DNA of 64,000 nt. It comes from Deltaproteobacteria bacterium. GTDB taxonomy: Bacteria > Myxococcota_A > Polyangia > HGW-17 > SLPX01. Below, in pieces: positions 1 through 64,000 of this stretch. The notes beneath the pieces are model-generated. The model saw only the letters and a list, made by a program, of their open reading frames with translations, had not been told where the DNA came from and made no database searches. The stretch is taken from assembly GCA_021162935.1 (NCBI GenBank), contig JAGGXR010000058.1, positions 1-64,000 on the forward strand, read 5' to 3'. A program made the position numbers and the translations under genes. Within the stretch, counting starts at the first letter, position 1. The number at the start of each line of letters is the position of its first letter.

Positions 1-75
1 CCCGCTGCGATGCCCAAATTTATTGCCAAAGTGTCCAGCAAGAAGAAACTCCCATCCGAACGCAAAAGCAAGTGA
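1..75 (+). CDS. C-terminal tail of a gene entering from the left (partial)
   Basis: The first forward frame is open from base 1 and stops at TGA 73-75. It gives 24 residues ending in a lysine-rich tail (KKKLPSERKSK). No domain is visible and the rest lies outside the window, so neither the function nor the reality of the gene can be settled. The next 147 bases are AT-richer and hold no gene that I can see. Confidence 0.3.
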   Translation, partial: PAAMPKFIAKVSSKKKLPSERKSK

Positions 76-222
76 TTTTACATATTTAGACGTACACCTG
101 TGCCCAATTCAAAAGGGAAGATCCGTTTTACTTGAAAATACCGACTTTTTTCCTACCTTGACCCTGTTTTCTTGTCAATCTTGACGCGAATTTTCGGGAC
201 TGGGCAGGAACGTGCTGTCGGA

Positions 223-1677
223 CTACCGATGGGGTTTCAAGCGACGGATGGGGTGCCGCAGGTGGCTTGCTCCTTTGAGCCGATGGATCCTGGACTTGGA
301 TATCCGGCGGATGTTCCGTTTTCTCAAGGCATTCGGGAAGACCCGACGTCGGCTATGCAGGTCGTCTATCTTGTACGTTTTTTTGACCTGGTCCACCATG
401 GCCTTCACCGTGGACTCGTCTTTGAGACTGACGCCCAGAGGGAGCACGGAACTGAGGAGATAGCTCCCGGTGACATGGCCTGCAGCGGCCTTGCGTAGGG
501 ACTTGAGCATGTTCAGCACGGCCCGCCGCAGGGACTGAGCCCGGCGTTCGTAGCGGCGATGCGTCGGGCCTTTGGCTGTCTTGGCTCGGTCTTCGTATCG
601 TTTCCATGTCCCCAGCATCCCAGCGATTCTCGTCTTGAGAAACGTGACCTGACTCAAGTCCTGGAAGTGGAGGTCGTTGCCCACGATGTGGAGTTCGGCC
701 ACCCCGATGTACTTGCCGCCGGGTGGCGTGCCGATGATGTATCCGTGATCCGCTTTTTGAGGCCGAAACAGCCATCCGCCGCGCCCCGACACGACTGACA
801 GCGCAATCTCGGGCACCTTGTTCATGATGTTCCTCGCTCGACCCACGTCCATGGCCGCGAGCAGGATGAACAGGGTCGCCCCCTTTGCTTTGAGGTCCGC
901 CACGGCTTTGGGTACCGTTTCGTCGGGATTCGCCAGTTTCACGTTGGCCGAGGGTTTGAGTTTTTCGCTTCGGGAGAGCCAAGTAGCACCCACCAGGCCT
1001 ATCGTGACCCCGTCGATGGTCACCAGACTTCCGGCTGGAAACACGCGTTTGCCGTGCCGATTCAAAATGTTCGAGGAGATCACCGGAGCATGGGTTTGGG
1101 CCACGAGTTTGCGGATGAGGCGCAGCCCCAACATCAGGTCTTGGGGGCCCAGATTGAGCGCGTGGGCCTGTTCATTGACCAGAAAACGCAGCACCAGGTC
1201 GGCCCGTGCCTTCCGGCGCGCGAGTTCGGCTGCATCGGGTTTCTGACTCCAGCCCTTCTTGCGGACGAGAGCATTGCCTGAATCCAGGACGAGCACGGAC
1301 GAAAACTTCTTTTTTTGTTCTGCGGTGAAGGTGGCTCGCCGGGCAAGACCGCCCAGCCGGTGAGACGCTCACCCACAGGGTTCGATCTCACCTCGAATGC
1401 CTCCCGAGAACACGATGGCAAGCACTTTGCCCGTGCCGCTGGGCCTGGGAGGCTTGATGGAATCGACGATGATGCGAACTTCGGCCGAGGTCTTGGGTCC
1501 AGGAATCCGTGGCGTTTGGCCCGGTCTTCCCTTCAGAGCCTTGCCCGCGTTTGGCTTATTCTTTTTTTGCGCTTTCGAGTTCTTCGAAGACGCAGCCTTC
1601 CCGTCGGAATGCTTACCGCATCCCCATAGAAGCAGGCTGGGGATGATCAGGGCTGCGACCAGAGTCCTTTTCTTCAT
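223..1677 (-). CDS. Metallophosphatase-like lipoprotein, predicted selenoprotein (Sec at codon 103)
   Basis: ATG 1677 follows AAGGAG and starts a lipoprotein signal peptide (LLLWGC, Cys20). The frame meets TGA at 1371-1369 (codon 103) and stays open in the same frame to TAG 225-223, giving 484 residues if UGA is read as selenocysteine. Around it reads GEIEPCG-U-ASHRLGGLARR; as I recall this family, CGC followed by GGLxRR is usual, so UGA replaces a Cys. A SECIS-like hairpin lies 18 nt after the UGA. The downstream part resembles the 5'-nucleotidase metallophosphatase fold (VLVLDSGNA, PVISSNI), but the usual DxH and GHxH metal ligands are absent (SGGIRG, SGRGG), so a redox rather than phosphatase role is possible. 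The last ~45 residues are Arg-rich and may mark a frameshift; another frame there is Pro-rich. Without Sec decoding this would be a broken gene. Confidence 0.75.
1338..1371 (-). promoter_or_regulatory. UGA codon plus SECIS-like hairpin
   Basis: On the reverse strand UGA (1371-1369) is followed by 18 nt and then the loop GGUCUU (1350-1345). The stem is 7 bp: 1357-1351 with 1344-1338, namely GGC-U-GGGC paired with GCCC-G-GCC read antiparallel, with one G-U pair. The bacterial SECIS consensus asks for a stem-loop with G in the first two loop bases, 16-37 nt after UGA. The loop core GGUCU is the one known from E. coli fdhF. The hairpin lies inside the coding frame, as bacterial elements do. Confidence 0.7.
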
Positions 1678-2031
1678 CTCGATCCATCTCCTTTCGACGT
1701 CAAAATCATCTCGACGTGAGATTCATGGCTTGCCAAGTGGCGGCAGGCTAACATGAGCGAATCCACCATTCAATGGAAGATCGGCAATTGTGGACACTCA
1801 GGGAAAGTGTCCAGTTTATTGGTCAGGGAAAATGTCCGTTCCAAAATGGAGCACGTTAACCGATACAGACCATGAGTAAAAGGCAATCCGATATCCATCT
1901 TCCTGTGTTTGTTGAGGCGGGTGAAAAAAAGCACCTTGTGACAGACGCAGCCTTTCGTGTTAAACATGCAACCGAATTGGTACCAAGATGGTCGCATGGG
2001 CGACATCGGCGTAAATGAGGAGGTGTGTCAG
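1678..2031. other. Divergent intergenic region with IS-end-like repeats
   Basis: This holds the upstream regions of the reverse selenoprotein gene and the forward lipoprotein gene. TGGACACT (1791-1798) and AGTGTCCA (1806-1813) form an 8-bp inverted repeat with a 7-nt loop. CAGGGAAARTGTCC occurs twice in direct orientation, at 1799 and 1824. Repeated GTGTCC and GGTCAGGGAAAATGTCC motifs resemble the multiple terminal repeats of IS21-type elements from memory, so this may be a solitary IS end. No transposase remains. A 49-codon ORF from 1872 is not recognisable. Confidence 0.35.
1791..1837. repeat. Inverted and direct repeats, possible solitary IS21-type end
   Basis: An 8-bp inverted repeat (1791-1798 with 1806-1813) overlaps the first of two direct copies of CAGGGAAARTGTCC, which start 25 bp apart (1799 and 1824). 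The arrangement is compatible with a relic insertion-sequence end or with a pair of regulator sites upstream of the lipoprotein gene at 2032. No mate end was seen nearby. Confidence 0.35.
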
Positions 2032-2700
2032 ATGCGAAGGTCAACGAGGACGTTGTGTCAGGTCGGTATCGCGTGCGCATTGGTGATGACTGGATGTGGC
2101 AAGAAGAACGGGACCGCGAAAAACACGCAGGCGGCGCCACGCACGGTCAACGAGAATGCGCCGGGAATGACGGCTCAGGCGTCGGCAATGGCTCCGGCGA
2201 TGGCGCCTGATTCCAATACTGCCGATGATGGCACGGTGGACGGGATGGCGGGAAACGCCCTGGACCTGGGGCTTGGCAAGACCATCACGAAAAAGACGTA
2301 CAGCCTCACGCTGACCGGGCCCACCTCGGTGCTTCCGGGAAAGAAAGTCGAGTATCTCCTCACCTTGACTCCCATGGCCGGGTATCATGCAAACAAGCTC
2401 TTTCCCTTCAGCCTGAAGATGACAAAGATTGCGGCTGGACTCGTGGGGAAACAGGCCTACAAAAAGGCGGACGCAGCCCTGTTCCAACCCGACAAGGTCG
2501 TGTTCAAGATTGGCTTTACGGCTGCAGGGACCGCCAAGGGCAAGACCGAAGGCCTCTACAAATTCAGCGTCTGCACACCGAAATTCTGCGAGACGCCGAC
2601 GGCACACATCCATTGGGCCCTCGGTGCAGCGGATCGAGGCGCCCGGCCAGCCCGTGTAGCGGGAACGAAGAAGGCCGTCAAGGTGGCCCCGCGAAAATAG
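2032..2700 (+). CDS. Hypothetical lipoprotein
   Basis: ATG 2032 is preceded by GAGGAGG at a spacing of 8. The 222-residue product has a signal peptide with the lipobox VMTGC (Cys22), then an Ala/Met/Pro-rich linker and a C-terminal beta-rich domain of about 120 residues containing a Cys pair (VCTPKFC). The ending is rich in basic residues. I do not recognise the domain; the paired cysteines are loosely like periplasmic thiol-oxidoreductase input domains, but that is only a resemblance. It lies 82 nt before prkA and could share its transcript. Confidence 0.75.
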   Translation: MRRSTRTLCQVGIACALVMTGCGKKNGTAKNTQAAPRTVNENAPGMTAQASAMAPAMAPDSNTADDGTVDGMAGNALDLGLGKTITKKTYSLTLTGPTSVLPGKKVEYLLTLTPMAGYHANKLFPFSLKMTKIAAGLVGKQAYKKADAALFQPDKVVFKIGFTAAGTAKGKTEGLYKFSVCTPKFCETPTAHIHWALGAADRGARPARVAGTKKAVKVAPRK

Positions 2701-2782
2701 CAAAGGATGGACCGTTCCGTGGGTGAGGAACATCGTGGATCTGACGGTACACGAACATTTCCCGAACCGGGAGTGAGGCATC

Positions 2783-5032
2783 ATGGCAGAGGATACCAGC
2801 AGCAATCCGACTTTGGATCTGGATAGCCTCGGCGAGGAACTCAGAACCGACTACGGCGAGAAGCGACGGCTCCTGTCCTTTGCCGAGTATTTTGAATTGG
2901 TCCAGAGGGATCCGGTCCGACATGCCAGGAGTGCGGCCCAATATACCAAGGACGTGTTCGACCACTATGGAACTTACGAGGTGCAGGGTCCGGCAGGACC
3001 CTTGCGTCGGTTCACGCTTTTCGACTGCCCGTTCGGCCACGGGCGTGACCGTCTGGCGGGCCACGAAGAGGTCCAAAATCGGGTGTACCGTTCCCTGGAG
3101 GGCTTCATCCAACAGGGGAAGGTGAATCGACTCATCGTGCTGCATGGCCCCAACGGCAGCGCGAAATCCACCTTCGTGGATGTGCTCGCGCGAGGTCTGA
3201 AGCATTATTCCATGCTGGACGAGGGGGCTCTGTACCGGTTCAACTGGGTATTTCCCTCCGGAACCCTCGGAAAGTCCGGCATCGGATTCGCCAAGGCGCT
3301 TGCAGAGAGCCATGGCGAGCACGAAAGCTACGCACGTCTGCCGGACACCATGATCGAGGCGCGCCTGCCCGATGAACTGCGCGACCATCCGTTTCTGCTC
3401 GTTCCTGCCAGCAAACGACGCAGGATGCTTCATGAAATGCTCGAACAGGCGGGCGCAACGGACTTCGTGTTGTCGGACTACCTCAAATTTGGAGACTTGA
3501 GCCATCGAAACCGTCAGGTGTTCGAGGCGCTCCTTGCTGCCTATTCGGGGGACTACGCCAAGGTGCTTCGGCACGTGCAGGTGGAGCGATTTTTCCTGAG
3601 CAGACGCTATCGCGTCGGCCTGGTGACCGTGGATGCAAAACTGGCCGTGGACGCCTACACGCGACAACTCACCATGGACCAGTCACTTGCGCATCTGCCG
3701 CCGGTGCTCCAAAACCTGGAACTTTTTCGGTACGGTGGCGATCTCGTCGCGGCCAACCGGGGCGTGATCGATTTTTCGGACCTACTCAAGCGACCCGTTG
3801 ATGCATTCAAGTACCTGCTCAGCATGGTCGAGACGGGGCGGGTGGCGCTCGACAGCGCCGTGCTTTACACCGACACGGTTCTCTTCGGTTCCACGAACGA
3901 ACTCCATCTGGCGGCCTTTCGGGAGATGCCTGACTTCCAGTCTTTCCGTGGACGATTCGAGTTGGTCCAGGTGCCCTATCTGACGGACTACAGAGCGGAA
4001 GAGGATATTTATCGCGCCAGGGTCAGTGCCGAGTCGGTAGGCCGGCCCGCACCCCATGTCTTGGAGATGGCCTCTGTTTGGGCGATTTTGACCAGACTCT
4101 ATCGTCCGGAGGCGGAAGCCTATCCGGAGTCGATTCGTGAGGCAGTAAGCCGTTTGAGTGCTTTGGACAAGGCCTTGTTCTACAGCGACGATGTGCTCCC
4201 GGATTGGGTCGAAGGTGACGTCCTGCGGACGCTGCAGGCCTCGAAGAGACAGATGGTCGAAGAGCATCAGCAATGGCCGAATTACGAGGGCAACAGCGGC
4301 GTGAGTCCCAGAACGGTACTGGCCATTCTTTTGGCAGCAGGAAGGCGCCGCGAGCACGGACGTCTGTCCGCCCTGGACGTCCTTGCCGAGATAGAAGATC
4401 TCATCGAACAGAAGAATCTCTACGATTTTTTGAGGCGTCCCGTTCAAGAAGGCGGCTACTGGGATTCTAAAGCCTCGGTCGAATCGGTTCGAAGCTTTTT
4501 CTTGAGCCGCGTCGAACAGGACATGTGGCAGGCCGTTGGTCTGCTCGACGAACTGAAGGTGGACGAAATCGTCGCCGATTACGTGGACCACGTTTCGAGC
4601 TGGGTGAACAAAGAGAGGGTCCGGAACCAATTGACCGGCGCCATGGAGCCTCCAGACGAAAAACTCATGAACCAGGTCGAGGATTGGTTCGGGCCGCCTT
4701 CGAATCGCGAGGCCTTCAGAAACGACGTGATCACGCGGGTCGCCGCCTGGGCCATCGAGCATGCCGAGGGCAAACCGGACCTGAAGGCCATTTTTGCCAG
4801 GGAGTTGAGAAATTTTCGTACAAGGGCCATGGCGGATCGTCGAACGATCCTCGAAGAACGGTTGCGTGCGGTGATCACCCTCGTCGAGGAGCACGAACAG
4901 GAGCACGAGACTCGGGCAAAGGCCCGGGATACCCTAGAAACGCTGCACGAGCGTTTCGGCTATGACGAGGCGTCGGCCATGGAGGCCATCGGGCTCCTCC
5001 TGAGCCGGTTCGGCAGGAAAGCCACAAAATGA
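2783..5032 (+). CDS. prkA: PrkA/YeaG-type serine protein kinase
   Basis: This 749-residue protein belongs to the PrkA family, AAA-type ATPases described as serine protein kinases in Bacillus and in E. coli (YeaG). The N-terminal AAA region starts near residue 30; the Walker A motif GPNGSAKST is at residues 122-130. The C-terminal half carries the helical PrkA domain. GGGAGTGAGG precedes ATG 2783. Family members often sit with a YeaH-like partner and a SpoVR protein, neither of which is here. It heads an operon with a phosphoesterase and apbE, and its stop overlaps the next start by 4 nt (ATGA). The length is slightly above the usual ~640-690. Confidence 0.92.
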   Translation: MAEDTSSNPTLDLDSLGEELRTDYGEKRRLLSFAEYFELVQRDPVRHARSAAQYTKDVFDHYGTYEVQGPAGPLRRFTLFDCPFGHGRDRLAGHEEVQNRVYRSLEGFIQQGKVNRLIVLHGPNGSAKSTFVDVLARGLKHYSMLDEGALYRFNWVFPSGTLGKSGIGFAKALAESHGEHESYARLPDTMIEARLPDELRDHPFLLVPASKRRRMLHEMLEQAGATDFVLSDYLKFGDLSHRNRQVFEALLAAYSGDYAKVLRHVQVERFFLSRRYRVGLVTVDAKLAVDAYTRQLTMDQSLAHLPPVLQNLELFRYGGDLVAANRGVIDFSDLLKRPVDAFKYLLSMVETGRVALDSAVLYTDTVLFGSTNELHLAAFREMPDFQSFRGRFELVQVPYLTDYRAEEDIYRARVSAESVGRPAPHVLEMASVWAILTRLYRPEAEAYPESIREAVSRLSALDKALFYSDDVLPDWVEGDVLRTLQASKRQMVEEHQQWPNYEGNSGVSPRTVLAILLAAGRRREHGRLSALDVLAEIEDLIEQKNLYDFLRRPVQEGGYWDSKASVESVRSFFLSRVEQDMWQAVGLLDELKVDEIVADYVDHVSSWVNKERVRNQLTGAMEPPDEKLMNQVEDWFGPPSNREAFRNDVITRVAAWAIEHAEGKPDLKAIFARELRNFRTRAMADRRTILEERLRAVITLVEEHEQEHETRAKARDTLETLHERFGYDEASAMEAIGLLLSRFGRKATK

Positions 5033-6360
5033 ACGGCCTTATGGTGTTTGTGACGCTGTTCGGGGCCACGTCGAGCTTTTCCGGAGTGCCTGGATATGCC
5101 GTGCCGCCCTGCCTTCAGGGAGTGACCCGCCACGAGGCTGTGCTGTTCTGGCAACAGATCCAAAACCGGCCGGTGGAGGTCCGATATCGGACAGGGCGGA
5201 GTGCGTATCTGGTGCAGCACCTGCCGGCGGGGACGACGCTCCACAGAGTCGTCCTATCCGGACTCGTCCAGGGCCGTCGATACGAATACGGCGTGCGTAT
5301 CCAAGGCCAGGACGCCTGGGCCTCCGGCCGGTTCAAAACCGAGGGACGACCGTCGGATTCCTTCACTTTCCTCGTTATGGGGGACACGCGTTCAGACGTG
5401 CTCGCCCATTCCGCTGTGGTGGACGCCATGGCCACCGAGGATGCGGCGTTTTTTCTCCACACGGGCGACGTGGTCGCCCGGCCCGAAGAACTGTTGTATC
5501 GTCGATTCTTCGCCATCGAATGGCCGTTGCTCCGAAACGTCTCCATGCTGCCTGCTCTTGGGAACCACGAACTGTCCGGATCGTGGCAGAAGGGCAGGGC
5601 GCTGTTCAAGAAGTTCTTTCGTTTTCCAAATCGTGGTCCGGGGCCAGGGATCGAATATTCGTTCGTCTATGGCAATTCCATGGTTCTGTTCCTGGATTCG
5701 AATATGGAGTTTACCGGGTCGGAGCAGACATCATGGGCCACGTCCAAGCTCATCGAGGCAATGTCGGATCCAACCATCCGCCACGTCTTCGTGGTCATTC
5801 ACCATGGCCCCTTTTCTTCCGGCCCACACGGTCCGAACTGGGAGTTGGTGGATTCTGAACTCATGGAACAGTTCCAACGCTTTGGCGTGGACATCATCTT
5901 TTCCGGTCACGATCATTTGTACGAACGAGGGCGAATCGGCAACGTGCGGTATGTCGTGAGCGCGGGAGGCGGAGCGCCGCTGTATCCCATCAAACGTCGG
6001 CTTCCCAATACTGAGGTCGTCGAGTCCACCCACCATTACGTGCGGGTACGCGTGTCGGGCGATGCCGTGGAGGTTGCGGCATACCGACTCGACGGGTCTC
6101 TGCTCGACTGGTTCTCCTACGTCAAGGCTGGGGCGGATAGCATCGCCTCCGCGCCCGTGGTCGTGGCGGCGCGTTCCGACGGTCCGCGCCGCCTTCGTCA
6201 CGCATCGGCCGCAAAAAAACTCGGGAGGGGACCGCGTAGACCGGCTCGTCTGTCCGGCTGCGACGTGGTATCCTTTGGCGCCCTGCTCTTCTTTTTTCTG
6301 GGCGCCCTGGTGCTCGTCCTGCGCAGGCAGTACCAGTCACGAACGAGGACGAAACCATGA
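5029..6360 (+). CDS. Exported metallophosphoesterase with N-terminal Fn3-like domain and C-terminal membrane tail
   Basis: The 443-residue protein starts with a short signal-like segment, then a purple-acid-phosphatase-type N-terminal beta domain (about 30-105), then a calcineurin-like phosphoesterase domain. Its metal-ligand motifs are visible: GDTR, HTGDVV, GNHE, HHGPF and GHDHLYER. The C-terminus has a Cys (SGC), one transmembrane helix and Arg residues, like the MYXO-CTERM sorting tail of Myxococcota, so surface anchoring is likely. The start overlaps the prkA stop (ATGA 5029-5032) and the stop overlaps the apbE start in the same way, indicating translational coupling. The substrate is unknown. 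Confidence 0.88.
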   Translation: MNGLMVFVTLFGATSSFSGVPGYAVPPCLQGVTRHEAVLFWQQIQNRPVEVRYRTGRSAYLVQHLPAGTTLHRVVLSGLVQGRRYEYGVRIQGQDAWASGRFKTEGRPSDSFTFLVMGDTRSDVLAHSAVVDAMATEDAAFFLHTGDVVARPEELLYRRFFAIEWPLLRNVSMLPALGNHELSGSWQKGRALFKKFFRFPNRGPGPGIEYSFVYGNSMVLFLDSNMEFTGSEQTSWATSKLIEAMSDPTIRHVFVVIHHGPFSSGPHGPNWELVDSELMEQFQRFGVDIIFSGHDHLYERGRIGNVRYVVSAGGGAPLYPIKRRLPNTEVVESTHHYVRVRVSGDAVEVAAYRLDGSLLDWFSYVKAGADSIASAPVVVAARSDGPRRLRHASAAKKLGRGPRRPARLSGCDVVSFGALLFFFLGALVLVLRRQYQSRTRTKP

Positions 6361-7919
6361 CAGACATGCAGGTTTTCTTCGACCATTTTGACGAGTCTTC
6401 TCGTGGACGTCGAACGATACGCTCCCTCTCTCGTAGGGCCAAACCGATGCGGGAGCGTTCTTGCTTCGCCTCGTTGTCGTCGATGCTTGCGGTGCTTGCG
6501 TGGCTGGTCATGAGTTTTCAACTGGAAGGATGCGGCAAGCAGAGCGAATCGCAGAACGGGGCAGGGGGCGCGGCCATCCAGCCGCATTATCTCGGCCAGG
6601 AAGCAAACAACCCACATCTGTACGTGGAGACGCGTACCTTGATGGGCACAGTCTTTCGGCTCATCGTGTCACTCGAACAGGCGAAGGGTCCTGCCGAAGA
6701 CCTTGCATCGGTCCGCAAACGGGCCAAGCGTGCCTGTCAGTTGGCTTTCGATGAGGTCCATCGTGTGGAATCCAAGATGAGTGACCATCTATCGGGAAGC
6801 GACGTGGTACGGATCAACCAGGCAGCGTCCAAGGCGTTCGCAGCACATGCTTCCGTGTCGCCCACCAAGGTCAGTAAGGACACGATGCTCGTGCTGCAGG
6901 AGGCGCTCCAGGCGTCTCGACTCACCGACGGAGCGTTCGATGTCTCCTACGCCGCGCTCAAACCGGCCTGGCACATGAATGCAGAGGGCCCCCATCACGT
7001 TCCCACCGGGGCGAAAATCGCCAGGGCGCTCAAATTCGTCGGGTACCGACGTATCGTGCTTTCGCCCCAGGACGGCACTGTACGGCTTGCCCAGCATATG
7101 CGGATCGACCTGGGAGGCATCGCCAAGGGCTATGCTCTCGATCGGGCGTCAGTGGCGCTCAAGCAAGCAGGTTTCCAAAATTTCATCGTATACGGCGGCG
7201 GCGACCTGATGGTCTCGGGGCGACGACCCAAACGTCCATGGCGCGTCGGCATCCAGGATCCGAAGCATCCGCAGGACTACTTCGCCGTCCTGTCGGTGAC
7301 CAACCTGGCGGTGGTCACCTCGGGAGACTACGAGCGTTTCTTCGTGAAGAACGGCAAACGGTATCATCACATCATCAACCCGAAAACGGGTAGACCAGCC
7401 CGGGGCCTGCGGAGCGTCACCGTCGTTGCGGACCGCGCCGTGTACGCGGACGCCATGGCTACCGGCCTGTTTGTCATGGGGCTCGACCGAGCCAAGCGTC
7501 TCGTCGAACGGATACCAGATACGGAGGCCCTGTTCGTGACGAGTTCGGGAAACGTGGTGGCTACGAGTGGGCTGCGATCCGCCGTGACGTATCTTGGTCC
7601 CTATCAGCCAAAGAAAAAATTCGATCATGCAGCAGGGATCCGAGCGCGGACGGGTATGAGGCCACAGGCCCGCACGGGAAACAAGGCCCCTTTGGCCAAG
7701 CCGCCGACAGCCGCTCCGGGGCAGGACGACATGGGGGCTCGACCGCTCCTGTCACCACGGACGTTGCGATCAGCGCGTCCAGCACCTGCCGTCACGCCTC
7801 ATGCAAAGGATATGGCGGCCCGGCGTCCAACAGCGGCGGCTCGGTCCTCGTCTGGCATGGCGGCTCGACGCGCGCCCAAAACACCTCATCCGGCGCGCCA
7901 TCAAGGGAGGAATCAGTGA
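6357..7919 (+). CDS. apbE: FAD:protein FMN transferase lipoprotein, extended C-terminus
   Basis: ApbE attaches FMN through a phosphoester to Thr of exported redox proteins such as the NqrB/RnfD type. The core runs from about residue 85 to 400 and shows MGT near the start, DLGGIAKGYA, the flavin-contacting GGGDL, and HHIINPKTG with AVYADAMATGLF. A lipobox (LEGC, Cys59) follows a hydrophobic stretch; an in-frame ATG at 6447 would give a more typical signal peptide than the overlapping ATG 6357. The last ~120 residues are Ala/Pro/Arg-rich and low complexity, not part of the family. No flavinylated target is visible in the window. Confidence 0.9.
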   Translation: MTDMQVFFDHFDESSRGRRTIRSLSRRAKPMRERSCFASLSSMLAVLAWLVMSFQLEGCGKQSESQNGAGGAAIQPHYLGQEANNPHLYVETRTLMGTVFRLIVSLEQAKGPAEDLASVRKRAKRACQLAFDEVHRVESKMSDHLSGSDVVRINQAASKAFAAHASVSPTKVSKDTMLVLQEALQASRLTDGAFDVSYAALKPAWHMNAEGPHHVPTGAKIARALKFVGYRRIVLSPQDGTVRLAQHMRIDLGGIAKGYALDRASVALKQAGFQNFIVYGGGDLMVSGRRPKRPWRVGIQDPKHPQDYFAVLSVTNLAVVTSGDYERFFVKNGKRYHHIINPKTGRPARGLRSVTVVADRAVYADAMATGLFVMGLDRAKRLVERIPDTEALFVTSSGNVVATSGLRSAVTYLGPYQPKKKFDHAAGIRARTGMRPQARTGNKAPLAKPPTAAPGQDDMGARPLLSPRTLRSARPAPAVTPHAKDMAARRPTAAARSSSGMAARRAPKTPHPARHQGRNQ

Positions 7920-8365
7920 CGAAGAGCGATTCGTGGCTTGCCAGGACGCCCCTCCAGGTCCGGTTTCGGGACCTGGACGCCATGGGGCACGTGAACAATG
8001 CCGTGTACTTGACCTATTTCGAAATGGGTCGTGTGGCGTATCTCGACCTGCTTGGACTGGATGATCCTTCCAGGTCCTACGTGGAGCGTTTTCCCTTCGT
8101 CATTGCGCAGGTGACCGCCTGGTACCGGTCTCCTGCCGTGCTCGAAGACGAACTGGAGGTTCGGGTTCGCATTCCCAAGGTTCGGACCAAGCGATTCGAC
8201 TTCGAATACTGCATCGTATCCGGTCGGGATCAACGGCTCGTAGCAGAGGGCATGTCCGTGCAGGTCGGCTATGACTACGAAACGGGCACATCGGCTTCGT
8301 TGCCCCAAAAACTCGTGGATCGGATTGTGGAATTGGAGGGTTCGCAGGTCCTCGAAGAGGTGTGA
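7916..8365 (+). CDS. Acyl-CoA thioesterase, YbgC/FadM hot-dog type
   Basis: The 149-residue product has the 4-hydroxybenzoyl-CoA thioesterase-like hot-dog motif: VRFRDLDAMGHVNNAVY with the catalytic Asp (RFRDLD) and HVNN, then a beta-sheet (VRVRIPKV, FEYCIV). Such enzymes hydrolyse acyl-CoA thioesters in the cytoplasm; the chain specificity cannot be told. The GTG start 7916 overlaps the apbE stop by 4 nt (GTGA), and the stop does the same with the next GTG. Confidence 0.9.
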   Translation: MTKSDSWLARTPLQVRFRDLDAMGHVNNAVYLTYFEMGRVAYLDLLGLDDPSRSYVERFPFVIAQVTAWYRSPAVLEDELEVRVRIPKVRTKRFDFEYCIVSGRDQRLVAEGMSVQVGYDYETGTSASLPQKLVDRIVELEGSQVLEEV

Positions 8366-10485
8366 GCATGCATCGATCGAACAAGATTAATGTGACCATA
8401 CATCGACCATACAAAGTCAAGATGTGGAGCGATCGGCTCCCATGGCTCGCTTTGATCGCCGGAAGCGCCCTGTGGGTCATGGTGCCTGGGGCATCGAGTC
8501 CGGCTTGGGCCGACCAGCCTGGACCGTCGGCAGGGGGGCCGGCCTTTGAGGGGATGCCGCCTGCATCCGTCCAGAGCATGCACCAGTACGAACTATGGCG
8601 CCATCGCGGCGAGGCGCCTGCCCCGCGTGTCTGGACGTCTCCCTTGGACCGAACGACCCAACGCCAAGCAGGGCCCAAAGGACGTCGCAACATGAAAGCG
8701 AAGCAGGTGCAGCGGATCGTCTACGGATACTTTCCCTACTGGGTTTCGGACCTCGATGCGATCCAGTGGGATCGGCTCACGCACATCGCCTATTTCGCCG
8801 TGGAACTTACCTCGGCTGGCGCCGTGTCCGCCACGCACGGATGGCCCGACCAGGCGGTCATCGATGCTGCCACGTCCACTGGGACCACCCTGGACGTGAC
8901 CTTTACCCTGTTCAGCGCATCGGGCATCGCCACCCTTTGTGGGAGTACCACGAATCGAGCGGCTGCCATCGATTCCATCATCGCCCAGATGGAAGCAGGG
9001 CCGGCCGACGGTGTGTCCATCGACTTCGAATCGCCGAACAGCGCCACCAGAGAAAACTTTGTGCTGTTTATCCACGAGCTTCGGGCCGCTTTGGACGCAA
9101 GAGGACACCAGGGAGCCGAGATCTCCATTGCGGGCACGGCCTGGAGCAGCATTGGCGGCATCGACCTGGACGCATTGCTGGACGATGCGGACATCTATTT
9201 CATCATGGGCTATCCGTACTTTGGAAGCTGGTCGTCCAGGGCCGGTCCTGTGGGCAAGCTGCGCACGGCTGGGAGTTGGGCCTCGGTATCCAGCCTGTCG
9301 GCTGCCAGGACCATCGCCGCCTATGCCAAGATGGTGTCAGCGGACAAGCGGCACCAAGTGGTTCACGGCGTGCCGTACTACGGATGGCATTGGGTCACTG
9401 CGGATGACCAGCCGGGATCGACCGCCACGTCGAGTGTCGGGGCCATTTTTTACAGCGCTGCGCGTGACGCCGTTGCCGGCGGTCGGACGAGGCGCTGGGA
9501 CATAGACGTGCTCAATCCTTGGTATGCCTGGCAGGACACGAGTTGGAACCAGGTATGGTACGACGACGAAGAAAGCCTGGCAGCCAAGTATCAGCTCGTG
9601 CTGGAACAGGATCTGGGCGGCATCGGCATTTGGGCGCTCGACTACGACGTGGGCTATTCGGATCTGTGGGATCTCATCGGCCAGGCTTTTGGCCAGGAAC
9701 CCACTCCCCAGGACGGCGATCGGTTCCAGCCGATACGGATCGATACATTTCCTTTCCACGACGCGCGGGACACGAACCAGGCGCCGTCGAACTACTTCGA
9801 CTTCTATTCCTGTTCGCCTGACACGGCCGAATACGGTCGCGAGTGGGTGTATCGCATGGACCTGTGCCAACCAGGTCATGTAACGGCCCATGTGCCGCAG
9901 TATTCGGACCGGGACCCCGACCTCCATCTCCTGACCGGGCCCACCCAGGACGACTGCATCGCCCGGGCGGACCAGGATTTGGCCCTGGATGTCCAGCCCG
10001 GCATGTACCTGCTCACCGTGGACAGTTGGGTGGACAGCCACGACATCCAGAAAGCTGGACCCTATGACCTGGACGTGGATTTTGCCCCCGACCCGAACAG
10101 CCAGCCCTGCCGCGACGATCAGGTCTGTGACCAGGGCACCTGCGCCTGTCCCGACGACCTGTCCGACTGCGACGGCGCCTGTGTGGACACGAGTCAGGAC
10201 CCGAACCACTGCGGATCCTGCGACCGTGTCTGCGACCCGGGCGCCCAGTGCCAAAATGGCGACTGCGTGTCGGACCAGGTCGACGACGGCGGTATGGATT
10301 CAGGGCGCATGGGTGACGGTGGATCCGCCGACGCCAGCCAACTGCCCTGTTGCGGCTGCCCGGACAAAGGAGGCTGCTCCTGCCGTACGGCCACGACAGG
10401 CCGAAGGGGCCAGTGGCCCCTCGGATCCGGGCTTTTCGTCACCATTCTTTTTGGCCTATTTTGGTGGAGGCGCAGACGCCAGTGA
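8362..10485 (+). CDS. Secreted GH18-family glycoside hydrolase with Cys-rich region and MYXO-CTERM-like tail
   Basis: This 707-residue protein has a signal peptide (cleavage near SPAWA), then a GH18 chitinase-like barrel starting RIVYGYFPYW. The active-site segment DGVSIDFE (216-223) keeps the catalytic Glu but has Ser at the third-acidic position of DxxDxDxE. A beta domain follows (PIRIDTFPFHD), then a Cys-rich module (CDGACVDTSQDPNHCGSC) and a tail of Cys, one transmembrane helix and RRRR. GTG 8362 overlaps the previous stop (GTGA); ATG 8368 is the alternative. A paralogue with the same domain order lies at 31751-33949. Confidence 0.85.
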   Translation: MSMHRSNKINVTIHRPYKVKMWSDRLPWLALIAGSALWVMVPGASSPAWADQPGPSAGGPAFEGMPPASVQSMHQYELWRHRGEAPAPRVWTSPLDRTTQRQAGPKGRRNMKAKQVQRIVYGYFPYWVSDLDAIQWDRLTHIAYFAVELTSAGAVSATHGWPDQAVIDAATSTGTTLDVTFTLFSASGIATLCGSTTNRAAAIDSIIAQMEAGPADGVSIDFESPNSATRENFVLFIHELRAALDARGHQGAEISIAGTAWSSIGGIDLDALLDDADIYFIMGYPYFGSWSSRAGPVGKLRTAGSWASVSSLSAARTIAAYAKMVSADKRHQVVHGVPYYGWHWVTADDQPGSTATSSVGAIFYSAARDAVAGGRTRRWDIDVLNPWYAWQDTSWNQVWYDDEESLAAKYQLVLEQDLGGIGIWALDYDVGYSDLWDLIGQAFGQEPTPQDGDRFQPIRIDTFPFHDARDTNQAPSNYFDFYSCSPDTAEYGREWVYRMDLCQPGHVTAHVPQYSDRDPDLHLLTGPTQDDCIARADQDLALDVQPGMYLLTVDSWVDSHDIQKAGPYDLDVDFAPDPNSQPCRDDQVCDQGTCACPDDLSDCDGACVDTSQDPNHCGSCDRVCDPGAQCQNGDCVSDQVDDGGMDSGRMGDGGSADASQLPCCGCPDKGGCSCRTATTGRRGQWPLGSGLFVTILFGLFWWRRRRQ

Positions 10486-12956
10486 CCGCATCGTCGGCCG
10501 TCCAGAATGATCTTCCCATCCACGAAGTCCGCGCCGAGTTTCGGGAGGCGATCGAACGCGGCCCTGTGGTCCTGAGCGCTCCCACCGGATCGGGCAAGTC
10601 CACTCAGGTCCCCATCTGGTGCACCGAGGCCGTGGGCCCCACCCTTGTCGTGGAGCCGCGCCGCGTGGCCTGCCGTGCCCTGTATCGCTTTCTGTCAGCC
10701 GACAGCGGCCCCAAGGTCGGATACGTGGTCCGTCACGAACGGGCCAATCCAGAGGCGGACCTCCTGTTCGTAACGCCTGGAGTGGCACTGCGCCTGCTCA
10801 CTGAAGATTCGAATCCGGGACGACCATGCGTGGTGCTGGACGAGTTCCACGAACGTGGCATGGAAAGCGATCTCCTTCTGGCGCTGCTCGCTGAGCGACC
10901 CGACCTGCGTCTCGTGGTCATGTCCGCGACCATGGACAGCCCGCGGCTCGCATCCTGGCTTTCCGCCAAAGTGATCGAGGCCAAGGGCCGCCAATATCCT
11001 GTGAGCGTGGAGTACGATGGGGGCGTGGAGATCCCCTCGACCAGAGGCCTGGACGATCGGGTGGCCCGCGCGGTCCGCCGCGCAACGGCCTTCTTCGACG
11101 GCGAGCGGGGCGACATCCTCGTGTTCCTGCCGGGTAAGGCGGAAATCGCCGCTTCGAATCGGGCTCTGCGCGCCAACGCGACGGGAGGCGTGCATGCCGC
11201 ATCGGGTAACCTGCATGGCACGCGGTCCACGGACCTGGAGGTCATCGAGTTCCATGCCGGCATGACGGGCAAGCAGCAGGACCGCGCGTTTCGCACTCCG
11301 GCCGGAATCCGCGTGGTGCTCGCCACGAACGTGGCGGAAAGTTCGGTGACCCTGCCGTGGGTGCGCGTCGTGATCGATTCGGGCTTGGAGCGGCGCACCA
11401 CGTACCGCAGGGGGCGCTCGGTCCTGTCCCTTTCTCCCATTTCGGCACAATCGACGGACCAGCGGGCCGGTCGTGCCGGCCGCATGGCCCCGGGACGCTG
11501 CATCCGTCTCTGGGACCAACGGGCGCAGCTCCGCCAAGCAACGGTTCCCGAAATCCAACGAGAGGATCTGGATTCCCTCGTCTTGTCGCTCGCTGCCGCC
11601 GGTCGGACCCCAGATGACCTGCGATTCCTGGACCCACCGGAGCCACGCGTGGTCGCCGCCGCCTCGAATCGTGTGGCTGCCATGGACATTATCGACGCGC
11701 AGGGACGCATGACGAACCTGGGGCGTCGGGTTGCCAGTCTCCCGCTCGACCCGGACCTGGGCCGGCTCGTGGTGGAGGCCCAGGGTACGGACCTTGCAGG
11801 GGACGTGGTGGACCTCGTTTCCGCCCTCTCCGTGCAGGGACGCCTGTTCGCCCATGCCCGCGAGGCCGCCTTCGACGGCCAGACGCCAGGCCATGCCAGC
11901 AGGAGGGGCCGGGGAGGGCAGCGACGGAGATCCGACCACGGCGCCCCGGCCGTCACGCAAACAAGAGAAGATGAGGACGTCCCGTATCGATGCGACGGTC
12001 GTGCCATGATCGCAGCCCTGCGTGGGCTGGACGCGGGACGTGCGACTCGATCTCGATCCCTGGCCGAGGCCCGACGGATCTCGGACCATCTTCGTATCCA
12101 GATGGGGCTACCCGAGCGAGACCGATGCGAGCCTGCCGAATCGCAGGCCATCGCCGAGTTGGTGCTGCGCGCCCTGCCTTGGTCCGGATTCGTGCGTCGC
12201 GGTCGACGGTTTGCTGGAGGCGGCATGGAGGTCGATCTGTCGGCGGACTCCTTTGCTCCGCTCGACAGTAAGGCCCTGGTGGTGCTCGACGTCCATTCCC
12301 AGAGAACCCGCGGTATGAAGACGAGCCATCAGGCCACCTGCGCCCTGCCGATTCGGACGGACCTTCTGGTGCGCCAGGGCTTGGTCGAATGGCGGATTCA
12401 GTCCGTGCGCCTCAAAACGGGACGCTTGATGGGAACCCTGGTGGCTGTATACTCCGACGTGGAGGTGCAGAAGGACAAGGACGAGGAACTGACTGGAATC
12501 TTGGCCTGTCGCGGTGCGTCGCGGCTCATTTTGGAGGGCCGTTTCCTTTCGGGCCTGAACGCGCGTATTCGTGAGACGATGGAGCTGACGAGCCTGTGGT
12601 TCCGTCGGCAGGGTAAGCAGCTTCCCGAGGGGCTGGATCCCTCATCCTGGCTCACGACGAGGCTCTGTGACCTCGGCGTGTCATCAGGAGCGGACCTGGC
12701 GCTTCTGTCCGTGTCGGACCTTTTGCCCGACCTGATTCCAGCGGATGAATTGTCGGCCCTGGCCCGCGATTTTCCCGTGACGTTGACCCTACGCGACCGG
12801 GTCTGCCGGGTGGAGTATGAATTTGCAAGACGCTGGATCACCTTGGTTTACGAGAGCGGACGTCGAGACCCGCCGCCAAGGGGAACCGAGTTACCATCCT
12901 GGACGGGATGGACCGTGCGGTATCGGGTGCATTCCCGAACCTGGAAGGTGAGGTGA
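10482..12956 (+). CDS. hrpB: ATP-dependent RNA helicase HrpB
   Basis: This 824-residue DEAH/RHA helicase has Walker A APTGSGKST (33-41), DEFH (120-123) in place of DEAH, SATMDS, and the C-terminal motifs TNVAESSVTLP and QRAGRAGR. The HrpB-type C-terminal domain follows; the length matches the family (~810-830). HrpB is widespread in proteobacteria with an unclear RNA substrate. I chose GTG 10482 because it overlaps the GH18 stop (GTGA), as at the junctions upstream; longer in-frame extensions would run into the GH18 gene. Confidence 0.92.
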   Translation: MTASSAVQNDLPIHEVRAEFREAIERGPVVLSAPTGSGKSTQVPIWCTEAVGPTLVVEPRRVACRALYRFLSADSGPKVGYVVRHERANPEADLLFVTPGVALRLLTEDSNPGRPCVVLDEFHERGMESDLLLALLAERPDLRLVVMSATMDSPRLASWLSAKVIEAKGRQYPVSVEYDGGVEIPSTRGLDDRVARAVRRATAFFDGERGDILVFLPGKAEIAASNRALRANATGGVHAASGNLHGTRSTDLEVIEFHAGMTGKQQDRAFRTPAGIRVVLATNVAESSVTLPWVRVVIDSGLERRTTYRRGRSVLSLSPISAQSTDQRAGRAGRMAPGRCIRLWDQRAQLRQATVPEIQREDLDSLVLSLAAAGRTPDDLRFLDPPEPRVVAAASNRVAAMDIIDAQGRMTNLGRRVASLPLDPDLGRLVVEAQGTDLAGDVVDLVSALSVQGRLFAHAREAAFDGQTPGHASRRGRGGQRRRSDHGAPAVTQTREDEDVPYRCDGRAMIAALRGLDAGRATRSRSLAEARRISDHLRIQMGLPERDRCEPAESQAIAELVLRALPWSGFVRRGRRFAGGGMEVDLSADSFAPLDSKALVVLDVHSQRTRGMKTSHQATCALPIRTDLLVRQGLVEWRIQSVRLKTGRLMGTLVAVYSDVEVQKDKDEELTGILACRGASRLILEGRFLSGLNARIRETMELTSLWFRRQGKQLPEGLDPSSWLTTRLCDLGVSSGADLALLSVSDLLPDLIPADELSALARDFPVTLTLRDRVCRVEYEFARRWITLVYESGRRDPPPRGTELPSWTGWTVRYRVHSRTWKVR

Positions 12957-12958
12957 CC

Positions 12959-13996
12959 ATGCCAGAAGCACAGCAGGCCATCGAGGCCATGACCGCCGTT
13001 GGATTCACCAAGAATGAGGCCCGCGTGTACGTCGCGTTGTTGGGAAAGCAACCGGCCACCGGGTACGAACTGGCGTCCGAGGCCAAAGTGCCCCGATCGG
13101 CCATCTACGGCGTGTTGCGCCGCCTCCAGGCCTCTGGCCTCGTGAACCTCGTGTCCGACAAGCCGGCCCGGTACGTGCCCAGACCGCCCTCGGACGTGGC
13201 CACCGTGCTCTCGGATCGATTCTCCAGGGACGTGGACCGCCTCAAGACCGTCTTGGAGTCCATTTCGGACCAGGACCGCGGCATGGTCACCTGGACGGTC
13301 CACGGCTACGACGCCGCCCTGGCCGAGGCCCGCCGGCTCATCGAAAGCGGCAAGCACAGGGTTCATGCCTCCCTGTGGGCCAGAGAGGCGACCGCGCTCC
13401 AATCCGAACTCCTTGCTGCCTCGGCTCGGGGCGTAGACCTGGTGTTCTTTTCCTTCACCGTTCTGCCCTTTGAGGCGAGGCTCTGGTCCAATGATGGGGC
13501 CACTTTGCCCACTTCGCCCGAGTCGTCCGCGTCGGCTGGTTCAGGCGACCGTTCATCTGATGCAGGCCCATCCAAATCGAAGACCAAGCCCAAGCCCAAG
13601 GCCAAGACCCGATCGATGTCGGCATCCAAGCTGAACTCTCAGTCGAAATTCAAGGCTGCCTCCCACCACGAGGGCAGCATCGAGATCCTGTCCTACAACA
13701 TCCCCGAAGATGTGCTCTCATCTTACTGGCAGCACCAGATCATTCTGGTTGTGGACCAGCGCTGGGCGCTCGTGGGAGCCGCCGAGCCAGGGCAACAGAA
13801 CCGCGCCGTGGTGACCGAAGAGCCCGCCCTGGTGGAAATGGCAACGGCCAACATCGTCCTGGACGTCACGCTGTGGGGCGGTAAGATGGGCCGAGACACG
13901 AGCCACGCCGTCGTGGGCCTCACCGATCGGCTCGCCCCCATCGACGACCTCGTCTCGCGCTACGGCATGTTGGAAGTGAATCGCAGGGAAAAATGA
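12959..13996 (+). CDS. TrmB-family transcriptional regulator with a Ser/Lys-rich insert
   Basis: The 345-residue protein begins with a winged helix-turn-helix (about 8-75; LTAVGFTKNEARVYVALL-like, here MTAVGFTKNEARVYV) followed by a coiled segment and a TrmB-type effector domain. The effector domain is split by about 50 residues of low-complexity Ser/Lys/Pro sequence (about 180-235, KTKPKPKAKTR). TrmB proteins sense sugars or other ligands, mostly in archaea and some bacteria. GGAAGG precedes ATG 12959; GTG 12953, in frame, would overlap the hrpB stop by 4 nt. It is the last gene of the prkA operon and may control it. Confidence 0.85.
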   Translation: MPEAQQAIEAMTAVGFTKNEARVYVALLGKQPATGYELASEAKVPRSAIYGVLRRLQASGLVNLVSDKPARYVPRPPSDVATVLSDRFSRDVDRLKTVLESISDQDRGMVTWTVHGYDAALAEARRLIESGKHRVHASLWAREATALQSELLAASARGVDLVFFSFTVLPFEARLWSNDGATLPTSPESSASAGSGDRSSDAGPSKSKTKPKPKAKTRSMSASKLNSQSKFKAASHHEGSIEILSYNIPEDVLSSYWQHQIILVVDQRWALVGAAEPGQQNRAVVTEEPALVEMATANIVLDVTLWGGKMGRDTSHAVVGLTDRLAPIDDLVSRYGMLEVNRREK

Positions 13997-14012
13997 AAGT
14001 GGTCGAGTCCTG

Positions 14013-15563
14013 TCAGTAGGCCTGCTTGATGGTGCGGGGCTCGCCGCCATCCGGTCCTTCGCCCTGGGCGATGCGGAACCAGGTCACGCCGTCGGAGGAA
14101 AACTCCAAGGCATACTCGTATGAACTCCAGACCATATGGCGCATTTCCTCTCGGGGCAGGTCCCACTTGAACCGATAGTTGTTTCCCTGCTTGCTGTCGA
14201 AGGTGATCCAGGCCTGATGCTGTCCCTGACCGGAGCCTATGGAATAGACCACCCGTGCGGCCAGCATTTCGGGCCGGACCTGATTCGAATCCGTCACGCC
14301 CGGCACGTACACATCCGCGAAGACCGACATGCAGGCGCGTTCCATCATGTAACTCGTAATGGAGACCGGTTCGTCAAGGCCTTCGTTCCACTGACAGTCT
14401 CGGATCAGACTGTGACCCCAGTTTCCCGCCCAGGTCACCTCGGGGAGGCGATGGGGCAACACGCCGAACGAGTAGTTTTCGCCATAGTTGCTGTCCCACG
14501 TCTCGCAGCCCTGATCGTTCCAGGATCGAAACCAGACCTGCACGGACGTGGCGTCGCCCGGCACATGGAAGCGAACGGACGCCATTTTCAGGATGTGGCC
14601 GGCGGAATCCCGCTGGGCAACATGAATCTGTTGGGTCGCCACCTGGCCGCCGGGCAGGAAGCGCACGTTCGCCTCCAGCCCCCACCAGGAATCGTGCAGA
14701 GGCACCACGCAGTCGTTGATGCGCGCCAGGTTTTCATGAATCTCCAACAAGCCGCCGGCCACCACCGGAGCGTGTTGCATTTGGCGATAGCCAGGCTGAA
14801 ATTCGATCACTGAAAGGGGAGCAGGCCGGTCGTCGCAGACGTTTGGATCGTCCTTGATGCTCCACCAGTTCGCCTCGTCTAGATGGTCGTTTTCGAAATC
14901 ACCGGCCAGTCGGTTGTGGTCGAAGATCCTGCCACCGTCAGGCATGAGCAGGGCGGGGATCACGTCCATCTCGAAGTGGCTCAAGCCGGTCATACTCGTC
15001 GACGCTGGGCTAATGGTGTTCTCGTAGAAACGGATTCGGAAGCGCCGATACGCACCATGTCCTGCATCGGTTTCCTCCACGGCTTCGGTACTCTGCCACC
15101 AGGTGGCCCCGAGGCCATACAGCATCGCCGGAACAGCGCCCTGATCCACCAGGTCCGCCGCCACGTCCACCTCAGCCGTCCAGACCCACCAGGGCCGGTC
15201 ACCCACCACTTGAGTCTCGAAACCGCCCCAGCCAGGCAGACGCGTCACGCTCCGCAGGATGATCCGGCAATCGTGATCCGCCGCATCCTGGCCCGAACCG
15301 TCCGCCTTGAGGGCAGGAGCCGTCGTCGCCACCGCTCCCACGCGTGACCCGTCATCATGGCCAGAACCGCAGCCGGGCCAAAACAGCGCCGTTGCCGACA
15401 CGAATGCCAGACTCATCATCACCACGGCGAATCCGAGGATTCGATCGATGAGACCGGGCTTTCTGGCCAGTTTGGTGTTGGCATTTGGACCCTTCGTCCT
15501 CTTCTGCCTTTGATTTCCTGCGTGGGTTCCAAAGGAAAAAATGCGAAGATGTTCTCTCGGCAT
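14013..15563 (-). CDS. Large hypothetical lipoprotein
   Basis: The start ATG 15563 has TAGGAGA at a good spacing. The 516-residue product has a basic N-terminus, a hydrophobic helix (about 42-60), a likely lipobox WPGC (Cys65), then a tryptophan-rich, beta-rich body with no motif I recognise (WWVWTAEVDVAAD, MLYGLGATWW). It looks like an extracellular carbohydrate-binding or structural surface protein, but that is only composition. It ends 16 nt from the convergent TrmB gene. A candidate promoter with an overlapping dyad lies 170-210 nt upstream. Confidence 0.75.
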   Translation of the reverse strand: MPREHLRIFSFGTHAGNQRQKRTKGPNANTKLARKPGLIDRILGFAVVMMSLAFVSATALFWPGCGSGHDDGSRVGAVATTAPALKADGSGQDAADHDCRIILRSVTRLPGWGGFETQVVGDRPWWVWTAEVDVAADLVDQGAVPAMLYGLGATWWQSTEAVEETDAGHGAYRRFRIRFYENTISPASTSMTGLSHFEMDVIPALLMPDGGRIFDHNRLAGDFENDHLDEANWWSIKDDPNVCDDRPAPLSVIEFQPGYRQMQHAPVVAGGLLEIHENLARINDCVVPLHDSWWGLEANVRFLPGGQVATQQIHVAQRDSAGHILKMASVRFHVPGDATSVQVWFRSWNDQGCETWDSNYGENYSFGVLPHRLPEVTWAGNWGHSLIRDCQWNEGLDEPVSITSYMMERACMSVFADVYVPGVTDSNQVRPEMLAARVVYSIGSGQGQHQAWITFDSKQGNNYRFKWDLPREEMRHMVWSSYEYALEFSSDGVTWFRIAQGEGPDGGEPRTIKQAY

Positions 15564-15970
15564 GACTGGTCTCCTATCAGGAGGGACCGAACTCGGTCGG
15601 TCCATTCGGTTGGATGTGCTTGCTCGGATGCATCCTTGTGTTCGCTGCACTCGATCGATTCGTGCCGGCGTTCGTTTCAGCTTCCGCACGGCCACTTGGG
15701 TGGCCGCTTGGCTCACATGGCGTCGTTTGACGTAACTCTGTTCGGAGTTACTAATAACGAAGACGCCACTTGTCAAGGGCATTTTCAGAACCAATCCAGC
15801 CGGCTTCGAGCGAACGGCCCTTCCGACGCTCCACGGCCAATTCAGTCCCCAGCGGTTTGGACGAAATCGGCCCGATTCAGGCACACAGAGGCCTTGCCTG
15901 GCTTAGGTTCGAAGGGAACAGATTGATTGTTAGGCCAATCGTCAGATCGATCGTTCGATGGATCAACGGA
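15564..15970. other. Intergenic region with promoter and operator-like dyad
   Basis: About 400 nt without a convincing gene between two reverse genes. It carries a TTGACA box and a perfect inverted repeat for the downstream lipoprotein gene (see 15732-15776). I saw no terminator with a T-run for the gene ending at 15971. Confidence 0.5.
15732..15776 (-). promoter_or_regulatory. Candidate promoter overlapped by a perfect dyad
   Basis: On the reverse strand TTGACA (15776-15771) is followed after 17 nt by TAGTAA (15753-15748). A 7-bp perfect inverted repeat, GTAACTC-N6-GAGTTAC (15732-15751), covers the -10 region and the expected transcription start. This is the placement expected of a repressor site. 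It would serve the lipoprotein gene at 15563 with a leader of about 180 nt. Confidence 0.45.
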
Positions 15971-18661
15971 TCAGTAGAGTTGGTGGCGCAGGTCCAATAG
16001 GACCTGGATGCCGATGGTGAGGTTCGAGGCGATGTTTACGGGGGCGTTCTTCGTGTCGTACAGATAGAACTCGTGGTTGATGGTCACCGACAGGTGATCC
16101 ACGAGTGAGACGCTCAGCTTATTCGTCCACAGGAGTTCCTTTGCCTGGAGGCTGGCAATCTGGACGAAGGAGAAATCGAGCCTGGATTCCAGGTAGATGC
16201 GGGACTTCAGTATTTTCGTGATGGCGCAGCGATCCAGGGTGAAGCCAGCGTAGAGTCCCTGTTCGAGCATGCGTTCGCCACGGATCAAGATGTTGTGGGA
16301 TCGATTCATGTACCCGATTTTGAAAAAGAGTTTTGGGCGAAGCATGAACCCGGGGCCGATGCTGCCCGAGGTTTCGGTGTACCGATAGGTCCGTCCGTCG
16401 TCGCCCACGAGATTCGGCGTGATCTCCGTCTGGATGTAGCCTTCCGTGTAGGGAATCGGAAAATACCATTTTTTCGGGTCGTAGCGCCCGTGCCACCGCT
16501 TGAATTTGTAGAGGAGGTTCAGATTCACGAGGTCGTTGGTTTCCGCCTTGGCCACGGTTGTCAGTCCGGTGAGTTCATCGGTTATCCAGGTTTTGGACTT
16601 GCCGTACTTGACGCTGAAGGTCGCGGCGATTTCGTGCATGTCGTTGACCGCCTTGCCCGTGACGGAGGCATCCAACAGAATGCCGAGCATGCGCTGGCGG
16701 TTGAGCTGGGGCTGGTCCTGATAGAGGCCGGGATGCAAAATGGAGACGCCGGTCAGGGAGAAGTCGGCGGAAGTGACCAGGGACAGAATGAAGTTCTTGT
16801 GGAAGGAGACGAAGTTGCGATCCAGGTCGATGATGGGCTGTCCCTTGGGGTGGCGGTATCGGTCCAGGTCGAAGAAGGAGATCGCCGCGTTTCGGACCGT
16901 CTGTTTTTGCGTGGGGCGTTGGACCCACTTGGGCAAAGGAACGAGCCCTTCGCCTCCGGTTGCAACGAAGTCCGTGGTGGCCACTCGGTAGTGCTGGGCG
17001 TCTTCGATGACTCGTCCGTTGACGTAGAACAGCTTGCCTTTCTTGCTGAGACCTTCGACCCAGAGGCGGGGCCAGGTCCGACCGAGGTACTTCTTCAGAT
17101 GCGTCTTGATCCAGGAGCCCTTGACCAGGGCGACGACGACCCGATCCTTGAATCGAATGGCGCGTTCGATGCGCTCACGAGTCATGCGTCCGGACAGGGG
17201 AAACCCTGCATCCGCAAAGAGGCTGTCTTGCAGTATGGCGAGTTCGGCATGCACCGATCGGGTCAGGATGCGCAGCATGTAGCGGATGAATTCGGATCGA
17301 CTCTGTGGGCGGCGTATGACCCCGTGGCCCAGGGGCACGTCGATGCGCTGGCAGAGATCGGACATGATCGCGGTGATTTGCCGCGCCACCTTCTGGTCGG
17401 AGTGATACCGAGTCGTGGGTATGAGGTCCACGTGGACCGATGGCCTTGCGCCATGGCGCTGGGGCAGGGTGATGACCGCATGCCCGAGGGATTGACCGAA
17501 TCGGCCCGATGAGGCGATGGCCGTGCCGTCCGAGCGGTTGATCACGGCGATGAACTGCTGGCTCCGCAGACCGTACATGCCGTTTGCAATGGTCAGGTCG
17601 GGCGCATCGCTTCGCAAGGCGCGCACCAAGGCCAGGGTCTTTCTTGGAGCCGTGGAAATGTCGTCCAAATCGCTGACGAGCACCACGATCGTCGCCCCTC
17701 GATGTCGTGCTCGCCGAATGGTCTTGGCAACCCACTGATTCACTGTGTGACTGGAAAGGCCGATGGCGCGCTGTTTTCCAAGATACGCTGCGAGGTTCCC
17801 AGGGAGCACCGACAGGATGGCCACCTTGACGAGGCCACGACGGACCATGACGAATCCTTGGGATCGATCCGACAGGCTCTTGCAGCGCACGTCCTTGGTG
17901 TTCGAGCAGGTCAGGTTACCGGCCAACAACGGCAGGTGGCTGCTGGATGCAAGGCTCGCAAGTCTCGTGAGCGCCTGGCCCGCGGACAGATCGAACATGC
18001 CCAGGGCGAGTGCGTCGTAGCGCGTGCGCGACAGGAGCGAAACGATGGAGCCGAGCCAATGGGTTTCGCCCACGAATTCGCCCAAGACGTCGGGTCCCAA
18101 AACGCTCCCCGAGGAAATGACGATGGGGGATGGATCTCCGGCCTGGACGACCCGACGCCGCAGGGCATCCACGGCGGCCATGATGTTCCCGAAATGGGCG
18201 TGACGCCGGTCTCGATTGGCGCAGCCAGGCCAGTGATATCGCCCCATGAGGTCCGTATGGAACAGAATGTGGATTCGAATCCCATGGGCACGGGTGCTCT
18301 GCAGAGAGCCCTGGCTCGCCGTTTGCCCTGCAACCGCGCCATGAATCGTGGGCGATGTGGTCGATGGGGAACGAGTTTGGCGCGTGACCGCAGCCTTGGA
18401 CCTGACGTTGGACCTGGGTTGTTGTGCCGACTTGGACCTGACGTTGGGCCTGGGTTGTTGTGCCGACTTGGAATTGGCGCGCGCCTTGAACCGCGTTCGG
18501 TTCGTGGCAGCGGCGTTCGTCTTGTCATGAGTTTGAGCCCGAGCCCGAGCAACCCGGGACGGACCGGCCACGAGACTGCACAAGAGCACGACGGAACCGG
18601 ACAGGAGCCTCCAGCATGGCAGAGCAGGGGAGAGATGACTTCGTCGCCGTCCGTGTTGCAT
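15971..18661 (-). CDS. 5'-nucleotidase-like protein with C-terminal beta-barrel-like region
   Basis: With ATG 18661 the product has 896 residues: a basic n-region, a hydrophobic signal core (LLSGSVVLLCSLVAG), a Gln/Ser/Lys/Arg-rich linker with a 36-bp tandem duplication, a UshA-type metallophosphatase domain and the 5'-nucleotidase C domain (TTDFVATGGEGL). The usual metal motifs are degenerate (HTDLMG for DxHG, ANGMYG for GHxH), so catalysis is doubtful. A WPGC motif stands where the selenoprotein at 223-1677 has CGU. The last ~250 residues have alternating aromatic strands ending in Tyr, like an outer-membrane barrel. ATG 18766 is a possible earlier start with GGAA upstream. Confidence 0.78.
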   Translation of the reverse strand: MQHGRRRSHLSPALPCWRLLSGSVVLLCSLVAGPSRVARARAQTHDKTNAAATNRTRFKARANSKSAQQPRPNVRSKSAQQPRSNVRSKAAVTRQTRSPSTTSPTIHGAVAGQTASQGSLQSTRAHGIRIHILFHTDLMGRYHWPGCANRDRRHAHFGNIMAAVDALRRRVVQAGDPSPIVISSGSVLGPDVLGEFVGETHWLGSIVSLLSRTRYDALALGMFDLSAGQALTRLASLASSSHLPLLAGNLTCSNTKDVRCKSLSDRSQGFVMVRRGLVKVAILSVLPGNLAAYLGKQRAIGLSSHTVNQWVAKTIRRARHRGATIVVLVSDLDDISTAPRKTLALVRALRSDAPDLTIANGMYGLRSQQFIAVINRSDGTAIASSGRFGQSLGHAVITLPQRHGARPSVHVDLIPTTRYHSDQKVARQITAIMSDLCQRIDVPLGHGVIRRPQSRSEFIRYMLRILTRSVHAELAILQDSLFADAGFPLSGRMTRERIERAIRFKDRVVVALVKGSWIKTHLKKYLGRTWPRLWVEGLSKKGKLFYVNGRVIEDAQHYRVATTDFVATGGEGLVPLPKWVQRPTQKQTVRNAAISFFDLDRYRHPKGQPIIDLDRNFVSFHKNFILSLVTSADFSLTGVSILHPGLYQDQPQLNRQRMLGILLDASVTGKAVNDMHEIAATFSVKYGKSKTWITDELTGLTTVAKAETNDLVNLNLLYKFKRWHGRYDPKKWYFPIPYTEGYIQTEITPNLVGDDGRTYRYTETSGSIGPGFMLRPKLFFKIGYMNRSHNILIRGERMLEQGLYAGFTLDRCAITKILKSRIYLESRLDFSFVQIASLQAKELLWTNKLSVSLVDHLSVTINHEFYLYDTKNAPVNIASNLTIGIQVLLDLRHQLY
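18396..18467. repeat. 36-bp tandem duplication
   Basis: Two copies of a 36-bp unit (18396-18431 and 18432-18467) differ at one base. In the reverse gene they encode a repeated 12-residue unit containing SAQQPR and NVRSK in the linker after the signal peptide. The unit is a multiple of three, so copy change alters only linker length. Confidence 0.8.
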
Positions 18662-18792
18662 CGGCCATGGGATCGGCAAAACGACGTTTCGGGGCTGGAT
18701 CTGACCGGTATCCAGACTCGATGGAAACTTCGGCGTCGCTCCTGCTGCTTGTACCGTCAGATTCATGCCGCACTTCCGAAGATTGGCCGCGT

Positions 18793-20625
18793 CTAGTGGT
18801 TGAGGCGATTTGGCCTGGTCACCACCGTACCGGCGAGTCGTTCCAGGTTGCGGGCCTGCAGAGGCGCACACCAGGTACCCAGGATGCGTTCGAGGTGTTT
18901 GGGTTCCTCGCCGTGGTTTTCGTCGATGGCCTTCCTTGTGACCTCCAGGGCATAGCGCAGAACCGGACGCCTGCGCCTGAGGGCGGCGAGTTCCTTTTTG
19001 GCCAAAGCCAGGTCCTGGTCGGACAGCGGGGTCGGCGACAGCGGCTGTCCAAGCAGGCTGTCGAGCAAGGCGGTCCGGAACAGGTCCCCCAGGGTGACGG
19101 CACCCGGCTCGGCGGGGATGCAGCCCTCGAGTCCTCCGGGCATCAGAATTTCCAATGGGAACTCCAACGTCGTGAAGCACAGGGGCCACTGATCGGCGAT
19201 GTCGCCGATGAGCGAAACGACGTGCGCCACGTCCGCGAGGGTTTTGATGGCCCTCGTCCCGTCTCCGGGCGGATTATCGAAGGCTCTGACCATGGCGGGA
19301 CGGCGTCTGGTCAGGGCAACGGACAGTTCGTCCCAAGGTGGGTCGAGCAGGGTTGCGCCCGAAGGGGCCAGGGAGATGCGCCCCACCCTGGTGAGTTGCA
19401 GGATGAGCCTCTTGAGATCCAGGGTCAGGCTGAATCCGACCCGGAAGATCCGCAACACGGAGACCGAGGCGAGAACCATGGGCCCCTTTTCTGGAGTCCG
19501 GCCGGTCAGATGCTCCAGCCCGAGGCTCAGGTAGCGCCTCATTCGATTCATGTACGCAGTCGCCTGATGAAAATCCGGCCCATCGACGAGGTCTGCGGCC
19601 ATCATCTTGTTGGCGAGGGCGGCCGCTGCATGACTGATACGGCTCATTTCCTCCGGGGCCTGAACCTCGGCGAGGCACCGAGCGAGGAAATCTTCTTCTT
19701 CGATTTCTGCTCGCACCAGAGCCTCCTGGCTGCTCGGCAGACCTGGTTCGGGCGGCGCATCGGCTGTGCCCTCTCCAATGGTCACCTGGGTGGGCTTGAG
19801 ATAGGTGTAGACCTCCAACGCTTCATAGTAGTCCGAGAAGCCCAGGTCCTGGAGTCGTCCGCTGCGCCAACGGTAGGCGAGTTCCTCCATTTCGGTGACA
19901 ATCTCCCAACGCGCCGCCTTGACGAATCTGTGGGCAAACTCCAGGTCGCTGCGATAGAGACGATCCAGAAAGCGACAGATCCGATTGTATTCGGCCACCG
20001 ACTCTGCATCCTTTGGAATGATCGCATAGAAGGTGTCCGGCGTATTCCATGGGCCGGCCGGAAAATCTTCGTCTGGAAGGACTTCGGCGGTTAGGTCCAC
20101 GATGCGGCAGGAACGGACGATGGCCACGACGATCAACTCGGGATCCATGCCCATCAGGTCTCGGATCAGGGGCCAGTCGTCGAGTTGCATGAGCACGTCG
20201 AACCAGTCCAGCACTCTGATGGCTGTGACCTGATCCTTGGTCCAGACGTCCAGGTCCAAGAACGCCTGGATCTGTTCGGGCGAAGCAGCGGCCACAAGTT
20301 CTGTGGCGTCTGCGAGACCCAATTCTTGAATCGCGTAAAACGCGTCCTGGACGGGGAGGGCAGGAAAAGCCTCGTCCAATTCCTCGAATTCGAAAATATC
20401 CGTGGGACGCCCCTCCATACAAACCTTGTGGATGTGGTCCTGGAATCGGGTCGCCAGTTCCGAAAGAGCCAGGTCTTCGGACGACTGTTCGTGGTCGCGA
20501 TGTCGTTCTACGACAGTCGGTTCCTTGGCTGCACTGGTTCCGTTCTCGGTTCTCTGCTTCTGGGCATGTGCGGCCGAGGTGCGGGGACGTCCATTCGGCC
20601 CGCTCTGCTTGTGCTTCGTCGACAT
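18793..20625 (-). CDS. DUF6178 family protein
   Basis: ATG 20625 has AAGGAG at a spacing of 10. The 610-residue protein starts with a charged, low-complexity N-terminus (about 1-60), then a long, largely helical body with motifs I associate with DUF6178 of Deltaproteobacteria/Myxococcota (LPVQDAFYAIQELGLAD, LDWFDVLMQLDDWPL). No signal peptide or membrane segment is seen; the protein is acidic and probably cytoplasmic. Its role is unknown. It lies 125 nt downstream of the DUF4350 gene and 132 nt upstream of the nucleotidase-like gene on the same strand. Confidence 0.82.
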   Translation of the reverse strand: MSTKHKQSGPNGRPRTSAAHAQKQRTENGTSAAKEPTVVERHRDHEQSSEDLALSELATRFQDHIHKVCMEGRPTDIFEFEELDEAFPALPVQDAFYAIQELGLADATELVAAASPEQIQAFLDLDVWTKDQVTAIRVLDWFDVLMQLDDWPLIRDLMGMDPELIVVAIVRSCRIVDLTAEVLPDEDFPAGPWNTPDTFYAIIPKDAESVAEYNRICRFLDRLYRSDLEFAHRFVKAARWEIVTEMEELAYRWRSGRLQDLGFSDYYEALEVYTYLKPTQVTIGEGTADAPPEPGLPSSQEALVRAEIEEEDFLARCLAEVQAPEEMSRISHAAAALANKMMAADLVDGPDFHQATAYMNRMRRYLSLGLEHLTGRTPEKGPMVLASVSVLRIFRVGFSLTLDLKRLILQLTRVGRISLAPSGATLLDPPWDELSVALTRRRPAMVRAFDNPPGDGTRAIKTLADVAHVVSLIGDIADQWPLCFTTLEFPLEILMPGGLEGCIPAEPGAVTLGDLFRTALLDSLLGQPLSPTPLSDQDLALAKKELAALRRRRPVLRYALEVTRKAIDENHGEEPKHLERILGTWCAPLQARNLERLAGTVVTRPNRLNH

Positions 20626-20749
20626 GGGCTTCAGACTCCTTGGATGTACGATGCATCGATGACGGTACAGGCCCGTTTTGGTGACCATGTTTGGTGACCA
20701 TGCGTCAGATTGCTCAAAGGGCAATCCTGTCTCACGACTCCCTGGAAAG

Positions 20750-22183
20750 TCAATGGTGGGCCGGGCCGTTCATGCTGACGGGTTGTGGGCGATCCTGACG
20801 CTCGACGGAGGCGATCAGCCTGGAACTCAGTTGGTCGAGGCGGGCCAGGCTCCGAAACGAAAAGCGTGGGGGAGGGGGCCCGCCCGGAGCCAGATTCAAG
20901 GGGAGGCGCCGAAGCAGGGCCTGCATGTGTGAAAAGAGTTCGGCTGCTTCTCGATCGTAATGGAGCGCCAGCATGCGCTCGACCTGCCGCGCCGAAAGGA
21001 GGGTCAATGGCGACGTGACGTGGAGGTGCCGTTCGAGGAAGTCGTCGAGTCGATTCCGGATGAGACAGGCTGGTTCCACGTATGTCCGTATTTTGGGGTT
21101 TGCATGGGCCAAGAATCGACTCGCGAAACCTGCATGGTACGAGACCGACCCAATCCGGACCCAATGGCCATCGTATCGGATGCGTCGCAATGGTAGCCTG
21201 AGCGCCATGAGCGCTAGCACGAGTCCGGCCAGGAGCAACGCGGCCAAATCGATTGAGTCGGCGGACGGGCGTATGTGATTGAGCGCATGCGCGCCTGCCG
21301 AAATGGCCTGTCGCAAGCGGCCCCAAAGACTCTGTCGGGACATTTCGGCCTGCCGGGCGCGAAGGCGGAACGAGCCGGCGGCGACGAAGATCCTTGTCGG
21401 GCGTCCTCCAGGCGACGCCCATTGGACCACGGCCAGGAGAAAGGCGCGGTTCGAGGGAAATGCCAGCATGTCATTGATGAACAGACTCGGGTCGCCCAGC
21501 AGGAGGATACGACCTTTGCCTATTTTGCGGCGCAGCACCACGGGCTGTCCAGCAATATCGTACAGGACGTCGCCCGGGCCGTCGAGCCCCATTGGGTGGT
21601 TCGTCACCAGGTGGTCGGTCCGGGCGGCCAGCGAGACATCGAGACTCCGCCTCCTGGCGACGAGTACCTGCGCTCGGCCGCGATATCGAAACTCCTTCGG
21701 TGCACGCAAAATCGGCTTCTTGTGGACCCCGAGGGATGCAAGAAAGCGGTCCGATCGGCCGAAGTCGTCCGCCAGAATCAATCGGCCCCCTCGTTGCACA
21801 AAGGTGGAGAGCGCCTTTTGGGGCAGCTCCTGTGTTGGATACAAGAGAAACAGGACATCGATCTTTTCGAGTTCGGAGGGCGATGCGGTGCGAACGAACC
21901 GGACCTTGACGGGAAGGGAATCGAGCAGGTAAAAAAAGTCGGCCAGGCCATTCCAACCGTGGTTCTCCGGGGCGTAGTCGCGATTCGTACGCGACGTCGC
22001 ATGAGCAACAGGCACCGCCCAGCCTGGTCGAACGGGTTGAACAGCCCAGACCCGAGCGGGAAAGATGGCCCACCCCAAAGACACGACGATACTGGCCATG
22101 ACCACCACTGCAGTCGATGGCAGCCAGGCACGTGGAAACGACGCACCTGTCGATGTACGGTTTTGCTTGCAAGTCGTGCGCAT
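20750..22183 (-). CDS. DUF4350-type membrane protein
   Basis: ATG 22183 gives 477 residues: an N-terminal membrane segment (AVVVMASIVVSLGWAIF, about 20-36), a periplasmic DUF4350-like domain of the GATase type (NHGWNGLADFFYLLD, DVLFLLYP, GGRLILADDFG, GKGRILLLGDPSLFIND), a second membrane helix (about 335-355) and a cytoplasmic tail of ~120 residues. Members are often found beside MoxR ATPase and transglutaminase-like genes, none of which is here. The start lies 54 nt from the divergent acyl-CoA ligase gene, so the two probably share a control region. Confidence 0.75.
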   Translation of the reverse strand: MRTTCKQNRTSTGASFPRAWLPSTAVVVMASIVVSLGWAIFPARVWAVQPVRPGWAVPVAHATSRTNRDYAPENHGWNGLADFFYLLDSLPVKVRFVRTASPSELEKIDVLFLLYPTQELPQKALSTFVQRGGRLILADDFGRSDRFLASLGVHKKPILRAPKEFRYRGRAQVLVARRRSLDVSLAARTDHLVTNHPMGLDGPGDVLYDIAGQPVVLRRKIGKGRILLLGDPSLFINDMLAFPSNRAFLLAVVQWASPGGRPTRIFVAAGSFRLRARQAEMSRQSLWGRLRQAISAGAHALNHIRPSADSIDLAALLLAGLVLALMALRLPLRRIRYDGHWVRIGSVSYHAGFASRFLAHANPKIRTYVEPACLIRNRLDDFLERHLHVTSPLTLLSARQVERMLALHYDREAAELFSHMQALLRRLPLNLAPGGPPPPRFSFRSLARLDQLSSRLIASVERQDRPQPVSMNGPAHH

Positions 22184-22192
22184 GTCATCTTG

Positions 22193-22198
22193 TATAAT
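22193..22198 (+). promoter_or_regulatory. Candidate -10 box for the acyl-CoA ligase operon
   Basis: A perfect TATAAT lies 40 nt before the GTG start at 22238. The best -35 is TTGCAA at 22167-22172 with a long 20-nt spacer, so the element is only moderately supported. The segment is shared with the divergent gene. Confidence 0.4.
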
Positions 22199-22237
22199 AC
22201 ACGAAGCAATGCGGGGCGAAACCACAGGATAAAAATC

Positions 22238-24061
22238 GTGTCTGATTCCTTGGTAAGACTGGTCGACGGTCTGGCGGAAGACCATGCCGACGAGACAGCG
22301 TTCGAGGACTTCGGCGTCGAAGGCGACGAACCGGTGCAGGTGCTGACCTGGGCCAATTTTCGACGCATCTCCCGCGTTTTGGCCGCTGGTTGGGTCCGAA
22401 TGGGCATCGAACCAGGCGATCGGGTGGTCATGCAGCTCCCAGCGGGCATCTTGGCCAAAGAGGTGGAACTCTCCCTCATCATGGCTGCCGCCGTGTTCGT
22501 TCCCGTGTCGTGGAAGCAATCGGCGGACCAGATCTGCTCGGTACTCGAAGCGACGAAGGCCCGTGCCTTCGTGGGGACCTGGAGCCAGGGTCTCTTCGAC
22601 CTGCTGGGCAGGTTGGCGGACCAGGAAGAACGTGATTCCTCCGTCCATTTCTTCTACGCCGATAGTGGATTGGCTGAGAATGCACCCGCCGAAGCACGGG
22701 AGGTCAGACCAGTGTCCTCGGCCATCCCGGAGAAGTGTCGAGACCATGTCCATCGCATGGCAGCCCTGGAACAGATGGGACTCAGCCAGCTCGACGTGGC
22801 TCCCGAATGTCTCGATCGCATTGCCACTGATGCCACGCGCCCCATGACAGCGCTCTTCACTTCAGGCCAGACCGGCCGGTCCAAGCCCGTGGTCTTGGAC
22901 GAAGGGAACCTGGCCGCCGCCGGCTCCGCTGTGGCGGATCGGCTCTCTTTGACCTCAGACGACCGGATCGCCCATGTGCTGCCATCCGACCAGGTCCTCG
23001 GGCTATTGAGCAGTTGGCTTGGGGTTTTCCGTGGCGCGAGGACCCTGTTCGGACCGCCGGATCAGGAATTTCATACCTGGGTGGGACGCGCGGCCACCAC
23101 GGTCCTCATTGGCGTGCCGGATACGTTTTCTCAGCTTCTGCTGCGCGCGGACCCCAAACACAAAGGCGTCCGGGGGCCTGCTTCGAGCTTGTGGCGATGG
23201 GCCCGCGAGAATGTTGCCACGAGGCGTAGGAAGCACTTATTAGGAACGATCATGTCAGATTTCGCCTCGGGCGTCGTGACGCGTGCGGTGAAACAGATCC
23301 TCGGAACGAATGCGCGCCTTCTGGTTTGCGCGGGGGGCATCATTCCCGAAGAGGCCGAGCGGGTCCTGCATAGCACAGGAATCACCTTTGTCTCTGGTTA
23401 CGGCACGACCGAGACCTGCGGTATCTCGCATCTGGATGCGCCAGGGAAACCGCAGCCGGGAACCGTGGGCCGTGCCCTGGACGGGATCGAGTGCAAATTG
23501 TCGCACGAGGGTGAAATTTTGCTGGCGGGACGTTCCGTGGCGGACAAGACACTGGATGGCCCGATGGGCCAGATCGGTCGGCTGTTTCGAACCGGCGACC
23601 TGGGATTCCTGGATGGGGATCGGCTCGTGATCACCGGAAAAAAGACCGAAGTGGTCACGCCGGGACGGCAACCCGTGAGCCCTCAAATCCTGGAGGCGAC
23701 GCTCGTCGGGGTCGACGAGATCCGTCGCGCCATCGTTGTGGGAATGGGACGACCTCACCTGACCGCAATCATCGAAGTGGATCACGCGATACTGTGGAGG
23801 TCCCTGAACCGTCGTGGAACAACCCCGGAGGACTGGGATGTGGCTGGTGACGAAAAGGCCATGTTGGCTCTGCGTCGAGCCATTGCAAAGGTGAACAAAG
23901 GGCTGGATCCCAAGCACATGATCCACGATTTTCGACTACTGCCCTCTCCCAGGCCGGCGGATGAAGTGGATGCGACCGGTCGGCTCCTGAGGCCCGTCGT
24001 GACGCAGAAGTATGTGGCCCTGATCGACGAAATGTATCAGCCTCGTAGGGAGCAGATGTAG
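22238..24061 (+). CDS. AMP-dependent acyl-CoA synthetase/ligase
   Basis: The 607-residue protein is of the ANL superfamily (long-chain fatty acid-CoA ligase type). Visible motifs are TSGQTGRSKP (A3-like loop, with Gln for the usual Thr), GYGTTETCGISH, FRTGDLGFLDGD and GKKTEVV. It would activate a fatty acid through an acyl-adenylate and load CoA or a carrier. The GTG start is preceded by AGGA. The stop TAG is directly followed by the ATG of a histidine kinase, so the two are probably co-transcribed. The substrate cannot be deduced. Confidence 0.87.
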   Translation: MSDSLVRLVDGLAEDHADETAFEDFGVEGDEPVQVLTWANFRRISRVLAAGWVRMGIEPGDRVVMQLPAGILAKEVELSLIMAAAVFVPVSWKQSADQICSVLEATKARAFVGTWSQGLFDLLGRLADQEERDSSVHFFYADSGLAENAPAEAREVRPVSSAIPEKCRDHVHRMAALEQMGLSQLDVAPECLDRIATDATRPMTALFTSGQTGRSKPVVLDEGNLAAAGSAVADRLSLTSDDRIAHVLPSDQVLGLLSSWLGVFRGARTLFGPPDQEFHTWVGRAATTVLIGVPDTFSQLLLRADPKHKGVRGPASSLWRWARENVATRRRKHLLGTIMSDFASGVVTRAVKQILGTNARLLVCAGGIIPEEAERVLHSTGITFVSGYGTTETCGISHLDAPGKPQPGTVGRALDGIECKLSHEGEILLAGRSVADKTLDGPMGQIGRLFRTGDLGFLDGDRLVITGKKTEVVTPGRQPVSPQILEATLVGVDEIRRAIVVGMGRPHLTAIIEVDHAILWRSLNRRGTTPEDWDVAGDEKAMLALRRAIAKVNKGLDPKHMIHDFRLLPSPRPADEVDATGRLLRPVVTQKYVALIDEMYQPRREQM

Positions 24062-25630
24062 ATGGCGATCACGACCTATATTCAACCGTTGCTCGATCTG
24101 GAATCCGCCGTTCGAAGCATGCTGGACATCGTCGACTACGGACTCCTCGCCTGGAACGAGGTCGGCGAGATACTCGTCTGGAGCGCAGGCGTTCAACTGT
24201 TGACCGGCTATGCATGGAAGGATGTGGCGAACAAGGATTGGCTGACGATCCTTTGTCCGGATCCTCAAGATGCGACGCCGCTGCGAGCCGCAGCAGAGGC
24301 GGTTTTGTCCGGTAGGGCAGAGCAATCCAAGTTTCAGTTCGCCCTCAGGCGCAAAGATGGGGAACGGCGGGCCCTCTCCTGTATGGTCATGCCCCTCAAC
24401 GACGCTGCGTCGATCAGGGTCGGGGTGTGGGCGGCCTTCAAGGACCTGACGGAAAGCGTCGTTCCCATCGCCCTCCATGCGCAGGAGCCCGCCGGTGGCA
24501 TTTCCATCGATGACCAGGCAGCGCAGATCGTATTCCGCATCGAGCCGAAAACCGGCAAGCTCCTGTTCGTGAGCGGGAACGTCAACTCGGCGCTCGGGTA
24601 CAGTTCACGGGAACTTTGTGAGGACCAGCGGCTGCTGCCGAGCAGGATCCTTCCGGACTATTTCGACGGCTTCGAGGCTGCCGTGTCCAATGCGGCACGC
24701 GGTGCGGCCAGGAGCGTCGAAGTGGGCATGGTCCACAAAGACGGGCAGGAGGTGTACTTTTCCACCACGGTGTATCCCGTCAAGGACACGTCGGGAAGCG
24801 TGATGACCATCGAAGCCGTCAGCCGCGACATCTCGGCCCAAAAATCCGCCGAAATCGAGTTGGCGAAGAGCCTGTACGAATTGCGTAGGGCGTATGATCA
24901 ACTGACGATCCAGCACGAGGAACTCAAGTCCGTCGAACGGCTTAAGTCCCAGATCATCGCAAACGTCTCCCACGAACTGAGAACGCCTCTGGTGACCATC
25001 AGAGGGTACAATGAACTGATCCGACAGGGTGCCCTGGGAGAAATCTCCGAAGCGCAGCAGCGTGGACTGGAGGTTTCGGCTCGTAGCATTTCGCGATTGC
25101 TCGTGCTGATCGAAAACCTCCTCGACTATGCTCGATTGGAGCGTGAGGGCCTGCGTATTCCGGACGAACGGGTGGACATGGTCGAGGTCCTCGATACGCT
25201 CATCGAGGAATCGGAGTCGGAGTTGACGAGGCGCCAGCTGACCGTCAGCCGCGATATCAGTCGCGCTGCTCTCATGGTCAAAGGAGACCGACGTCGTCTC
25301 TGTCAAGCATTTCGGAACATCATCGACAATGCCATCAAGTTTTCCCAGGACGCGGGGGAGATCGCCGTGTCTTGCAAGAAGACGAAAGATGGAGAGTGTC
25401 TTGTGTCCATCGACGACCAGGGCATTGGTATCCCGGAATCCGAATTGGACCGCATCTTCGACAGCTTCTACCAGGTGGATGGTTCCGCCACTCGACCATA
25501 CGCTGGTGCAGGCATTGGGCTCGCCGTTGCCAAGGAAATCGTGGAACGCCACGGTGGGCGTATTCATGTGAGCAGCAAGGCCGGTTCGGGCGCGAAGTTT
25601 TCAGTTTTCATGCCGCTGTGGATGAAGTGA
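24062..25630 (+). CDS. Cytoplasmic PAS-domain sensor histidine kinase
   Basis: This 522-residue kinase has two PAS domains (about 15-125 and 145-265), a short coiled coil, a HisKA domain with the phosphoacceptor motif NVSHELRTPL, and an HATPase domain (N box NIIDNAIKFS, G1 DQGIGI, G2 GAGIGLAVAKE). No membrane segment is seen, so it probably senses an internal cue. It begins right after the acyl-CoA ligase stop. No cognate response regulator is adjacent. Confidence 0.93.
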   Translation: MAITTYIQPLLDLESAVRSMLDIVDYGLLAWNEVGEILVWSAGVQLLTGYAWKDVANKDWLTILCPDPQDATPLRAAAEAVLSGRAEQSKFQFALRRKDGERRALSCMVMPLNDAASIRVGVWAAFKDLTESVVPIALHAQEPAGGISIDDQAAQIVFRIEPKTGKLLFVSGNVNSALGYSSRELCEDQRLLPSRILPDYFDGFEAAVSNAARGAARSVEVGMVHKDGQEVYFSTTVYPVKDTSGSVMTIEAVSRDISAQKSAEIELAKSLYELRRAYDQLTIQHEELKSVERLKSQIIANVSHELRTPLVTIRGYNELIRQGALGEISEAQQRGLEVSARSISRLLVLIENLLDYARLEREGLRIPDERVDMVEVLDTLIEESESELTRRQLTVSRDISRAALMVKGDRRRLCQAFRNIIDNAIKFSQDAGEIAVSCKKTKDGECLVSIDDQGIGIPESELDRIFDSFYQVDGSATRPYAGAGIGLAVAKEIVERHGGRIHVSSKAGSGAKFSVFMPLWMK

Positions 25631-25697
25631 CGGGAAATGCCCGACAGGAGCGACTTTGGGAGTTGGTTTCCAGAAGTCGATGCTGGTATGTTTTCGC

Positions 25698-25727
25698 TTG
25701 ACAGAAGAAAAAAAATCGAGATATTTG
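25698..25727 (+). promoter_or_regulatory. Candidate promoter of the tRNA-Val/infC operon
   Basis: A perfect TTGACA (25698-25703) is followed after 18 nt by TATTTG (25722-25727), a weak -10. It lies in an AT-rich stretch after the kinase gene and about 125 nt before tRNA-Val. A perfect 9-bp palindrome with a one-base centre follows at 25735-25753. Confidence 0.4.
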
Positions 25728-25734
25728 GGGCCGA

Positions 25735-25753
25735 AAAATGGCATTGCCATTTT
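25735..25753. repeat. Perfect dyad AAAATGGCA-T-TGCCATTTT
   Basis: Nine bases on each side of T25744 are perfectly complementary. It sits just downstream of the candidate promoter for the tRNA-Val/infC operon, a typical operator position. It is too tight for an RNA hairpin and lacks a T-run beyond the arm, so a protein site is more likely than a terminator. Confidence 0.45.
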
Positions 25754-25852
25754 GCTTTCAAAAAAGATGATTTGTTGCATGATGGACAGATGGTAGACAA
25801 GGTGATGCCATCAAAGCTGCAGCAGGGTCAGTTTTTTTTGAGGCATCGAAAT

Positions 25853-25924
25853 AGGCACGTAGCTCAGTGGGAGAGCACTACCCTGACGCGGTAGGGGCCG
25901 GCGGTTCGAGACCGCCCGTGCCTA
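25853..25924 (+). tRNA. tRNA-Val (GAC)
   Basis: Cloverleaf by eye: acceptor AGGCACG/CGTGCCT, D-stem GCTC/GAGC, anticodon stem CTACC/GGTAG with loop CTGACGC (anticodon GAC), T-stem GGCGG/CCGCC with TTCGAGA, discriminator A. CCA is not encoded. It precedes infC by 63 nt and may be processed from the same transcript. Confidence 0.93.
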
Positions 25925-25987
25925 ACATGTGGTTTGAAATCGCCATGCAAGGCGAGACGATGGAATCCACGCCAAAGGAGGTTCGCC

Positions 25988-26626
25988 ATCAGTAGACCAT
26001 CAGCTCCAACCCGTCGGAACGAGTCGACGGAATTTCGGATCAATCGGAGGATTCGTCGTCTGGAAGTGCGAGTCATCAACCAGCAGGGGGAACAGCTTGG
26101 TGTGATGCCTGTGTCAGAGGCCATCCGAATTGCGGAAGCCGGAGGTCTCGATTTGGTCGAAGTGAGCCCCAAGGCGGACCCACCTGTCTGCAAGATCATG
26201 GACTACGGGCGATTCAAATACGAAAAGAGCAAGCAGGCCAAGGCTGCTCGGAAAAATCAGAGCACCGTATCCGTCAAGGAAGTCAAATTTCGTCCCAAGA
26301 CGGACACCCATGACTTCGACGTGAAGGTGAAGCGCCTCAAACGCTTCATCGAGGAAGGGCACAAAGTCAAGCTCACCGTCGTGTTCCGAGGTCGTGAAAT
26401 CGTGCATCCAGAGACGGGACAGACCATCCTGCAACGCGTCGTGGACGTCATGGGCGATGAACTGCACATCGATCACATGCCGGTGATGGAAGGTCGGCGC
26501 ATGGTCATGATGGTCAGTGCCGGTACTGCGGTTCAGCCGAAAGCAGGGCCGTCGAAGACCCCGACGAAGACGAACAACGATTCGAGCGACGAGGAGACCG
26601 CGGAAAAACCGGCAAAGAAGGAGTAG
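25988..26626 (+). CDS. infC: Translation initiation factor IF-3 (AUC start)
   Basis: IF-3 binds the 30S subunit and enforces correct start-codon choice. The 212-residue product has the N-terminal domain (RINRRIRRLEVRVI, EAIRIAEAGGLDLVEV, PPVCKIMDYG), the linker helix and the C-terminal domain (KEVKFRPKTDTHDFDVK), then a 40-residue acidic/basic tail. AAAGGAGG (25974-25981) is 6 nt before ATC 25988 and no ATG or GTG fits. A rare AUU/AUC start is characteristic of infC and lets IF-3 repress its own translation. An ATG at 25934 would extend the protein upstream but has no such site. Confidence 0.93.
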   Translation: MSRPSAPTRRNESTEFRINRRIRRLEVRVINQQGEQLGVMPVSEAIRIAEAGGLDLVEVSPKADPPVCKIMDYGRFKYEKSKQAKAARKNQSTVSVKEVKFRPKTDTHDFDVKVKRLKRFIEEGHKVKLTVVFRGREIVHPETGQTILQRVVDVMGDELHIDHMPVMEGRRMVMMVSAGTAVQPKAGPSKTPTKTNNDSSDEETAEKPAKKE

Positions 26627-26638
26627 CGGCTTTTTCCT

Positions 26639-26667
26639 TTGACAATGAAAAGATTGTCTGCTAAATG
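26639..26667 (+). promoter_or_regulatory. Candidate internal promoter before rpmI
   Basis: TTGACA (26639-26644), a 17-nt spacer and TAAATG (26662-26667) lie in the 139-nt gap between infC and rpmI. A hairpin GGCCCC-AACAG-GGGGCC follows just before rpmI. In other bacteria this leader region is where L20 represses rpmI-rplT; whether this leader does so cannot be seen. Confidence 0.35.
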
Positions 26668-26765
26668 CCGGCCCTTGTTGTACATACCTTTGCGCGTTTT
26701 CGCATCGAAGAAGACCGCAGAAGCTACGGCCCCAACAGGGGGCCATGAATAGTGAGTGAACGACC

Positions 26766-26966
26766 ATGCCGAAGATGAAAACAGCCAGCGGCGCCAAAAA
26801 GCGATTTCGCATGACCGGCAGTGGAAAAATTCGCCGCAACAGGGCCTACAGCAGCCACATTCTGACGAAGAAAACGACCAAGCAGAAGCGGCGTTTGCGC
26901 CATTCGACTCTTTTTGTCGCGTCCAACAACGCAGAGATTCGTCGGCTCCTTCCATACGGACGGTAG
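26766..26966 (+). CDS. rpmI: 50S ribosomal protein L35
   Basis: The 66-residue, strongly basic protein has the L35 signature [24 protein letters not shown] and the HILTKK motif. Length and position between infC and rplT are the normal ones. It is part of the large ribosomal subunit. Confidence 0.96.
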
Positions 26967-27011
26967 TCGCAGGAACAACTCGCTTCGAACGACCGTGGCG
27001 GAGGAAGAAAG

Positions 27012-27377
27012 ATGGCCAGAGTAAAGAGAGGCACCAAGGCACGGCGCCGCCGAAACAAGATTCTGAAAGAAGCCCGCGGCTTTGTTGGTGGACGATCGAA
27101 GATCTACCGCCGCGCCGTCGAGGCCGTTCAGCGATCCTGGGTGTATGCATATCGAGACCGGAAGGTCCGAAAGCGTGATTTTCGGCGGCTCTGGATCACC
27201 CGAATCAATGCAGCGGCTCATCAACATGGCATGACTTACAGCACGTTCATGTATGGTCTCAAGCAGGCAGGAGTGGAACTCGACCGCAAAATGCTCGCCG
27301 AGATGGCAGCCCGGGACCCAAATGGATTTGCACATATCGCCGAAGTGGCCAAAGGCAATGCGGCCAAGGCTGAATAG
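27012..27377 (+). CDS. rplT: 50S ribosomal protein L20
   Basis: The 121-residue basic protein begins [18 protein letters not shown] and contains [23 protein letters not shown], typical of L20, an early assembly protein that binds 23S rRNA and often represses its own operon. In many proteobacteria pheST follows rplT; here ihfA follows directly. Confidence 0.97.
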
Positions 27378-27398
27378 GCACGGAGCCAGGCAGAATCG

Positions 27399-27686
27399 AT
27401 GACCAAGGCAGACCTCATAAACAGGGTCTATGGTGCCTTCGAAGGCATTTCCCGCAAGGAAGCGGCAGAACTCGTCGAAACCGTGTTCGATGCCATCAAA
27501 GAGACCCTGGAGCGAGGGGAAAAGGTCAAAATATCCGGATTCGGCAATTTCGTGGTACGTCGAAAGCGCGAACGCCCGGGACGGAATCCCCAGACCGGTC
27601 AGGAAATCACGATCACCGCTCGTCGCGTCTTGACGTTCAAGCCGAGTCAAATGCTCAAGACGGGGTTGAATGCCGCGGACGACTAA
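27399..27686 (+). CDS. ihfA: Integration host factor, alpha-type subunit
   Basis: The 95-residue protein starts [11 protein letters not shown] and has the DNA-bending beta-arm [17 protein letters not shown] with the conserved Pro, and [11 protein letters not shown]. It belongs to the HU/IHF nucleoid family, alpha-like by its place before merR and by MTKADL. It starts 21 nt after rplT. Its 3' end overlaps the merR gene by 17 nt. Confidence 0.93.
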
Positions 27687-28068
27687 GTTCGTTGAAGGCC
27701 GTATCCCGCCGGATCGGTCTTTTTTCAAAATTGGAGAAGTCAGCAGGATTGTCGGTGTGAAACCCCATGTCCTGCGTTACTGGGAAACCGAGTTTCGGCG
27801 CTTGGCGCCACGCAAGACGGATGCGGGCCATCGGCTCTATCGGCGCATCGACGTCGAAATCGCCCTAAGGCTCAAGCAACTCCTCCGCGAGGAGGGGTAC
27901 AAGATAGCCGGAGCACGGCGGAAGCTGGCCCAAGATGCCGGTGAGGTGGATGAAGGCCCGCTGAAAGCGAAAATTGCGGAACTCGAAGAGAGACAGCAGA
28001 CTGAAGACACCGCCTTGCTGTCGATACGAAAGGAAGTCGTCGACCTGCTGAAGTTGGTCGAAGAATGA
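27670..28068 (+). CDS. MerR-family transcriptional regulator
   Basis: The 132-residue protein has an N-terminal MerR winged helix (about 20-88: [24 protein letters not shown]) and a coiled-coil C-terminus without effector Cys residues. It overlaps ihfA by 17 nt. This ihfA-merR-tRNA-Pro order recurs in Deltaproteobacteria/Myxococcota. The target is unknown. Confidence 0.92.
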
Positions 28069-28082
28069 AAAGAGAAGATATT

Positions 28083-28157
28083 CGGGGCGTAGCGCAGTCT
28101 GGTTAGCGCACTTGACTGGGGGTCAAGGAGTCGGAGGTTCAAATCCTCTCGCCCCGA
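28083..28157 (+). tRNA. tRNA-Pro (GGG)
   Basis: Acceptor CGGGGCG/CGCCCCG, D-arm CGCAGTCTGGTTAGCG, anticodon stem CTTGA/TCAAG with loop CTGGGGG (anticodon GGG), T-arm with TTCAAAT, discriminator A. It lies 14 nt after merR and just before a strong terminator, so it closes the infC-merR transcript. Confidence 0.93.
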
Positions 28158-28162
28158 CGATA

Positions 28163-28196
28163 CGCCGCAGCACGCGCTGCGGCGTTTTTTTTTTTT
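28163..28196 (+). terminator. Rho-independent terminator of the infC operon
   Basis: A perfect 9-bp stem CGCCGCAGC/GCTGCGGCG (28163-28171 and 28176-28184) with a 4-nt loop is followed by 12 T. It follows tRNA-Pro directly. Confidence 0.93.
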
Positions 28197-28284
28197 ACCC
28201 GCTGGCCAGCATCCACAATCAGATTTGCTGCGTTGGCGAATTCCGAAACCATGCTTATGCCTTGCAACGAACCAGGAAACTTCC

Positions 28285-29037
28285 ATGCCCACAACACCAG
28301 AACCGCTCATCCTCTTGACCAATGACGATGGTATCCGTTCTGAAGCCCTCGATGTCACTCGTGAGGTCCTCGGTTCCGTCGGCCGGGTCGTGATTGTTGC
28401 CCCCGACGGCCAACGCAGCGCTTCGGGCCACAGCATCACCTTGGGACGCTGTGTGAGCGTGACAGAAAAGGGGGAGGACCGCTTCGCCCTGTCCGGAACG
28501 CCCGTGGATTGCGTCTACTTGGCCTGCGCCACCCTGCTGCCCCGAATTCCCGACCTCGTCGTATCCGGGGTGAATCTGGGCCTGAACGTGGGCACGGACG
28601 TGTTCTATTCGGGGACCGTGTCCGCTGCCGTGGAAGGGGCGATTCGAGGGAGCGTCGGCATCGCCCTCTCCAGCACCAGATTCGCAGGGCCCGAGCAATG
28701 GAAGGCGGCGGCCCGATTCACCGTGGCCCTTTTTCGACGGCTCGGCGACCGCAAGGGCGATGCCTACAACGTCAACGTTCCCGAAGGCTCCATCAGCGGA
28801 TACCGATGGACCGCACTCGGGTCCCGTCGGTACCCACTCGAAGCGACGCGCTGCGAGGATCCCTGGAAGCGCTCCCATTACTGGCTCGGCGGCGATGGTC
28901 TGGGAACGTATGAGGGGGCGGTGGGCCCGGACGTCGATGCGCTCCAGCAGGGATTCATCTCAGTCAGTCCCATGCACCTCGACCTGACCTCTTACAGCCG
29001 ATTGCCCGGTCCGGACCTCGATTGGCCGAGCATCTGA
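28285..29037 (+). CDS. surE: 5'/3'-nucleotidase SurE
   Basis: SurE is a metal-dependent nucleoside-monophosphate phosphatase of the cytoplasm. The 250-residue protein has ILLTNDDGIRSEA (metal-binding DD), APDGQRSASGHSIT, SGTPVDCV, and SGVNLGLNVGTDVFYSGTV. ATG 28285 has AGGAAA upstream; ATG 28225 would add a poor N-terminus. It is followed by pcm, as in E. coli. Confidence 0.95.
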   Translation: MPTTPEPLILLTNDDGIRSEALDVTREVLGSVGRVVIVAPDGQRSASGHSITLGRCVSVTEKGEDRFALSGTPVDCVYLACATLLPRIPDLVVSGVNLGLNVGTDVFYSGTVSAAVEGAIRGSVGIALSSTRFAGPEQWKAAARFTVALFRRLGDRKGDAYNVNVPEGSISGYRWTALGSRRYPLEATRCEDPWKRSHYWLGGDGLGTYEGAVGPDVDALQQGFISVSPMHLDLTSYSRLPGPDLDWPSI

Positions 29038-29045
29038 GACGCAAG

Positions 29046-29711
29046 ATGCCACGATCTCCTGACCCAACCTGGTTCTCGGCACAGCGCACTGCTATGGTCG
29101 CGGGCCAACTTCGATTGCGTGATATCAGCGACGAAGCCATACTGGCCGCCATGGGACGAGTGCCGCGACACCGGTTCCTTCCGTCCGAATGGGCCCGGCA
29201 GGCCTACGAGGACCATCCTGTGGACATCGGGCACGGCCAGACCATCTCGCAGCCGTACATGGTCGCCTACATGGCACAACTCATCGCCCCCCAGGCGGAC
29301 ATGACTGTCCTGGACGTAGGGGCTGGTTCGGGATACCAAAGCGCCGTACTGGCCGAAATAGTCCAGCAGGTCTGGGCCGTGGAACGAATATCAGACCTGG
29401 CGGAAAATGCGAAGCGCGTCTTGATGGAATTGGGCTATTCAAATGTGAACGTCCTCGTGGCAGATGGATCTTTGGGTTTGCCCGAGCACGCACCCTACGA
29501 CGCCATTCTGGTCGGTGCCGGGGCACCGGAGGTGCCGGGCCCCCTTGTGGAGCAGTTAGCCGATGGAGGGAAGCTCGTGGTGCCGGTCGGGGGCAGGGGA
29601 TACCAACGACTCACGTTGGTCGAGAATCGCGGCGGTCACATTATGGAACACACGGACCTGGCCTGTCGGTTCGTGGACCTCATCGGCAGATACGGCCACC
29701 AGAATGGATGA
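29046..29711 (+). CDS. pcm: Protein-L-isoaspartate O-methyltransferase
   Basis: Pcm repairs isoaspartyl residues using S-adenosylmethionine. The 221-residue protein has the N-terminal MVAGQL and FLP motifs, DIGHGQTISQPYMVA, the SAM-binding VLDVGAGSGYQSAVLA and the acidic strand WAVERI, and GKLVVPVG. ATG 29046 lies 8 nt after the surE stop; TTG 29022 would overlap surE and is less likely. Confidence 0.94.
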   Translation: MPRSPDPTWFSAQRTAMVAGQLRLRDISDEAILAAMGRVPRHRFLPSEWARQAYEDHPVDIGHGQTISQPYMVAYMAQLIAPQADMTVLDVGAGSGYQSAVLAEIVQQVWAVERISDLAENAKRVLMELGYSNVNVLVADGSLGLPEHAPYDAILVGAGAPEVPGPLVEQLADGGKLVVPVGGRGYQRLTLVENRGGHIMEHTDLACRFVDLIGRYGHQNG

Positions 29712-29733
29712 CCGTCAGCGAGAAAGGACCTCA

Positions 29734-30723
29734 ATGAGCCAAACGAAGCAAGCGAAGGGCAACCTAGGGCTCGCGCTCTACGGATTCAGCATGGGGACCG
29801 CCAACGTCATTCCTGGGGTTTCGGGCGGGACCATGGCGCTCATCCACGGCATCTATGAAGACCTGGTGGATGCCATCAACTCGGCGAACTGGGAGTTTAT
29901 CAAGGCCCTGGTCACGTTGAAATGGAAAAAGGCATTTTTCATCCTGCATTGGCGCTTCCTGGTGCCCTTGGGAATCGGTGTCACCCTGGCGGTCGTCAGC
30001 CTGGCCAAGCTCATTCCGTACCTGATTGAGCATTATCGGACCCCGGTCTCCGCCTTCTTCGTCGGGCTCATTGCTGCTTCGTCGGTGGTCATCGCCCGTC
30101 AGATTCCGAAATGGACCGTCGGAACCACGCTCTGGGGCCTGTTGTCGGCCGTTGTTGCGTTTTGGGTCGTGGGCCTCATTCCGGTCCAGACCCCGACCGG
30201 ACTCTGGTTCATCTTCCTCTGTGGCGTACTCTCCATCATGGCCATGCTCCTGCCTGGAATCAGCGGTGCCTTCATTTTGCTCGTGCTGGGGAAATATGCC
30301 TATATCCTAGGCAACGTCCGAGACCTTGCCTACCATGCCAGGCTGTCCGCCGTGATACCGCTGACCGTTTTTGCCATCGGCTGCATCCTCGGCCTGGCAG
30401 GACTCGCACGCATCCTGGGCGCTGCGCTCAAGCGATATCGCGGACAAACCATGGCGGCCCTGGGCGGATTGATGATCGGGTCGTTGAGGACCCTTTGGCC
30501 CTGGCGGGAGGTGGTGGCCACCGCAAAGATTGGAGGCAAGACGGTGCCGACCGAAGAGGCCAATCGCCTTCCAGGGGCGTTCAACGGTGAGGTGCTCCTG
30601 GTCATTGGCTTGGTGGTCGTCGGCATTTTCCTGGTGCTGCTCCTGGAACGTCTGGCTTCAGGCGGGGAGGGGGCGGAGGCGGGCAGTGGGTCCCTGAGTA
30701 AAACCTCGAAACAACATGAATAA
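29734..30723 (+). CDS. DUF368 membrane protein, probable polyprenyl-phosphate transporter
   Basis: The 329-residue protein has about eight to nine membrane helices and the DUF368 marks GMxNVIPGVSGGTMAL (here GTANVIPGVSGGTM) and MLLPGISGAFILLVLGKY, an inverted pair of PGxSG motifs. Recent work assigned DUF368 (PopT) proteins a role in recycling undecaprenyl phosphate across the cytoplasmic membrane. AAAGGA precedes ATG 29734. The C-terminus is a short polar tail. It follows pcm by 22 nt. Confidence 0.88.
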   Translation: MSQTKQAKGNLGLALYGFSMGTANVIPGVSGGTMALIHGIYEDLVDAINSANWEFIKALVTLKWKKAFFILHWRFLVPLGIGVTLAVVSLAKLIPYLIEHYRTPVSAFFVGLIAASSVVIARQIPKWTVGTTLWGLLSAVVAFWVVGLIPVQTPTGLWFIFLCGVLSIMAMLLPGISGAFILLVLGKYAYILGNVRDLAYHARLSAVIPLTVFAIGCILGLAGLARILGAALKRYRGQTMAALGGLMIGSLRTLWPWREVVATAKIGGKTVPTEEANRLPGAFNGEVLLVIGLVVVGIFLVLLLERLASGGEGAEAGSGSLSKTSKQHE

Positions 30724-30826
30724 ATACACGCAAGATTTGAACATTCTTTTAGATTGACTTGACACCGCACAGCATGCATTAACGGAGCCCATCATGGAAC
30801 TCCGTCACCATCAGGAGGACATGGCC

Positions 30827-31363
30827 ATGACGGATTCGAGAATCGACCTCATCGAAAAGACCATTCGTCGCATCCCAGACTTTCCAAAACCAGGTATCCT
30901 CTTTCGGGATATCACGCCCTTGCTGACCGACCCAAAGGTCCTGAGCGTCACCCTGGACGTGCTCCAGGAAGGGCTGGACGGGCAGGACCTGGATCGGATC
31001 GTCGCCATCGAGGCACGTGGCTTCCTGTTCGGAGCCGCTCTGGCGGACCGAATGGGAATCGGGCTCGGGCTCGTCCGTAAGAAAGGGAAACTGCCATGGA
31101 AGACCGAATCGGTCACCTATGACCTGGAATACGGCACGGATACCGTCGAGATGCATCTGGACGCCGTTTCACAAGGCCACAGGGTCTGGATCATCGACGA
31201 CCTTCTGGCCACTGGCGGCACGGCAGCAGCAGCGGTGGCGTTGGTTCGCAAAATGGGTGGAGCCGTCGTCGGAGCCAGCTTCGTCGTGGAACTCGACGGG
31301 CTGGGAGGGCGGGCACGACTGGCTGACATGGAGATCCAGAGCCTGCTGCGGGAACGGGAATGA
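30827..31363 (+). CDS. apt: Adenine phosphoribosyltransferase
   Basis: Apt makes AMP from adenine and PRPP. The 178-residue protein has IRRIPDFPKPGILFRDITPLL-type N-terminus, AIEARGF, RKKGKLPW and the PRPP loop VWIIDDLLATGGTAAAA. AGGAGG (30813-30818) favours ATG 30827 over the in-frame ATGs 30794 and 30821. The gene is complete and ends 15 nt before a decayed transposase on the other strand. Confidence 0.95.
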   Translation: MTDSRIDLIEKTIRRIPDFPKPGILFRDITPLLTDPKVLSVTLDVLQEGLDGQDLDRIVAIEARGFLFGAALADRMGIGLGLVRKKGKLPWKTESVTYDLEYGTDTVEMHLDAVSQGHRVWIIDDLLATGGTAAAAVALVRKMGGAVVGASFVVELDGLGGRARLADMEIQSLLRERE

Positions 31364-31378
31364 CACAGAATAGCTCAC

Positions 31379-31591
31379 CGAGCCCTGAAAGCGAATGAGG
31401 TAGGCAAGCAGACGGTTGACTCGCTTCTTCCCTCGACCCTTGTGTGCGCGAAGCTTCTTGATGACCGAAGCTACCTGTCCCGTGTCAATCTGGGCCATCA
31501 AACGGGCGGTCCACTGCTTGCGAGCTTCGTCCTTGAGGCCGCAGGCATCCGCAGTCTCGAAGATGTGCGCTTTCAAGCCCATCTTGACCAC
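31379..31591 (-). pseudogene. Transposase fragment (C-terminal part)
   Basis: Seventy-one codons on the reverse strand (KARIFETAD-like start, DTGQVASVIKKLRAHKGRGKK, RVNRLLAYLIRF) resemble the C-terminal region of ISKra4-like transposases, where a Q-V-V-K-R pattern precedes a YL helix. Homology appears to stop at the apt 3' end, so the copy is cut. No start signal is present. The family call is from memory and uncertain. Confidence 0.45.
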
Positions 31592-31648
31592 CTAGCGAGT
31601 AAAGAGCAACGAAATCGCGAGGTTAGCGATGCAGTGTAGATACAGCAT

Positions 31649-31677
31649 TTGGCAATAGCTCTCGAATGTGATAGCAT
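31649..31677 (+). promoter_or_regulatory. Candidate promoter for the second GH18 gene
   Basis: TTGGCA (31649-31654), a 17-nt spacer and TAGCAT (31672-31677) lie 73 nt before the start codon, between the transposase fragment and the gene. Five and four of six bases match the sigma-70 boxes. Confidence 0.45.
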
Positions 31678-31750
31678 AGCCTAGAAATGCCTGACGGCCA
31701 GTACGTATCGGGCGGAGGGGACATCGAAACTTGTAATGGAGGTACTGGAG

Positions 31751-33949
31751 ATGAGGGGTGCCAGCAGATTTTTCTTGTTGATCATGGTGATGAATTTGGG
31801 GCTTGGCGGGTTCGCACAGCCCGTCCATGCAGCGCCAAGTCGTGTGGTGTATGGATACCTGAGTGTTTGGAGGGACAATACGGACTACGTTCGATGGGAC
31901 AAGCTTACCCATGTTGCATGGAATTGCCTCAAGCTGCAATCCGATGGCGCTCTCGATACCGGCCATATTTCGTATTCGAGATGGCCCAGTCATTCTCCAG
32001 CGGATGAAGCGCATGTTCACGGGGTTCTCCTGCATCTTGGGTTTTGCCTCAGTGGGGATGATCTCCGCGATTTTTTACTTCATGACAGTCGGTGGCCGGC
32101 GACCATCCAGATGATGATCGACCAAATGGAAGCGGGTGATGCAGACGGCATTTCAATTGATTTCGAAAGCTTCAGGAATGCAGATGAACGGGAACCATTC
32201 GTCCAGTTTTTCCGGAATCTTCGGGATGCGCTGGATGCCCGTGGCCATAGTGACGCAGAAATCCAGATGGCGGGCCCTGCCATGGACTGGTTGGGGTGTG
32301 TGGACTTTTCCGCACTCCTCGACATCATCGATTACTATTTCATCATGGTGTACGACATCGTCTGGCCCTTTGGTAGCGGTACACGGTATGTGGGACCTTC
32401 GGGGCTGTATCGGGTCACCGAAGCCTATCATGACGCAGCACCAGCTCACCGCGCATGTGCATTGGCTTCGCTGGCGGACTACTTGAGCCAGATTCCTTTG
32501 TCATTGAGAAGTAAAGTGATTTTCGGTGTGCCTTACTACGGCAGGCTCGGTGTGGTGTCCGAACCCGCCTCGCCAGCGGTCCAGCTTAGATATGTCGGTG
32601 AAATCAAGTACTATAAAGCCAAAGAGAAGCTCGATGAGGGAGTCGAGCATCATTGGGATCCCGATGTGTTCAATTCCTACATGGTCTGGCAGGAAGGTGG
32701 GGAATGGTATGAGGCTTTCTACGAGGACACAGACAGTCTCGCTGTCAGATACCGCCTCATTTTGGACGCCGACCTCGGGGGCATGGGCATGTGGGCGTTA
32801 AACCTGGACGTGGACATGGACCAGGGAGTTGTCTTTCCAGAGCTATGGCAACTCCTGGACGACTATTTTGTGGCGAACATTGTCCAGCCCGCCGAGGAAC
32901 TTGGTCATCGCAACAATCCCATTCGGGTCGATGCTTTTCCCTTCCATGACGAACGAGATACGGCGCATATGGATGGAAATGGGTATCCAGATGCATCCTT
33001 GTTTTTCTTTGCCTATGGTGGAGATTGCGATCCAGACCGATCTGAATTTGGCCCCGAGTGGGTCTACCGAATCGATGTTTGCCAGTCGGGGACACTCACC
33101 GTGCACGCCGAAGTCCCTCCTGACTCGACAGCCGATCCGGACGTACACCTTCTGTCAGACATGGATCCTGATACTTGTCTCTTTCAGGACGACGCGACCA
33201 TTTCGGTGTCTGTCGAGCCGGATGGGTACGTTGTCACTGTAGACACGCATGTCGTCGACCAAATCGATCGTAGAGGGCCCTATGTGCTCGACATATCGTT
33301 TGAGCCTGATCCGGGAACGACTCCCTGTCCTGACGGCACAGTGTGTCGTGATGGTATCTGCGAACCGGAAGATGCGAGCGACCTGGCTATCCTGTCGGTG
33401 GAAGCCGTCGATATCACGGAGACATCGGCCCGGATCCATTTCGTTTTTAATCAGCGGGCACAGGGCCAGGTGGAATATGGTATGGACACGAGTTACGGGT
33501 TCTTTTCTGTGAAAGAAGAGAGTTTTCAATATGCGGAACACACACAGTCGATTGATTCGTTGTCTGCTGGGACGCGATATCATTATCGAGTTCACGCATG
33601 GGATCGGCAGGGCCACGAGATCATCGGCCAGGACCATGAATTCGTGACGGCTGGTGTGCTCGTTTGTCCCGATGGGTTGACCGGCTGCGACGGAACTTGC
33701 GTCGATACGGAGACAGACGACGAAAACTGTGGTGCCTGCGGCCATCGTTGTGGAGATGGAGAAACCTGCCGTGAAGGCACCTGTATGGTGAAAAATCAAC
33801 AGCAAGACGGGGGAACGACCACAGAGGGGGGGGGCGCGGAGTCAGGCTGCGGTGGCTGCAGACAGACAAAAGGGACGGTTCCGTTCGGATTCTCGTTCTT
33901 GGCTCTTTTGTTTGCACTGTTTGTTTTTCGCGTGCGGCGTCATAGGTGA
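31751..33949 (+). CDS. Secreted GH18-family protein with Fn3-like domain and MYXO-CTERM-like tail (island-borne paralogue)
   Basis: GGAGG is 7 nt before ATG 31751. The 732-residue protein has a signal peptide, a GH18-like barrel (RVVYGYLSVW start; active-site DGISIDFE at 132-139 with the catalytic Glu), a beta domain (PIRVDAFPFHDERD), an extra Fn3/phosphatase-like domain (VEAVDITETSARIHF, VEYGMDTSYG), a Cys-rich module and a tail of GCGGC, one membrane helix and Arg. Domain order and motifs match the protein at 8362-10485, apart from the added Fn3-like domain. Codon use is more AT-rich than in the neighbours and transposase fragments flank it, so recent acquisition or slow amelioration is likely. 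Confidence 0.82.
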   Translation: MRGASRFFLLIMVMNLGLGGFAQPVHAAPSRVVYGYLSVWRDNTDYVRWDKLTHVAWNCLKLQSDGALDTGHISYSRWPSHSPADEAHVHGVLLHLGFCLSGDDLRDFLLHDSRWPATIQMMIDQMEAGDADGISIDFESFRNADEREPFVQFFRNLRDALDARGHSDAEIQMAGPAMDWLGCVDFSALLDIIDYYFIMVYDIVWPFGSGTRYVGPSGLYRVTEAYHDAAPAHRACALASLADYLSQIPLSLRSKVIFGVPYYGRLGVVSEPASPAVQLRYVGEIKYYKAKEKLDEGVEHHWDPDVFNSYMVWQEGGEWYEAFYEDTDSLAVRYRLILDADLGGMGMWALNLDVDMDQGVVFPELWQLLDDYFVANIVQPAEELGHRNNPIRVDAFPFHDERDTAHMDGNGYPDASLFFFAYGGDCDPDRSEFGPEWVYRIDVCQSGTLTVHAEVPPDSTADPDVHLLSDMDPDTCLFQDDATISVSVEPDGYVVTVDTHVVDQIDRRGPYVLDISFEPDPGTTPCPDGTVCRDGICEPEDASDLAILSVEAVDITETSARIHFVFNQRAQGQVEYGMDTSYGFFSVKEESFQYAEHTQSIDSLSAGTRYHYRVHAWDRQGHEIIGQDHEFVTAGVLVCPDGLTGCDGTCVDTETDDENCGACGHRCGDGETCREGTCMVKNQQQDGGTTTEGGGAESGCGGCRQTKGTVPFGFSFLALLFALFVFRVRRHR

Positions 33950-34019
33950 GACAGCGGGTCGACAAGCAGCTTCGCAGTGAAGAGGGGAGAGGGGAAACTT
34001 TGCGACCGAAAAGAAGTTT

Positions 34020-34378
34020 TTTGTGTCAAAACCAAATCGTGGTCAGTCGCAAGGACAAGCACAGGACGGTTGGCAACTGGGATGTGTCGGGGATGATGAA
34101 GCGGTAAGCGATTTTCTCCTCCGATTGAATAGGATCGCGACAGCACATAATCGACACCAAAACCTAAACCGCTGTAACAGCGCCTCGACATCGCGAAGCG
34201 TCACTTGGTTCGACAGCAGACCCAGCTCCAGCGCCCATAGAATTGCCGACATCGGGTGTCGGACCTTCTTTCGCTGACGCGGATCCGGAGCATCGCAATA
34301 ATCCCATCCCTTGGCAGCATTTCGCGCACGCTTGCCGACGAACCGTTGTATCCTCTTATCGAGAGGACCTTTACTCAT
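34020..34378 (-). pseudogene. Transposase fragment (N-terminal part), frameshifted
   Basis: ATG 34378 has a good AAAGGAGA site. The first ~70 codons (DPRQRKKVRHPMSAILWALE, LLSNQVTLRDVEALL) look like the N-terminal region of a DDE transposase of the RHP...LRDVE type. After that the frame loses sense, and an IPDTS motif expected next appears in another frame at about 34080-34097, so the gene is frameshifted and truncated. It has the same orientation as the fragment at 31379-31591 on the other side of the GH18 gene. Confidence 0.5.
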
Positions 34379-34443
34379 CGGGGTCTCCTTTCTGGCCGAG
34401 AGGCCTGATTTTGCGACGCTCGAAGGTGGCCCTTCCTCGTCGC

Positions 34444-34469
34444 CTGATGCAGTAATACTGCCGCATCAG
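34444..34469. repeat. Inverted repeat CTGATGC...GCATCAG
   Basis: Seven-base arms (34444-34450, 34463-34469) enclose a smaller palindrome AGTA-A-TACT. There is no T-run. It may be an insertion-element end or a regulator site at the right edge of the island. Confidence 0.4.
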
Positions 34470-34482
34470 CTAAAAACCATTA

Positions 34483-34526
34483 GGGGCCGCGAGGTGAAAA
34501 ATATCACCCCGCGGCCCCGTTTTTTT
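34483..34526 (+). terminator. Rho-independent terminator
   Basis: A long stem, GGGGCCGCG paired with CGCGGCCCC (34483-34491 and 34510-34518), with an inner GGTGA/TCACC stem, is followed by a run of seven T. It would stop forward transcription from the GH18 island before tRNA-Arg. Confidence 0.88.
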
Positions 34527-34680
34527 GCCAATTCGTCCAAATCGACACTTTTCGGGCCGAATGCGAATTCCAGACTGTCGTTTTTTTTTTGAAGATGCTC
34601 GACAAACGTCTGCGAATTCAGACCTTAAGCCAGCGAGGCTCACTCACAAATCAAGCCTGGCCCCAAGGTCGCCTTTCCCC

Positions 34681-34709
34681 TTGACCTACGACGCGCTTTT
34701 TTGCATTGT
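34681..34709 (+). promoter_or_regulatory. Candidate promoter of tRNA-Arg
   Basis: TTGACC (34681-34686), a 17-nt spacer and CATTGT (34704-34709) lie just before the tRNA, whose first base is 13 nt after the -10 box. The -10 match is weak. Confidence 0.35.
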
Positions 34710-34721
34710 TAGCTCCAAAAA

Positions 34722-34795
34722 GCCCCCGTAGCTCAGTCGGACAGAGCAGCGGTTTCCTAAACCGTTGGCCGGGTGTTCGAGTCACCCCGGGGGCG
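34722..34795 (+). tRNA. tRNA-Arg (CCT)
   Basis: Acceptor GCCCCCG/CGGGGGC, D-stem GCTC/GAGC, anticodon stem GCGGT/ACCGT with loop TTCCTAA (anticodon CCT), T-stem GGGTG/CACCC with TTCGAGT, discriminator G; CCA is not encoded. It borders the low-GC GH18 island, a common place for integrated DNA. Confidence 0.93.
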
Positions 34796-34861
34796 CTAGG
34801 CGTTCAGTCGGAGGCTCCTTGGAGTCTGACCTCCGAAAACCAAGCGCCTGGGGAGAATACC

Positions 34862-35827
34862 GTGTCCAGTTCCTCGAAAAAAATGATCCTTCTGTCGTCA
34901 CGTCCACAATGGACTCAGTGGATCCAAGAGCGAGCTCGGTCGGTCGGGATCGACGTCCTGGCGGCAGGGACTGCGGATGAGGCGGTCCAAACGATCGAAA
35001 ACCATCGAGTTGCTCTCTGCGTCCTCGTGATTGGAAGCGAATCGACGCCCTGGGAAGAACAGCTTCTGCGCTGTCGCAGAACCCGGGACGACCTGTCCTT
35101 CGTCGTGGCGTCCGACAAGGCGGAAGCGTCCGTCATTCTGACCGCCTTTCGTAAGGGTGCGGTGGATTTCATGCTTCTGAGTCAGGGGGATGCCCACGAG
35201 GCCGAACAGGTGCTCGTACGGGCCCTCGACCGAGCTGCACACAGACAGGAACTCCAGGAATCCGTCGGGGAACTCCAGTCCACGGTGGAGGACTTTTTGA
35301 GCCAGCTTGCGGTCAGTGGCCTGTCGCGCAGCGAAGGACCAAAAGGTCCGCAAAGGGTCCTCATTGCCGCCCGTCCCGACGAAATGGCGGCCCAGTCCGT
35401 GCATGCCCTCCTGGATGCAGGATTCGCCGTCCAGACCGCAGCCACGACCCAGGAAACCAAGCGCCTTTGCAGCGCTGAGTCCTTCGACGTCGTGGTCATC
35501 GAGCAGAACCTTCCCGGGGGCACCGGCCTGACCCTCATGCGGGACCTCGGACAGAAGTACCCAGACAGTGAATTCGTGTTCGTGGTGGGCTTCACCGGCG
35601 CGGACTCTGCTGTCGAGGCGCTCAGGTGGGGGGCAGGAGCCTTCATGATCAAACCCTATCCGGCCCATGAACTCGTGGTCCAGGTAACCGAATTGGCATC
35701 GAGGTCTTCGGCAAAAGTTCAAGCTCGCCAGTTCGTGGACGACTTCAGAGAGCGCTATGCGGGACTTTGGGCGCGCTACCAGGAGGCACTCGACCGAATC
35801 GAGGATCTGTCGGCCAGGACCCACTGA
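34862..35827 (+). CDS. Two-receiver-like regulator without phosphoacceptor Asp
   Basis: GTG 34862 is preceded by GGGGAG. The 321-residue protein contains two response-regulator-receiver-like folds. The first (about 8-130) lacks acidic pocket and phosphoacceptor Asp. The second (about 160-285) reads VVVIEQNLPGG with Glu214 where Asp is expected, and keeps Lys264 (MIKPY). A short coiled C-terminus follows; no output domain is seen. Glu can mimic phospho-Asp, so it may be locked in one state or serve as a protein-interaction module. It starts 66 nt after tRNA-Arg. Confidence 0.8.
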   Translation: MSSSSKKMILLSSRPQWTQWIQERARSVGIDVLAAGTADEAVQTIENHRVALCVLVIGSESTPWEEQLLRCRRTRDDLSFVVASDKAEASVILTAFRKGAVDFMLLSQGDAHEAEQVLVRALDRAAHRQELQESVGELQSTVEDFLSQLAVSGLSRSEGPKGPQRVLIAARPDEMAAQSVHALLDAGFAVQTAATTQETKRLCSAESFDVVVIEQNLPGGTGLTLMRDLGQKYPDSEFVFVVGFTGADSAVEALRWGAGAFMIKPYPAHELVVQVTELASRSSAKVQARQFVDDFRERYAGLWARYQEALDRIEDLSARTH

Positions 35828-36014
35828 CCGTAGGCTTCGTCCGAGAGAAGACTGTCCAAGAAACGAATGATGGGGTGGGGAGTACGCTTGTAAGGCCGTT
35901 TGGGGTGTTTCGTCGGTCGTGACAAGCAGGAGTTAACATAACATACATTATCGGACGTTCTGCCGTGCGAATGCGATCAGGCAATCGAACAGGATCACGC
36001 TCCAGCAGGTCCAG

Positions 36015-37100
36015 TCATGAGCCTTCCGGGATCATTTCGGGCTTCTTGGCATCCTCGGGGACCTCTTGCTTGCGGGCGTCGCCAGACGCCTCCGGACCAG
36101 ACGAGCGCCCAGGTTCAGTGGCAGCGCCTCCGCCGTACAGGAATCGTGGCAGGAGCTGATGCGGAAACCGATCCAGGAGTCGGCGCCTTGCAGAGTAACA
36201 CAGATGACAGGCGTCGGCGTAACCGCGTGCATGAGGAACGTCGTATCGGGTGATCAACTCGGCAGGCCCGCCCTCAATCAAAGGCCCCACGATCGGATGC
36301 TCGCTGGGCACGTACTGGTCCAGGATCTGGACGAGCTTCTGCTGCTCCATGTTGCCGATGGAGATTCCCTGGCAGACCTGGACCTCGCCGTACATGTCCA
36401 CATGTACGCGATATGGATCGTCGAGGCGTTCGTGTGGGCATTCATCGAACGACGACCAGAGCCACTTCGCCTGGTCTCGCTCGAGCCCGTGGGCGGCTCG
36501 GCCTCGAAAGACGATTTGGCCATCCACGATGGTCGATCCACGCCGCGCCTCCAGGGGCTCCTCGTCCGGCTCTGGCACGGAGACCCCGAGGAATTGGCAC
36601 AGAATGCCGGCCCTGTTGGCTGCCTCGACGAGACGCGCCTGGATCGACTCCAATCGTCGATTGTGATGCAGTTGGTCCATGGAAATCTGGAGGACATCCA
36701 GCTTGAGATCTCGGAAGACGCGAAGGTATGAAATGAAGTCGCGCGCGTTGGTGATGAAGTAGCCGTTGGTGACCACGGCCGTCTGGAGCCCCGCCTGCTT
36801 AGCCAGACGCAGTCCGTGACTCAGCAACGGAAAGTAGACAAAGGGCTCTCCTCCCTCGAAGAAGACCCACTGGATTCCGGGTACTTTGGCAATCTGCTCG
36901 ATGTACCGTTCGACCTGCGCAAACGAAAAGACCTGCCGGTTCCCCGGTGCTCCGAAGCAGAAGCAGTGGCGGCACTGGTTCGTGCATCGATACGTGAGCA
37001 CGAGGTGGATGGCGTCCAGGCTGCGACCCCGGTCCGCCGTTTTTTCCTCTTTGATCTGGTCCGCCCCTTGTATCTCGAGGGGCGCCTCTTCGCGGGTCAT
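36015..37100 (-). CDS. Radical SAM protein with SPASM-like C-terminal cysteines
   Basis: The 361-residue protein has the radical SAM cluster motif CTNQCRHC near residue 37, the GGEP motif (FEGGEPFVY), and further cysteines (ECPHE, VQVCQG, CHLC) that could hold an auxiliary cluster. The last ~35 residues are polar low complexity. The reaction is unknown; such enzymes often modify peptides. ATG 37100 has GAGGTG at a good spacing; GTG 37109 in frame overlaps the NUDIX stop by 4 nt (GTGA). No small peptide substrate gene was found next to it. Confidence 0.85.
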   Translation of the reverse strand: MTREEAPLEIQGADQIKEEKTADRGRSLDAIHLVLTYRCTNQCRHCFCFGAPGNRQVFSFAQVERYIEQIAKVPGIQWVFFEGGEPFVYFPLLSHGLRLAKQAGLQTAVVTNGYFITNARDFISYLRVFRDLKLDVLQISMDQLHHNRRLESIQARLVEAANRAGILCQFLGVSVPEPDEEPLEARRGSTIVDGQIVFRGRAAHGLERDQAKWLWSSFDECPHERLDDPYRVHVDMYGEVQVCQGISIGNMEQQKLVQILDQYVPSEHPIVGPLIEGGPAELITRYDVPHARGYADACHLCYSARRRLLDRFPHQLLPRFLYGGGAATEPGRSSGPEASGDARKQEVPEDAKKPEMIPEGS

Positions 37101-37105
37101 GATGG

Positions 37106-37675
37106 TCACCTCGAATCGACGATTTCGGCCAGCCTGTGCAGCACGGTGTCCACGTCGCCATACCCGAGGAGCCAGGCAAAGGCCGCCAGGACCAAAGCAT
37201 GCTTGATTTGCCCCTCCCGAATGAGGTCGGGAATCTGCGACAACGGCACCTCAGTCACCTGGATTTCCTCACCTGGGTCTAGGTTGGGTTGCGAGACCTT
37301 GGTGACGTCCCATGCAAGATAGGAATGACAGAGATTGTCCTGAAGGGCTGGATTCGGCGTCACAGTACCCAGGAAAGACACTGTCTCGGATGCGTAGCCG
37401 GTCTCCTCGATGAGTTCTCTGGCGGCAGCATCACCCGGATTCGAATCCCGATGATCCACCATTCCACCTGGAATCTCCAAACTAAGCTCATTCGTCCCGG
37501 CCCGAAACTGCCGCACGAGCACCACGTTGCCTTGCGGTGTGATGGGAATGACATTGACCCAATCCGGGACGCGTAGGATGCAAAAATCCACGTGTTTGTC
37601 ACTGATGGGTGAATGGCCAGGCCGCTTCTCCAGGGTCAAGACCGGGCAGGAATAGAGGGTCCTTGGCTCTTCCAT
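37106..37675 (-). CDS. NUDIX hydrolase, ADP-ribose pyrophosphatase type
   Basis: The 189-residue protein has the NUDIX box (GGMVDHRDSNPGDAAARELIEETGY: G...REL-EETG) and the upstream VRQFRAG characteristic of ADP-sugar pyrophosphatases (NudF-like). It would cleave ADP-ribose or a similar nucleotide sugar. The stop overlaps the radical SAM gene region. The start ATG 37675 lies downstream of the kinase gene end at 37722, so the three reverse genes are likely one unit. Confidence 0.9.
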   Translation of the reverse strand: MEEPRTLYSCPVLTLEKRPGHSPISDKHVDFCILRVPDWVNVIPITPQGNVVLVRQFRAGTNELSLEIPGGMVDHRDSNPGDAAARELIEETGYASETVSFLGTVTPNPALQDNLCHSYLAWDVTKVSQPNLDPGEEIQVTEVPLSQIPDLIREGQIKHALVLAAFAWLLGYGDVDTVLHRLAEIVDSR

Positions 37676-37721
37676 GGTCCACAGGGCCACGATGTCGGTC
37701 GATCGATGCTCTTTCAAAATA

Positions 37722-40700
37722 CTAGTTTTCCTTGGCTGCGGATCGCTTCCCAAAGCGTTCGGCCTTGAGCGCCATGGTCTTGTTTCCAACGGAGACGGCC
37801 AGTCGCCAGGCCAGTTCTGCGGCCTGCTGCCCGCCCTTCTGGCCGGGCTGCGCCGATAGGGCGGCCACTTTCATGGCTGCCTTGGCAGCCCGTTCCCTGT
37901 CGCACGCGTTCAAAAAGATGTCCAGGGCAGACTGCCAATGAGACAGGGCGGCCAGGCTGCGGCCTCGCTTCTCCATGAGACGCGCCAACAGTTCGTGGCA
38001 CCTTCCCTGGCCCAACTTGTCATCGTATTCTTCGGCAGTCAGGAGGGCATTCTGCGCATATTCCATGGCATCTTTCGCCCTCCCCCACCCTGCCTGCAAC
38101 TCCGCCATCATGGCAGAGAGTTGCCACAAGAAGGCATTGCCGCTGCCGGGATGGGTGCCTGCAGACTCCATGGCCTCGGCGAGGTATTCCACGGCAGCCT
38201 CGAAATTGCCTCGTCTCGCCATCAACGCAGCCACCTTCGAAGAAACGGCCGCGTGGAGCCACCATTGCGAATGTTGGACGAATTCCAACGCCCGTCCCAG
38301 TTCGTCCACGGCCAGTTCGATTCTCCCCGATTCAAGGTCGATGGAAGCCAGATCGAGCAGGAGCGATGCGAACATTTCGTGGGAGGCCTCACCGGACAAG
38401 GTCACCGTGAGGTCACGAAGCAACGACTCCGCCTGCCTGGAGTCTCCGTTTGCCAAGAGACTGGCGGCCAATGCCCTGGCCGTCTGGCACAACTCGTCCA
38501 CCAAACCGCGGTTGCCCACGCCCCCTGTGGACCACCCCCGTCTGAGGCGGTTCAAGAGGCCCGACCAGAGCCGGATCGCCCTCGGGTAATCATGCAGACG
38601 CTGGGCCCGCGCTGCGGCGCGGGTGATCGCATGCCGAATCGCCTCCGTGTCCAGACCAGCCGACAATGCGTGCTCGGCCGCCATACCCATTGACATGGGC
38701 CGTGAGGCAATCTGGACGAGACGTGCCTCGTGGAGCTTCGAACGCACTCCTGCCGGGATGGATGCCTCGACCGCCTGAGACACGATGCGATGGGACACTA
38801 CCCATCGGTCATCCTGGACGTTCTTGAGAAAACCGTGATCCACCAAGGCATCCAAGTGTTCCCTGAGCTGGTCGGTGGAAATTTGGTCTCTTTCCAGGAA
38901 GGAACTCACCAATTCGCCCGTGGGATGACGAGCATCGCAAAGGATGCGATGGATTTCGTCGAGCGTAAACGCCCCCCGAATCACCGCCGCAGCCTGGAGC
39001 ACCCAACGACTTGATCCTGCCAGACGTCGGAGGCGTCGGTCCAACAAGTCGATTCGTCGTGCTGCTGGATCATGCCGCTCGATATCAGGGCCGGACAAAA
39101 CGGCCTGCTGGATAAAAAACGCATTTCCCGCAGCCAAATGAATCGCTGCCTCATCCACCTTCGCTGGACCGTCTTTGAGCAACCAAGCGGCCAACTCAGC
39201 AGCCTGCTCCACATTCAATGGCTCGAGTTGCAACGATATCGTGCCCGCGAGTTCAACCGGCCTGCTGCTGACGAACACGACGTGGAGGCCATCCATACCT
39301 CCCATGGAAAAGAAGGTGCGCAGCATCTCCTGAGATGCGCTATCATATCGATCCATGTCATCGAGAAGCAAAACGGTCCTGTTGGATCGATGCGTCCATA
39401 CAAAAATGAGGTTTGCCCATGAAGCAATTTGCTCCCGATGGACCACCTCCTCGGGCAGGGTCGTACCCGATAGTCGTCCATCGACCAAGTCCCGGAGCCA
39501 CGAAAGGTCCGCCCGACCCAAGACCTGCGCATCCGACGAAACAGCGCATTCACTTTCATCACCGTCCACCAACTCGAGCAACGGCGCGGCGGCAAAACCG
39601 AGCGTCCCCAGGGACTCTGTGAACAAATCGTCGTCGGGCGACAGGAGGAGAACGTCTGAACCATCGGCACGAAGCTGGTCTGCGAGCACCCGAAGAAAGT
39701 GGCTTTTGCCCACTCCCGGTTCTCCCCAGATGTTCACCAGGGGCGACACGGAAAGCGCTTCCTGCGCGACCGCAAGATCCTCGCTACGTCCCACGAGTTC
39801 GGGGCGTTCCCGAAATGGAGGGGCGTGCCGGTCGGCCGAAGAAACGTCCCTGACCCTCGCATCGTCGTCGAGAACGACCCTGTTTGTCGAACGCTTGTCG
39901 AGCACCGATCGGATGAGTTTCAGACTCGACTCCGCCTCTTTGCGGGCCGTGGGTGCCGCAGAACCCTCCAGTGGCGCACGCTCTTGCCGGGGCGTCCGGG
40001 CCGGGACGATTTCGTTCCAGGTTCCTTGCTCCACGTTTTCGAGCAGGTCGGCCGACCAGACCAGAAGGTCCTTTCGAAACAGGGAGGCATTTTCGTACCG
40101 ATCTTCGACCTTCTTGGACAGGGCGCCTTCCAGGATGCGACTCAAAATTTTGATGTTCGGAATGCCACTCGGAGCCACCTGCCAGAGGGGCCGCGGCTCG
40201 TGTCTGAGTTGGGCCACCATCGTTTCGGCGGCACTGCCACGTTCGAATGGATTGATGCCCGTAAGGAGTTCATAAAAGACGACCCCAAGCGCATACACGT
40301 CGGTCGCTGGGCCAACGGTCTTTCCACGAGCCTGCTCGGGGGCCATGTATTCAGGAGTTCCACAGACCATACCCGGCGTTGTCAAACCCGGTCCCAAAAC
40401 ATCGAGGTCCTTGACGATCCCGAAATCGAGCACTTTCGCCATGACCGTGCCGTCGGAAAATCGTTCCACGAAAATATTCTCCGGCTTCAGGTCGCGGTGG
40501 ACGAGCCCCAGTTCATGAGCCTGCTCGATGGCGGCGAGAACCTGGTCCATGACGGTCACGACGAATGCTACGGGCAGGCTCTCATGGTCCGCCAGGATAT
40601 CGGAAAGAGGCTGTCCATCGAGATACTCGGTCACCAGGTAAAAAAGCCCATCAGGCGTCTGGCCGAAATCCAATACGGCGATGCTGTTGGGATGGTTCAA

Positions 40701-41003
40701 CCGACTCGCGACGCGAGCCTCCGATCGAAATCGGGCGACGGCCGTCTCATCGTTGAGCAGTTGCCGGTGGAGCACCTTGATGGCCACCAGGCGCCCAAGG
40801 ATGAGCTGCTCGGCCTTGTAGACGGCTCCCATGCCCCCCTCTCCCACCTGCTCAACAATGAGATACTTGTCAGCGATCCGACGGCCGATGAGACCGGCCG
40901 GAACACTCACAGGCTGTTCGAGTTCAGGAAACCTCGCTCCGCAGGCTGCACAGAATTTCGACATCTCGGGAGCTCGTGCTCCACATGCAGGACAAACTTT
41001 CAT
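37722..41003 (-). CDS. Ser/Thr protein kinase fused to AAA ATPase and TPR-like repeats
   Basis: The 1093-residue protein starts with a zinc ribbon (CPACGAR...FCAACGAR, about 4-24). A Hanks-type kinase follows (about 45-305) with GEGGMGAVYK, VAIKVL, HRDLKPEN, DFGIVKD and the APE-like YMAPEQA, so it should be active. Next is an AAA/NACHT-like ATPase with Walker A WGEPGVGKS and LLLDDMD, then a winged-helix-like and a TPR-rich C-terminus. This design is typical of Myxococcota kinases. AAGGA precedes ATG 41003. It probably phosphorylates partner proteins in the cytoplasm; there is no membrane segment. Confidence 0.92.
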   Translation of the reverse strand: MKVCPACGARAPEMSKFCAACGARFPELEQPVSVPAGLIGRRIADKYLIVEQVGEGGMGAVYKAEQLILGRLVAIKVLHRQLLNDETAVARFRSEARVASRLNHPNSIAVLDFGQTPDGLFYLVTEYLDGQPLSDILADHESLPVAFVVTVMDQVLAAIEQAHELGLVHRDLKPENIFVERFSDGTVMAKVLDFGIVKDLDVLGPGLTTPGMVCGTPEYMAPEQARGKTVGPATDVYALGVVFYELLTGINPFERGSAAETMVAQLRHEPRPLWQVAPSGIPNIKILSRILEGALSKKVEDRYENASLFRKDLLVWSADLLENVEQGTWNEIVPARTPRQERAPLEGSAAPTARKEAESSLKLIRSVLDKRSTNRVVLDDDARVRDVSSADRHAPPFRERPELVGRSEDLAVAQEALSVSPLVNIWGEPGVGKSHFLRVLADQLRADGSDVLLLSPDDDLFTESLGTLGFAAAPLLELVDGDESECAVSSDAQVLGRADLSWLRDLVDGRLSGTTLPEEVVHREQIASWANLIFVWTHRSNRTVLLLDDMDRYDSASQEMLRTFFSMGGMDGLHVVFVSSRPVELAGTISLQLEPLNVEQAAELAAWLLKDGPAKVDEAAIHLAAGNAFFIQQAVLSGPDIERHDPAARRIDLLDRRLRRLAGSSRWVLQAAAVIRGAFTLDEIHRILCDARHPTGELVSSFLERDQISTDQLREHLDALVDHGFLKNVQDDRWVVSHRIVSQAVEASIPAGVRSKLHEARLVQIASRPMSMGMAAEHALSAGLDTEAIRHAITRAAARAQRLHDYPRAIRLWSGLLNRLRRGWSTGGVGNRGLVDELCQTARALAASLLANGDSRQAESLLRDLTVTLSGEASHEMFASLLLDLASIDLESGRIELAVDELGRALEFVQHSQWWLHAAVSSKVAALMARRGNFEAAVEYLAEAMESAGTHPGSGNAFLWQLSAMMAELQAGWGRAKDAMEYAQNALLTAEEYDDKLGQGRCHELLARLMEKRGRSLAALSHWQSALDIFLNACDRERAAKAAMKVAALSAQPGQKGGQQAAELAWRLAVSVGNKTMALKAERFGKRSAAKEN

Positions 41004-41079
41004 GGGCGTCCTTGATGAGCTTCCAACCGGCAAAAAGACATCGGCTGGGCACGAATCTGTTTGTACCGCCCCGCCCGGT

Positions 41080-42528
41080 TCACTTCAACACCCGTCTGAA
41101 TGCCTGGTACCCGCCGCCCATTCGGACGACCTCCACGATATCCCGCCCAGTGGCCAGGGTCCCCTGAGCCAGCTTCCACTGGACCCAGGTCCATTTGGGA
41201 CTGGCCACTGAGATTCGCGCCCTTCCCTTCAAGCCCTGGCGGATCAAACGGAGGCGTCTTCGAATCTCGGATGCCCCTTCGGGAACATGGTTTCCAAGCG
41301 GCGTTCCAGGCTTTGGCACCAGCACCGACAGAGCCAAATGTAGCGGAAGACGCGCTGACATGCGAAGACAGAGATCCACCATCTCCTCGAGGTCCTGGTC
41401 GGTTTCTCCTGGAAGCCCGACAATCTGGTAGAGTTTCACCGACCGAAACTTCAGATCGGCGCTCGCCTCGACGGCCGAGAGCAGATGCTGTTCGGTGACA
41501 CCCTTGTGGACCAAATCCCGAAGTCGCTGTGACGCACCATCGGCTGCGATGGTTGGGCTGTGCATGCCAGCCGCTGCCAGGAGTTCCAGGAGGTCCGGAC
41601 GCGCCGCGTCTGCACGAAGGGACGACAGCCCCACCTGGACATTGCGTGCGGTCAGTTCCCGAACCATGGTGCGAATGCCTGGATGCCGACTCACCTCGGC
41701 GCCAACCAGTCCCACCCTCGACGGACCGGAAGGGATACAGTCCAGAACCGTATCGGCTTCGACGAACCTGGCTCCACCCGACAGGCTTCGGCGCATGCTG
41801 CAGAAGGCGCAGTTTCCCGAGCACCCTCGCCCCACTTCCACCAGGTACATATCTTTGAATTCTGCTTTCGAACTCCACATGCCGGCATGCGCAGGCAGGT
41901 CGTTCATGTCCGCCTTGAGGACTGCGGGTGGAACATCTCCCTGCGTCGCTGCCAGGTAACATCCCGGAAGGTTTTCCGCCGCTTCGAACCACTCGTTCAG
42001 GGACGGATTCCGTTCCGCCAACGAGAGGAGATCGCCGAGCACCGGTTCCACCTCTCCCACGACCACCAGATCGGCCAGAGCTGCCAACGGACGCGGGTTG
42101 ACGGATGTCAGCGGCCCTCCAGCCACGATGACCGGAACCTGCTTCTGGTCCCACAGCCCACGTTGCTTTTGTCGCAAAGCATCCCGGTCGCACGCCAGTG
42201 GCGGAATCCCTGCGCGTTCGAGGAGCCGTACCACGTCGAGGAGTTGCAGTTCGTAGGCCACCGAAAGGCCCCATAGGGGGAAATCCGAGGCTGGACGCCC
42301 GGTTTCCAAAGTCCGGGGCGCTTGGCCTCGCTCGTCCAAAACCGTACGCTGGACGCTCCAGGATGGCCGTGATTCGATGAGTCTGAGCACCTGCAGGAAC
42401 CCCAAAGAGGACGCTGCTTCACCATAGGTCCCTGGATAGACGAGCAAGAACTGATACTCGGACGGAAAGAAGGTTCGCCCCTGTTCGGACAAGAGCAGAC
42501 GGGAGGCAGTGCTATCGTGCACGGACAC
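41080..42528 (-). CDS. B12-binding-type radical SAM protein
   Basis: The 482-residue protein has an N-terminal B12-binding-like Rossmann region (QFLLVYPG, PLWGLSVAYELQLLDV, VIVAGGPLTSVNPRPLA, DLVVVGEVEP) and a radical SAM domain with CSGNCAFC at about residue 240, followed by GLSSLRAD and GLPGETDQDLEEM. The usual DxHxxG cobalamin-ligand motif is not evident. This resembles the TIGR03960-like or YgiQ-like radical SAM group. GTG 42528 lies 7 nt after the stop of the Cys-rich lipoprotein gene. The substrate is unknown. Confidence 0.87.
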   Translation of the reverse strand: MSVHDSTASRLLLSEQGRTFFPSEYQFLLVYPGTYGEAASSLGFLQVLRLIESRPSWSVQRTVLDERGQAPRTLETGRPASDFPLWGLSVAYELQLLDVVRLLERAGIPPLACDRDALRQKQRGLWDQKQVPVIVAGGPLTSVNPRPLAALADLVVVGEVEPVLGDLLSLAERNPSLNEWFEAAENLPGCYLAATQGDVPPAVLKADMNDLPAHAGMWSSKAEFKDMYLVEVGRGCSGNCAFCSMRRSLSGGARFVEADTVLDCIPSGPSRVGLVGAEVSRHPGIRTMVRELTARNVQVGLSSLRADAARPDLLELLAAAGMHSPTIAADGASQRLRDLVHKGVTEQHLLSAVEASADLKFRSVKLYQIVGLPGETDQDLEEMVDLCLRMSARLPLHLALSVLVPKPGTPLGNHVPEGASEIRRRLRLIRQGLKGRARISVASPKWTWVQWKLAQGTLATGRDIVEVVRMGGGYQAFRRVLK

Positions 42529-42534
42529 GTCGGA

Positions 42535-43524
42535 TCAGTTACCGCCCACGCATTGGCCAAATGTGCACAAAGTTCCAGCAGCACAATTCGTATCACAGTC
42601 CCCGCAGTTCTTCACTCCGGTCATCCACGTCGGGTCGTTCATATCGGTGTCATAGATCACGCAGCCATCGTCGCAGCAGGTGGCATCCTGTCCGGGCAGA
42701 CTTCCCGCCTTGCAGGTTTTGCCCCCGCAGTTGCACTTGCCACCATTACAGGTATTGCCGTTCTCACACTTGTTTCCACAGGTGCCACAGTTGTCGTCAT
42801 CGCTGCTCAGGTCTATACATGTTCCGTTGCAGCAACCTTGGCCCGGGTTGCACGCATTTCCGGAGCTTCCGCATTGGCACTTACTATCGACACAGGTCTC
42901 TCCAGGAGCGCAGGCATGCCCACAGGAGCCACAGTTCGCCATATCGGTGGTCACATCGCGGCATCCGATCGCGCAACAGGTTTTGTTGCCCGTGCATTCG
43001 GCGCTCGGGCCGCAGGTGCAGTAGCCGTTTGTGCATGCATTGGCCGTCTCTCCCGCACAGGTGTGGCCGCAACTGCCGCAGTTGGTCGCATCGCTCATCA
43101 CGTCCGTGCAAGAACCGCCACAGCATTTTTCACCCGCCCCGCACATGTTGTTGCAAGCATCAACGCAAATTCCATTGATGCAGGAGGCTTCGTCGTCGCA
43201 GGCTTTCCAGCAGGCTCCACAGTTATTCGGGTCTGCCTGAAGATTGACGCAGCCGCCGTAACAGCAGGTATACGGCTGATCGCAGGTGTTGTTGTCACAT
43301 TTCTCCGCGCAGGTCTGATGGCTGTCATCAGGGCCGATGCAAAGATGATCGGCCTGGGTGCAGGTCAAAGCACAGGCCCCCGTCGAATTGTTCGTATTCG
43401 TGTTCGTATTCGTATTCGTGTTGTGATTGACGTTTTGATTCGTATTGTCTTCGCTAGATCCGGTGGTGGCACAGGCCGCCACGGTGAAACTGGCAAGAAC
43501 AAAAAGGATACGGAAATATCTCAT
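42535..43524 (-). CDS. Cys-rich repeat lipoprotein
   Basis: The 329-residue protein has a lipoprotein signal (TVAAC, Cys18), an Asn/Thr-rich linker made by a hexanucleotide repeat, then about six repeated Cys modules of the kind CCxGxCxDxxxDxxNCGxCGxxC. Such disulfide-rich repeats are common on Myxococcota cell surfaces and in the tails of the two GH18 proteins in this window. A promoter candidate lies at 43572-43601. Confidence 0.85.
   Translation of the reverse strand: MRYFRILFVLASFTVAACATTGSSEDNTNQNVNHNTNTNTNTNTNNSTGACALTCTQADHLCIGPDDSHQTCAEKCDNNTCDQPYTCCYGGCVNLQADPNNCGACWKACDDEASCINGICVDACNNMCGAGEKCCGGSCTDVMSDATNCGSCGHTCAGETANACTNGYCTCGPSAECTGNKTCCAIGCRDVTTDMANCGSCGHACAPGETCVDSKCQCGSSGNACNPGQGCCNGTCIDLSSDDDNCGTCGNKCENGNTCNGGKCNCGGKTCKAGSLPGQDATCCDDGCVIYDTDMNDPTWMTGVKNCGDCDTNCAAGTLCTFGQCVGGN
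43391..43420. repeat. Hexanucleotide repeat TTCGTR x5
   Basis: Five copies of TTCGTA/TTCGTG in tandem encode Asn-Thr repeats in the linker of the reverse-strand lipoprotein. Because the unit is six bases, copy changes would alter linker length without a frameshift. Confidence 0.85.
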
Positions 43525-43571
43525 GATGGAACTCCTTGCAGTGCGTCACCCATAATTGCAGTACCGTCCCT

Positions 43572-43601
43572 ATTTTAGAGGCAAGGCCTTTTTCGTTGCA
43601 A
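43572..43601 (-). promoter_or_regulatory. Candidate promoter of the Cys-rich lipoprotein gene
   Basis: On the reverse strand TTGCAA (43601-43596), an 18-nt spacer and TAAAAT (43577-43572) lie in the 98-nt gap after glmM, giving a leader of about 45 nt. Confidence 0.45.
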
Positions 43602-43622
43602 GGAAAAAACCAGCACGACCTC

Positions 43623-44978
43623 TTACGAACAGGCTTTTTTGACCACTTCGCCCAACTCGTCGGCCAATTGATGCGCCTCTCGTTCGTTCGCCCCCTCCAC
43701 CATGACCCGGGCCTTCATTTCAGTGCCAGAATAGCGGGCCACGATTCGCCCCTCCCCTTTGAGCCGTTCCTTGGCCATGGCGAAGGCTTTTTGGACCTCC
43801 TCGATCTCCTCCAGGGGAGGCTTGTTGGCCACCGGTACGTTGACGAGCACCTGGGGATATCGCGTCATGACCTGGCGCAATTCGGACAGGGGTTTTCCCT
43901 CTCGAATCATGACCGCGAGGAGTTGGAGCGCCGCGACAATGCCATCTCCGGTCGTCGTATAGTCCAGATAAATGAGGTGACCCGACTGCTCACCTCCAAA
44001 ATTGTATCCGGACTGACGCATCTCCTCGACCACGTACCGATCGCCCACCCTGGTGCGCACGAGTCGCCCGCCGGCCTTTTCGAGTGCTTTCTCTAGGCCG
44101 ATGTTGCTCATGACCGTCGAGACGACCGTATCGTACTTGAGCCGCCGTGCGGCGATGAGTCGCGTGGCGGCAATGGCCATGACCTCGTCGCCATCCACGA
44201 CTTGGCCCTTTTCGTCCGAAAGGATCATCCGGTCACCGTCTCCGTCGAGCGCGATGCCCAGATCGGCTCGATACATGGTGACCGCAGCGCAGAGACTTTC
44301 CGGGTGGAGCGCTCCGCTTCGATAGTTGATGTTCTTGCCGTCCGGGTCCACGCCCAAGCTGAACACCTCGGCCCCGAGTTCTTCGAACACGGCGGGCGCA
44401 ACCTTGTACGTGGCGCCGTTCGCGCAGTCGATCACGATGCGAAGGCCATCGAGGGTCAAATCCGACGGGAAGGTGTTCTTGCAGAAGGCGACGTATCGTC
44501 CCCCTGCGTCGTCGATTCGCCTGGCCCGACCCACCATGTCGCTTTCGGGCAGCATGTGATCGAGTTCGCCCGACAGCACCATCTCTTCGATTTCTCGCTC
44601 GGCCTCATCGGGCAGTTTGAACCCATCGGCCCCGAAGATCTTAATGCCGTTGTCCTCATATGGATTGTGGCTCGCGCTGATCACCACGCCCGCATCTGCG
44701 CGCATGCTCGACGTGATGTGGGCGATTGCCGGCGTGGGCAACGGACCGACGAGCATCACGTCCGCCCCCATGGACATGATGCCCGAAGCCATGGCCATCT
44801 CGAACATGTAGCAACTCCGGCGCGTGTCCTTGCCGATGATGATCCTGCCCGTCTTGCCTCCCGCGGAAAAATAGCCGGCCACGGCTTGGCCGAGATGCAG
44901 GGCCAAGTCGGATGTCATGGGATAGACGTTTGCCCTGCCCCGCACGCCGTCCGTTCCAAAGAGTTGTCTCGCTACCAT
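43623..44978 (-). CDS. glmM: Phosphoglucosamine mutase
   Basis: GlmM converts glucosamine-6-phosphate to glucosamine-1-phosphate for peptidoglycan and LPS. The 451-residue protein has FGTDGVRG, the catalytic [11 protein letters not shown] (phospho-Ser103), the Mg-binding DGDGDR, GGEQSGH and the phosphate-binding RYSGTE. ATG 44978 has GAAGGAAAG upstream; GTG 44987 is less likely. It lies 5 nt after the molybdenum hydroxylase stop, an unusual partner. Confidence 0.96.
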
Positions 44979-44983
44979 GATCG

Positions 44984-47329
44984 TCACTTTCCTTCTGGAG
45001 ACGATGTCTGAGCCGCCTCCACCGCCATGCGCACCCTTTGAGGGGTGAGCGGCAGTTCGGTCAGCTCGATGCCCAAGGCATCTGAAACAGCGCCCAGAAT
45101 CGCCGCTCCGCCGGGGATAAACGACGGCTCACCGATGCCCTTCGCGCCATACGGTCCCTCGGGCGTGCCTTCTTCGAGGAGCACGATCCGCACGTCCGGC
45201 GCATCCGTGGCCGTGGGGATGTGGTAGTTCGTGAATCCTGGATTCTGCAGGACGCCTTGGTCGAGCAAGAGGTCCTCCATCGTGGCCCAGCCCATAGATT
45301 GGACCACGCCGCCCTGAATCTGTCCTTCGAGGCTCGGCGGATGGATGGCCCGTCCCACGTCGTGGGCGGCCGTGACCTGACGGACCTGCACCATGCCGGT
45401 CCAGGTATCCACGCGGACCCGAGCCACCTGCGTTGCGAATGCATAGAAAATGTAGGCTCCCCCCTGCCCGCTCTCGTCATCGTATTCCCGGTCTGGGGGT
45501 CGAAACCAACCAACCGCAGCCGGGTTCTCCCGACGTCCATACAGGGCAGTGACGGCCTCGGAGAAGGAGACGAATCGTCCGCTGACCGGGTCGGTGATGC
45601 GATCGTTGCCGAACTCCAGTTGCGGGGCCGGCACTCGACCCAAAAGGTCGGCGGCGATGTTTCTGAGGCGATCGGCCAAAATCTTGGTCGCATCCATGAT
45701 GGCTCTTCCCGCAATCAAGGTCGCACGGGACGCCACGGTGGGCCCCGAGTCGGGCACCATCGCCGAATCCACCTCGCGCACCCGAATCCGTTCCTGGGAA
45801 ATGCCGAGCCCCTGGGAGGCGATGGCCCTGGCGGCGGCGAGCGCTCCCTGTCCCATCTCCGTCACGCCGATGGCCACGTTGACCGTGCCGTCCGCCTGGA
45901 GGATCATGGATGCCCCGCCACGATCCAGTAAAAGCCCCCCGTGGTGCAGGCTGCAGCCATAGACGATGGTGCCGACGCCCATGCCGTCCCGATAGCGGTC
46001 TCCCTGTGCCTCCGGATCGATGACTCCGGCAACGCTCTTGACCGATTCGTTCCACCTCGGCTGCCACTTGGAATGAAAAACCGCCTCATCGAGGGTCTTC
46101 GGTCCCATATCGGCACAGGGCAGCACTTCACCAGTGGCCAGGGTCGGTCGGTCGTGATTGAGCAGGTTGGTCCTGCGCACCGCCACAGGGTCCAGGCCCA
46201 ACTTCCAGGCGAGTCGGTTCATCTGTTGTTCGTGGGCGGCACTTACCTGCGGGGCGCCGAATCCTCGAAACGGGCCTCCGAACAGATTGTTCGTGTAGCA
46301 AACCTTGGTGCTCACCTGTACGGCATCCACGTGATAGGGACCGATACAGGACGAGTTCGCCCGTTCGGCCACCACCGTGCTCATGCCGGCGTACGCGCCG
46401 GCGTCTACGAGGATTTCGACCTTAGCCCCTAAAATTCGTCCCGAATTGAGCGCATACAGTTGATGGCGCACCACCATACGATGGCGCTTGGTGGAGCCCT
46501 GGAAGTCCACCTCTCTAGGAAGAACCAACCGCACCGGTCGATGCGCTCGCAAAGCGAGTACCGCCGCACAGCAGGCCGGTTCGTCCGGGTAGTCCTCCTT
46601 GCCTCCGAAGGCTCCCCCCGTCACCGTCTGGACCACGCGAACATCGGCCTCTGCCAGCCCCGTCATCCTGCAAATGCGCTGACGCACGTAAAATGGGCAC
46701 TGGGTCGATGAATAGACCGTCAAAGTTCCACCAGGGCCAGGGATGACGATGGCGCCCTGTCCCTCCATGTAGGCATGCTCCTGACCGCCGATTCGATACT
46801 CGCCTTCGATGACCAGGTCGGCCCTGGATTCGATATCGTCCATGTGGCCACGGTGCATCACGAATTCCTTGATGAGGTTTCCGCTGTCATGGACTTTGGG
46901 TGCATTCGGCGACAGGGCGTCGGCAACGTCGAAGACACCCGGTTCAGCCGCGATCTGTGGCTTGGCGGCTCGTACCGCCGCCCAGGCCTGTTCCTCGCTG
47001 TCCGCTGCAATCAGGGCGAGTCGCTCTCCAACCATGCGGACACGCCCCGCCGCCAACAAGGGCTGGTCGTCGAAGATGATTCCGATTTGGTTTGCCCCAC
47101 GGAGGTCATCAGCGGAAAGTACGATTTGGACACCCGGCTCCTCGCGGACATGGTCCAGACCGAGGGATTCGATGTGACCCGATGCCACCGGACTCGTCAC
47201 CAAGGCCGCATGCAGCATTCCGTTGACCTTCATGTCCGCCAAATACAAAGCCTCTCCTCGAACCTTCGCCTCTGCGTCCGGCCTCACGGTCCGTGCCCCC
47301 ACGCCCCACTTTCGGCAATCCTTGGTCAT
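44984..47329 (-). CDS. Molybdenum hydroxylase, molybdopterin-binding large subunit (xanthine dehydrogenase family)
   Basis: The 781-residue subunit has the small N-terminal domain ([13 protein letters not shown]) and the Mo-pterin motifs [31 protein letters not shown] and GAKGIGEPS with the catalytic Glu. Together with the 2Fe-2S and FAD subunits it would hydroxylate an aromatic heterocycle or aldehyde in the cytoplasm; the substrate is not clear. The start ATG overlaps the stop of a 36-codon ORF (ATGA). No XdhC-like maturation gene is in the window. Confidence 0.92.
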
Positions 47330-47436
47330 CGTCTGCGTCCTTCCCTGTTCATCACGTCGCCCACGGTCCTTTTCGGAACCAGCCGCCTGTCAGCGCCGCT
47401 CCCTAGGATGATCCGGGCCAAGCCATGCGCGCCCAT
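47326..47436 (-). CDS. Small ORF (36 aa) between molybdenum hydroxylase subunits
   Basis: ATG 47436 overlaps the 2Fe-2S subunit stop (TGATG), has AAGGA at a spacing of 6, and its stop overlaps the large-subunit ATG by 4 nt (ATGA). The product (MGAHGLARIILGSG..., ending NREGRRR) is basic and matches nothing I know. The exact fit between both neighbours suggests real, coupled translation, either for a small protein or only to carry ribosomes to the large-subunit start. Confidence 0.45.
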   Translation of the reverse strand: MGAHGLARIILGSGADRRLVPKRTVGDVMNREGRRR

Positions 47437-47954
47437 CAGCATTCCTTCTTGCGCCTGCCCGCGCCCTTGCGCTCGGACAGGATTTCGTACGCCGTCTTGA
47501 CCGCGCTCACGATCTTCGTATACCCCGTGCATCGACAGAGGTTGCCCGCCATGTAGCGTCGGATCGCTTCTTCGTCCGCTGCCGGCTGGGAATCCACCAG
47601 GCTGACCGCTGTAAGCACGGCTCCGGGCGTGCAGAATCCGCATTGGATGGCGCCCTGTTCCACAAACGCCTGTTGCACCGGATGCATGGCCGCATCGGGC
47701 TGAGCCAGGCCTTCGATGGTGAGCACCTCGTGGCCGTCTACCGAACCGACGAGCACGAGGCAAGAATTGACGGGGCGGCCATCGATGAGCACGGTACATG
47801 CTCCGCACTCACCCTTTCCACAGCCCTCTTTGGTCCCGGTCAGACCAAGGTCTTCCCGCAGGACATCGAGGAGCCTCTTCGCAGGATCCACGGCCAGACG
47901 CTCTTTGCGGCCATTGATGGTCACGGTTACCTCTTCAATGGGCTTCGGCTGCAT
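47436..47954 (-). CDS. Molybdenum hydroxylase, 2Fe-2S subunit
   Basis: The 172-residue protein has a plant-type ferredoxin domain (EGCGKGECGACTV with a fourth Cys) and the all-helical second cluster domain (IQCGFCTPG, NLCRCTGY). It passes electrons from the Mo centre to FAD. GGAGGA is 6 nt before ATG 47954. The C-terminus is basic (GRRKKEC). Confidence 0.94.
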   Translation of the reverse strand: MQPKPIEEVTVTINGRKERLAVDPAKRLLDVLREDLGLTGTKEGCGKGECGACTVLIDGRPVNSCLVLVGSVDGHEVLTIEGLAQPDAAMHPVQQAFVEQGAIQCGFCTPGAVLTAVSLVDSQPAADEEAIRRYMAGNLCRCTGYTKIVSAVKTAYEILSERKGAGRRKKEC

Positions 47955-48015
47955 CACGTTCCTCCAAAAGGCCCTTGGGCCTCATGCCATTTTCGTTTCG
48001 ATTCCCGCCGTTCGC

Positions 48016-48948
48016 TCACTGCGCGAGCGCGGCTGCTCTGGTCAGATGATCCGTGACCAGGGCTGAAACCATTTCCTTCCGATACTGATCCGTGGCCCGC
48101 AAGTCCGTGATGGGCCTGGCCTCCTCACGAGCCAGATGGCTCGCCTCGCGGATACGATCCGGGCTGAGCGGTCCACCCGTCAGATACGCTTCCGCTTCGG
48201 TCGCTCTGATACAGGTCGGAGCGACGGAACTAAGGGCCAACCGCGACTCGACCACCTTGCCTTTGTCCAGGACCGTCCGAGCCGCCAGCCCCGCCACGGC
48301 AATCACGAGTGAGGTGCGGCTGCCCACCTTTCGATATTCCTGCAGCGCTACGGACGACTTTTTCATGTCATGGGCAGGCACGAAAATCCCTGTGAGGAAC
48401 TGGCCTGGCTCCAGGTTGACACGGCCCGGCCCCAAGAGAAACTTGCCAATCGGCATGGTTTCAGCCCCCGTCGGACCGGCGATTTCGATCAAGGCATCCA
48501 AGGCGACCATGGCGCAAACCGCATCGGCCGCCGGTGATCCGTTGCAGAGGTTTCCGCCTGCCGTGGCCCGATTCTGGATTTGGGTCGCTCCAACCTGCGA
48601 CGCAGCATCGGCCAACAAGCCGACGCCCAGGTTGTCCTCGTCCTCCAAAGTTTTGAGCACGGCCATGGTCACGGTGGCGCCAATCCGCCAGCCCGGACCC
48701 AGGCGCTGTTCGTCATTCCCGGCTTTCTTGGTGCCTTGAGTCTTGACCTTGGCTGGACGGTTGGACGCGTCATCGAAGATCCAAGTGTCCAATCCGAGGC
48801 CGCTCAAATCCACGATTGCGTGAGGTCCCCGCTTGTGACTCCTCATCGCCACCACCAGGTCGGTTCCACCCGCCATGCAGGCAGCTCCCGGGCTTCGACC
48901 GAGAATCTGGACGGCATCCTCCACGCTGGTGGGTCTATAGTACTCCAT
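48016..48948 (-). CDS. Molybdenum hydroxylase, FAD-binding subunit
   Basis: The 310-residue protein has the FAD-binding PCMH-type motifs AGGTDLVV and NRATAGGNLCNGSPAADA, and the CO-dehydrogenase flavoprotein C-terminal domain. AAGGGA precedes ATG 48948. An insertion of about 20 Lys/Gly-rich residues follows DLSGLGLDTW. Gene order FAD, FeS, Mo is common for this family. Confidence 0.93.
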   Translation of the reverse strand: MEYYRPTSVEDAVQILGRSPGAACMAGGTDLVVAMRSHKRGPHAIVDLSGLGLDTWIFDDASNRPAKVKTQGTKKAGNDEQRLGPGWRIGATVTMAVLKTLEDEDNLGVGLLADAASQVGATQIQNRATAGGNLCNGSPAADAVCAMVALDALIEIAGPTGAETMPIGKFLLGPGRVNLEPGQFLTGIFVPAHDMKKSSVALQEYRKVGSRTSLVIAVAGLAARTVLDKGKVVESRLALSSVAPTCIRATEAEAYLTGGPLSPDRIREASHLAREEARPITDLRATDQYRKEMVSALVTDHLTRAAALAQ

Positions 48949-49051
48949 CGTCCCTTGTACTCCTATGTCGGGCAGGAACCACTCCACGCACCGACCGTGG
49001 TGCCCACGCACGATTGCCGGCGCAGGGACATCATCGTCCCTCATCGGTCGA

Positions 49052-49390
49052 TCAGAATAGATGTGCCATCACGAACACCAACCCATCCCGTCGGACTTTG
49101 TCGCTCCCGGGTTGCGTACGACCAAGTGCGAGCCCTCGTCGCTCCAAATTGGCAATCCTATTTCGAACAGCCGATATACTGTCATTTTCAGCAGAACAGA
49201 CGATACTCGGACGACCGTACGGAATCAAGGCCACAGACCGAAACAGCGAATAAAAGTTCAGGCCTTGTTTCCCTCCGCTGGCCCAGTCGCGGAGACAGCA
49301 GAGCTGTCCTTCCTGCAATCCAACAGCCTCGTCGGCTGAGTCGTTGCTCCCGTCTATTCCAAAATATTTCGGCCGCAACTTGGCCCCCAT
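49052..49390 (-). CDS. Hypothetical small protein upstream of the molybdenum hydroxylase genes
   Basis: ATG 49390 has a strong GGAGGAGCAAGAG site. The 112 residues are not recognisable. A stretch SISAVRNRIANLERRGLAL is faintly like the recognition helix and wing of an Lrp-type helix-turn-helix, and two adjacent Cys occur (LCCLRDW). It ends 103 nt before the FAD subunit start on the same strand, so it could be a regulator or first gene of that operon. Base composition is slightly lower in GC than the neighbours. Confidence 0.4.
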   Translation of the reverse strand: MGAKLRPKYFGIDGSNDSADEAVGLQEGQLCCLRDWASGGKQGLNFYSLFRSVALIPYGRPSIVCSAENDSISAVRNRIANLERRGLALGRTQPGSDKVRRDGLVFVMAHLF

Positions 49391-49620
49391 CTCTTGCTCC
49401 TCCGTTCCATCATGCTGCCCGCCCCTTTTCTCTCGATGCACTGCTCACTATGGATCGAATCGGAGCCCTACGGCTGCTTTCTTGACCTCGGAGTCCATTT
49501 CAGCATAAATCGAAGGACAGGACGTTGTCGAGGGAATCGGCGGACACCGGCGACAGGATGAATCGGAATTGTGGCCGATCCTGTGCAAACATTTTCGTCC
49601 GCTCCGGAGAAAAACAAACC

Positions 49621-50106
49621 ATGTCGGATTCGAATCATCGTGCCCAAAAAGGCAGACAGGGACCGGAAGAGGATGTCTGCTTCTTTTGCGGCACGGTTCC
49701 CGAGGGCTCCGTTCTCGTCCATGGACTGTCTGGGAGCATCTGTTCCTCCTGTGTTTTCTCATTGAGCGCTCGTCTCGCCGAGGCGGAACGTGAGCAGGTT
49801 GATCCCACGGATGCAGCGCCACCGCCGGACACGACTCCTGAATCCGTCATCCAGGAGCTGGATGGCGAACTTTCGGCTCATGCCTACGAGAACCGAGTGG
49901 ATTTGGCTGAGGCCTATCTCGAACTGGGCAAACGCGGACTGGCAATCACTGAGTATTTTGGAGCACTCGAGGCAGCCCTCGCCTGTCACGATTGGCCCTT
50001 TGCTCTCCAAACCATCGCACGATTGAGAAAGGTGGCGGACGGCCCCACAACAAGAGATCGGATTCATGAAATGTTGAGTCGCCATGTTCCCGAATCGCAA
50101 CAGTAG
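49621..50106 (+). CDS. Small protein with ClpX-type zinc-binding N-terminus
   Basis: ATG 49621 follows GGAG. The 161-residue product starts with CFFCGT...LVHGLSGSICSSC, the four-Cys pattern of the ClpX N-terminal zinc domain, but has no ATPase. The rest is helical (TPR-like: RVDLAEAYLELGKRGLAITEYFGALEAA). It may be an adaptor or regulator. It precedes a histidine kinase on the same strand. Confidence 0.8.
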   Translation: MSDSNHRAQKGRQGPEEDVCFFCGTVPEGSVLVHGLSGSICSSCVFSLSARLAEAEREQVDPTDAAPPPDTTPESVIQELDGELSAHAYENRVDLAEAYLELGKRGLAITEYFGALEAALACHDWPFALQTIARLRKVADGPTTRDRIHEMLSRHVPESQQ

Positions 50107-50172
50107 CCTTCGGGCGCCCCGTCGAACTCCAAAGAGTTCGCTTTGCATCGCCTTGGATCATTGGAGCCGAGT

Positions 50173-50198
50173 GCCGGGCTCCTAATGGAGCGCCCGGC
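50173..50198 (+). other. Hairpin between the zinc-finger and kinase genes
   Basis: GCCGGGC-TCC pairs with GGA-GCCCGGC around TAAT with a 2-nt bulge. No T-run follows, so it may be a processing or attenuating hairpin rather than a terminator. Confidence 0.35.
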
Positions 50199-50233
50199 GG
50201 GGTTCTCCGGCAAGGCAAGGACAGCAAGAGACG

Positions 50234-51292
50234 ATGGACGACCACGAAATTGTCAGAAGTGTCATGAACGCAGCCGGACTGACCAGTGCCCTGTTGGATC
50301 GGGATGGAAGGATTCTGGTCGCCTCGTCTGCCATGCAGCAATTCCTTTCCCCTGAAACGGTACGGGGAAACCCCATTGGCAGCATGATCGTGCATTCGCA
50401 TCTGTCGGCCGCCATCGAGGGAGGGGTGGGCCTGCTGGACGACGATCATCCCTCTCAACGATTTCGCGCCATCCTGGCCCGTGAGGCCAATTCCAAGAGT
50501 CGCCAGGTCGTCTCGGGACAGCTCCGGCTCTTGACTGGTTCGAATCTCATCCTCCTTTCATTGGAACACAGTCTGTCCGAGTTCGGTATCCTCCGCCGTC
50601 GATCCGAAGCGGTTTCCGACTTGGCCCACAATGTACGATCCTCGCTGACCACGATCGCAGGATTTGGTGAACTGCTCAAGAACCGAGATTTTTCACGCCA
50701 GGACAGCGCCAGATATCTCGACATGATCGTGGACCATGCGAACATCATCGCGTCATTGATCGATGATCTGGCCACATACGTCTACTATCAGAGCGGTCGC
50801 GAGATCCACACGACCATGGCCAGTACCACCATTGCAAACGTCCTGCGTCGGGCAATCGCCGAAACGAGGAGTCATCATCAGCACCCAGTCATCAGTGAAC
50901 TCGAAGATGCGGATACAGCCTGTCTATGCAACGTGGATATCTTGACGAGCGCCTTCGAAAAGGTATTGGACAACGCCGCGAACGCATCGCCGCCGGATGT
51001 GGCAATTCACATCATTGGGCACAGAGAGGCATCGATGTATCTGGTGGTCATCGAGGACTCAGGTCCGGGACTGTCCTCAGAAGAGCTCGATCAGGTTTTC
51101 GACCCTTTCTTCAGTTCCACGACCGGGCGGAACGCGCCGCATCCCCGCATGGGCATTGGGCTCAACGTGACTCGCTACGTGATCGACGTCCACGGCGGAA
51201 CCATTGGGCTGTCGAGTGAAGGTGGAAAGGGAACCAGGGTCGAGATACGGCTTCCCGTCCTGACCGATTTCGATCCGGAAGAAACTGGTTAG
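50234..51292 (+). CDS. Soluble sensor histidine kinase
   Basis: The 352-residue protein has a PAS-like N-terminus (about 5-110), a HisKA-like helix pair with SDLAHNVRSSLTTI, where Asn follows the phospho-His instead of the usual Glu, and an HATPase domain (VLDNAANASP, DSGPGL, MGIGLNVTRYV). There is no membrane segment. It lies 127 nt after the zinc-finger protein. Its 3' end overlaps the convergent porB end by 4 nt. Confidence 0.87.
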   Translation: MDDHEIVRSVMNAAGLTSALLDRDGRILVASSAMQQFLSPETVRGNPIGSMIVHSHLSAAIEGGVGLLDDDHPSQRFRAILAREANSKSRQVVSGQLRLLTGSNLILLSLEHSLSEFGILRRRSEAVSDLAHNVRSSLTTIAGFGELLKNRDFSRQDSARYLDMIVDHANIIASLIDDLATYVYYQSGREIHTTMASTTIANVLRRAIAETRSHHQHPVISELEDADTACLCNVDILTSAFEKVLDNAANASPPDVAIHIIGHREASMYLVVIEDSGPGLSSEELDQVFDPFFSSTTGRNAPHPRMGIGLNVTRYVIDVHGGTIGLSSEGGKGTRVEIRLPVLTDFDPEETG

Positions 51293-52215
51293 CCGTTGAA
51301 AGGTTCGAGCTGGCCCCGATGCAGGAGCTGCTCCCATTGGTAGTCGAGGCGACGCTGGATGAAATCCACGTTCTCAGCGGTCAGGTGCCTGAACCGTCCC
51401 TGCATTTTCAGGTAATCCTTGACCGGCGTGCCCTTGGACTCATGGGTGATGTGGTATTTGACCCCATCGTACACTTCGTAGAGAGGGAATGCCTTGCTCT
51501 CGGTCGCCATCCGCATGGCCTTGATGCTCATGCTGGAATCAATCTTCCATCCGGGAGGACAGGCGGAAATCATGTGGAGGAAGCGAGTTCCCTTCATGGA
51601 GAGTGCGGTGCGCACCTTCTTGAGGAAATCTTCTGGGAAGGCGGCATTCAGGGTCGCGGCATAGGGAATTCCGTGGGCCGCGAGGATTTGGATAATGTCT
51701 TTCTTTTTTCCCTGTTTGGGATGACCCTCCGGAGTCGTGGTGGTCCATGCGAGTTCCGGGGTCGCTGAGGATCGCTGGATCCCCGTGTTCATGTAGGCCT
51801 CGTTGTCGTAGCAGCAATAGATGATGTTTTCATTGCGCTCGGCTGCTCCCGACAAGGCCTGCAGACCGATATCGAAGGTACCACCGTCGCCCGCGAAGGC
51901 GATGACGTTCGTGTCTTCTTTGCCCTGTCGATCCAGTGCCGCACGGACGCCGCTCGCTGCGGACGCCGCCGTCTCGAACGCCGTGTGCATGACCGGGACG
52001 CCAAGCGTGTTGAACGGAAACTGGCCATCGATGATGGTCCAGCAGCAGGCTGGAATCACCATCACGGTGTTGGGGCCTGCTTCTTTGAGGAGATACCTCA
52101 TGTTCAGCGTGGCGCCGCAACCCTGGCACGCCAGGTGGCCGGGGCCCATGATTTCGCGTTCCTTGAAGTCCTTGATGAGTCTCTTGCTCTTGGAAAACTC
52201 CGATACAGCCTTCAC
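51289..52215 (-). CDS. porB: 2-oxoacid:ferredoxin oxidoreductase, beta subunit
   Basis: The 308-residue TPP-binding subunit has the N-terminal cluster motif ACQGCGA with a further PACCW, the TPP motif GDGGTFDIGLQAL and the contact segment CCYDNEAYMNTGIQ. With the alpha and gamma subunits it oxidises pyruvate or a related 2-oxoacid to the acyl-CoA. GTG start 52215. It is the last gene of the operon. Confidence 0.93.
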   Translation of the reverse strand: MKAVSEFSKSKRLIKDFKEREIMGPGHLACQGCGATLNMRYLLKEAGPNTVMVIPACCWTIIDGQFPFNTLGVPVMHTAFETAASAASGVRAALDRQGKEDTNVIAFAGDGGTFDIGLQALSGAAERNENIIYCCYDNEAYMNTGIQRSSATPELAWTTTTPEGHPKQGKKKDIIQILAAHGIPYAATLNAAFPEDFLKKVRTALSMKGTRFLHMISACPPGWKIDSSMSIKAMRMATESKAFPLYEVYDGVKYHITHESKGTPVKDYLKMQGRFRHLTAENVDFIQRRLDYQWEQLLHRGQLEPFNG

Positions 52216-52240
52216 GACTCAAACCCCTTTCAACGGGATC

Positions 52241-53395
52241 TCAGTTTTTCAACTGGATCCAGTGGTACTCTTTTTCCAAAGATTCCTGTGTCTTACCGTG
52301 TTCGATCACGTCTCGAACCGTCTCGGGGCGAATGTCTCTGCCGCCGAGCCCCGCAATGTAGCACTGAATGGGCGGCACGTCGGGGATATGCGCCGTGGCG
52401 GCTCGCAATTCCTGCGCCCACACGCCACCCAAGCCAGGGCTCATGTTCTTGTCGATGACCAGGACGCGTTTGCGGCCCGCCAGTTCCTTGCGCACGCGCT
52501 CCACTGGGAAGGGACGCAGGGTGCGCATTTTCAGAATCCCGACCTTTTCCCCTCTCTCGCGATACTGGTTCACCATGTATTTGGTCGTGGACGTCGTGGT
52601 GCCGGAGGTGACCAGCACGATATCCGCATCGTCCAGCTTGTACCCCTCGACCTGCCCGTACTTGCGACCGAAGCGTTCGGCCCATTCTTCGAGCACGGAA
52701 TCGATGACGCCGCCTGCCCGCTCCATGGCCTCTTGGAGTTTGTACCGCATCTCGTAATAGTATTCGGGCATCACCAGAGACCCGAATGCGTACGGCTTGC
52801 CGGGATCGAGCTTCAACTCGGCCTGCCTGGGCGGCAGGAAGTCGTCGATGGGGCCCTGGTCCGTGATGTCCACGACCTCGGACGTGTGACTGAGCAGGAA
52901 AGCGTCGTAGACCACCATTATCGGCAGGTCCAACTGCTCCGCAATCTTGTAGGAACAGACGGTCAGATCGAACACTTCCTGGTTCGACTCGCAGTACATC
53001 TGCATCCAGCCCGTGTCACGTTGCGCGAGCGAATCGAGCTGATCCGCCCAGATGCTCCAACCTGGCGCCATGGCTCTGTTCACATCGGTCATGACGATCG
53101 GGAGTCTGGCCCCCGAGGCCCAATGAAGCAGTTCGTGCATCAATGCAAGGCCCTGGGCAGAGGTGGCCGTAAAGGTCCTCGCTCCGGCCTGAGCTGCTCC
53201 AATGCAGCATGCCATAGCCGAGTGTTCCGACTCCACCTTGATGAACGTGGCGTCGAGATCACCGTCGGCACACATTTCCGACAACTCCTCGACGATTTGC
53301 GTCTGGGGAGTGATCGGATAGGCGGCAATCACCTGAGCACGGGATCGTAGGACCCCCCAGGAGACCGCATGATTTCCCATCATCACCTTTTTCAC
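52241..53395 (-). CDS. porA: 2-oxoacid:ferredoxin oxidoreductase, alpha subunit
   Basis: The 384-residue protein has the pyrimidine-binding YPITPQTQIVEEL, ESEHSAMACCIGA and TSAQGLALMHE of PorA, and the C-terminal transketolase-like domain. GTG 53395 has GAGG upstream. Substrate could be pyruvate, but 2-oxoisovalerate or phenylglyoxylate enzymes look similar. Confidence 0.93.
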   Translation of the reverse strand: MKKVMMGNHAVSWGVLRSRAQVIAAYPITPQTQIVEELSEMCADGDLDATFIKVESEHSAMACCIGAAQAGARTFTATSAQGLALMHELLHWASGARLPIVMTDVNRAMAPGWSIWADQLDSLAQRDTGWMQMYCESNQEVFDLTVCSYKIAEQLDLPIMVVYDAFLLSHTSEVVDITDQGPIDDFLPPRQAELKLDPGKPYAFGSLVMPEYYYEMRYKLQEAMERAGGVIDSVLEEWAERFGRKYGQVEGYKLDDADIVLVTSGTTTSTTKYMVNQYRERGEKVGILKMRTLRPFPVERVRKELAGRKRVLVIDKNMSPGLGGVWAQELRAATAHIPDVPPIQCYIAGLGGRDIRPETVRDVIEHGKTQESLEKEYHWIQLKN

Positions 53396-53452
53396 AGCTC
53401 ACACCTCATATCGATGGCGAATCGTCCGACTTCATCCGGCGACACGCTGGTT

Positions 53453-55276
53453 CTACTCACGTACCATTTCCATGGCATTGCGTGGACATTCATGCACGCA
53501 CACGCCGCAGCCCTTGCAGTGGTAATCGTCAATGGCGTATCCGAATTCGTCAGTCTTGGGCATCACTGACGCATCGGGGCAGAAAATGTAGCAGTTGTCG
53601 CATTCGATGCAGCGCCCGCAGTGGAAACATCGATCAGCCGCTTTCGCCGCCTGCTCCTCGGTCAGACCGAGTTCCACTTCCTTGAAGCGATTGGGGGCGC
53701 TTGCAGGCATCGTCTGCATTCGCTCCGTCAAACCGACCACGGCCTTGCGAACACGCTCGGACTGTTCGAAGTAGTCCATATTGAGTGTCTCGTATTCGCA
53801 GATTTCGTTCACCACCGGAACCTTTTCTTCAATCTTTTTGTGCTCGCGGTAGGCCAAATACTGCCTCATGGACAGGGCAGGACCAGTCGCTAGAGTGATG
53901 TTCGCGAGTGCCTCTTCGAACGAACCGCCTCGAAGGCTGCAGTCGATGCCGATGGCGGCCCGCTTGCCGGCGGCCAGTGCGTTCACGATCGTATGCGGCT
54001 GTTCCACAACGTCGCCGCCGGCGAAATACCGCTCGTTCGAGGTTTTGAGGGAGTCGTCCACCACGATGGCCCCGTTTTCCACCTTGAGACCGTCGGGCAG
54101 GAAACTAAAATCAGCCAGTTCACCCACGGCGGTCACCACGGTGTCACAAGGCACGGTGAAGTTCGACCCTTCAATTACAATGGGGCGCCGTCGCCCTGAC
54201 TCGTCGGGCTGCCCCAGCTTTACCTTGACGCATTCGAGTGCCCGTACCCGGTTGTTTTCGGTGACGACCTTGGACGGTGCCGCCAGCATCTGGAACACCA
54301 CGCCTTCCGCCTCGGCCGCCGTAACCTCATCGTCGTGGGCCGGCATCTCTTCCCTGCTGCGACGGTAGAGGATCGTCACCTTGGCATCCAAACGCATGGC
54401 CGTGCGGGCGGCATCGATGGCCGTGTTGCCGCCGCCAATGACCAGGACCCGCTCCCCCAACTCGACATCCTCTCCCGAGGCGACCTTCTTGAGGAGGTTC
54501 AATCCGCTCATGACACCCTGGGCATCCTCACCAGAAATTCCCAGAGCCCGGCTCACGTGGACGCCCGTTCCCAGGAACACGCGGTCGAACCGTTCCATGT
54601 CCTTCCAGGTCACGTCCGTCCCCACGCGGACCCCGCATTGGATCTCGACGCCCATCTTCTTGAGTACGTCGATTTCCTCGGCGAGCATGTCGCGTGGAAG
54701 ACGATAATCCGGAATTCCATAACGAAGCACACCGCCCGGTTCCTTGGCCGCCTCGTAGATGGTCACCGCATGCCCCATGCGGCGAAGGTGATAGGCACAG
54801 GCCAACCCGGCCGGTCCGGAACCCACCACTGCGACCGACTTGGCGGTCGCCGCCGCCACCTTCGGCACCTTCCGTGTGCCGTGGTCGGACAGGAATCGTT
54901 CCAAATTATTGATGGATACCGATCTGTCGAACTGCGCACGGTTGCAACTCTTCTCACAAGGATGGAAGCAAGCCCGGCCGCAGACGCCCGGAATTGGGCT
55001 CTCTTCCATGTTCTTTTCGAGAGCCTCGTCGTAGCGCCCCTCGGAAATGAGACGAATCCAGGCCTCGACGTCTTGACCGTTGGGACAGCCGACCACGCAG
55101 GGCGAGACCAAATTTCGATACCTGGGCTTCATGTAGCGCCAGGTCCCTGTCTCGTTCCAGGTCATGTGCCCAGTCGAAATCACGATGTCGGGCAGATCAC
55201 TGATTCCCGAAAAGCTCAACTTCTCGTGTGCATTTCGGTTGGGATCCATGTTTTTGAGTTTTTCCTTTTCGGACAT
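53453..55276 (-). CDS. GltD-like NAD(P)/FAD oxidoreductase fused to a 2x[4Fe-4S] ferredoxin domain
   Basis: The 607-residue protein starts with an Fer4-type N-domain (SPCVVGCPNGQDVEAW, GVCGRACFHPCEKSC), then an FAD-binding Rossmann fold (VAVVGSGPAGLACAYHL), an NAD(P)H-binding fold (VLVIGGGNTAIDAARTA), and a C-terminal ferredoxin part (CFHCGRCIECDNCYIFCP and CKGCGVCVHECP). In the operon it replaces the usual PorD ferredoxin subunit and adds a pyridine-nucleotide module. This recalls the phenylglyoxylate:NAD oxidoreductase layout (PadH plus PadF), and suggests the complex links 2-oxoacid oxidation to NAD(P)H. Confidence 0.9.
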   Translation of the reverse strand: MSEKEKLKNMDPNRNAHEKLSFSGISDLPDIVISTGHMTWNETGTWRYMKPRYRNLVSPCVVGCPNGQDVEAWIRLISEGRYDEALEKNMEESPIPGVCGRACFHPCEKSCNRAQFDRSVSINNLERFLSDHGTRKVPKVAAATAKSVAVVGSGPAGLACAYHLRRMGHAVTIYEAAKEPGGVLRYGIPDYRLPRDMLAEEIDVLKKMGVEIQCGVRVGTDVTWKDMERFDRVFLGTGVHVSRALGISGEDAQGVMSGLNLLKKVASGEDVELGERVLVIGGGNTAIDAARTAMRLDAKVTILYRRSREEMPAHDDEVTAAEAEGVVFQMLAAPSKVVTENNRVRALECVKVKLGQPDESGRRRPIVIEGSNFTVPCDTVVTAVGELADFSFLPDGLKVENGAIVVDDSLKTSNERYFAGGDVVEQPHTIVNALAAGKRAAIGIDCSLRGGSFEEALANITLATGPALSMRQYLAYREHKKIEEKVPVVNEICEYETLNMDYFEQSERVRKAVVGLTERMQTMPASAPNRFKEVELGLTEEQAAKAADRCFHCGRCIECDNCYIFCPDASVMPKTDEFGYAIDDYHCKGCGVCVHECPRNAMEMVRE

Positions 55277-55348
55277 CGCAGGCTCCGTTTTTCACGTCAG
55301 CATCAGCCGGAACGGACAAAAAGACCAAAATCGTACCGGCAGCGGTTT

Positions 55349-55903
55349 TCAGTATCCCAAAATAACAGACTCGAACGCTTCTTTGGCCGATTCGGCATTG
55401 GCCTCCGGCTTGATCGGCACCTGGTCTCCAATACAGGAAATGATCGCGTCGATGGACACGATGCCCGAAGCCTTGGCAAAAGCGCCCAAGATCGTCGTGT
55501 TGACGATGGGATAGGACGGCGAACCCAGGCGGTGCTTGGCAGCGATGCTTCCAGCGTCCACCGTGGCCACCCGAAAGTCGTCGAGGCCCTTGAAGAAATC
55601 GGGGGTATTTTCAGAATTGATGAGCACGATGCCGCCCTTCTTCAACCCATCGGTGCAGATGCCAGTTGCGAGCAGATTCGGGTCCAGGACCATGATATGG
55701 TCCGGCTCATAAATGTTGTTCCGAATCAGGATGGGAGCTGCGTCGATTCGCGTAAACGCCGCCACTGGAGCGCCGCGCCGTTCGACCCCAAATGCGGGAA
55801 ACGACTGGACATACTGTCCCTCACTGAACACGGCGGATGCCAGAATCTTGGAAGCGATGACAGCACCCTGTCCTCCGCGCCCGTGGATTCGAATCTCTAT
55901 CAT
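55349..55903 (-). CDS. porG: 2-oxoacid:ferredoxin oxidoreductase, gamma subunit
   Basis: The 184-residue subunit begins IRIHGRGGQGAVIASKILA and has FGVERRGAPVAAFTRI, both typical of the gamma domain that contacts CoA. AGGAGG precedes ATG 55903. It is the first enzyme gene after the regulator. Confidence 0.94.
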   Translation of the reverse strand: MIEIRIHGRGGQGAVIASKILASAVFSEGQYVQSFPAFGVERRGAPVAAFTRIDAAPILIRNNIYEPDHIMVLDPNLLATGICTDGLKKGGIVLINSENTPDFFKGLDDFRVATVDAGSIAAKHRLGSPSYPIVNTTILGAFAKASGIVSIDAIISCIGDQVPIKPEANAESAKEAFESVILGY

Positions 55904-55982
55904 AAAAGCCTCCTGCTCCTCCAAGAAGTGCTTCCATCGAAGGCTGTGCCCTCGACGACACTTCGAACATGATTCGGCGTCT

Positions 55983-56588
55983 CTATTCCGACGACTTGGC
56001 CTGCTCGTCGTCGGGCACGTACACCACGCTGATGGTCTTCGGAGGCACCGACCCCGTGCCGCGCAGCACATGGGGCACCGTGGCCTTGAAATATAAGCTG
56101 TCTCCCGGACGCAAGGTCACAACCTGGCCGCCTCCCTGAAACTCCACTGTTCCTTCCAGCACGTAATGGAATTCCTCGCCCTCATGGGACACAGGCACCA
56201 GATCGTCCGCCACGTCCAGGTTGAATTCCACCAGCAGCGGCTGCATGTGGCTCGCGACGTGCGTGGATGCGAGTGCCTCGTAGGCGTACGACAAGGGCGA
56301 CTGTCCCGCCCCGCTCGGCTTGCGCATTTTTTGTCGCTCCCCGCGTCGTACCACCTCGATCTCATGGGCCTCCTCTTCTTCCTGGAAAAAGTGGGTCATG
56401 GACGTTCCGAGTATCGTCGCGATCTTCATGAGAGTGGCGATCGTCGGAGGCACTACGTCGCTTTCGATCTGACCGAGCACCGCAGCAGAGATACCCACCT
56501 GCTGCGCCAAGTCGCCGATGTCCACATTTTTGGAACGCCGCAACCCCCTGATTTTTTCGCCAATCTTGAGTCCTTTGACGCCAGGCAT
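55983..56588 (-). CDS. XRE-family regulator with cupin domain
   Basis: The 201-residue protein has a helix-turn-helix (about 8-62: IGDLAQQVGISAAVLGQIE) and a C-terminal cupin-2 domain (EFHYVLEGTVEFQG, GDSLYFKATVPHVLR), the design of PuuR/SutR-like repressors. AGGAGG precedes ATG 56588. It lies 79 nt upstream of porG on the same strand and probably controls that operon, with the cupin sensing a small ligand. Confidence 0.93.
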   Translation of the reverse strand: MPGVKGLKIGEKIRGLRRSKNVDIGDLAQQVGISAAVLGQIESDVVPPTIATLMKIATILGTSMTHFFQEEEEAHEIEVVRRGERQKMRKPSGAGQSPLSYAYEALASTHVASHMQPLLVEFNLDVADDLVPVSHEGEEFHYVLEGTVEFQGGGQVVTLRPGDSLYFKATVPHVLRGTGSVPPKTISVVYVPDDEQAKSSE

Positions 56589-56650
56589 GTCGCCTCCTGT
56601 CGGCCTCATTGCGGCACCGAGCCGGCCCGCGCCGAGGCTGCGAAAATGGG

Positions 56651-56723
56651 AGCCAACGACCGGACTTGAACCGGTGACCTGCTGATTACGAATCAGCTGC
56701 TCTACCAACTGAGCTACGTTGGC
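56651..56723 (-). tRNA. tRNA-Thr (CGT)
   Basis: Reverse strand: acceptor GCCAACG/CGTTGGC, D-stem GCTC/GAGC, anticodon stem GCTGA/TCAGC with loop TTCGTAA (anticodon CGT), T-stem ACCGG/CCGGT with TTCAAGT, discriminator T. CCA is not encoded in register. It is 62 nt upstream of the XRE-cupin gene and may share its transcript. Confidence 0.93.
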
Positions 56724-56737
56724 CTGCTTGCCACGTG

Positions 56738-56766
56738 CAGCTACCATAACCGGTGGTTCATGTCAA
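56738..56766 (-). promoter_or_regulatory. Candidate promoter of tRNA-Thr and the por operon
   Basis: On the reverse strand TTGACA (56766-56761), a 17-nt spacer and TAGCTG (56743-56738) lie just before the tRNA. The -35 is perfect and the -10 weak. Confidence 0.4.
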
Positions 56767-56952
56767 CGATTGAGGCCCCAAAATTTTCAGGCCTGACCAG
56801 TACTCTCCATGGGCAAAAGATCTCGGCTCCGGAAACCGCATCATCGGCCGACCGTCCCGTGTGAGTGAGCCGAAACGCGGCGAGGCCACGGCGCTTCCAT
56901 CCGATGTCTGTGAGGGAACGGACCGATTCGTACCGACCGAATCGGCATCCAC

Positions 56953-59658
56953 TCAGTCTGCCAGGGCCTGGATGGCATCCAGGATTTTGCCCCGCGCGCG
57001 GTCGGCAGCATTTCTGTCCAGTTCGTCGCTCCACAGGATCGCCGTGGCCGCCCCGTCGAGCACCTGGCCAGGAAGGTCGTCGAGAAGTTGCTGTGCCTGT
57101 TGGATTACCTGGGCATCGCCCCCGTTGTTTCGTGCATCCGCGATGGCCTGCCGCAACATGAAGAGATACTCGTAGTCTTCAATGCCCTCCCGAATCGCCT
57201 CCATGTGCTTGGACGTGGTGACCGAATCGTCGTCGAGGAACATGGGCACGTAGGCCCGGGCGTTCAGCAGGGCATACTCGTTCCAGGAGGAAACGCCGCC
57301 ATTGTCGCCAAACGCCCAGAAGTACATCGCACCGGCCCTGTGTTGCCAGGCGGTCCAAGCCTGCAGACGCAGATAGGCATAGGGGTCGAGCAGCCTCACC
57401 GGGCCGCTGCAGGAATAGAACTCCAACATGGTGCCCGCCTGGAGCCGGTCGTCGAAATACTGGGCATAGGATTGGCCGCCGGCCAGGAACATCTGCCGGT
57501 TCGGGCATAGCACGTTGCAGGCAGCGATCATGTTCGCGTTCGCATTCGCCATGTGCGCATAGGTGGGGTCCTCCCAAATCAAAAACTCAGCCTGCGACGC
57601 ATGAATCGCATCGGCCCAGGCGAGAATCACCGCGTCCTGCTCGCTGCTATGGGGCTCATCGACCAAAAGGACAGCCAGCTTGTCGTCGGGAAGCCCGAGC
57701 GTCTGCATGTGCGCAGTCCAGAAATCGGCCCACTCGCCCACGGCCGTCCGAAACGGTTCAGTGGCCATGCCGAACCCGGCGAAGGAGTCCCGGACCGCGA
57801 GAAAGACATTGTATCGATTCGCCTCGGGCCAGCGCGCCACCCACTCGTCGAACAGGTCGGTGACTGGCTCGGTGATCATGTGCCCCGATGCGTCGTACTG
57901 ACCCGGGGGCATGACCAGACTCGTGGCCCAGGGTCGGTCCACGAAGTATTCCTGGAGAAAGGCGATGACCGCATCCCTGTTCTGTTCGGTGATTCCACGA
58001 GATGGGACATGGTCGGTGTAATCCCAGCCACCAAGATGCAAATGGGGTCTCGACGGAAGTTCGGCAGCACTCAAGTCCACCTCGAAGGGAAGACGCTTGG
58101 ACACCGGGCCGCCCGAGATCACGAGCTCTCCTTGATAGTGCCCTGGAGCGAGGTTTTGGAAATGCAACGTGAACCAGACCTGGCGGGTCATGCCCGACGG
58201 AATGCTGATTGCCCAGCGATCTCCTGTCCGCGGAGCCGCAACCAGCGCCGAGGCAACGGGAAGGCCGTTGGCCGTGTCCGTCCACACCACCTGCGATACC
58301 TTGATCTCGTCTACCAATTCGTGTGGGAGCGACTCGAGGCCCAGGGACAGACGCAGCGCCCTGTCCGTGGTGTTGGTGAGGTTGATCTGGGCCGCCCTAT
58401 CGTCGTTACGCATGAGTCGGACGGAAACTTGCGGCGTGGCATCAGCCAGCGGATCTGCCAGGTGCGAAAGAGGCCCCCAGAGCGGCGACTGCCAGGCAAT
58501 GACACCGGACTGGCCCGCCAAGCGCCATAGTCGTGCCTTCTGGGACAGGATCCGGGCGTGGATGGGTGAAAGGGGCAAGACGGCCTCGAATCCCTCGTCG
58601 ATGGTCCAGTCCGCCATGGCTGCGAGGGCGGAATCCCATTCGCAGACGATGGCGTCCAGTTCATCCTGTGCCACCCCCGTACTGCGCGCATCGTCGAGGA
58701 TGGAGTGCATGTCCGCCACGAGCCGTCTCTTGGCCCTGAGCAGGACCATCTTCTGCGTCATGCCTTCACGGACGTCATCGATGACGTCCCCGCCAATGGG
58801 TTCGGTCAACCACGAGTCGTCCCCGGCAAACACCTCGATTTCATCCACGAACACAAATGGATTGGCCACCACAGCTAGGGCCACGTATCTGCCATGGGTG
58901 TGGAGTTCGTCCGTCCAGAATCGATGCACCCCGTACTGACCCTCGGGCGGCACTGCATGACGGCCGTCGAGGGCCACCAGGTCGCCAGCGTAATGGAAAA
59001 CCTGATTTTCTCCAGCCACGAACACAAAGATTGCATCGGGCCAAGTCACGCCGGCCACTCCTGCAGCACTGTCGTACGATAGCCCCGTGATGGCCTGGTC
59101 CGACCCCAGGTCAAGCGTGATCACTGGCGTCCGGTTTTTCCATCCCACCGTGGACGCCTGGGTCCAAAAATACCCGATGGTCTCCTGGCCATCCGTCAGT
59201 TGCTCGTCGTCGCCTGGGTCCGTGCACAAGGCATAGTTTGGGGCAGGATCCAGTTGGTAGCTCGCCCCGAGTGCGATGTTCGTCTCGACCGGCATGTCTC
59301 TGGGATCGAACTGATCGGGCGGCCACAATCCCGTGTTTGTACAACCGCAGCGCCCATCGGCCAGTTTCACGTAGGGCTGAGGGCAATCCCCGCAGATCGG
59401 TCCGGTATCGGAATCCGTGCAGGACACCAGTGGATCGCAGCCTCCGTGGTCCACCGAACATCGATCGATCTCCGGCCCGGCGTCCACTGTGTCCCCGTCT
59501 ACCAAAAAGGTCGAATCCAGCCCATTCCCCCCATCCATGGCCGACGAATCGTCGTCACCACAGGCCCCCGCCCCCAGCATCACCCCCGACGAGAACAACG
59601 CTGCCGCCAAGCCGACTCCCACCACACGCCACACAGGTTCCTTTCGTATCACTCGCAT
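56953..59658 (-). CDS. DUF4091 lipoprotein with discoidin-like N-terminal region
   Basis: AAGGAGA precedes ATG 59658. The 901-residue protein has a lipoprotein signal (GAGAC, Cys33), an EGF-like Cys region (CSVDHGGCDPLVSC), a F5/8C-like beta domain (ITLDLGSDQAITGLSYD), a helical segment and a long C-terminal DUF4091-type catalytic-like barrel (HLHLGGWDY, VLLVDEP, YWAFGDNGG-like MYFWAFGDNG, IREGIEDYEYLFML). DUF4091 proteins are thought to be glycoside-hydrolase-like. It is surface-exposed by prediction; the substrate is unknown. Confidence 0.85.
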   Translation of the reverse strand: MRVIRKEPVWRVVGVGLAAALFSSGVMLGAGACGDDDSSAMDGGNGLDSTFLVDGDTVDAGPEIDRCSVDHGGCDPLVSCTDSDTGPICGDCPQPYVKLADGRCGCTNTGLWPPDQFDPRDMPVETNIALGASYQLDPAPNYALCTDPGDDEQLTDGQETIGYFWTQASTVGWKNRTPVITLDLGSDQAITGLSYDSAAGVAGVTWPDAIFVFVAGENQVFHYAGDLVALDGRHAVPPEGQYGVHRFWTDELHTHGRYVALAVVANPFVFVDEIEVFAGDDSWLTEPIGGDVIDDVREGMTQKMVLLRAKRRLVADMHSILDDARSTGVAQDELDAIVCEWDSALAAMADWTIDEGFEAVLPLSPIHARILSQKARLWRLAGQSGVIAWQSPLWGPLSHLADPLADATPQVSVRLMRNDDRAAQINLTNTTDRALRLSLGLESLPHELVDEIKVSQVVWTDTANGLPVASALVAAPRTGDRWAISIPSGMTRQVWFTLHFQNLAPGHYQGELVISGGPVSKRLPFEVDLSAAELPSRPHLHLGGWDYTDHVPSRGITEQNRDAVIAFLQEYFVDRPWATSLVMPPGQYDASGHMITEPVTDLFDEWVARWPEANRYNVFLAVRDSFAGFGMATEPFRTAVGEWADFWTAHMQTLGLPDDKLAVLLVDEPHSSEQDAVILAWADAIHASQAEFLIWEDPTYAHMANANANMIAACNVLCPNRQMFLAGGQSYAQYFDDRLQAGTMLEFYSCSGPVRLLDPYAYLRLQAWTAWQHRAGAMYFWAFGDNGGVSSWNEYALLNARAYVPMFLDDDSVTTSKHMEAIREGIEDYEYLFMLRQAIADARNNGGDAQVIQQAQQLLDDLPGQVLDGAATAILWSDELDRNAADRARGKILDAIQALAD

Positions 59659-60173
59659 GCGACAGTCTCCTTCTTGTCTCGTCTTCTGGTCTCGTCTGTT
59701 TCTCATCAGGCCCTCGCGTACGGTCACCCCATCCATCAACACCTCGTCCCATCCATAGTGGAAACATTTTACCAGATTTTCGACATCCAACCATCTCTTC
59801 CTCTTCGATCCCAGGTCCGATCACCATCCTCACATATGACACCAGATTGTATTCGTAAATAGCATGTCTCCTGTTGCATGTTGCACCCACTTTTCAAAAA
59901 AATGAACAGGCCTGGCATCCGCGTATCCTATTTTTTACCCACTGGTTGACACTGGTTGAAGATTTCCTGGCCCACTCACAGCCTCCACCCCCCCATCCTT
60001 CGATCACTTGGTGGTCTTTTTACGAAATCGACCCGACGATCGAGAGATGACTGCTGTGCCCATGGTACACCAAGGGGCGCGGTCGTCTCTTCATGGCAGC
60101 CCAACGCTGAACGTCCCTTTTTTTCATACAAATCGATGCAGCCTTCCCGTGCCACGCGAACGGCACAGTCTGG
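59659..60173. other. Gene-free stretch of about 500 nt
   Basis: The stretch is lower in GC and lies between the DUF4091 gene start and the end of the SDR operon. It holds a 10-bp tandem direct repeat, CACTGGTTGA twice (59940-59959), and T-rich tracts. No ORF with a ribosome site was found. The DUF4091 promoter should be here, but I could not place it. Confidence 0.5.
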
Positions 60174-60626
60174 TCACAGCACGGACGTTCCAACCATGGA
60201 TTTCAGACGCCAGGATGCCAGGAAGCGGGGTAGATCCAGAAAACGAAAGTGAACCGTGGCAGCGCCCAGTCGTCGTCCGTTTCGGAATAACTCTCCGCGA
60301 AGCGTGGTCATGGAACGAAACGGATGCTGGAACGTCGGCGTTTTCTGTCCGAAGAAGCGCCACGTCTCTCCGGAGTTGTCTCGGAACGCCAACTGATACT
60401 TGAGATACCGATGGAACGGCAGGCCGATTTCCAGACTACTGCCAGCCAACAAAGGAGCGTCCTGGACGATCCCTTCGATGGTGGCGACTCCGGTCAGGGT
60501 CATGGCGCCCCATCCGCCCAAGGCCGACAGGCTCGGGCTGTCCGCCGAGATGATAAATGAAAAGGCTTTCGTGCCCTGCGGAGCCTCGACCGTTCCAATC
60601 ATGGTTTCGTCAAAGTGCAGTGCCAT
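60174..60626 (-). CDS. Small conserved-looking partner of the SDR enzyme
   Basis: CAGGAGA precedes ATG 60626. The 150-residue protein is all-beta in pattern (TGVATIEGIV, EIGLPFHRYLKYQLAF, WRFFGQKT, LRGELFRNG) with a compact hydrophobic ending (DLPRFLASWRL). From memory it resembles the small domain that accompanies or is fused to GMC (cholesterol-oxidase-like) oxidoreductases in Myxococcota. It overlaps the 3' end of the SDR gene by 17 nt, so they are coupled. Its exact role is unknown. Confidence 0.72.
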   Translation of the reverse strand: MALHFDETMIGTVEAPQGTKAFSFIISADSPSLSALGGWGAMTLTGVATIEGIVQDAPLLAGSSLEIGLPFHRYLKYQLAFRDNSGETWRFFGQKTPTFQHPFRSMTTLRGELFRNGRRLGAATVHFRFLDLPRFLASWRLKSMVGTSVL

Positions 60627-61989
60627 GGTCTGTCTCCTGGTTGTTGCTTCCGATGGCCGCCGCACGGCTGCCGTTGGGAAATGGTTCGATTGCATCGGCT
60701 GTCTCGGACCGGTGGCTGCTGCTCCCACTGCGCACGGCAGACAGGAGTCTCCGCCGCGACGGAGGAGTTTCCGGCAGCCACTTCTGTTCACGGTACCAAC
60801 GGACCGTATCCGCCCAGCCTTCCTCGAAATTCGGGTATCGGAATTCGAATCCCGTGGCCTTGATGGCCGAGTTGTCGAATATCGTATCGCCCGCCAGGTA
60901 CGGAACCGCCTCACGATCCACCCGCGGGATCAGATCTCCGGTGAGGTGATGGTGCCGGATCGTCCTGTTCCAAATGGCGGACACAGTACGATTCAGGAGT
61001 CGAACGGGGCGCTCGTAAGTGAGCAGCGGCAGGGCCGCACGCACGATCGATCCTGGGAACGGCAATCTGAGGGGCGCGAGCCGGACCCGCCCCTGGCGCA
61101 TGACGATGGCCATATACTCTCCGATGGTCCGCAGGTCGTCGCAGGCCACGTTGAACCGGCTGCCGTCCGGTTGCGGATGTTCGAGGAGATGGACCGCGGC
61201 CCTGGCCACGTCCAGGGAATGGACCAGGTTGTTCTTCGGCCCACCCTCGATGCCGGGCACGAGTCCGTCGAGCGCACTGAGAAGTTCGGGAACCGTTGCG
61301 ACCGGGGCCACGAGGACCTTTCCCCTCGGCCCGTAGATGAGCGCCGGACGCAGCATGTTCACCGTGGGTCCGGGTTCGGCGTCCAGGTAGTCCTCGGCCA
61401 GCATCTTGGTTTCTTCGTAGGCCGATGTGGCTCGCAAAGGATCCCCTTCACGGATCGGGCCATTCTTGGGTGCGTAGAGCGATCCAGTGGAGAAGTGGAT
61501 GAAATGGCGGACGCCCGCCTCGCGAGCCACTTCGTACAGGTCTTGGACCGCGTAGAGGTTGATGGGCGCCTGCTGCTCGAACGACACAGCGATGTCCACC
61601 CATGCAGCCGTGTGGATGATCGCGTCCACGCCTCGCACGAGGCTGGCAGCCACCGCATGATCGGTGAGATCACCTTCGACCCATTCCATGGAGCCCAGTT
61701 CGGTGGACTCCGACCGGGGCCCTTCGAGTGCGCCGGCCAGGTCGGGTTGACGGGCCCCAGGGCGATCCGTGGCCCGAACGTCGTGACCAAGCCCGATGAG
61801 TTGTTGCACCACGAGGCTGCCCACGCAGCCTCCTGCTCCTGTCACGAGCACGCGATGAAAACGTCCACGACCATGGGTCGCTCTCGAATCGTCGTCTTGC
61901 GGAGAGACGGCACTGTTGGGCACATCCTTTTTCTTAGAGCGCTTTTCCCTGCCATCCATTTTATGATGTCTCTTGTTTCCGTTTGTCAT
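60610..61989 (-). CDS. NAD-dependent epimerase/dehydratase (extended SDR, 3-beta-HSD-like)
   Basis: The 459-residue protein has a basic N-terminal extension (~40 residues), a Rossmann NAD site VLVTGAGGCVGSLVV, the active-site FIHFSTGSLY and YEETKMLAED (Tyr and Lys), and the extended-SDR C-terminus, then a Ser/Arg-rich tail. The pattern fits the sterol/3-beta-hydroxysteroid dehydrogenase-like branch or a sugar epimerase. ATG 61989 overlaps the regulator stop by 4 nt (ATGA). Confidence 0.88.
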   Translation of the reverse strand: MTNGNKRHHKMDGREKRSKKKDVPNSAVSPQDDDSRATHGRGRFHRVLVTGAGGCVGSLVVQQLIGLGHDVRATDRPGARQPDLAGALEGPRSESTELGSMEWVEGDLTDHAVAASLVRGVDAIIHTAAWVDIAVSFEQQAPINLYAVQDLYEVAREAGVRHFIHFSTGSLYAPKNGPIREGDPLRATSAYEETKMLAEDYLDAEPGPTVNMLRPALIYGPRGKVLVAPVATVPELLSALDGLVPGIEGGPKNNLVHSLDVARAAVHLLEHPQPDGSRFNVACDDLRTIGEYMAIVMRQGRVRLAPLRLPFPGSIVRAALPLLTYERPVRLLNRTVSAIWNRTIRHHHLTGDLIPRVDREAVPYLAGDTIFDNSAIKATGFEFRYPNFEEGWADTVRWYREQKWLPETPPSRRRLLSAVRSGSSSHRSETADAIEPFPNGSRAAAIGSNNQETDHGTAL

Positions 61990-62804
61990 GATCGATTCCC
62001 ATCCTTTTCTTTCTTGCTGTTTGTCCCTGTTTGGACCCGGTCGTCCGTCGTTCGGATCCGGCGATCCGTGAAGGCCCGATGCGACGTCCGTGTCATGGCC
62101 TCCTTTGCCCTGGCCACGTACTGCCGCATCCATCGCTGCGCCGACTCGGCGTCGCCTTGCCGCAGGGCCTCCACGATCCGTTTGGGGGAGTCCGCCGAAA
62201 AATACGCTGAATCGTAGAGGGCATCGAACAGGTCCGGAATTTGAAAATAGACCCGTCTGATGGCGCTGATCACGAGGCTCAGTACCCGATTTTCCGTGAT
62301 CCGGACGAGGCCCTCGAAAAAATCGAAGTCGGCCAGTTTGAGCCCCTCCATGGTCTGACCGGGCTGCGCCAACCGCTCGATGGCACCATCGAGCCGCTTC
62401 AGTTCCGAAGCGACCGCATCTGGCTGCTCGGCGCAACGGATTGCCGCCTGCTTCGCCGTCCAGTCCAGAAGCATGGCTCTCATGTCGAGAAGGTCGTCGA
62501 CCACCTTCCAATTGGGCCGGCCTCCCGGCGCGATGAGAAAGGGCAGGAGTTGCAGTCCGGCCGTCACCAGAAAGTCACTCACCTCGGTGGCTCCACCATG
62601 ACGGACACGGACGAGTCCAAGCGCTTCGAGCCTGCCGATGGCCTCGCGCACCGTGCCGCGATTCACCTCGAACTGCACGGCGAGGTCCCGTTCAGAGGGA
62701 AGCTTCTGACCCGGGACAAGCCCTCCTTCCAAAATGAAGGTGCGGATCGCCTCGGCCACCTGCTCTACCGCTTTCGTCTTCTTGATGGGCTGAAATACGC
62801 TCAT
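61986..62804 (-). CDS. GntR/FadR-family transcriptional regulator
   Basis: The 272-residue protein has an N-terminal winged helix (about 12-75: LPSERDLAVQFEVNRGTVREAIGRLEALGLV) and a helical FCD/FadR effector domain (about 100-240). The C-terminus is polar. It heads the SDR operon. A FadR-type operator (62896-62910) lies about 90 nt upstream of ATG 62804, so self-control by a fatty-acyl or similar ligand is plausible. Confidence 0.92.
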   Translation of the reverse strand: MSVFQPIKKTKAVEQVAEAIRTFILEGGLVPGQKLPSERDLAVQFEVNRGTVREAIGRLEALGLVRVRHGGATEVSDFLVTAGLQLLPFLIAPGGRPNWKVVDDLLDMRAMLLDWTAKQAAIRCAEQPDAVASELKRLDGAIERLAQPGQTMEGLKLADFDFFEGLVRITENRVLSLVISAIRRVYFQIPDLFDALYDSAYFSADSPKRIVEALRQGDAESAQRWMRQYVARAKEAMTRTSHRAFTDRRIRTTDDRVQTGTNSKKEKDGNRS

Positions 62805-62895
62805 GATGACTCCTGGCCGGCCCGTGACTCACATCACTCCTCGAATCGAGTCCTCAAAACCGAAATACAATCAGACTCGATAGGTCGTGTGGTCC

Positions 62896-62910
62896 AGTGG
62901 TCCAACCAGT
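62896..62910. promoter_or_regulatory. FadR-like operator AGTGGTCCAACCAGT
   Basis: The dyad TGGT-N3-ACCA (62898-62908) matches the core of the E. coli FadR operator (TGGTNNNACCA) and a further half-site TGGTCC lies at 62890. It sits between the regulator gene and the divergent kinase-fold gene, so it may control both. Confidence 0.6.
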
Positions 62911-63046
62911 TTCTATTTTCTCCCATTTTCGATGTTTGTCAAGGCGTTCTTTCGTGAGTGTATTTGACCGGATGACCAACTCGCCCTATCCTTTCGAGAG
63001 AATCTCAATAGAATCTCGTGGGCTGATGGCCAAGGATGCTGCTGGA

Positions 63047-64000
63047 ATGAGAATCTGCCCGGAATGCAATACCCGGTACAGCGGGGCCATGACCTACTGC
63101 CCCAGGGACGGGGCGCTGCTCGAAGAGGTCGACCGGGGGACCCAGCCGCTCTATGACCCGTACGTGGGTGAGATCCTCCACGAACGGTATCGCATCCAGG
63201 CGCCGCTCGGCGAGACGAGCCTGGCCATCTTCTACGCAGCCCTCCAGGAGATGATCGATCGTCGAGTGACGGTCAAGATTCTTCGCCCAGAGTTTGCCAC
63301 GATTCCCTCGCTCGTGGAAAAATTTCTGGCAGAGGCCAAGCTTGCCTCCAAGACGGATCATCCCAACCTGGTGCGAGTCACGGATTTTGGTAGCCTGGCC
63401 GACGGAGCGGCCTACCTGGTCATGGATTTCCTGGACGGCGGATCCCTGGGAGCCCTCTTGCGTCAGGAGGGCGTCCTGCAGCCACGGCGGGCGGCGAATC
63501 TGATGATGCAGGTCGCCCGCGGCATGCAGGCTGCGCACGACCACGGCATGGTGCACCGCAATCTGAATCCAGACACGATCCTGATCACCAGGTCGGGGGC
63601 GGCCAAGGAACTCGTCAAAATTTTGGACTTCGGCGCGGCCAGTCTGGCCGACAATGATCGTCATTTGACCAAGACCGGATTCCTGGCTGGCAATCCAGCC
63701 TACATGGCCCCAGAGCAGGCACGGGGAGACACTGTTGGCCCTGCTGCCGATATCTACTCGGCCGGGGTTATCCTTTACGAATTGGTCACGGGCGTCCTGC
63801 CTTTCCAATCGGACTCGTTCATGGGCCTTTTGGGCAAGCACATCCACGAGCCTGTTCCGAATCCGGTCCGTTTTCGGTCGGACCTAGCCGGTTGGCCCCT
63901 GCTCCTTCGCTGCATCGACCAGGCACTCCGCAAGGAACCTGTCCAGAGATTTTCATCTATGGCGGAATTCGCCGAGGCCCTCGAACAGGTCTCGAACGAA
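63047..64000 (+). CDS. Kinase-fold protein without catalytic Asp, probable pseudokinase (partial)
   Basis: ATG 63047 has AAGGAT upstream; ATG 63026 is in frame. The gene runs off the window after 318 codons. It has an N-terminal zinc ribbon (CPECNTRY...TYCPRDG), then a Hanks-kinase fold: the Gly loop is degraded (LGETSLAIF), Lys77 is kept (VTVKIL), HRD is HRN (Asn172, HRNLNPDT), DFG is kept (Asp194), and YMAPEQA is present. Loss of the HRD Asp and the Gly loop makes phosphotransfer unlikely, in contrast to the intact kinase at 37722-41003. It could be a scaffold or an ATP-binding sensor. Confidence 0.85.
   Translation, partial: MRICPECNTRYSGAMTYCPRDGALLEEVDRGTQPLYDPYVGEILHERYRIQAPLGETSLAIFYAALQEMIDRRVTVKILRPEFATIPSLVEKFLAEAKLASKTDHPNLVRVTDFGSLADGAAYLVMDFLDGGSLGALLRQEGVLQPRRAANLMMQVARGMQAAHDHGMVHRNLNPDTILITRSGAAKELVKILDFGAASLADNDRHLTKTGFLAGNPAYMAPEQARGDTVGPAADIYSAGVILYELVTGVLPFQSDSFMGLLGKHIHEPVPNPVRFRSDLAGWPLLLRCIDQALRKEPVQRFSSMAEFAEALEQVSNE

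Follow-up and report, generated by a model that had tools for sequence, protein, structure and literature searches.

A divergent, haem-less member of the UshA-like CxU family encoded by a predicted selenoprotein gene of a Deltaproteobacteria genome

Introduction

Annotation frequently takes selenoprotein genes for broken ones, and standard gene finders would cut in two the gene described here. It lies on the minus strand near the start of a stretch of 64,000 nucleotides (the window) from contig JAGGXR010000058.1 of a Deltaproteobacteria bacterium (assembly GCA_021162935.1), and its reading frame contains a single TGA. The locus raises the question whether this TGA is a stop or a codon for selenocysteine (Sec), to which family the product belongs and what the product could do. 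A first-pass annotation of the sequence had predicted a selenoprotein of a metallophosphatase-like family and knew no description of a Sec-containing member.

Such members were listed in 2008, when the family 'COG0737, UshA-like, CxU' was represented in the Global Ocean Sampling data by 76 Sec and 92 Cys sequences and was counted among those that lack a conserved redox motif based on Cys (PLoS Genet 2008, PMC2398784). A UshA-like CxU selenoprotein family was also listed in a later publication (Biomolecules 2022, PMC9312934), and the model NF041198, with the motif CxU, appears together with a second family, NF049981, with the motif CxxU, in the most recent one (AEM 2026, PMC13188914).

Results and Discussion

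Reading frame and homologues

Translation of the minus strand gave a frame of 484 codons from ATG 1677 to TAG 225-223 with TGA 1371-1369 as the sole internal stop, and coordinates and frame were exactly as first annotated. The TGA, codon 103, is embedded in GEIEPCG-U-ASHRLGGLARR. The leader MKKRTLVAALIIPSLLLWGC ends in a lipobox-like sequence with a cysteine that is invariant in the aligned homologues, in agreement with the lipoprotein-type leader proposed before. The features of the locus are collected in Table 1.

Table 1. Features of the UshA-like locus in the window.
Feature	Position	Strand	Remarks
Predicted UshA-like selenoprotein CDS	223..1677	minus	484 aa, Sec103, TAG 225-223; translated with TGA=U
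AGGAG, Shine-Dalgarno-like	1688..1692	minus	10 nt ahead of ATG 1677; read from sequence
Cys20 codon, putative lipobox cysteine (LLWG-C)	1618..1620	minus	invariant Cys in 10/10 aligned homologues
UshA/5'-nucleotidase-like domain, ~residues 82-435	373..1434	minus	profile match, AlphaFold model, Foldseek matches (5'-nucleotidases, SoxB)
Cys101 codon, first residue of the C-x-U motif	1375..1377	minus	kept in Sec and Cys homologues
UGA codon 103, predicted to be read as selenocysteine	1369..1371	minus	42 homologues with UGA and 49 with Cys at this place
Putative bacterial SECIS hairpin GCUGGGC-GGUCUU-GCCCGGC	1338..1357	minus	loop 1350-1345; folding and loop-codon conservation

A scan of the relatives' contigs with the single window protein as query gave no matches, and an alignment was needed as query. 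Alignment searches of the class and of named genomes yielded 91 distinct homologues with the motif PC[GA][U/C], 42 with UGA and 49 with Cys exactly where the second Cys of a CGC motif had been expected. The nearest relatives belong to the same order (G002 and G005, 32% identical to the window protein over residues 7-435 and each interrupted by a single in-frame TGA), followed by G013 and G021, also with TGA, and by Cys forms in G015, G023, G047 and others. The UGA forms span Myxococcota, Desulfobulbaceae, Neomarinimicrobiota and others. Two of the records, L126 and L150, are 'Klebsiella pneumoniae' MAGs of which the UshA-like selenoprotein genes group with those of Deltaproteobacteria/Myxococcota; these organism names look mislabelled.

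The TGA could also be a genuine stop, caused by a nonsense mutation or a sequencing error, with a pseudogene or a gene in two pieces as the result. The gene is indeed divergent, with a long branch of 1.52 changes per column in the tree, and translation of a 357-aa piece could start anew at GTG 1296. However, the same codon is UGA in dozens of independently assembled genomes, no further stop occurs ahead of the TAG, and both a conserved SECIS loop codon and the Sec machinery are present, as described below, so that a genuine stop is very improbable. A sequencing error in particular appears very unlikely because other, independently assembled genomes carry the same UGA.

SECIS hairpin

In bacterial selenoprotein genes, the bSECIS pattern consists of an in-frame UGA followed, at a distance of about 16-37 nt, by a hairpin of which the first two loop positions are G. 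The window gene agrees with this pattern: the centroid fold contained a 7-bp hairpin with the loop GGUCUU and 18 nt between UGA and loop, in line with the first-pass annotation. Taken alone, this hairpin proves little, because the loose 5-bp hairpin (bSECIS) rule was also satisfied by 37 of the 49 Cys homologues and did not separate Sec from Cys forms. The folding energy was unremarkable (z = 0.29 for a 56-nt piece) and a search with Rfam gave no SECIS match at the window locus.

Comparison of the homologues was more informative. Local hairpins were stronger in the Sec than in the Cys homologues (mean −8.8 versus −5.0 kcal/mol), and the stem pairs were mostly kept across the relatives, in two registers with a loop of either 6 or 5 nt. 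A Gly-Gly pair starts six codons after the UGA in 42/42 UGA forms, with the codons GGC GGT in 39 of them, and the loop starts with GGUCU in all Sec forms except three. The second of these Gly codons forms part of the SECIS loop; it reads GGT in 39/42 Sec forms, compared with 2/29 Cys forms that have a Gly-Gly pair (Fisher p = 5e-14, kinship ignored; the sequences are not phylogenetically independent). This difference argues that the RNA at the SECIS is constrained by selection beyond that on the protein.

Selenocysteine machinery

The genome (5.13 Mb, 168 contigs, 97.1% complete) contains the Sec machinery: profile searches matched selA with 539 bits and selB with 331 bits, a tRNA-Sec (selC) with anticodon TCA scored 68.9 bits, above the Rfam cut-off, and two selD genes were found. 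Contamination is an unlikely source of these genes because the tetranucleotide composition of the selA and selB contigs, with r of 0.917–0.919 to the window, agrees with it as well as 6.6-kb pieces of the window do with the whole, for which the minimum is 0.909.

In the genomes checked, selB tracks the UGA form. It was above the cut-off in 5/5 checked genomes of the class with a UGA form (G000, which is the genome of the window, G002, G005, G013 and G021) and not in two genomes with Cys forms only (G015 and G023). Nor was it above the cut-off in six order-mates (G003, G004 and G006-G009), in which no member of the UshA-like family was found at a stricter threshold. In G001, which is 65% complete, selB was present and the UshA-like gene was not found.

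With the conserved UGA, the conserved SECIS loop codon and the Sec machinery in the genome, the TGA of the window gene almost certainly encodes selenocysteine, and the prediction of a selenoprotein gene is accepted here with high confidence on these comparative grounds. Incorporation of Sec in the cell and a location of the protein at the surface are inferred.

The second selD gene (L053/L059, G000:C124:218-1135, minus strand) has an in-frame TGA of its own at the expected active-site region (ASGUAAKLGPEDL). This Sec-containing SelD coexists with a SelD without in-frame stop on C82.

Family identity

The NCBIfam model NF041198 (UshA_like_PCGU, 'UshA-like (seleno)protein') matched residues 82-435 of the window protein with E=2.2e-48 and 165.1 bits. 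It was the best match by far, covering 354 residues, and the Pfam search gave no significant family for this protein. The score lies below the curated cut-off of 275 bits of this 519-position model. Among the haem-fused relatives, this cut-off was passed by L126, L094, L110 and L099 (279, 340, 605 and 657 bits), while L026, L040 and L155 remained below it (246, 250 and 265 bits). Haem-less members scored below it, with 165–220 bits, or 186–220 bits for those other than the window protein. The low score is in part due to the absent C-terminal domain, which removes attainable score. Strict membership of NF041198 by its cut-off is thus not reached, and the protein is assigned to the broad UshA-like CxU family.

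In the tree, the window protein groups with L023 and L024 (support 91/94), within a group of 51 rows that holds all 41 Sec rows (support 100/99). The possibility of a genuinely new selenoprotein family, as suggested by the first-pass annotation, draws on the score under the cut-off and on the missing haem domain. It is contradicted by the extent of the NF041198 match, by this position inside the Sec-holding group and by the scores of the other haem-less relatives, which are also low compared with the 246–657 bits of the haem-fused ones. The PCG[U/C] motif, the Gly-Gly pair six codons later, the Sec position and the SECIS are moreover all the same as in the NF041198 family, and a new family is hence considered extremely doubtful. 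The window protein very probably belongs to the known UshA-like CxU selenoprotein family, as a divergent member without the haem domain. The earlier belief that Sec-containing members were undescribed was wrong, in view of NF041198 and the CxU entries in PMC2398784, PMC9312934 and PMC13188914; Sec-containing UshA-like members have been known since 2008 and this is not a new kind of selenoprotein.

With NF041198 the protein shares the PCGU motif, the place of Sec, the lipoprotein-type leader, the UshA-like domain and the SECIS right after the UGA. It differs by its greater divergence, by the absence of the C-terminal cytochrome c554 domain and by the complete loss of the compared metal ligands. 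The second family, NF049981 (UshA_like_Sel_2, PMC13188914), has a related UshA-like domain, but its motif is CxxU and not CxU, its profile is shorter (262 positions) and the score of the window protein, 39.6 bits, is far under the cut-off of 140.

Fold and loss of metal ligands

The AlphaFold model of the window protein had a pLDDT of 79.8 and a pTM of 0.77, with a confident core; Sec was treated as Cys and the CxU loop was modelled with a pLDDT below 50. The best PDB matches in Foldseek were 5'-nucleotidases and SoxB (3ivd, 1ush, 2z1a, CD73), with E values of ~1e-15 and modest TM-scores of ~0.4–0.5. The fold is thus shared with the UshA, NadN and CD73 5'-nucleotidases and with the SoxB thiosulfohydrolase, but the window protein is without their dinuclear metal ligands. 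To our knowledge, no Sec occurs in these 5'-nucleotidases or in SoxB.

The ligands were aligned with those of L003 and L004, the classical 5'-nucleotidases of the same genome. Of D-x-H, GD, GNH, H and GHxH, none is kept in the window protein: D-x-H is replaced by G-I-R, GD by GN, GNHE by GPQD, SH by AA and GHxH by SGRG. Cys101-x-Sec103 closely follows the site of the lost D-x-H pair. The earlier label of a metallophosphatase-like family therefore holds for the fold as seen with AlphaFold and Foldseek, and is not expected to hold for the activity. A role as phosphatase seems unlikely because none of the compared metal ligands is kept.

A working metallophosphatase or 5'-nucleotidase, in which Cys/Sec serves as metal ligand or accessory group, would be compatible with the fold and with relatives such as L025, which retain the GD, H and GH ligands. 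Against it stand the complete absence of the compared canonical ligands from the window protein, the position of CxU behind the lost first ligand pair and the haem fusion in most relatives, which points to electron transfer. This option is regarded as improbable.

Elsewhere in the window, at 17660-18049 on the minus strand, L005 marks a large ORF of ~1,040–1,100 aa that resembles the same UshA-like model weakly (20 bits). Here, too, the ligands of classical 5'-nucleotidases look degenerate (TDLMG, SSGS, GMFD).

Haem domain

A C-terminal cytochrome c554-like domain with CXXCH motifs, taken as the NF041198 profile positions after ~378, was found in 33/42 Sec forms. The window protein has no CXXCH and no Pfam haem domain, and the domain is likewise absent from L023, L024, L025, L098, L100 and L104. 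Contig ends truncate L103 and L135, so that the domain cannot be judged in these two. A separate gene for the haem domain was considered and rejected: no CXXCH genes were seen in the DNA examined near the haem-less loci and PF13435 had no match anywhere in the genome.

In the Neomarinimicrobiota sequences L098, L100 and L135, the UshA-like protein with Sec is short and the SECIS is the same (GGCGGTCTTGCCAGG). L098 and L100 lack the haem domain, apparently through a separate loss of haem or through transfer, while L135 is cut by the contig end.

Proposed function

In the proposed mechanism, SelB would insert selenocysteine at residue 103 with the help of the SECIS hairpin that comes directly behind the UGA, and the product would be a secreted, membrane-anchored lipoprotein built on the 5'-nucleotidase (UshA) fold. 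The old active-site cleft would now serve selenol/thiol redox chemistry, or bind soft metals or sulfur ligands, and would lie outside the membrane. A thiol/selenol site is the most likely present use of the cleft, because the remaining canonical metal ligands are gone. For Cys101-x-Sec103 as the redox site of the window protein the chances are rated as even; the 2008 survey, which placed UshA-like with the families that have no conserved redox motif of this kind, speaks against it.

In most relatives, the fused cytochrome c554 domain with its four haems would take up or deliver the electrons, and the haem-less clade would need a separate electron partner; the redox step and its partner are what the model suggests. 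No conserved gene neighbour or nearby cytochrome that could name this partner was found at the loci of the window and its relatives. The haem-less branch (the window protein, L023, L024, L025, L098/L100 and L104) might tentatively be seen as stand-alone Cys-x-Sec lipoproteins with a lost metal site and an electron partner that differs from that of the cytochrome-fused relatives, possibly with a distinct new enzyme activity.

Beyond what was found in PMC2398784, PMC9312934 and PMC13188914, the analysis adds the detail of Sec in a phosphatase fold with a degenerate metal site, and of a four-haem cytochrome that is fused to this fold in most cases and missing in some. It makes the function of a long-known, uncharacterised UshA-like selenoprotein family more testable, as redox rather than phosphatase. 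The architectural twist relative to the known family is mild, and the knowledge of selenocysteine decoding itself is unchanged.

Gene neighbourhood

Comparison of the neighbourhoods of the window gene and its relatives showed no conserved operon. In G002 and G005, a metK-like gene is located nearby upstream and a trypsin-like gene downstream, both named by eye from the sequence. The neighbours in the window are on the other strand and include PrkA-like kinase, metallophosphatase and ApbE genes. They belong to a plus-strand run at 2783-10485, made up of a PrkA-type serine protein kinase (2783-5032), a calcineurin-like phosphoesterase (5029-6360), ApbE (6357-7919), a thioesterase (7916-8365) and a GH18-like gene (8362-10485), in which neighbours overlap by 4 bases in an operon-like manner.

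Follow-up and report, generated by a model that had tools for sequence, protein, structure and literature searches.

A barrel-bearing, degenerate UshA-type protein whose conserved cysteine shares an alignment column with the selenocysteine of an UshA-like selenoprotein

In UshA, a large hinge rotation of the C domain on a linker of about 20 residues brings substrate to the metal site (excerpt of PMC8071527), and His117 is the catalytic histidine (excerpt of PMC7922932). UshA-like selenoproteins with a CxU motif (COG0737) have been in print since 2008, and the selenoprotein family is already known on that basis (excerpt of PMC2398784); such proteins are also listed in two reviews (excerpts of PMC13188914 and PMC9312934), the first of which was the sole literature match to the two NCBIfam accessions. 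The window, by which we mean the whole stretch of 64,000 nucleotides analyzed here, encodes one such selenoprotein and a larger UshA-type protein that has a cysteine at the position of the Sec and ends in a predicted β-barrel. The family of this second protein (the barrel family) has no dedicated Pfam or NCBIfam match, and no description of a nucleotidase–barrel pseudoenzyme stands among the literature matches listed. The original prediction took it to be the Cys counterpart of the selenoprotein, with a redox or metal-binding role for the Cys or Sec residue. We instead favor, as probable, a reading in which the protein is an exported pseudo-nucleotidase on its own barrel and its aligned cysteine, Cys147, forms a permanent structural disulfide with Cys437, rather than standing in for Sec.

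Architecture and metal site of the barrel protein

The gene and its parts are as follows.

15971..18661, minus strand: gene of the Cys protein, 896 aa, ATG start at 18661 (open reading frame and translation)
18536..18661, minus strand: putative signal peptide, aa 1-42 (RRR, hydrophobic stretch, ARARA), read by eye from the translation
18284..18535, minus strand: low-complexity basic linker, aa 43-126, with a repeated SKSAQQPR-NVR unit (translation)
17396..18283, minus strand: degenerate metallophosphatase-like domain, aa 127-422, part of the UshA/CD73/SoxB fold match (model residues 9-503); metal site lost
18221..18223, minus strand: Cys147, in GRYHWPGC, aligned with Sec103; present in 78/78 members covering the four Cys sites
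17906..17908, minus strand: Cys252, in 76/78; missing along with Cys260 in L009 and L167
17882..17884, minus strand: Cys260, in 76/78; missing along with Cys252 in L009 and L167
17342..17395, minus strand: interdomain helix, aa 423-440 (AlphaFold2 helix 309-326 of the model)
17351..17353, minus strand: Cys437, proposed partner of Cys147; in 78/78 members covering the four sites
16943..17269, minus strand: 5_nucleotid_C domain (PF02872, 29.5 bits, cut-off 23.6)
15974..16831, minus strand: predicted C-terminal β-barrel of about 12 strands (domain folded alone; Foldseek)

Matches to this gene were found in 10 of the 13 order genomes, counting that of the window, and in the class-wide search, and we therefore reject a chance open reading frame. 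In that search, 98 of 289 genomes had matches at E <= 1e-6, a count that takes in ordinary nucleotidases; a search of the phylum, in which selenoproteins and others are likewise counted, gave 57 of 377 at E <= 1e-12. Seven named loci were checked, five of them labeled phylum Myxococcota and two class Deltaproteobacteria. The 5_nucleotid_C domain is the only Pfam match of the window protein above cut-off, and among the 12 members of alignment A1 that were scanned it was matched by 10 at E <= 0.01, with no other Pfam family reaching that threshold. Against NCBIfam, the window protein lies under every cut-off; judged by E value, members of A1 match eight models of the UshA superfamily (best 6.8e-17). 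A sequence search of solved structures gave a best E of 0.028.

AlphaFold2, run on aa 115-896 with nine sequences, produced a moderately good model (pLDDT 69.7 for the top one of five and 49.8-56.8 for the rest; pTM 0.48). Its head matches E. coli UshA, CD73, and SoxB, that is, the two-domain UshA fold. Cys147 is model residue 33, the first of helix 33-59, and Cys437 is residue 323 in the interdomain helix. Folded alone, the barrel gave pLDDT 76.7 and pTM 0.69 with about 12 long strands, and its top Foldseek matches were OmpG, FapF, EstA, and other outer-membrane barrels, at low TM-scores (0.23-0.51 by query length). Based on this barrel and the signal peptide, the protein is predicted to be exported. 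The basic linker varies in length among relatives; in the window protein it contains a 12-residue repeat in two nearly identical copies, SKSAQQPR-P/S-NVR (aa 64-75 and 77-88; window 18398-18472).

To describe the metal site we used eight positions, the dimetal ligands and the catalytic His, in E. coli UshA numbering. Where 11 ordinary nucleotidases most often have D,H,D,N,H,H,H,H, the residues are D,M,S,M,F,D,G,Y in the window Cys protein and G,R,N,P,Q,A,G,G in the window selenoprotein, which keeps none of the eight. The prediction that both proteins have lost their DxH and GHxH ligands is thus right about the loss of the site, intact metal sites being found at the eight positions in neither protein, but overstated in one detail, since the Cys protein retains the Asp of DxH (TDLMG). 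That Asp is present in 23 of the 62 barrel-family rows of a joint alignment, 40 of them have Asp at the His217 position, and none of the eight positions is conserved throughout. Because both metal sites are gone, phosphatase activity is unlikely, as had been proposed from the sequence. The NxGG[IVL]R motif of the C domain is also missing in all 80 barrel-family members covering it, a weak test that hardly discriminates because a looser form of the motif matched just two of six ordinary nucleotidases.

Upstream of the gene, 131 bases away and in the same direction, lies a DUF6178 gene (PF19676, 361 bits; window 18793-20724, minus strand), and 86 bases downstream a DUF6209 gene (14013-15884, minus strand); the three may be co-transcribed. 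We compared eight named and four other loci, several of them short, with the window's open reading frames of at least 100 aa. Beyond the gene itself, the matches were two small genes in L079 (window 26967-27374 and 27378-27683), and this limited comparison of 12 loci found no conserved neighbor backing a scaffold role. PHROGs gave no matches, and Rfam found four tRNAs in the window and one sub-threshold match overlapping a tRNA.

The Cys147/Sec103 column and the two families

The comparison protein lies near the start of the window.

223..1677, minus strand: selenoprotein, a lipoprotein of 484 aa, NF041198-like, with a CxU motif (C101, U103)

It reads GEIEPCG-TGA, the in-frame TGA (the Sec103 codon) occupying 1371-1369, and two further genomes of the order carry a TGA in frame at the equivalent position. 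The NF041198 profile (UshA_like_PCGU) scores it at 165.1 bits, under the cut-off of 275. The genome encodes selA (539 bits against a cut-off of 267.9, which 1 of 14 control genomes also exceeded) and tRNA-Sec (68.9 bits, gathering 47; over gathering in 5 of 14 controls), and a SECIS-like fold 3' of the TGA was not significant (z -0.99). At the threshold used, the NF041198 profile is not specific, matching 12 of 13 order genomes and 9 of 14 controls below its cut-off, and for this reason we counted only TGA-bearing matches, which are found in three of the 13 genomes, the window's included.

The proposed alignment of the Cys of GRYHWPGC with the Sec of GEIEPCGU is borne out. An hhalign comparison of A1 with A4 placed Cys147 and Sec103 in one column (97.9%, E 5.8e-13), as did larger profiles (99.7%, E 1e-25). 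The match could have been an artefact of cysteines attracting each other in alignment, which we reject because the register stayed unchanged (E 3.4e-25) when all rows were masked with X at C147 and at the C-x-U residues. In the joint alignment, the Cys147 column holds C in 62/62 barrel-family rows and in 0/11 ordinary nucleotidases; in its 25 selenoprotein-family rows, picked by the PCG[U/C] motif, C or U stands there by construction.

Those 25 rows are the loci that match [EDQN]PCG[UC] among 32 (the 30 best profile matches plus L016 and L017). The seven that do not match were left out of the tree and joint alignment and read later; all have C or U at the site, so that the 32 loci divide into 26 with U and six with C. 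The Cys two residues ahead is present in 31 of the 32; L109 reads EPSG-TGA, with Ser in its place. The three selenoproteins of the order contain only the lipobox Cys, the Cys, and the Sec, and their Cys/Sec pair therefore appears self-contained. A further Cys lies 165-172 residues past the motif in 11 of the 25 members. Six of the 25 (L086, L089, L091, L092, L096, and L097) have four CxxCH motifs after the UshA-like domain, a tail resembling a tetraheme cytochrome, which suggests, from motifs, that the PCGU Sec/Cys site is linked with electron transfer.

Several findings argue against calling the barrel protein a Cys counterpart of the selenoprotein. At the aligned site it has PxC and neither CxU nor CxC, thus lacking the second Cys of the pair; its architecture differs, and NF041198 gives it only 17.8 bits (E 0.001), far from the cut-off of 275. 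True Cys counterparts, with CxC, sit inside the selenoprotein family (the six loci with C). Phylogeny also separates the two: in a tree of 61 N domains that included UshA-type nucleotidases, 30 barrel-family rows and 25 PCGU-family rows (among the latter two of the six CxC proteins, L086 and L114) form separate clades, each with support of 100/99, and on this ground too the barrel protein is not a Cys version of the selenoprotein. A single role filled by one protein in some genomes and by the other elsewhere is doubtful: the barrel protein occurs in 10 of the 13 order genomes and the TGA-bearing selenoprotein in three, and the window's genome carries both genes. Two genomes of the order, G009 and G010, have the selenoprotein and no barrel-protein match at E <= 0.001, and across the few genomes of the order (13) there may be a trend to mutual exclusion.

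The membership of the barrel family was defined as follows. Of 41 matched open reading frames, seven were set aside: L154, L143, L149, L147, L144, L146, and a second frame, L142_p791. Of these, the first five retain the Asp at DxH, are 488-679 aa long, and lack all four Cys; they were reused among the 11 nucleotidases of the joint alignment. L146 is an unclear fragment, and L174 was likewise set aside. Setting aside rows without Cys is partly circular, with an independent reason in the scores, which were 71-142 bits (99 for L174) against at least 149 for kept rows. This left 87 rows, nine of which miss one or more of the four Cys sites and so are not among the 78 used below. For the tree, 4 of 34 barrel rows had no N domain and were omitted; the filter also demanded C at the column, and every row with a residue there passed (30/30). 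In one second barrel-family copy (G021:C697, L115) the N-terminal match lies in another open frame (53385-53687 vs 53705-55864), which may reflect a broken gene or an assembly error.

It is possible, although on balance unlikely, that the Cys at this site has a single origin, in an ancestor that the barrel and PCGU families share, and that the barrel family never had, or has lost, CxU chemistry. Both families have lost the metal site, and in the tree their clades fall together, apart from the six nucleotidases; the joint branch has support of just 53/24, however, and the root was itself placed on those nucleotidases. Such an origin is compatible with the other readings and leaves the present-day role undecided.

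The four conserved cysteines

Across the 78 members covering all four sites (147, 252, 260, and 437), 76 read CCCC, and the two exceptions, L009 of the same order (CV-C) and L167 from another class of the phylum (CAAC), lack exactly 252 and 260, which leaves 147 to pair with 437. No further Cys occurs past position 130 in 68 of the 78, and an even set is as expected for disulfides; the window protein has one additional Cys, Cys812, in the barrel. In an exported protein, this pattern points to two disulfides, 252–260 and 147–437, the pairing following by elimination from the two losses. Covariation is uninformative on the second pair because neither Cys varies in the 78. A distant partner Cys is also not unique to the barrel family, as the selenoprotein-family members with a further Cys demonstrate.

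Based on these patterns and the models, we propose that the gene product is a pseudo-5'-nucleotidase with its own C-terminal outer-membrane β-barrel, which has lost its dimetal site but, according to the model, retains the UshA-type two-domain fold. Without that site, no nucleotide hydrolysis is expected, and the protein would more likely act in binding or as a scaffold at the outer membrane. The first helix begins with Cys147, which in sequence is near the vacated metal site and would be bonded permanently to Cys437 at the end of the interdomain helix; Cys252–Cys260 would form a second, small disulfide, and the two together would stiffen the head. A bond between the first loop of the N domain and the interdomain helix, in a protein with no metal site to which substrate must be brought, is consistent with a scaffold that has been stiffened. 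Because preformed disulfides would hinder passage of the head through the barrel, its location is probably periplasmic. As part of this reading, the shared column of Cys147 and Sec103 would likewise probably mark a shared place in the fold and not a shared job. A functional thiol would, however, be expected to look the same, as a Cys that never varies next to what was once an active site.

Accordingly, a redox function deserves consideration, in which Cys147 is a reactive thiol in the vacated site, like Sec103, and Cys437 is its distant resolving or switch partner. The common column speaks for this, as do the invariance of Cys147 set against the variation at the metal-site positions and the CxxCH tails that suggest electron transfer in the PCGU family. 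Nevertheless, Cys147 has no neighboring Cys, no CxC or CxxC occurs there in any barrel-family row reading through the site, no redox domain was found among the 12 members scanned with Pfam, and a staple would account at least equally well for a partner located in a different secondary-structure element. In view of the four-Cys pattern, we consider this redox role distinctly unlikely. An extension of it is more speculative and less likely still: two dead UshA-type lineages would each have placed a chalcogen (Sec or Cys) beside the vacated metal site and used it chemically, the barrel family as an outer-membrane thiol switch in which the Cys147–Cys437 bond controls the interdomain hinge. A metal-binding role for Cys147, which would then join Cys437 or further residues in replacing the lost dimetal site, is very improbable, for although this Cys comes after the former DxH loop and the Asp frequent at the H217 position might still bind metal, none of the eight positions keeps one residue across the family and two members have just two of the four family cysteines.

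Comparison with known systems

Among the known systems close to the stapled pseudo-nucleotidase that we favor are the UshA/CD73 5'-nucleotidases, with which it has in common the two-domain fold (VIA Z ~24-25 to E. coli UshA, model residues 9-503) and the PF02872 match; it differs in having lost the dimetal ligands and catalytic His, save one Asp, and in its additional barrel. The fold is also common to the SoxB thiosulfohydrolase (Z ~23), from which the Cys protein is set apart by its lost metal site and the absence of TIGR04486 from its matches. EstA-type autotransporters consist of an enzyme head plus a barrel, and the Cys protein likewise has a head followed by a C-terminal barrel, with EstA among the barrel's Foldseek matches, which all have low TM-scores. 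Unlike them, neither the window protein nor the 12 A1 members have an autotransporter Pfam match, and, given its invariant disulfides, the head would be less likely to be exported through the barrel.

With the NF041198 family of UshA-like (seleno)proteins, the Cys protein shares a degenerate UshA-type N domain, a lost metal site, and the C/U column. That family is distinguished by its CxU/CxC pair, by the four CxxCH motifs of some members, and by its separate clade; its representative in the window is, moreover, much shorter and has no 5_nucleotid_C match. The tempting Cys/Sec pair thus splits in two, into a known selenoprotein family with real Cys counterparts of its own and a family of barrel-borne pseudo-nucleotidases. 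The latter, probably stapled by disulfides, offers a testable case of an enzyme fold retained as a rigid non-enzyme.
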